From the NCBI GenBank assembly GCA_900552055.1, contig URYI01000037.1, forward strand, positions 1 to 15,454: a DNA stretch of 15,454 nt, read 5' to 3'. This DNA comes from an uncultured Eubacteriales bacterium (GTDB lineage: Bacteria; Bacillota; Clostridia; Christensenellales; QALW01). The notes under the pieces are model-generated. The model did not search any database and was not told the DNA's origin. It worked only from the letters and a program-made list of their open reading frames with translations. Of the stretch, positions 1 to 15,454 are shown in pieces; the first letter of the stretch is position 1; each line of letters begins with the position of its first letter. The translations under genes and the position numbers were made by a program.

Positions 1-448
1 AAACTTGCTGCTTTCTTTGAATCTCTCGCTGTACAAAATGTTTGACAAACCTACAAATAACACCGCTTGGGGCACTCTCCATAAGGAAGGCGCACCGGTG
101 ATACCCGTTCCTTAACCAAACGAGTTATATACCGGCGGTGCGCTATCGCTCTGCGAGCAACGATATATGCCTATGGCATATGAAGAAATGGATATTATAT
201 GATATTTTCACGAAGTGGAAAATATCTGATACGGCCCAAGCCGAATATCATATCTCACCAGAGGATCATTGTTTACTTGCCGATAAAAACCGTCCTTTAT
301 CAGGTGGTTGGCCCCATCTCAAAGTATGTAACCTATCATGCAATTTCCCTCTCCTGAAAGGGTCAATTCTGTTTATAAAGAAACCGGAGACGACTTCTTT
401 CCGAAACCTCTTCCTTCAGCACCGTTTTTAAGGCCCGGCGCCTTTGGG
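1..448. other. Non-coding stretch with several hairpins, unrecognised
   Basis: No convincing gene is visible here. The stretch contains a row of potential hairpins: GCGCACC (90-96) with GGTGCGC (137-143), GCTC/GAGC (148-158), ATATGCC/GGCATAT (165-181) and GATATTTTC/GAAAATATC (201-226). The last can be replaced by an alternative pairing of ATATGATATT (197-206) with AATATCATAT (244-253). The hairpins could belong to a structured RNA on either strand, but I match them to no known family, and no poly-U tract marks an end. The pheT terminator follows at 449. Confidence 0.4.
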
Positions 449-492
449 CGTTAAATAAAACGCGCAGGCCGTTATAAAACAGCGGCCCGCGC
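449..492 (-). terminator. Intrinsic terminator of the pheST operon
   Basis: Read on the minus strand, a 10-pair stem (483-492 with 462-471, one G-U pair) encloses an 11-base loop and is followed by a T-rich run (GTTTTATTTAA). It begins about 20 bases after the pheT stop codon, which fits the end of the operon. Confidence 0.88.
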
Positions 493-510
493 ATCCTCCC
501 TAAATATTTT

Positions 511-2892
511 TTATCTCAGCTTGGCCCCGAATTTATATTCCAGCGCCCGCACAATCTTATCAAAGGCCTTGGCAACTTCTTCAACGGTCAGAGTCCTCTC
601 CTCCGAACGGAAAATCAGTGAAAAAGCCATGCTCTTTTTATCCGCTCCCAAAAGAGGCGAACGGTAAATATCAAACAGCTCTACGCTCTTAAGATTATTT
701 CCTCCCGCGCCCTGTATAGCCTTGATAAGCTCTCCGGCAGCCGTCTGCTCCTCCACTACCACAGCCAAATCCCGCTGCACGCTCGGATACTTGGACAAAG
801 GCTTATATACTATGGTTTTATTGGAGGGTATTATATCGTCCAGACAGAATTGAGCGCATACCGCCGGCTTATCTATTGAATAGCTTTCCAGCACCAGAGG
901 ATGTATTTCGCCGATATGCCCTATTTTCTTGCCCTGGACTATTATTTCCGCCTGCCGTCCGGGATGCATAAAGGGTTGGTTTGACGGCCTGTACTCCGCA
1001 CTTACGTTAAGGGTTTCCATTATGCCCTCTACGGCGCTTTTAAGCCCGAAGAAATCTATATCTCCATAGGCGCCCAGGCATATATGCGCCTTCTCCTCAG
1101 GCTGGTTTACTATAGGCATTTCCTTGGGGAAATGCAGCATGGATATTTCAAACAGCCGCGCACTCTCAACGCTCCTGCTGACATTAGTAGCCATAACAGA
1201 CAGCATGCTGTGATAGAGCTGAGTGCGCATAAGGCTGTAATCCTCGCCCAGCGAATTTATAAGGGGTACCGCTCTTCTGCGGCAATCATCTGCAGGCAGC
1301 CTGAGCATATCGTATACTTTAGGCGAAACAAAGGAATAGGTTACAATCTCGCGGTAGCCGTTCATTACCAGCCTGCTTTTTATCTTTTCATCCCTAAGCA
1401 TGCTCTCAGGGCGTCTGCCCAGCACTATCTCGCCTCTAAGCGGAGTAGCCGTTATGTGCTCGTAGCCATAGATTCGTATTATCTCTTCGGCTATATCCGC
1501 TTCATGCTCTATATCCTCCCTGAAGGAAGGAATGGTAAGCTTTAAAGTATCCCCGTCCTGCTGAGCGGGTATTTCAAGCGCCTCAAGTATGCTTATCATT
1601 TCCTCCGTCCCGACTTCTACGCCCAGAAGCGCATTAATACTTTTAGGGCAAACAGTAAGCGAACGGGTCTTTTCAAAGGGCACGCTTATATCAATAGCGC
1701 CCTCTATTACTTCCCCGGCATTAAGCTCCTTAACTAAGTCTATAGCCCGGTTGACAGCATACTCCACATTATCTATATCAATACCCTTTTCGTATCTGGA
1801 GCTGGCCTCGGTGCGTATGCCCAGGGCGCGCGCTGTGCGGCGCACGCTGTCCCGCTTGAATTTGGCCGATTCAAACAGTATTTCTGACGTATCCGGCTTG
1901 ATTTCGCTGTTAAGGCCGCCCATTATGCCGGCCAGTCCCACCGCGCGCGCTTCATCGGCAATAACCAGCATGCTGCTGTTAAGCTCATGCTCCTTTTTAT
2001 CCAGCGTTACAAGCTTTTCCTTCTCCTGCGCCCGCCTTACCACAATTTGGCGGCTGGTAACGTCCCGCATATCAAAGGCGTGCATGGGCTGGCCTGTTTC
2101 CAGCATAACGTAATTAGTAATATCCACTATATTGGATATGGGCCGCATGCCCGCGGCCAAAAGCCTTTCCTGCATCCATTTGGGCGAAGGCTCAATTTTC
2201 ACATTGCGCACTCCCCGCGCCATATAGCGCGGGCAGAGCTCCTGGTCCCTTACCTCTACTTTTGCAAAGCTCTCTATTTCTCCGCCTTTATTTGCCCCCG
2301 AAACCACCGGCTTATTAAAAGGCTTTTTAAGCATTACCGAGATTTCGCGCGCAATGCCCAGGGCGCAGAGGCAGTCGGGACGGTTAGGCGTAACCTTAAA
2401 ATCTATTATGCAGTCGTTCCTGCCCAGCACCTCTTTCATATCTGCGCCTATAACGCAGTCGGGCTTAAGTATTAATATCCCGTATACTCCCGCACCCGGA
2501 TATTCCTCTTCAGTGAGCATCAGCTCTTCGCCCGAACAGAGCATGCCGTCCGAGACCACGCCGCGCAGCTTGCCGCTCCTTATTTCCTGGCCCGTAGGCA
2601 GCAAAGAGCCGTCCAGTGCCGCAGGCACCAGCGCTCCGGCAAAAACATTGTCCGCGCCCGTTACTATCTGCACGGTTCTGTCTCCCACATTGACCTGGCA
2701 GATTTTAAGCCTGTCCGCGTCCGGATGCTTTTCCAATTTTTCAATCCGCCCCACCACGACATTTCTCATGCTCTGGGACAAATCCTGCATTTCCTCTATT
2801 TCAAAGCCCGCCATAGTCATCCTGTCGCACAATTCCTGAGGCGCTACATCTATATCAACATATTGCTTAAGCCAGCTTAAAGATATCTTCAT
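511..2892 (-). CDS. pheT: Phenylalanine--tRNA ligase beta subunit
   Basis: This is the beta chain of the cytoplasmic alpha2-beta2 enzyme that charges tRNA-Phe. The 793-residue length is normal for a bacterial PheT. Domains visible in order are: the N-terminal MKISLSWL start typical of the family; a tRNA-binding OB-fold around residues 40-150; the B3/B4 editing region with ISNIVDITNYVMLETGQPMH; the B5 region; a degenerate synthetase core; and a C-terminal anticodon-binding FDX-ACB domain that begins near the KYPSVQRDLAVVV segment. The ATG at 2892 is preceded by AAAGGA about 10 bases upstream. It lies 20 bases after pheS, so the two are co-transcribed and share the T-box leader. No truncation or frameshift is apparent. 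Confidence 0.97.
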   Translation of the reverse strand: MKISLSWLKQYVDIDVAPQELCDRMTMAGFEIEEMQDLSQSMRNVVVGRIEKLEKHPDADRLKICQVNVGDRTVQIVTGADNVFAGALVPAALDGSLLPTGQEIRSGKLRGVVSDGMLCSGEELMLTEEEYPGAGVYGILILKPDCVIGADMKEVLGRNDCIIDFKVTPNRPDCLCALGIAREISVMLKKPFNKPVVSGANKGGEIESFAKVEVRDQELCPRYMARGVRNVKIEPSPKWMQERLLAAGMRPISNIVDITNYVMLETGQPMHAFDMRDVTSRQIVVRRAQEKEKLVTLDKKEHELNSSMLVIADEARAVGLAGIMGGLNSEIKPDTSEILFESAKFKRDSVRRTARALGIRTEASSRYEKGIDIDNVEYAVNRAIDLVKELNAGEVIEGAIDISVPFEKTRSLTVCPKSINALLGVEVGTEEMISILEALEIPAQQDGDTLKLTIPSFREDIEHEADIAEEIIRIYGYEHITATPLRGEIVLGRRPESMLRDEKIKSRLVMNGYREIVTYSFVSPKVYDMLRLPADDCRRRAVPLINSLGEDYSLMRTQLYHSMLSVMATNVSRSVESARLFEISMLHFPKEMPIVNQPEEKAHICLGAYGDIDFFGLKSAVEGIMETLNVSAEYRPSNQPFMHPGRQAEIIVQGKKIGHIGEIHPLVLESYSIDKPAVCAQFCLDDIIPSNKTIVYKPLSKYPSVQRDLAVVVEEQTAAGELIKAIQGAGGNNLKSVELFDIYRSPLLGADKKSMAFSLIFRSEERTLTVEEVAKAFDKIVRALEYKFGAKLR

Positions 2893-2912
2893 TTTTCTTT
2901 TTTCCTTTCGCT

Positions 2913-3932
2913 TTATTTGAATTGTTCAAGAAAACGCACGTCGTTTTCAAACATAATGCGCATATCGGATATCTTGTATCTGGTCAGCGCTATGCGGTCT
3001 ATGCCCATGCCAAAGGCAAACCCTGAATATACCGCCGGATCTATGCCGCAGCCGGATAAAACCTTGGGATTAACCATGCCTGCGCCCAGTATTTCCACCC
3101 AGCCGCTGCCTTTGCATACGCGGCAGCCCTTGCCTCCGCATTCGCTGCATGTTACGTCCACTTCTACGCTGGGCTCGGTAAAAGGGAAATAGGACGGCCG
3201 GAACTTGGTCTGGGTATTTGGTCCGTAAACCTCCCGCGCAAAGACGTCCAGCGTACCCTTAAGGTCGCACATGGTTATCCCCTTGTCCACAACAAGCCCC
3301 TCCATCTGATGGAATATAGGAGAATGGGTAGCGTCCGCTTCGTCCGCCCTGAAAACGCGGCCGGGACATATTATTCTTATAGGCGGCTTCTGCTTTTCCA
3401 TAGTGCGTATCTGCATAGCTGAGGTCTGGGACCTCAAAAGCAGGTTTTCAGTGACATAAAAGGTATCCTGCATATCCCGCGCAGGATGGTCCACGGGAAT
3501 GTTTAAAGCCTGGAAATTATAATAATCAGTCTCTACCTCCGGCCCTTCAGCTACATCAAAGCCCATGCGCACAAATATTTCTATAAGCTCATTGCGCACA
3601 ATGGAAAGCGGGTGCAGGCTGCCCGTCTCCGCCGGGTGTGCCGGAATAGTAACGTCTATGCGCTCGTTTTCCAGGCGCTCGGCCAGCAGCCTGTCCTTAA
3701 TTTCCTTTTCCTTCTTTTCAAACGCCTCTTCAAGCTGCTTGCGGAGCTGGTTCAATTTTTGACCGAAAGCAGGGCGCTCTTCGGGAAGCAGAGAACCCAT
3801 CATGCGGGAAAGTTCAGTTATCTTCCCCTTTTTGCCTATATACTTAACCTTCAGCTCTTCCAGCATTCTGGGCTGGCCCGCGCTTTCTATCTCTTTAAGC
3901 GCTTCCTCCCTTATTTGCTCGTTCTTATCCAT
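2913..3932 (-). CDS. pheS: Phenylalanine--tRNA ligase alpha subunit
   Basis: This is the catalytic class II alpha chain that activates phenylalanine and partners with PheT. The chosen start gives 339 residues, normal for the family. An N-terminal coiled coil that binds tRNA covers about residues 1-95. Class II motifs are visible: motif 2 around RVFRADEADATHSPIFHQMEG (near residues 192-212), FRPSYFPFTEPS (near 244-255), and motif 3 GFAFGMGIDRIALTRY (near 304-319). A CxxC-rich insert, CSECGGKGCRVCKGSGW, sits near 262-278. I prefer the ATG at 3932: GGAGG lies 12 bases upstream, whereas the in-frame TTG at 3941 is only 3 bases from that site. Expression is predicted to respond to uncharged tRNA-Phe through the upstream T-box. 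Confidence 0.96.
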   Translation of the reverse strand: MDKNEQIREEALKEIESAGQPRMLEELKVKYIGKKGKITELSRMMGSLLPEERPAFGQKLNQLRKQLEEAFEKKEKEIKDRLLAERLENERIDVTIPAHPAETGSLHPLSIVRNELIEIFVRMGFDVAEGPEVETDYYNFQALNIPVDHPARDMQDTFYVTENLLLRSQTSAMQIRTMEKQKPPIRIICPGRVFRADEADATHSPIFHQMEGLVVDKGITMCDLKGTLDVFAREVYGPNTQTKFRPSYFPFTEPSVEVDVTCSECGGKGCRVCKGSGWVEILGAGMVNPKVLSGCGIDPAVYSGFAFGMGIDRIALTRYKISDMRIMFENDVRFLEQFK

Positions 3933-3976
3933 AATAAACAAATTCCTCCCTCTCGCGCTCTTGGCGCAGGTAAAAT

Positions 3977-4007
3977 AAAAAAGGCCTTTCGCAAGGGACG
4001 AAAGACC
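3977..4007 (-). terminator. Regulated terminator of the pheST T-box leader
   Basis: On the minus strand GGTCTTTCG (4007-3999) pairs with CGAAAGGCC (3991-3983), nine pairs with one G-U, followed by six T (3982-3977). It starts within the end of the T-box core, so antiterminator and terminator are mutually exclusive. Confidence 0.93.
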
Positions 4008-4200
4008 GTGGTACCACCCTAATTTACTCTCAGATAAAGAGCCTTAATTATATAACGGCCTAACGACCGTCCCCGCCTACTGCATTTTTCAGCAGGGCCG
4101 CTCCAAAGTGAACTTCATCCGTCCCCCGCCCAGGCGCTTCCACCAAATACGCCATTCTCTTTAAAGCGAATAAAACAGACTACTTTTCTTTTTCCCAGCG
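3977..4200 (-). promoter_or_regulatory. T-box leader specific for tRNA-Phe
   Basis: The minus strand carries the T-box core AGGGTGGTACCACGG (4020-4006). Its TGGT bulge would pair with an ACCA tRNA end, as expected for tRNA-Phe. A 10-pair Stem I base is formed by CGCTTTAAAG (4168-4159) and CTTTGGAGCG (4108-4099). AGAGAA follows the 5' strand, and GAAGTTCA on the 3' side places TTC (4112-4110) as specifier codon, i.e. phenylalanine. A terminator overlaps the antiterminator. Uncharged tRNA-Phe is predicted to stabilise antitermination and turn on pheST. Confidence 0.95.
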
Positions 4201-4219
4201 TTTATTTTTTATTTTTAAT

Positions 4220-4248
4220 ATAATAACACATCCTTCCGCCCCGCGCAA
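4220..4248 (-). promoter_or_regulatory. Promoter of the pheST operon
   Basis: On the minus strand a -35 box TTGCGC (4248-4243) is followed by exactly 17 bases and a -10 box TATTAT (4225-4220). Transcription would start near 4213, just ahead of the T-box Stem I. Confidence 0.72.
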
Positions 4249-4444
4249 CCGGTTTTTGCATTTTTCTTAAACAAGGCCAAAGCTTCCGTCTGTCCCATCT
4301 CGTTTTCCACAAAAATCATCTATCGTTATAAAACAACTGCAACAGAGATAGCCTAAAGCATCTGCAATTTATTAATTTCAGCCAAACTTTTAACTTCTTC
4401 CATCTTTTCTTCAGGAAAATTTTTGTCCAACGCGTTCTTTCCTA

Positions 4445-5344
4445 TTAGGCTTGCTTTACTCGTTGAAATATAGAATCAATCATTCGTGGAAATGAACAAG
4501 CCATTTCGTCCAATGATAAGTTTAACTTCTTCTTAAGAAAACAACCAAAGATATAAGAACGCAGGCAATGATCGATGTAATCATTCACAGATTTCTCTGA
4601 CCTGCCATCCACTTCTATCCCTATGTCTTTAAGAGAAATCTTGATTTGCGTATTATAGGCACTAACCATTTCTCTTGCCGCCTTGTCAATCACGGCATCA
4701 CAGTCTTCCATTCTGGCGTTTTTCTGTATTCGGGTCGAGCACAAAATGCGTCCGCCTTCTTTTGTGAAGCGATCTATGATAAAAATACTATGCGGAACAT
4801 GAAAATGCAGGAATTTACTGCAAAAAGAGATTTGATTCCGATAAACAAGGCTTTCATAAATTCCCGCGTTATGTTCCTGATCATATTGCTCAGAGGCAGC
4901 CTTGAACATTTCGTTAAACAGAGCCACGCACATGATGCCCTGTTTCAGCCGTTCGATATCTTCCGGTGTGCCGTCAAAACGAAGGGGAGAAAGTTCCTTC
5001 AGGCACGCTGTCAATTTCGGGTAATGCCCGTCATTGCACAGAAACGCGGCTGTTCCCTGAAAATATTTTCCCGTACCGTCCCCGCGGGTTTCCAGTTCTG
5101 CCCTTCCTTCGCCAGCGCCGCTTTCATCCTTTTTCCTATAATACCGCCGTTCCGGTGAGGCGGCATATGAACGCCCGATCAGCCAGATTTTGTCTGCCAG
5201 CCGATTTGGTTCGCCCCACGGATTATTTTTCGGTTCGCACATATCATAAAGGATTTGATTGCCGAATGTGTTTTTTCGGTTATACCTCTGAAATCCCTGA
5301 AGCAGCCCGGTCAGGGCGTTTTCTACCGATTTGATGCTGTCCAT
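4445..5344 (-). CDS. Uncharacterised 299-residue protein
   Basis: I do not recognise this gene with confidence. The ATG at 5344 is favoured because AGGAGG lies 7 bases upstream. The frame stays open to 5407, but that extension has no ribosome binding site and runs through a large hairpin. The protein is soluble-looking, with no signal peptide or membrane segment. Notable segments are KIWLIGRSYAASPERR (residues 52-67) and FCSKFLHFHVPHSIFIIDR (residues 174-192), an aromatic, histidine-rich core. The latter faintly resembles the 'KFLHF..P..FPIYD' segment I associate with uncharacterised helix-hairpin-helix/DNA-glycosylase-like proteins, but this is only a weak recollection. It lies downstream of the collagen-like gene on the same strand, 151 bases from its stop, with a strong hairpin between. 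Confidence 0.8.
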   Translation of the reverse strand: MDSIKSVENALTGLLQGFQRYNRKNTFGNQILYDMCEPKNNPWGEPNRLADKIWLIGRSYAASPERRYYRKKDESGAGEGRAELETRGDGTGKYFQGTAAFLCNDGHYPKLTACLKELSPLRFDGTPEDIERLKQGIMCVALFNEMFKAASEQYDQEHNAGIYESLVYRNQISFCSKFLHFHVPHSIFIIDRFTKEGGRILCSTRIQKNARMEDCDAVIDKAAREMVSAYNTQIKISLKDIGIEVDGRSEKSVNDYIDHCLRSYIFGCFLKKKLNLSLDEMACSFPRMIDSIFQRVKQA

Positions 5345-5391
5345 CTGCAGTCCTCCTAAAAATTGATAGTGGATATTGAGTGAACACGGTC

Positions 5392-5424
5392 GAATAGCGG
5401 CAGGCACCCCCCCTGCCGCTATTC
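5392..5424. repeat. Perfect 13-pair hairpin between two genes
   Basis: GAATAGCGGCAGG (5392-5404) and CCTGCCGCTATTC (5412-5424) are perfect inverted repeats around a 7-base C-rich loop. Neither side has an immediate T run, so it is not a standard intrinsic terminator. It lies about 48 bases upstream of the next gene's start and could attenuate, stabilise or process the transcript. Confidence 0.75.
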
Positions 5425-5495
5425 AGTCTCTACTGTTTAGTTTGCTTTATTTTTCTGAGTAACACCGTTTACTCATATTGTTGTTACGTTACAGC

Positions 5496-8400
5496 TTACT
5501 GTTTAATCCAATCCACAGTATAATAGTTCACGGTTACGGTGATGGGGTATTCATTATAATCAGGCGACATCCAAGGCCATTCTTTAATAGTAACATTTCC
5601 TCTCCAACTTCCTACCATCGCAGTTGCAGCAATACTCTGATTAGATAAATCACAATAAATGTGTGCCTGAATTGTATTAACGCCTGCATCCTCTGAACCA
5701 TATGTATTAAAATCCGTTCCTCCCACAATACAACTGTTTATCAGATACCCTTTTTCCCCCGAATAAGTGAAAGAGACTTTTGGCGATGTATGCCAAGAAC
5801 TGGGATTAGGCAAAGTGGCACTTTTTAGCCCGGAATTATAAAACGCATATTTTTCTATGAGGGTTACATTTTCGGGAATATTAATAAACGATAACGAAGT
5901 GCATCCACTGAATGAATAGCTTCCTATAGTTTTTAGTGAATTTGGAAACACTACTTGTTGTAATGCGGTCAAGTTTTCAAAGCCATTATCTATAATTTCT
6001 GTAACCGCTTTCCCGTTATGTGTATCGGGAATTTCGATTACAGCAACATCTTTAGCTCCTTCTCCGGCCTTAACGCCATATGTACCATCGGACAATTCAA
6101 CATATATCAAAATGTCTTCGCTGCTATCAGCTCCGCTTCCAACGCTTCCCAAATTCTGGTTTGTGCCGTCGGTATAATATACTACCAGTTCACCTGCGTC
6201 GTTAATTTCCATATGGTCAATTCCGCGGCCGGCATCGCCCTTGTCGCCTTTATCCCCCTTTTCGCCCTGCGGGCCTTGTGCGCCTGTCGCGCCGGTTTCA
6301 CCCTGCGGACCCTGCGCGCCCGTTGCGCCTTGCTCGCCCTGCGGGCCCGTTGCGCCGGTATCCCCTTTATCCCCCTTATCCCCCTTGGGACCTTTGACAT
6401 TGCCCAGATTGAATACGGAATTGTCAGTCAGGGTGACGCTCAGTTCGCCTGCGGTGGAAAGGGTCACGGTCTTTATGCCTACTCCGTCCTCGCCGTCAGC
6501 CCCAGACGCGCCGTCAGCGCCGACGACATTGCCGAGATCGGCGGTCTGCCCGTTTGAATAGGTCAGCACCAGATGTCCCGAAGCATTGATTTCTGATTTG
6601 GCAATGCCGATGCCGTCCGCTCCTTTTACATTGCCCAGCTGAAGCAATGTGCCGTTTGTCAATTCTACATTCAGCGCGCCTTGGGCAGTAATGGTGACGT
6701 TGGCAATGCCGACGCCCTGTTCGCCTCTGTCGCCCTTTTCACCTTTGGCCCCATCCTGTCCAACAATGCGGCCAAGGTTGATACTGTCAGAATTGGAAAA
6801 AGTCAAAATCAGTTCGCCGTCATGGTTGATGTCCGCCGCAGAAATACCAATGCCGTCTTGACCCGCTGCACCCGTATCTCCCTTATCACCCTTTTCGCCC
6901 TGGGCCCCATCCTGTCCGTCTTCGCCGACTACTACGCCAAGGTTCTCAGATTCGCCGTTAGAATAGGTAACAATAAGCTCACCGGCCTCATTGATTTCTG
7001 TCTTGGCAACCCCAATGCCGTCTTTGCCGTCTTCGCCCGCCGCGCCGGTATCGCCTTTGTCTCCCTTTTCGCCCTGCGCGCCGTCTTTACCGACTACAAC
7101 GCCAAGATTGGCGGTTTTGCCGTCCGAGTAGGTGATAACCAGCTCACCGGCCTCGTTAATTTCCGTATTGGCAACTCCTATGCCGGCTTCGCCCTGGATA
7201 CCCTGCTCACCCTGCTCGCCTTTGTCGCCCTTTGCCCCGACTACAGCGCCGAGATTAACACTGTCACCGTCCGAATAAGCAATCACCAGTTCTCCGAACT
7301 CGTTGATGGATGCCCCGGAAATACCCACGCCGTCTTCACCGGCAGCGCCTGTTGCTCCCGTATCTCCCTTTTCGCCTTTGATATTGCCCAAATTCAGGGT
7401 AGTGCCGTTTGTCAGGGCAATTTGCAGTTGGTTGTCTTCTGTGATATCAATCGCGCGGATACCGACGCCGTCTTCTCCCTTTTCTCCCTGCTCACCTGTG
7501 GCTCCGGTATCTCCCTTGTCTCCCTTGTCTCCCTTTTCACCCTGTATACCCTGTGCGCCGACCACAACGCCGAGATTTTCCACGCGGTTATCCGAATAGG
7601 TGAGCACCAGTTCGCCTTTTTGGTTAATTTCAGATTTGGTTACGCTGATGCCATCCTTACCCGCCGCGCCGGTGTCCCCCTTGTCACCCTGCGCGCCGGT
7701 TGCACCGGCATCGCCTTTATCGCCCTTGGCCCCAATAACATTTCCAAGATTATCACGCTGGCCGTTGGAATAAGAAAGCACCAGCTCACCAGTGGAGGTG
7801 ATCTCCGCACCGGTCACGCTTATTCCATTTGTACCTGAAGCGCCAGTGTCGCCCTTGTCGCCCTTTTCACCCCGCGCTCCGACAACAACGCCAAGATTGA
7901 CCGCGCTGCCATCAGAGTACGCAAGAATTAGTTCGCCTTTGCCATTAATAGCAGAACTGACAACGCTTATGCCATCCTCCCCCTTCTCTCCTTGAGGCCC
8001 CTGCGCACCTGCTGCCCCTGCGTCGCCTTTATCGCCCTTGGCTCCAATAACATTTCCAAGGTTTGCAGTCTGTCCGTTTGTATAGGTCAATACCAGTTCG
8101 CCTTTGTCGTTTATAACAGAATCCGAAATCCCTACGCCAGCTTCTCCCGTGCTGCCAACAACCTTGTCCAGATTTACGCTGCTGCCATCCGAAAATTCCA
8201 TAATAAGCTGTCCATCGGCATTAATATAAGCCCTGCTTACGCCTACGCCGTCCTTACCTGCTGCACCGGTTGCGCCGGTATCCCCTTTTTCTCCCTGCGC
8301 ACCCGTTGCCCCAGCATCTCCCTTTTCTCCCTTCTCTCCATCCTTGCCGTCAGCGCCAACAGCTTTACCAAGATTAATTACACGTTCATCAGTCAAAGTA

Positions 8401-8771
8401 ATAATCAGCTCACCTTTTTCAGAAAAGGCGGCCGTTTTTATTCCCGCAATATCCTGTTCTGCAGCAGCCTGGAGTGAAGAGGCCCATTCTTGTTCGGTTC
8501 CCGAATATCCGTTTTCCTTTGCAATGTCGTATGCCGATTTGCCTGTAAGAGATTGAAGCCAATCCTGCACTGTTCCTTCGTAGCCGTACTGCACAGCCAA
8601 GTCATATGCTGACAAACCATTTTCCACCTGAGTAATGGCCGGTACGCCCATATCCGTTCTGTGAACTATAATAGCCGATGCCAAAGCAATAGCCATCATA
8701 AGCAAAACAGCCAGAGTTGTCTTAAGAAATTTAACAGCTGTTCTCTTTTTTACATGTACATGCTTTTCCAT
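5496..8771 (-). CDS. Collagen-like repeat surface protein with leucine-rich C-terminus
   Basis: This 1091-residue protein is predicted to be exported or membrane-anchored. A basic start, [10 protein letters not shown], is followed by one hydrophobic segment (about residues 17-36), a signal peptide or signal anchor. Residues 53-105 hold two copies of a short SAYDxA..GY.GT..(D/E)W motif. Residues 108-878 alternate fifteen ~30-residue modules (pattern: inx.[10 protein letters not shown]...NLGnVvG) with collagen-like G-X-Y tracts rich in [13 protein letters not shown]. Proline is scarce, so stability probably comes from K/D/E pairs. Residues 909-985 look like BspA-type leucine-rich repeats ([20 protein letters not shown], then [16 protein letters not shown]). 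The last ~100 residues are unrecognised. I see no LPxTG motif or C-terminal membrane anchor. A TAGG/AAGG-like site lies about 9 bases before the ATG. Expression is probably set by the invertible segment upstream. The role is likely an adhesin or fibrous surface structure; this is inference. Confidence 0.9.
6138..8450 (-). repeat. Fifteen alternating beta-module / collagen-tract repeats
   Basis: Within the collagen-like gene, fifteen modules of about 30 residues alternate with fourteen G-X-Y tracts. The tracts range from very short (after modules 2 and 12) to about 18 triplets (between modules 14 and 15). Modules 9 and 10 share [13 protein letters not shown] and differ little, and the tracts after modules 3 and 5 share [13 protein letters not shown], which suggests recent internal duplication. 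At DNA level this makes a GC-rich, repetitive block prone to slippage or recombination that changes length. Confidence 0.9.
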
Positions 8772-8810
8772 TTCAATATACCTACCTTCATAATAAATTT
8801 CAGTTTTACA

Positions 8811-8828
8811 ACATAAGAAGCATTATGT
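8811..8828 (+). repeat. Inverted repeat, gene-proximal recombination site
   Basis: ACATAAGAAGCATTATGT. The arms ACATAA and TTATGT are palindromic and surround a 6-base centre GAAGCA. The site ends 40 bases before the collagen-like start codon. Its exact reverse complement lies at 9084-9101. Confidence 0.88.
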
Positions 8829-8915
8829 AATAAACGCGGACGGAAAAGAGAACGGGCGCAGATGCGGGAAAAGGACGATATGTAAATTAACTGAAAAATA
8901 AACGTGTTAAAACAG

Positions 8916-8943
8916 GCCTTTTAAAAATTCTTTGTTAAAAGGC
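8916..8943. terminator. Hairpin inside the invertible segment, possible terminator
   Basis: GCCTTTTAA (8916-8924) pairs perfectly with TTAAAAGGC (8935-8943) around a 10-base loop. Neither side has a long T run immediately after the stem. On the minus strand it would lie between the weaker promoter and the collagen-like gene, so it could reinforce the OFF state. Confidence 0.45.
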
Positions 8944-8989
8944 TTATTTGTGCTGCGTAAAAAGCCGAATTTTTCTGAAAAATCAGTTT

Positions 8990-9019
8990 TTTATACCCAA
9001 AATATCTTGCATGCCTCAA
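8990..9019 (-). promoter_or_regulatory. Weak promoter candidate facing the collagen-like gene
   Basis: On the minus strand TTGAGG (9019-9014), 18 bases, then TATAAA (8995-8990). It overlaps the stronger plus-strand promoter back to back, and its transcript would meet the hairpin at 8916-8943 before the gene. Confidence 0.4.
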
Positions 9020-9035
9020 GAAAGCATGATATAAT
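9007..9035 (+). promoter_or_regulatory. Main promoter of the invertible segment, pointing away from the gene
   Basis: TTGCAT (9007-9012), exactly 17 bases, then a consensus TATAAT (9030-9035). As drawn it fires into the repeat at 9084-9101 and the terminator at 9106-9131. After inversion it would face the collagen-like gene with a leader of roughly 100 bases. Confidence 0.72.
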
Positions 9036-9083
9036 TACATGAAAATATAAGGGTTGCCGCACTAGATATTACCCTGGAATACA

Positions 9084-9101
9084 ACATAATGCTTCTTATG
9101 T
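9084..9101 (-). repeat. Inverted repeat, recombinase-proximal recombination site
   Basis: On the minus strand this is ACATAAGAAGCATTATGT, identical to 8811-8828 on the plus strand. Read on the minus strand, both sites have the form ACATAA-N6-TTATGTTGTA, differing only in the inverted 6-base centre (GAAGCA versus TGCTTC). The centre thus sets site polarity and predicts inversion rather than excision. Confidence 0.88.
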
Positions 9102-9105
9102 ACTC

Positions 9106-9131
9106 ATCCGCTGCTCGGCAGCGGATTTTTT
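9106..9131 (+). terminator. Intrinsic terminator outside the invertible segment
   Basis: ATCCGCTGC (9106-9114), loop TCG, GCAGCGGAT (9118-9126), then a T run to 9131. Its direction is plus, so it would stop transcripts leaving the OFF-oriented promoter before they become antisense to the recombinase gene. Confidence 0.9.
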
Positions 9132-9150
9132 AATGCGAGCGTAAAACATG

Positions 9151-9996
9151 CTATATTATCAGACGCATGTTTTCCATTTGCCTGCGGTGCTCCGCACCGG
9201 TAGAGATAATATAAATACGAGTGGTATTGATGCTGGAATGTCCCAATATATCGGCAAGTTTGGCTATATCCTTTTCCAGGCTGTAAAATACGCGGGCAAA
9301 AAGGCGGCGCAGATTATGCGGGAAGACCTTTGCCGGATTTACGTTGGATTGAGCGCAAATGCCTTTCATCTCCCTCCAGATATTGGTGCGGCTTACAGGT
9401 CTGCCGGTGCGGGTAATAAATATCGCTCCCGATTTAATGCCCTGTTCCGCGGCATAGCTCAGCAGTTTTTTCCGCAATGCGCGTACAATGAAAACCGTCC
9501 TGGTTTTTCCTTTAAGAGAAACTGATACTTCGCCTCGCCTAACCGCCTCAACAGTTATAAATTGCAGCTCGCTTACGCGTATACCCGTACCACAGATGGT
9601 TTGCAATAAAAGATTAAGCCGCGTATTGCCTTTTTTTCGGGCCGTATCCGCAAGCCGCATATATTCCTCCCTTGTCAGTTCCTTTTCTCTAGGATAATAA
9701 ACCGTTCTCTGTACCTTAACACTCTTAACCCTGAATTCCGTCCAGTTCAGAAAGGAAAACAGGCTGTTAAGGCTCGCCAGCATGGAATTGACGCTGCGGA
9801 CAGAATAACCGCCGTTAATCAAATGCTCTTTATAAGCAACTACCGCTTCCTTTGTAACGATTATGTCCGCACAGAAAAGGGCAAAGCTGCGTGCATCCCG
9901 CAGATACTTCCCGATAGTATTCGCACTTTTTTCTTCTCTTTGGAGATATGCTTCAAATGCGCATATTATTTTTTTAGTTAAAATACACTCTCCTAT
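9151..9996 (-). CDS. Tyrosine recombinase (Xer/phage-integrase family), non-standard start
   Basis: This is a site-specific DNA recombinase with a full catalytic set: Arg140 (GTGIRVSEL), Lys164 (KGKTRT), His227 and Arg230 (PHNLRR), His253 (LGHSSINTT) and nucleophile Tyr262 (TRIY). Numbering assumes 281 residues from an ATA at 9996. The N-terminal core-binding domain is clear (FEAYLQREEKSANTIGKYLR, then NSMLASLNSLFSFL) and lies mostly upstream of the first usual start codon, a TTG at 9822. That TTG would leave 223 residues and remove most of the domain. No ATG, GTG or TTG occurs upstream in the open frame. A perfect GGAGGTGA (10010-10003) lies 6 bases before ATA 9996; an ATT at 9984 follows AGGAG. 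The in-frame ATG at 10014 is cut by TGA at codon 4. The start is therefore uncertain, or the gene is impaired. Likely job: inverting 8811-9101. Confidence 0.83.
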   Translation of the reverse strand: MGECILTKKIICAFEAYLQREEKSANTIGKYLRDARSFALFCADIIVTKEAVVAYKEHLINGGYSVRSVNSMLASLNSLFSFLNWTEFRVKSVKVQRTVYYPREKELTREEYMRLADTARKKGNTRLNLLLQTICGTGIRVSELQFITVEAVRRGEVSVSLKGKTRTVFIVRALRKKLLSYAAEQGIKSGAIFITRTGRPVSRTNIWREMKGICAQSNVNPAKVFPHNLRRLFARVFYSLEKDIAKLADILGHSSINTTRIYIISTGAEHRRQMENMRLII

Positions 9997-10117
9997 TTTT
10001 ATTCACCTCCCCATTAACCTTTTTCATTCTATCTGAAAATCAGGCTTAAGTATCAGCATTCTGCAAAATACCGATATAATAAAGGCATAATACAGAAGGA
10101 AATTGTACATCCTTGCG

Positions 10118-10135
10118 TTAAGCAATACCGCTTAA
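10118..10135. promoter_or_regulatory. Dyad TTAAGC-N6-GCTTAA, possible operator
   Basis: TTAAGC (10118-10123), six bases, GCTTAA (10130-10135). The 6-6-6 geometry matches that of the inversion sites, though the sequence differs. It lies about 120 bases upstream of the recombinase frame and about 95 bases upstream of the asd promoter. A DNA-binding site is possible; which protein binds is unknown. Confidence 0.3.
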
Positions 10136-10229
10136 AACTATTTTGAAATGTTTCATAAATCATATATTTCTTATGTACAGAATTAACTCAGCCGCTCCGC
10201 AAAAAACAGTCTGCCCTCGCAAATTTTGC

Positions 10230-10258
10230 TTTACAAAAGCATTGCGCGATGCTATTAT
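10230..10258 (+). promoter_or_regulatory. Promoter of the asd-dapA-dapB operon
   Basis: TTTACA (10230-10235), exactly 17 bases, then TATTAT (10253-10258). The start of transcription would fall near 10265, a few bases before the riboswitch P1 helix. Confidence 0.72.
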
Positions 10259-10271
10259 ATATTAACTAAAT

Positions 10272-10431
10272 GTTAGAGGTGCGTATTTAATTAGTAGCCT
10301 GTCCCAGGGCGCACGGCCCGATGAAGCCAGGCAAAAGGTAACTACGCCGAAAGAACCGTGTTGTGCGGCGCGGCTCTTGGTTGTGCAGCAAACAGCTGCC
10401 CGACTGTCATCCTTGCCGATGGAGTGCTAAC
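10272..10431 (+). promoter_or_regulatory. Lysine riboswitch (L box)
   Basis: The conserved GTTAGAGGTGCG start and the GTCATCCTTGCCGATGGAG...CTAAC end match the lysine riboswitch. P1 is closed by GTTAG (10272-10276) and CTAAC (10427-10431). Between them are AGTAGCCTG...CAGGCAAAAGG, ACGCCGAAAG and further helices, including GCAGC/GCTGC. It precedes asd-dapA-dapB, whose pathway leads to lysine. Lysine binding is predicted to favour the terminator at 10468-10505. Confidence 0.9.
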
Positions 10432-10467
10432 TGCCATAGAGAGCATTTTTGCAGCTAAGGTATTATT

Positions 10468-10505
10468 GCAGCGTAACGGTAAGGGTTATTCTGCATTATT
10501 TTTTT
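10468..10505 (+). terminator. Riboswitch-controlled terminator upstream of asd
   Basis: GCAGCGTAAC (10468-10477) pairs with GTTATTCTGC (10485-10494), with one mismatch and one G-U, around a 7-base loop. It is followed by ATTA and a run of seven T (10499-10505). It ends 17 bases before the asd start codon, so lysine control is probably by premature termination. Confidence 0.85.
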
Positions 10506-10522
10506 AATGAGGGGATATATAT

Positions 10523-11602
10523 ATGAAGAATTACAATGTTGCCATTATAGGCGCTACCGGAATGGTAGGTCAGCGCTTTATAACCTTAATGGAAAGCCAT
10601 CCCTGGTTCAATGTAACCGCTTTGGCAGCCAGCCCCCGCTCGGCCGGAAAAAAATATTCCGAAGCAGTGGGGAAAAAATGGAGCATGACCTGCCCCATAC
10701 CCGAATATGCCAAGGATATGACTGTGCTGGATGCCCAGGCGGATATGAAAAAGATAGCAGGCATGGCTGATTTTGCTTTCTGCGCAGTAGATATGAAAAA
10801 GGAAGAGATACGCGCTCTGGAAGAAGCCTATGCGCGCCTTGAATGCCCCATAATCTCAAATAACAGTGCCCACAGGGGCACGCCCGACGTTCCCATGATA
10901 ATACCTGAGCTTAACGCGGACCACGCCCGCGTCATTCCCTTCCAGCGCAGACGGCTGGGCACCAAGCGGGGATTTATAGCGGTTAAATCCAACTGTTCCC
11001 TGCAAAGCTATGTGCCCGCGCTGTATCCTTTAAATTCTTTCGGCGTAAAGGAAGCGGTTGTATGCACATATCAGGCCATTTCGGGCGCAGGCAAAACCTT
11101 TGAGAGCTGGCCTGAAATGGTGGATAATGTTATACCCTATATCGGAGGAGAAGAAGAAAAATCCGAACAGGAACCCATTAAAATTTGGGGCGAAATTAAG
11201 GACGGCAAGATTGTAAACGCTCAATATCCTCAGATTACCGCCCAGTGCATACGCATACCTGTCACGGACGGGCATACCGCAGCTGTATTCGTGCGCTTTG
11301 AATCCAAGCCCTCAAAGGAAGAGATTTTGAACTTATGGGCAAGCTTCAAGGGCCGCGCACAGGAATTGGAGCTGCCCAGCGCGCCCAAGCAGTTCCTGCA
11401 TTATTTTGAAGAAAACGACCGTCCTCAGATTAAATCTGAAAGGATGCTGGAAAACGGAATGGCCATATCCATAGGCCGTCTGCGCGAGGACAGCCAGTAC
11501 GACTATAAATTTGTCTGCATGTCCCACAACACCCTGCGGGGAGCGGCCGGAGGAGCGGTGCTTATGGCTGAATTACTCTGCGCCGAAGGTTATATGGACT
11601 GA
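10523..11602 (+). CDS. asd: Aspartate-semialdehyde dehydrogenase
   Basis: It catalyses NADPH-dependent reductive dephosphorylation of aspartyl phosphate to aspartate semialdehyde in the cytoplasm, the branch point to lysine/diaminopimelate and to threonine and methionine. The Rossmann motif GATGMVG is at residues 10-16. The catalytic cysteine is Cys158 in KSNCSLQ, followed by YQAISGAGK (183-191) and the active-site His251 in DGHTAAVF. At 359 residues, with this SNCS context and the IPYIGGEEEKSEQE segment, it resembles the archaeal/fungal-type branch rather than the E. coli type; that assignment is from memory. GAGGGG lies about 8 bases before the ATG. It is the first gene of the riboswitch-controlled operon, 118 bases ahead of dapA. 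Confidence 0.95.
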   Translation: MKNYNVAIIGATGMVGQRFITLMESHPWFNVTALAASPRSAGKKYSEAVGKKWSMTCPIPEYAKDMTVLDAQADMKKIAGMADFAFCAVDMKKEEIRALEEAYARLECPIISNNSAHRGTPDVPMIIPELNADHARVIPFQRRRLGTKRGFIAVKSNCSLQSYVPALYPLNSFGVKEAVVCTYQAISGAGKTFESWPEMVDNVIPYIGGEEEKSEQEPIKIWGEIKDGKIVNAQYPQITAQCIRIPVTDGHTAAVFVRFESKPSKEEILNLWASFKGRAQELELPSAPKQFLHYFEENDRPQIKSERMLENGMAISIGRLREDSQYDYKFVCMSHNTLRGAAGGAVLMAELLCAEGYMD

Positions 11603-11692
11603 TCAAGCTTCCTGAAAACCCTTCTGTTTTGAGAAGTAACTGGCTGAAGGGATATCTTGTACTTAATTAAAAACGTTAGGCTGTATAAAGCA

Positions 11693-11707
11693 AGAGGCAC
11701 CGCCTCT
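11693..11707 (+). other. Short hairpin beside the dapA ribosome binding site
   Basis: AGAGGC (11693-11698), loop ACC, GCCTCT (11702-11707). The stem ends 2 bases before the AAAGGG ribosome binding site (11710-11715) of dapA in the 118-base asd-dapA gap. It could influence translation or mRNA stability; it has no T run. Confidence 0.5.
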
Positions 11708-11720
11708 GGAAAGGGAAAAA

Positions 11721-12605
11721 ATGACTAAGCCTTTATTTAACGGAGCCTGTACCGCATTAATAACACCGTTTACTGAAAACGGAATTGATTTGCCGGCTTT
11801 TGAAAAGCTTATAGAAAACCAGGTGCAATCGGGCATACAGGCGCTGGTAGTTTTGGGTACGACCGGCGAGCCTGCAACCATGTCCGCCCAGGAAAAAAAG
11901 CTGGCAATAGAATGCTGCGTGAGCACGGTTGCGGGAAGAGTGCCGGTAATTGCCGGGGCAGGCAGCAATAATACGGCTGCGGCTGCGGAGGCGGCCGTTC
12001 TGGCCCGTACTCTTAAAGCGGATGCCGTTTTAGCCGTAACCCCCTACTATAATAAATGTACCCCCAAAGGGCTGCACGCACATTACGAGGCGATAGCTTC
12101 AGCCGGCCTGCCCGTTATAATTTATAACGTGCCCGGACGCACAGGCTTAAATATTACTCCCGCCGTTCTGGAAAGCCTGTCGGATATTTCAGGACTGGTC
12201 GCAATTAAAGAAGCCAGCGGCAGCATAGACCAGCTGACAGATATGCTCTCCCGCTGCGGGGACCGCTTTACCTTCTATTCAGGAGAAGACGGCCTCACCC
12301 TTCCCATGCTGGCTCTTGGGGCCCAGGGCGTAATATCAGTGGCTTCAAATATTCTCCCTGCAGACATGCAAAAGCTCTGCGAGCTGTTCTTCAGCGGAGA
12401 AGTCGCCCAGGCTGCCCAGCTTCAGATTAAGCTTTATCCTCTTATAAAAGCGTTATTCTGTGAAGTGAACCCAATACCTGTTAAAACAGCGGCTTCCCTT
12501 ATGGGCATTTGCAGTTCGGCTTTAAGGCTTCCCCTGACCCAAATGGAAGAATCCAACCGCGGCCGGCTTGTTGCAGCCATGCGTGAATACGGCATAAATA
12601 TTTAA
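11721..12605 (+). CDS. dapA: 4-hydroxy-tetrahydrodipicolinate synthase
   Basis: It condenses pyruvate with aspartate semialdehyde, the first committed step of the diaminopimelate/lysine pathway. It is a TIM-barrel Schiff-base enzyme of 294 residues, the usual length. The Schiff-base lysine is Lys163 in VAIKEASG. Tyr135 in IIYNVPGRTG and Thr47-Thr48 in LGTTGEPATMS form the proton relay and pyruvate site, and Arg140 lies at the active-site entrance. AAAGGG sits 5 bases before the ATG. Its place between asd, which makes its substrate, and dapB, which uses its product, supports the assignment over related aldolases of the same fold. Confidence 0.96.
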   Translation: MTKPLFNGACTALITPFTENGIDLPAFEKLIENQVQSGIQALVVLGTTGEPATMSAQEKKLAIECCVSTVAGRVPVIAGAGSNNTAAAAEAAVLARTLKADAVLAVTPYYNKCTPKGLHAHYEAIASAGLPVIIYNVPGRTGLNITPAVLESLSDISGLVAIKEASGSIDQLTDMLSRCGDRFTFYSGEDGLTLPMLALGAQGVISVASNILPADMQKLCELFFSGEVAQAAQLQIKLYPLIKALFCEVNPIPVKTAASLMGICSSALRLPLTQMEESNRGRLVAAMREYGINI

Positions 12606-12622
12606 ATTCTTAATGGCTGTCC

Positions 12623-12660
12623 TCTCCGGCGCGGGCCGCCATAATTTTAAAAGCCGGAGA
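12623..12660 (+). other. Hairpin just before the dapB ribosome binding site
   Basis: TCTCCGGC (12623-12630) pairs perfectly with GCCGGAGA (12653-12660) around a 22-base loop in the 66-base dapA-dapB gap. The stem ends at the AAAGG ribosome binding site of dapB. It may tune dapB translation or mRNA processing. Confidence 0.5.
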
Positions 12661-12671
12661 AAGGCGGAATT

Positions 12672-13448
12672 ATGCAGCCTGTAAGAATAATACTGAGCGG
12701 ATGCTCCGGAAAAATGGGACGTGCAATAACCGAACTGGCGCAGGCCCGCCAGGATATAAAGATTGCTGCGGGAATAGATAAATTCCCGTCCTCCTGTACT
12801 TATCCCGTTTTTCCCAATTTTACCCAACTCAATACTGACGGAGATGTGATAATTGATTTTTCACGCCCCGATATGCTCTCCTCCCTGCTGGAATATGCGG
12901 TCAAAAACAATATGCCCGCCGTGCTTGCTACAACAGGCTACAACGAGGAACAGCTTAAGGAGATAAAACAAGCCAGCCAGAGCATCCCTCTGTTTATGTC
13001 GGGCAATATGTCCTTAGGCGTCAACCTTATGATAAGCCTGCTTAAAACAGCTACTAAAATCCTGAAGGATACCTTTGATATAGAGATTATAGAAAAACAC
13101 CACAACCAGAAAGTAGACGCCCCAAGCGGAACGGCCTTAATGATGGCGGATGCAATAAACAACTCAGCCGGAGGAAATATGCAATACATCTATGACAGGC
13201 ACCCTCTTTCCCAAAAGCGCGGAAAAGAAGAGCTTGGCATACATTCAGTCCGCGGCGGCACTATTGTCGGAGAACACACCGTTATTTTTGCCGGAGCGGA
13301 CGAATGCCTGGAAATAACCCATAGGGCGCAGTCCCGCGGCATATTTGCCGCCGGAGCGTTAAGCGCGGCTAAATTTTTAATAAACAAAGCCCCCGGCATA
13401 TACAATATGGACGATTTGATATCAGATTCTGCAAATACAAAGTGTTAG
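12672..13448 (+). CDS. dapB: 4-hydroxy-tetrahydrodipicolinate reductase
   Basis: It reduces the DapA product to tetrahydrodipicolinate with NAD(P)H. At 258 residues it is close to the family's usual length. The nucleotide-binding loop GCSGKMGRA is at residues 10-18, the conserved ATTGY at 86-90, and the catalytic signature EKHHNQKVDAPSGTA at 141-155, with His143 and Lys147 as the expected acid/base residues. HSVRGG follows at 191-196. The AAAGG site begins right after a hairpin. It is the last recognisable gene of the lysine-riboswitch operon; later lysine-pathway genes are not in the window. Confidence 0.96.
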   Translation: MQPVRIILSGCSGKMGRAITELAQARQDIKIAAGIDKFPSSCTYPVFPNFTQLNTDGDVIIDFSRPDMLSSLLEYAVKNNMPAVLATTGYNEEQLKEIKQASQSIPLFMSGNMSLGVNLMISLLKTATKILKDTFDIEIIEKHHNQKVDAPSGTALMMADAINNSAGGNMQYIYDRHPLSQKRGKEELGIHSVRGGTIVGEHTVIFAGADECLEITHRAQSRGIFAAGALSAAKFLINKAPGIYNMDDLISDSANTKC

Positions 13449-13471
13449 TGTGCAGCAATGCGCCGCTGCCA

Positions 13472-13552
13472 GAAAATTTGCCCGTTTTCTGTGTTATCCT
13501 CAGTTGATGTACGCTCCTCTGCCCCATCTGTATTGAAAACAGGCAAATTTTC
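13472..13552. repeat. 18-base inverted repeat with one mismatch
   Basis: GAAAATTTGCCCGTTTTC (13472-13489) and GAAAACAGGCAAATTTTC (13535-13552) are reverse complements except at one position, 45 bases apart. This could be a long hairpin in the RNA, a protein-binding dyad or the ends of a small miniature element. No target duplication is evident. Confidence 0.6.
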
Positions 13553-13689
13553 ATATGCCGAAACCACAGAGTCAAAAATGATTGACTTTGAGTCTCTTTA
13601 AGGCACAGAAACAGTACCGGGCAGACGCACATGGTGGAAATGGAACACGGCAGTAACGCAGATCCGGCAATTTAGGGCCGCATTATCCT

Positions 13690-13718
13690 TTGTATACTAA
13701 CGCTAACTGAAGCATAAT
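13690..13718 (+). promoter_or_regulatory. Promoter of the FAD oxidoreductase pair
   Basis: TTGTAT (13690-13695), 17 bases, then CATAAT (13713-13718); a further TATAAT occurs at 13719-13724. Transcription would start about 20-25 bases before the start codon at 13750. Confidence 0.55.
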
Positions 13719-13749
13719 TATAATAAATATTAAAAGAAAGGATGTAATT

Positions 13750-14994
13750 ATGGATTATATAAACGAGACTTTGAAAACACCGGTATTCGGAGAATATGAC
13801 GTTGTTGTCGCAGGCGCGGGACCCGCTGGGGTCTGCGCAGCCATAGCCGCGGCCCGCAACGGCGCAAAAACCCTGCTTATAGAGCGTTACGGTTTTTTGG
13901 GCGGCATGTGGTCGGCAGGCTTTATAATTCCATTGTTTGACTTTGAGAATAAGCATTACATTGTAACCGAAATTGTCGATGAGCTGAAAGCGCGCGGAGG
14001 CTGGGGCGGATATTATGACATAGCTTTTGATTTTGAAATCATGAAAAAGCTGCTGGATGATATGGTAACGCAGAGCGGCGCGCAGATACTCTTCCATACT
14101 TTCCTGGCAGGAGCCTACTGCGAGGGCGAGGACGTAAAGGGAGTATTTATCCAGAATAAAAGCGGACGCAGCCTGGTTAAGGCCAAAGTGGTAATAGACT
14201 GCACCGGCGACGGCGACATCGCCGCTTCAGCAGGAGTTCCCTTCACTATGGGACGGGAGAGCGACAACCTCTGCCAGCCCGTAACCTGCATGTTCATGCT
14301 GGGCAATATAGAATATATGCAGCCTCATTATTATTCTATAAGGGACGCGGTAATAGAAGCCAGCAAAGCCTGCGGCATTCCCTTTGAATTTTCCTATAAG
14401 CGGCCCTTTGTTTTACAGCTTCCCAACTGCAAGCGCTGCGTAGTGATGTGGAACCATGTGCGCAAAAAGCCCCCGACTGACGCCGTAGCTTTCAGCGAAG
14501 CCGAACTGGAATCCCGCGAAGAAATACACAGAATATTTGATTATATAAAGAAAAATGTACCCATGTTTAAGGATGTGGAACTTATAGCTATAGCGCCTCA
14601 GACGGGTGTGCGCGAAAGCCGGCACATACACGGGCTTTATACGCTGGAAACAGACGAATGCGTTCATGGCGCTCAATTTGAGGACGGCATATGCGATGTA
14701 GCCTTCAGCATGGATTTGCACCTGCCCGATAAGGACGAACAGGAAAATATACACCTGGAAGCGCCCTATCAGATACCCTACCGCTGTTTGGTGCCGGTAA
14801 ACAGAAACGGCTTGCTGGTAGCGGGCAGATGTATTTCGGGCACCTATGAAACCAACGGCTCATACAGAGTTACCGGCGACTGCATGGCAACGGGCCAAGC
14901 CGCAGGAGCAGCAGCAGCGCTGGCCGTTAAGCAAAATGTAAACGTCCGGGACGTGGACATACACCAGCTGCGCAAAATAGTGGGAATGGAATAA
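13750..14994 (+). CDS. FAD-dependent oxidoreductase, substrate unknown
   Basis: A 414-residue flavoprotein of the large 'FAD_oxidored' group. The N-terminal Rossmann motif is GAGPAG (residues 22-27) with the acidic end of strand two at LLIERYG, followed by GGMWSAG. A second cofactor region, VVIDCTGDGDIAASAG, lies around residues 155-180. The family-typical GVRESRHIHG and the C-terminal LLVAGRCISGTYETNGSYR...MATGQAAGAA segment place the flavin ring. No signal peptide or membrane segment is visible. AAAGGA lies 9 bases before the ATG. The next gene starts 24 bases downstream, so the two probably form an operon. The substrate cannot be read from the sequence; relatives are often just called FAD-dependent oxidoreductases. 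Confidence 0.9.
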   Translation: MDYINETLKTPVFGEYDVVVAGAGPAGVCAAIAAARNGAKTLLIERYGFLGGMWSAGFIIPLFDFENKHYIVTEIVDELKARGGWGGYYDIAFDFEIMKKLLDDMVTQSGAQILFHTFLAGAYCEGEDVKGVFIQNKSGRSLVKAKVVIDCTGDGDIAASAGVPFTMGRESDNLCQPVTCMFMLGNIEYMQPHYYSIRDAVIEASKACGIPFEFSYKRPFVLQLPNCKRCVVMWNHVRKKPPTDAVAFSEAELESREEIHRIFDYIKKNVPMFKDVELIAIAPQTGVRESRHIHGLYTLETDECVHGAQFEDGICDVAFSMDLHLPDKDEQENIHLEAPYQIPYRCLVPVNRNGLLVAGRCISGTYETNGSYRVTGDCMATGQAAGAAAALAVKQNVNVRDVDIHQLRKIVGME

Positions 14995-15018
14995 AAATAA
15001 CCAAAAGGAGCCTGGAAT

Positions 15019-15270
15019 ATGATAGATTACAAATATGACACCCAGCTGCTTATAGAAGGCAAGGATTTGGACGAAGATGCCATAAACAAATACTTTACAG
15101 AGCATTTTGACGGAGACTGCCTGCTGGCCGTAGGCGACAGCGAACTTATAAAAATCCATTTTCACACCAACGAACCCTGGAAGGTGCTTGAATACTGTGC
15201 AAGCCTGGGCGAAATATACGATATAGTTGTAGAAGATATGGACAGGCAATCCAGAGGGCTTCAGGGATAA
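15019..15270 (+). CDS. Small stand-alone protein like the middle domain of FakA/YloV kinases
   Basis: At 83 residues this matches, from memory, the middle domain that links the Dak2 kinase domain to the DegV-like domain in FakA/YloV-type fatty-acid kinases: YKYDTQLLIEG, then DxxLLAVGDSELIKIHFHTNEPWKVLEY and a closing GEIYDIVVEDM. The HxH pair (His47, His49) of the presumed metal site is kept, but the cysteine usually found in the 'YxYCT' position is Asp7 here. No kinase or DegV part is attached, and the start (AAGGAG 8 bases before ATG) and stop are clean, so it appears to be a genuine small protein rather than a fragment. It sits 24 bases behind the FAD oxidoreductase and before a terminator, suggesting a joint function that is not known. 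Confidence 0.82.
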   Translation: MIDYKYDTQLLIEGKDLDEDAINKYFTEHFDGDCLLAVGDSELIKIHFHTNEPWKVLEYCASLGEIYDIVVEDMDRQSRGLQG

Positions 15271-15278
15271 ATAATACT

Positions 15279-15310
15279 TGCCGGATATTTTAATCCGGCA
15301 TTTTATTTTA
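15279..15310 (+). terminator. Intrinsic terminator after the small FakA-like gene
   Basis: TGCCGGAT (15279-15286), 6-base loop, ATCCGGCA (15293-15300), then TTTTATTTTA. It starts 8 bases after the stop codon and closes the two-gene operon. Confidence 0.93.
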
Positions 15311-15414
15311 TAGGTCAGGCTTGTGTTTAAAAATAAAGCATCTGGCTTTTATTGCAGCAACCAAAGCATCGGATCTTTTACCAGCGGGCGCCGGAAAAAG
15401 CCGCCGCGGCGTTT

Positions 15415-15451
15415 GGCAGGCGAAGCCTGCCTGGCCGGGCACGGCCCGGCC
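15415..15451. repeat. Pair of GC-rich palindromes at the window edge
   Basis: GGCAGGC-GAA-GCCTGCC (15415-15431) is followed one base later by GGCCGGGC-ACG-GCCCGGCC (15433-15451). The stretch from 15385 is much richer in G and C than the flanking intergenic DNA. It resembles a repetitive extragenic palindrome cluster and continues past the end of the window. Confidence 0.6.
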
Positions 15452-15454
15452 GGC

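What the first reader, a model, noticed from the sequence alone, without database searches (positions are those of the whole stretch)
8811..9101. Invertible promoter switch for a collagen-like surface protein, apparently caught OFF
Seen directly: perfect 18-base inverted repeats bound 255 bases lying between a large surface-type repeat protein and a complete tyrosine recombinase gene. Each repeat is ACATAA-N6-TTATGT, and the N6 centres are reverse complements while the flanking TTATGTTGTA arm is the same on the minus strand at both sites. That is arm-spacer-arm geometry with polarity set by the spacer, as known for Xer-like crossover sites. Inside is TTGCAT-N17-TATAAT, pointing away from the gene and into a strong terminator at 9106-9131. 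Inversion would give the gene a promoter with a leader of about 100 bases. Inferred: ON/OFF phase variation of the collagen-like protein.
Basis: partly seen in the sequence, partly recalled or inferred. Interest (0 to 1): 0.88.

Follow-up and report, generated by a model that had tools for sequence, protein, structure and literature searches.

The report
Flip-flop promoter cassette, currently OFF
A bacterium, probably one of the gut Clostridia, carries a 1.2-kb on/off switch (a recombinase gene next to a flippable promoter) in front of a collagen-like surface protein; related bacteria carry the same cassette, in both positions, in front of many different genes.

Summary
Observation confirmed: two exact 18-nt inverted copies of ACATAA-N6-TTATGT (8811-8828, 9084-9101) bound 255 nt holding a promoter-like sequence (9007-9035) that points away from the collagen-like gene, into a terminator (9106-9131). 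Of 80 related genome loci, 66 carry both sites in this layout. The homologous segment reads OFF in 55 and ON in 11 of 67 loci, window included, 1 undecided. In two species of one genus the DNA is collinear up to both sites while the segment between is inverted. ON states are scattered over the recombinase tree. The unit looks portable: genes behind it differ, homology between cassettes often stops at the distal site, and in L007 and L023 it lies among mobile-element genes. Caveat: the window's recombinase has ATA where 78 of 81 relatives have ATG, so this copy may flip rarely or be locked OFF. No reads or second genome of this species were available. The kind is known; a published Clostridia inverton group (139, PMC11892184) is probably this family, unproven.

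The parts
9151..9996 (-). tyrosine recombinase gene (Xer-like, about 281 codons) with ATA at the position where most relatives have ATG
   Evidence: PF00589 E 1.1e-23 and PF02899 E 2.5e-8 (given 9154-9984); XerA/XerD/XerC models match below their cut-offs; start position
10006..10010 (-). GGAGG, likely ribosome-binding site, 9 nt before the ATA
   Evidence: read; aligned with relatives
9106..9131 (+). catcher terminator: would stop transcripts leaving the switch towards the recombinase in the OFF state
   Evidence: same element in 51 of 68 cassettes, other strand 1 of 68
9084..9101 (.). recombinase-proximal crossover site ACATAA-TGCTTC-TTATGT
8829..9083 (.). invertible segment (255 nt), OFF orientation
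9007..9035 (+). promoter-like TTGCAT-N17-TATAAT, pointing away from the collagen-like gene
   Evidence: not listed by the scan
8910..8949 (.). hairpin upstream of the promoter, conserved in the family consensus; likely terminator that insulates the promoter
   Evidence: (I3), consensus, -12.9 and -10.5 kcal/mol on the two strands
8811..8828 (.). target-proximal (distal) crossover site ACATAA-GAAGCA-TTATGT
5496..8771 (-). target: 1091-aa collagen-like protein with an apparent N-terminal hydrophobic anchor (by eye) and a BspA-type LRR region
   Evidence: PF01391 E 3.3e-36 and PF13306 E 6.2e-17

Best explanation
A self-contained phase-variation cassette. An Xer-like tyrosine recombinase acts on two dif-like sites (ACATAA-N6-TTATGT, spacers oppositely oriented) just downstream of its own gene and flips the 255-nt segment between them. 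One way round, the promoter in the segment drives the collagen-like surface protein (ON); the other way, as in this window, it fires back towards the recombinase and is stopped by the catcher terminator (OFF). Shown by comparison: the layout, the paired spacers, both orientations in relatives, and inversion between the sites in two species of one genus. Inferred: that this recombinase does it, that the promoter works, and that the collagen-like protein is thereby turned on and off. For this copy the switching rate may be low, because the recombinase gene begins with ATA.
For: Exact inverted sites (0 of 200 shuffles). Of 80 genome loci (61-74% protein identity; best 80 of 120 found), 66 have both sites with up to 2 mismatches each, 13 one site, 1 none; 10 of the 13 reach a contig end within 325 nt of the recombinase stop. 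Spacers: 34 different N6 in 68 modules, yet 54 of 68 site pairs are exact reverse complements over 18 nt, 10 differ at one position, 3 at two, 1 at five. Orientation by leave-one-out profile: 55 OFF, 11 ON, 1 undecided of 67. L031/L036: recombinases 97% identical; collinear matches (95.5% and 84%) stop at the proximal and start at the distal site, and the segment matches on the opposite strand at 89.4%. Orientation does not cluster on the tree: 12 changes for 12 ON rows, shuffled mean 11.3. Catcher terminator in 51 of 68, other strand 1 of 68. Site pairs of the same core lie beside related recombinases (47-49% identity) in records named Subdoligranulum variabile (L133, L135) and Monoglobus pectinilyticus (L134).
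Against: No reads and no genome of the window's own species, so both orientations are not shown here. ATA at the recombinase start against ATG in 78 of 81 relatives. The window has the longest end branch, 0.46, of the 22 rows in its smallest supported group (others 0.015-0.35); four rows elsewhere are as long (0.46-0.68). The window's spacer GAAGCA departs from the usual first two positions (67 of 68 have T or A first, 58 of 68 C second). The generic scan missed the promoter. Orientation calls start from a promoter scan, so the profile is not independent of it; L063 changed its call, L066 stayed undecided and L061 (930 nt) was left out. The tree is a quick one with 32 of 64 inner branches weak.
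Confidence: 0.9

Rival explanations
1. Locked or decaying switch: the cassette was a working phase switch, but in this lineage the recombinase is made poorly or not at all (ATA start), so the collagen-like gene is stably OFF unless another recombinase of the cell acts on the sites.
For: ATA at the start position against ATG in 78 of 81 relatives; no ATG, GTG or TTG in frame before TTG at 9822; long end branch; unusual spacer.
Against: The frame is uninterrupted and the R, K, HxxR, H and Y of tyrosine recombinases (motif recalled) can be read in it; the two sites still match exactly, which decay would not keep for long; ATA and ATT are rare but usable starts (recalled). L017 and L061 have ACG there, and L017 reads ON.
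Confidence: 0.35
2. The sites serve gene capture as well as inversion: the distal dif-like site is a point at which new target genes are exchanged, as in pdif modules or integrons, so the cassette gathers phase-variable cargo.
For: Of 197 pairwise DNA matches that run from the recombinase into the segment, 48 end between -1 and +21 nt of the last base of the distal site and 42 run on into a shared target. L055 shares 3.6 kb (94%) with L007 and 2.2 kb (90%) with L023 upstream; both matches resume and end at the distal site (+1 and +4), and the genes beyond differ: PD-(D/E)XK nuclease in L055, collagen-like in L007 and SPFH-like in L023 (by cluster). Flanking genes of L007 and L023 are mobile-element families.
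Against: Moving a whole cassette, or ordinary recombination inside a mobile element, would also put the end of homology at the last conserved element. 106 of the 197 matches end 55-112 nt before the site's end, and the L007/L023 match ends 56 nt before the site begins. No second boundary site with up to 2 mismatches was seen beyond L007's or L023's target; L055 has one poor 2-mismatch hit 3.7 kb on.
Confidence: 0.12
3. No inversion: the repeats are binding sites or bidirectional terminators, and the likeness to a switch is chance.
For: The core alone occurs by chance now and then (0-2 hits per genome of the reversed control pattern).
Against: Homologous segments in opposite orientations and the L031/L036 inversion; matched variable spacers.
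Confidence: 0.02

Closest known systems
hCom2 inverton group 139 with invertase group 35 (PMC11892184; section 8 and passages read)
   Same: 33 invertons, 32 from Clostridia; [quoted passage not shown] flipping followed by reads. Printed example in Clostridium sp. D5: 26-bp repeats 205 nt apart; 26 equals the 10+6+10 of the longest sites here.
   Different: Its repeat motif is in a supplement that I could not open, so identity with this family is probable, not shown. Another printed member (Intestinimonas butyriciproducens) has 14-bp repeats 227 nt apart, shorter than the 18-nt core here, which speaks against or shows looser repeats.
C. difficile RecV switches such as cwpV (PMC2784873, PMC5386303: listing and start of abstract only; PMC5903667: passages)
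   Same: Tyrosine recombinase that flips short segments upstream of surface or regulatory genes in a Clostridia host.
   Different: RecV serves at least the cwpV and flagellar switches (PMC5903667 passage); here the switches mostly have their own adjacent recombinase. Site sequences were not compared.
Xer/dif chromosome dimer resolution
   Same: Recombinase sequence (PDB 4a8e, 'probable tyrosine recombinase XerC-like', E 1.9e-18; XerD 1a0p E 2e-13); core CATAA-N6-TTATG as in E. coli dif (dif sequence recalled).
   Different: Sites come as inverted pairs with like arms; XerC/XerD model cut-offs are not reached (105 against 335 and 330 bits).
E. coli fim switch (recalled)
   Same: Invertible promoter beside tyrosine recombinase genes, surface structure as target.
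   Different: The two 'tyrosine-type DNA invertase' models (which I recall as fim-type) match at 22 bits against cut-offs of 221-222.

Membership tests
Tyrosine-recombinase invertible promoter (inverton) | Inverted repeats bounding a short segment | tested here: met
Tyrosine-recombinase invertible promoter (inverton) | Promoter inside the segment that can face the target gene | tested here: met
   by consensus and position only; missed by the scan; 105 nt from -10 to ATG after inversion in silico
Tyrosine-recombinase invertible promoter (inverton) | Both orientations occur in the family | tested here: met
   11 ON, 55 OFF, 1 undecided of 67; L031/L036
Tyrosine-recombinase invertible promoter (inverton) | Both orientations occur in the window's own species | not testable with these tools
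   no genome of it held, no reads
Tyrosine-recombinase invertible promoter (inverton) | A functional recombinase acts on the sites | tested here: inconclusive
   gene adjacent and of full length but ATA start
Tyrosine-recombinase invertible promoter (inverton) | Target expression follows orientation | not testable with these tools
   needs RNA data or a reporter
XerC/XerD housekeeping recombinase | Reaches curated XerC/XerD model cut-offs | tested here: not met
   104.7 and 104.8 bits against 335.15 and 329.6
hCom2 inverton group 139 / invertase group 35 | Same inverted-repeat motif | not testable with these tools
   motif only in a supplement; class fits, one printed repeat length fits and one does not
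Fim-type DNA invertase | Reaches the DNA invertase model cut-offs | tested here: not met
   22.4 and 22.5 bits against 222 and 221

The most novel reading that the evidence does not exclude
A widespread, portable phase-variation cassette of gut Clostridia (own promoter, Xer-like recombinase, catcher terminator, two dif-like sites with a locus-specific 6-nt spacer, insulated promoter) that plugs onto unrelated genes and rides on mobile elements, so that cargo put behind the distal site becomes phase-variable at once; target exchange may itself use the distal dif-like site. In the window a copy between pheST and asd-dapAB is being frozen OFF by loss of the recombinase's start codon.
Probability: 0.3. 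Interest if true: 0.75.

Novelty: new member of a known kind. Interest (0 to 1): 0.5.

Why it matters
It suggests how mostly uncultured gut Clostridia could toggle surface proteins, nucleases, helicases, SPFH-like membrane proteins and a peptide synthetase with one standard part. The site motif, the paired spacers and the layout make such switches findable by a simple pattern search, and recombinase plus sites could be tested as a compact toggle in laboratory strains. The change of targets behind the distal site on mobile elements would be a direct route by which cargo becomes phase-variable.

Tried and rejected
Spacer as an address that keeps the switches of one cell apart: no support. In 20 genomes with at least two modules, 2 of 51 same-genome pairs share the N6 (in G043 and G048), against 0.98 expected by shuffling; with a possible extra copy in G055, 3 of 54 against 1.02. 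The module list was typed by hand and leaves out lone sites without a recombinase and likely split loci.

Contig ends as a sign of mixed orientations: 10 of 37 visible downstream contig ends fall within 325 nt of the recombinase stop; 3 of 42 upstream ends do so on their side (Fisher p 0.03; against a uniform expectation 2e-7). Suggestive only. In the one split locus that I compared (L076/L097) the halves did not show opposite orientations.

ON loci lack the catcher terminator more often (7 of 12 against 10 of 55, Fisher p 0.008), but tree-independent pairs do not support it (6 pairs, median p 0.625). Outer-arm bias between ON and OFF loci: no clear difference.

Named phage and plasmid homes: no match of 60% identity or more (44 phage and 242 plasmid records, all below); the nearest phage record, L136, showed no site pair. 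L132 (Pusillibacter faecalis) has an exact inverted repeat but not this core.

Paper searches: motif searches listed 5 and 5 papers, none of which by title is about a Clostridia switch of this kind; topic searches held 0, 77 (30 listed), 67 (25 listed), 3, 0 and 5 papers.

Full report
What is there. The two repeats are exact reverse complements of 18 nt, 8811-8828 and 9084-9101, 255 nt apart. None of 200 dinucleotide shuffles of the window gives an exact 18-nt inverted repeat at 30-600 nt spacing. Each is ACATAA-N6-TTATGT; the N6 is GAAGCA at one and TGCTTC at the other, so the spacers face opposite ways, the arrangement that gives inversion. Inside lies TTGCAT-N17-TATAAT (9007-9035, + strand) with a TG before the -10. 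It points away from the collagen-like gene (5496-8771, minus strand) and into a hairpin with T-run at 9106-9131 (-14.9 kcal/mol). The generic promoter scan did not list this promoter. A second hairpin, 8910-8949, lies upstream of the promoter.

The neighbours. The gene at 9151-9996 (minus) encodes a tyrosine recombinase with SAM-like and catalytic domains. Its best matches among solved structures are a XerC-like recombinase and XerD, but it is far below the cut-offs of the XerC and XerD models. The target has collagen repeats and a BspA-type LRR region. The cassette sits between genes that I recognise as pheS-pheT, behind a T-box, and asd-dapA-dapB, behind a lysine riboswitch (RNA elements; frames; gene names recalled, not searched).

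Relatives. A scan of one genome per species found 120 relatives; the best 80 loci were kept (61-74% identity; titles mostly of Clostridia MAGs). Both sites, with up to 2 mismatches each, are present in 66 of the 80, one site in 13 and none in 1. With the window and one viral-contig locus (L001) this gives 68 modules. The first site lies a median of 30 nt after the recombinase stop; the segment has a median of 243.5 nt, and 64 of 68 are 215-280 nt. There are 34 different proximal spacers in 68 modules; 54 of 68 site pairs are exact reverse complements, 10 differ at one of 18 positions, 3 at two and 1 at five. Variable between loci yet matched within a locus is what recombination between two sites maintains.

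More of them in the same genomes. The pattern was found in 5 of 5, 47 of 50 and 24 of 25 genomes that hold these loci (two genomes counted twice); the reversed control pattern gives 0-2 per genome. Of 40 further stretches fetched because they hold the pattern, 27 have a recombinase match and a site pair, 3 a recombinase and one site, 3 a pair without a recombinase match in the stretch, and 7 a lone site. Many of these recombinases are only 45-60% identical to the window's and their sites have other outer arms, such as GACC, GACG and CACC.

Both orientations. The segment is homologous across loci. With an alignment oriented first by promoter scan and a profile built without the locus being judged, 55 segments read OFF (promoter towards the recombinase), 11 ON and 1 (L066) undecided of 67; L061, with 930 nt, was left out and L063 changed from ON by scan to OFF by profile. 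The window reads OFF (49.4 against 9.2 bits). The cleanest case is L031 and L036, from one genus, with recombinases 97% identical. One collinear match (95.5%) runs through the recombinase and stops at the proximal site; another (84%) starts at the distal site and runs into the target; between them 188 nt match on the opposite strand (89.4%), from the site inwards, fading out inside the segment. L036's distal spacer no longer matches its proximal one, so that copy may be stuck. On the recombinase tree the 12 ON rows (the 11 plus L066, ON by promoter scan) need 12 changes; shuffled labels need 11.3 on average. The tree is a quick one, 32 of 64 inner branches weak. Orientation is thus not inherited for long.

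Parts that make it a cassette. In 51 of 68 modules a terminator faces the switch just before the recombinase's end; the same scan on the other strand finds 1 of 68. It would stop OFF-state transcripts before they run antisense through the recombinase. The hairpin upstream of the promoter is conserved in the segment consensus. In 5 of 8 pairs inspected the DNA match begins 62-278 nt before the recombinase; in the other 3 it runs 1.4 kb or more upstream. Of 197 matches that run from the recombinase into the segment, 48 end between -1 and +21 nt of the end of the distal site, 106 end 55-112 nt before it, 1 ends at +42, and 42 run on by more than 100 nt, into a shared target.

Targets. For 67 of 68 modules a downstream frame was called, by length within 600 nt, which is a guess for some loci (49 of 67 start within 100 nt of the site). 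Sequence clusters are SPFH-like (16 rows; Pfam run on one of them, L002), a protein with no Pfam match where tested (7 rows; L041 tested), collagen-like (4, window included), five pairs and 30 singletons. Pfam on 20 targets, 10 in each, names SPFH/Band 7, helicases with restriction-type domains, an HNH and a PD-(D/E)XK nuclease, an NRPS module, a histidine kinase, a STAS/APH protein, a protein kinase, collagen and other repeat proteins; 6 of the 20 had no family. The 4 collagen-like rows need 4 changes on the tree; SPFH needs 12 changes for 15 rows (L025 was not labelled), shuffled mean 13.8, 41 of 300 shuffles as low. Target and recombinase are only loosely tied.

Mobility. L055 shares 3.6 kb (94%) with L007 and 2.2 kb (90%) with L023 up to and into the recombinase; after a gap of about 60 nt inside the gene both matches go on to the distal site and end there (+1 and +4 nt). 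The L007/L023 match (2.5 kb, 87%) ends 56 nt before the distal site. The genes beyond are a PD-(D/E)XK nuclease (L055), a collagen-like (L007) and an SPFH-like gene (L023; both by cluster). Flanking genes match NikA-like and TnpV (L007), ParB, actin-like, large serine recombinase and TnpV (L023) families, so there the cassette rides on mobile-element DNA; L055 shares L007's upstream DNA. Occurrence is patchy: matches of at least 48% identity are found in 3 of 60 genomes of one genus (one of them cut short) and in 11 of 39 of another, both genera chosen because they hold the cassette. In a family sample, pairs of sites were seen in few of 150 genomes (30 had the pattern at all).

The window's copy. 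At the start of the recombinase 78 of 81 relatives have an in-frame ATG; the window has ATA at 9996-9994, L017 and L061 have ACG and L079 TTG. The next ordinary start in frame is TTG at 9822. The window also has the longest end branch of the 22 rows of its smallest supported group, 0.46 against 0.015-0.35, and an unusual spacer. Either the rare start is used at low level or the switch is being lost. Both sites are still exact, so any loss is recent or another recombinase keeps them.

Literature. PMC11892184 (section 8 and passages read) reports inverton group 139: 33 invertons, 32 from Clostridia, linked to one tyrosine-type recombinase group, with flipping followed by reads. One printed example has 26-bp repeats 205 nt apart, the length of two 10-nt arms and a 6-nt spacer; another has 14-bp repeats 227 nt apart, which fits less well. 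The motif is in a supplement that I could not open, so I call the link probable. PMC5903667 (passages) reports that 14 of 15 inversion-positive Firmicutes species were Clostridia. The passages that I saw of PMC8138268 do not describe such a group. Two motif searches and six topic searches listed no paper that by title or abstract start describes this site; that covers only the open-licence library and, for two searches, only the listed part.

Verdict.

Noticed in passing
window 9994-9996 (minus): The recombinase has ATA at the start position held by ATG in 78 of 81 relatives; L017 and L061 have ACG there.
   Followed up: yes
L007, L055, L023 beyond the distal site: Shared upstream DNA, different gene past the distal site, mobile-element genes nearby.
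   Followed up: partly
L057 2751/3046/3101, L099 2964/3216/3261/3306, L105 2947/3029/3322, L133 4874/5103/5158: Some switches carry a third (or fourth) site 45-82 nt from another, in the same orientation as that neighbour; it could give alternative inversions or deletions.
   Followed up: no
L036 distal site: The distal site no longer matches the proximal one (5 differences of 18), in an ON copy: possibly frozen ON.
   Followed up: no
12 ON loci: 7 of 12 ON loci lack the catcher terminator against 10 of 55 OFF loci (Fisher p 0.008), not supported by independent pairs.
   Followed up: partly
window 3991-4205 (-) and 10266-10437 (+): T-box leader upstream of the pheS-like gene and lysine riboswitch upstream of the asd-like gene.
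   Followed up: no
L132 4833-4852 and 5121-5140: Pusillibacter faecalis: related recombinase (48%) next to an exact 20-nt inverted repeat with another core, upstream of an S-layer-homology protein.
   Followed up: no
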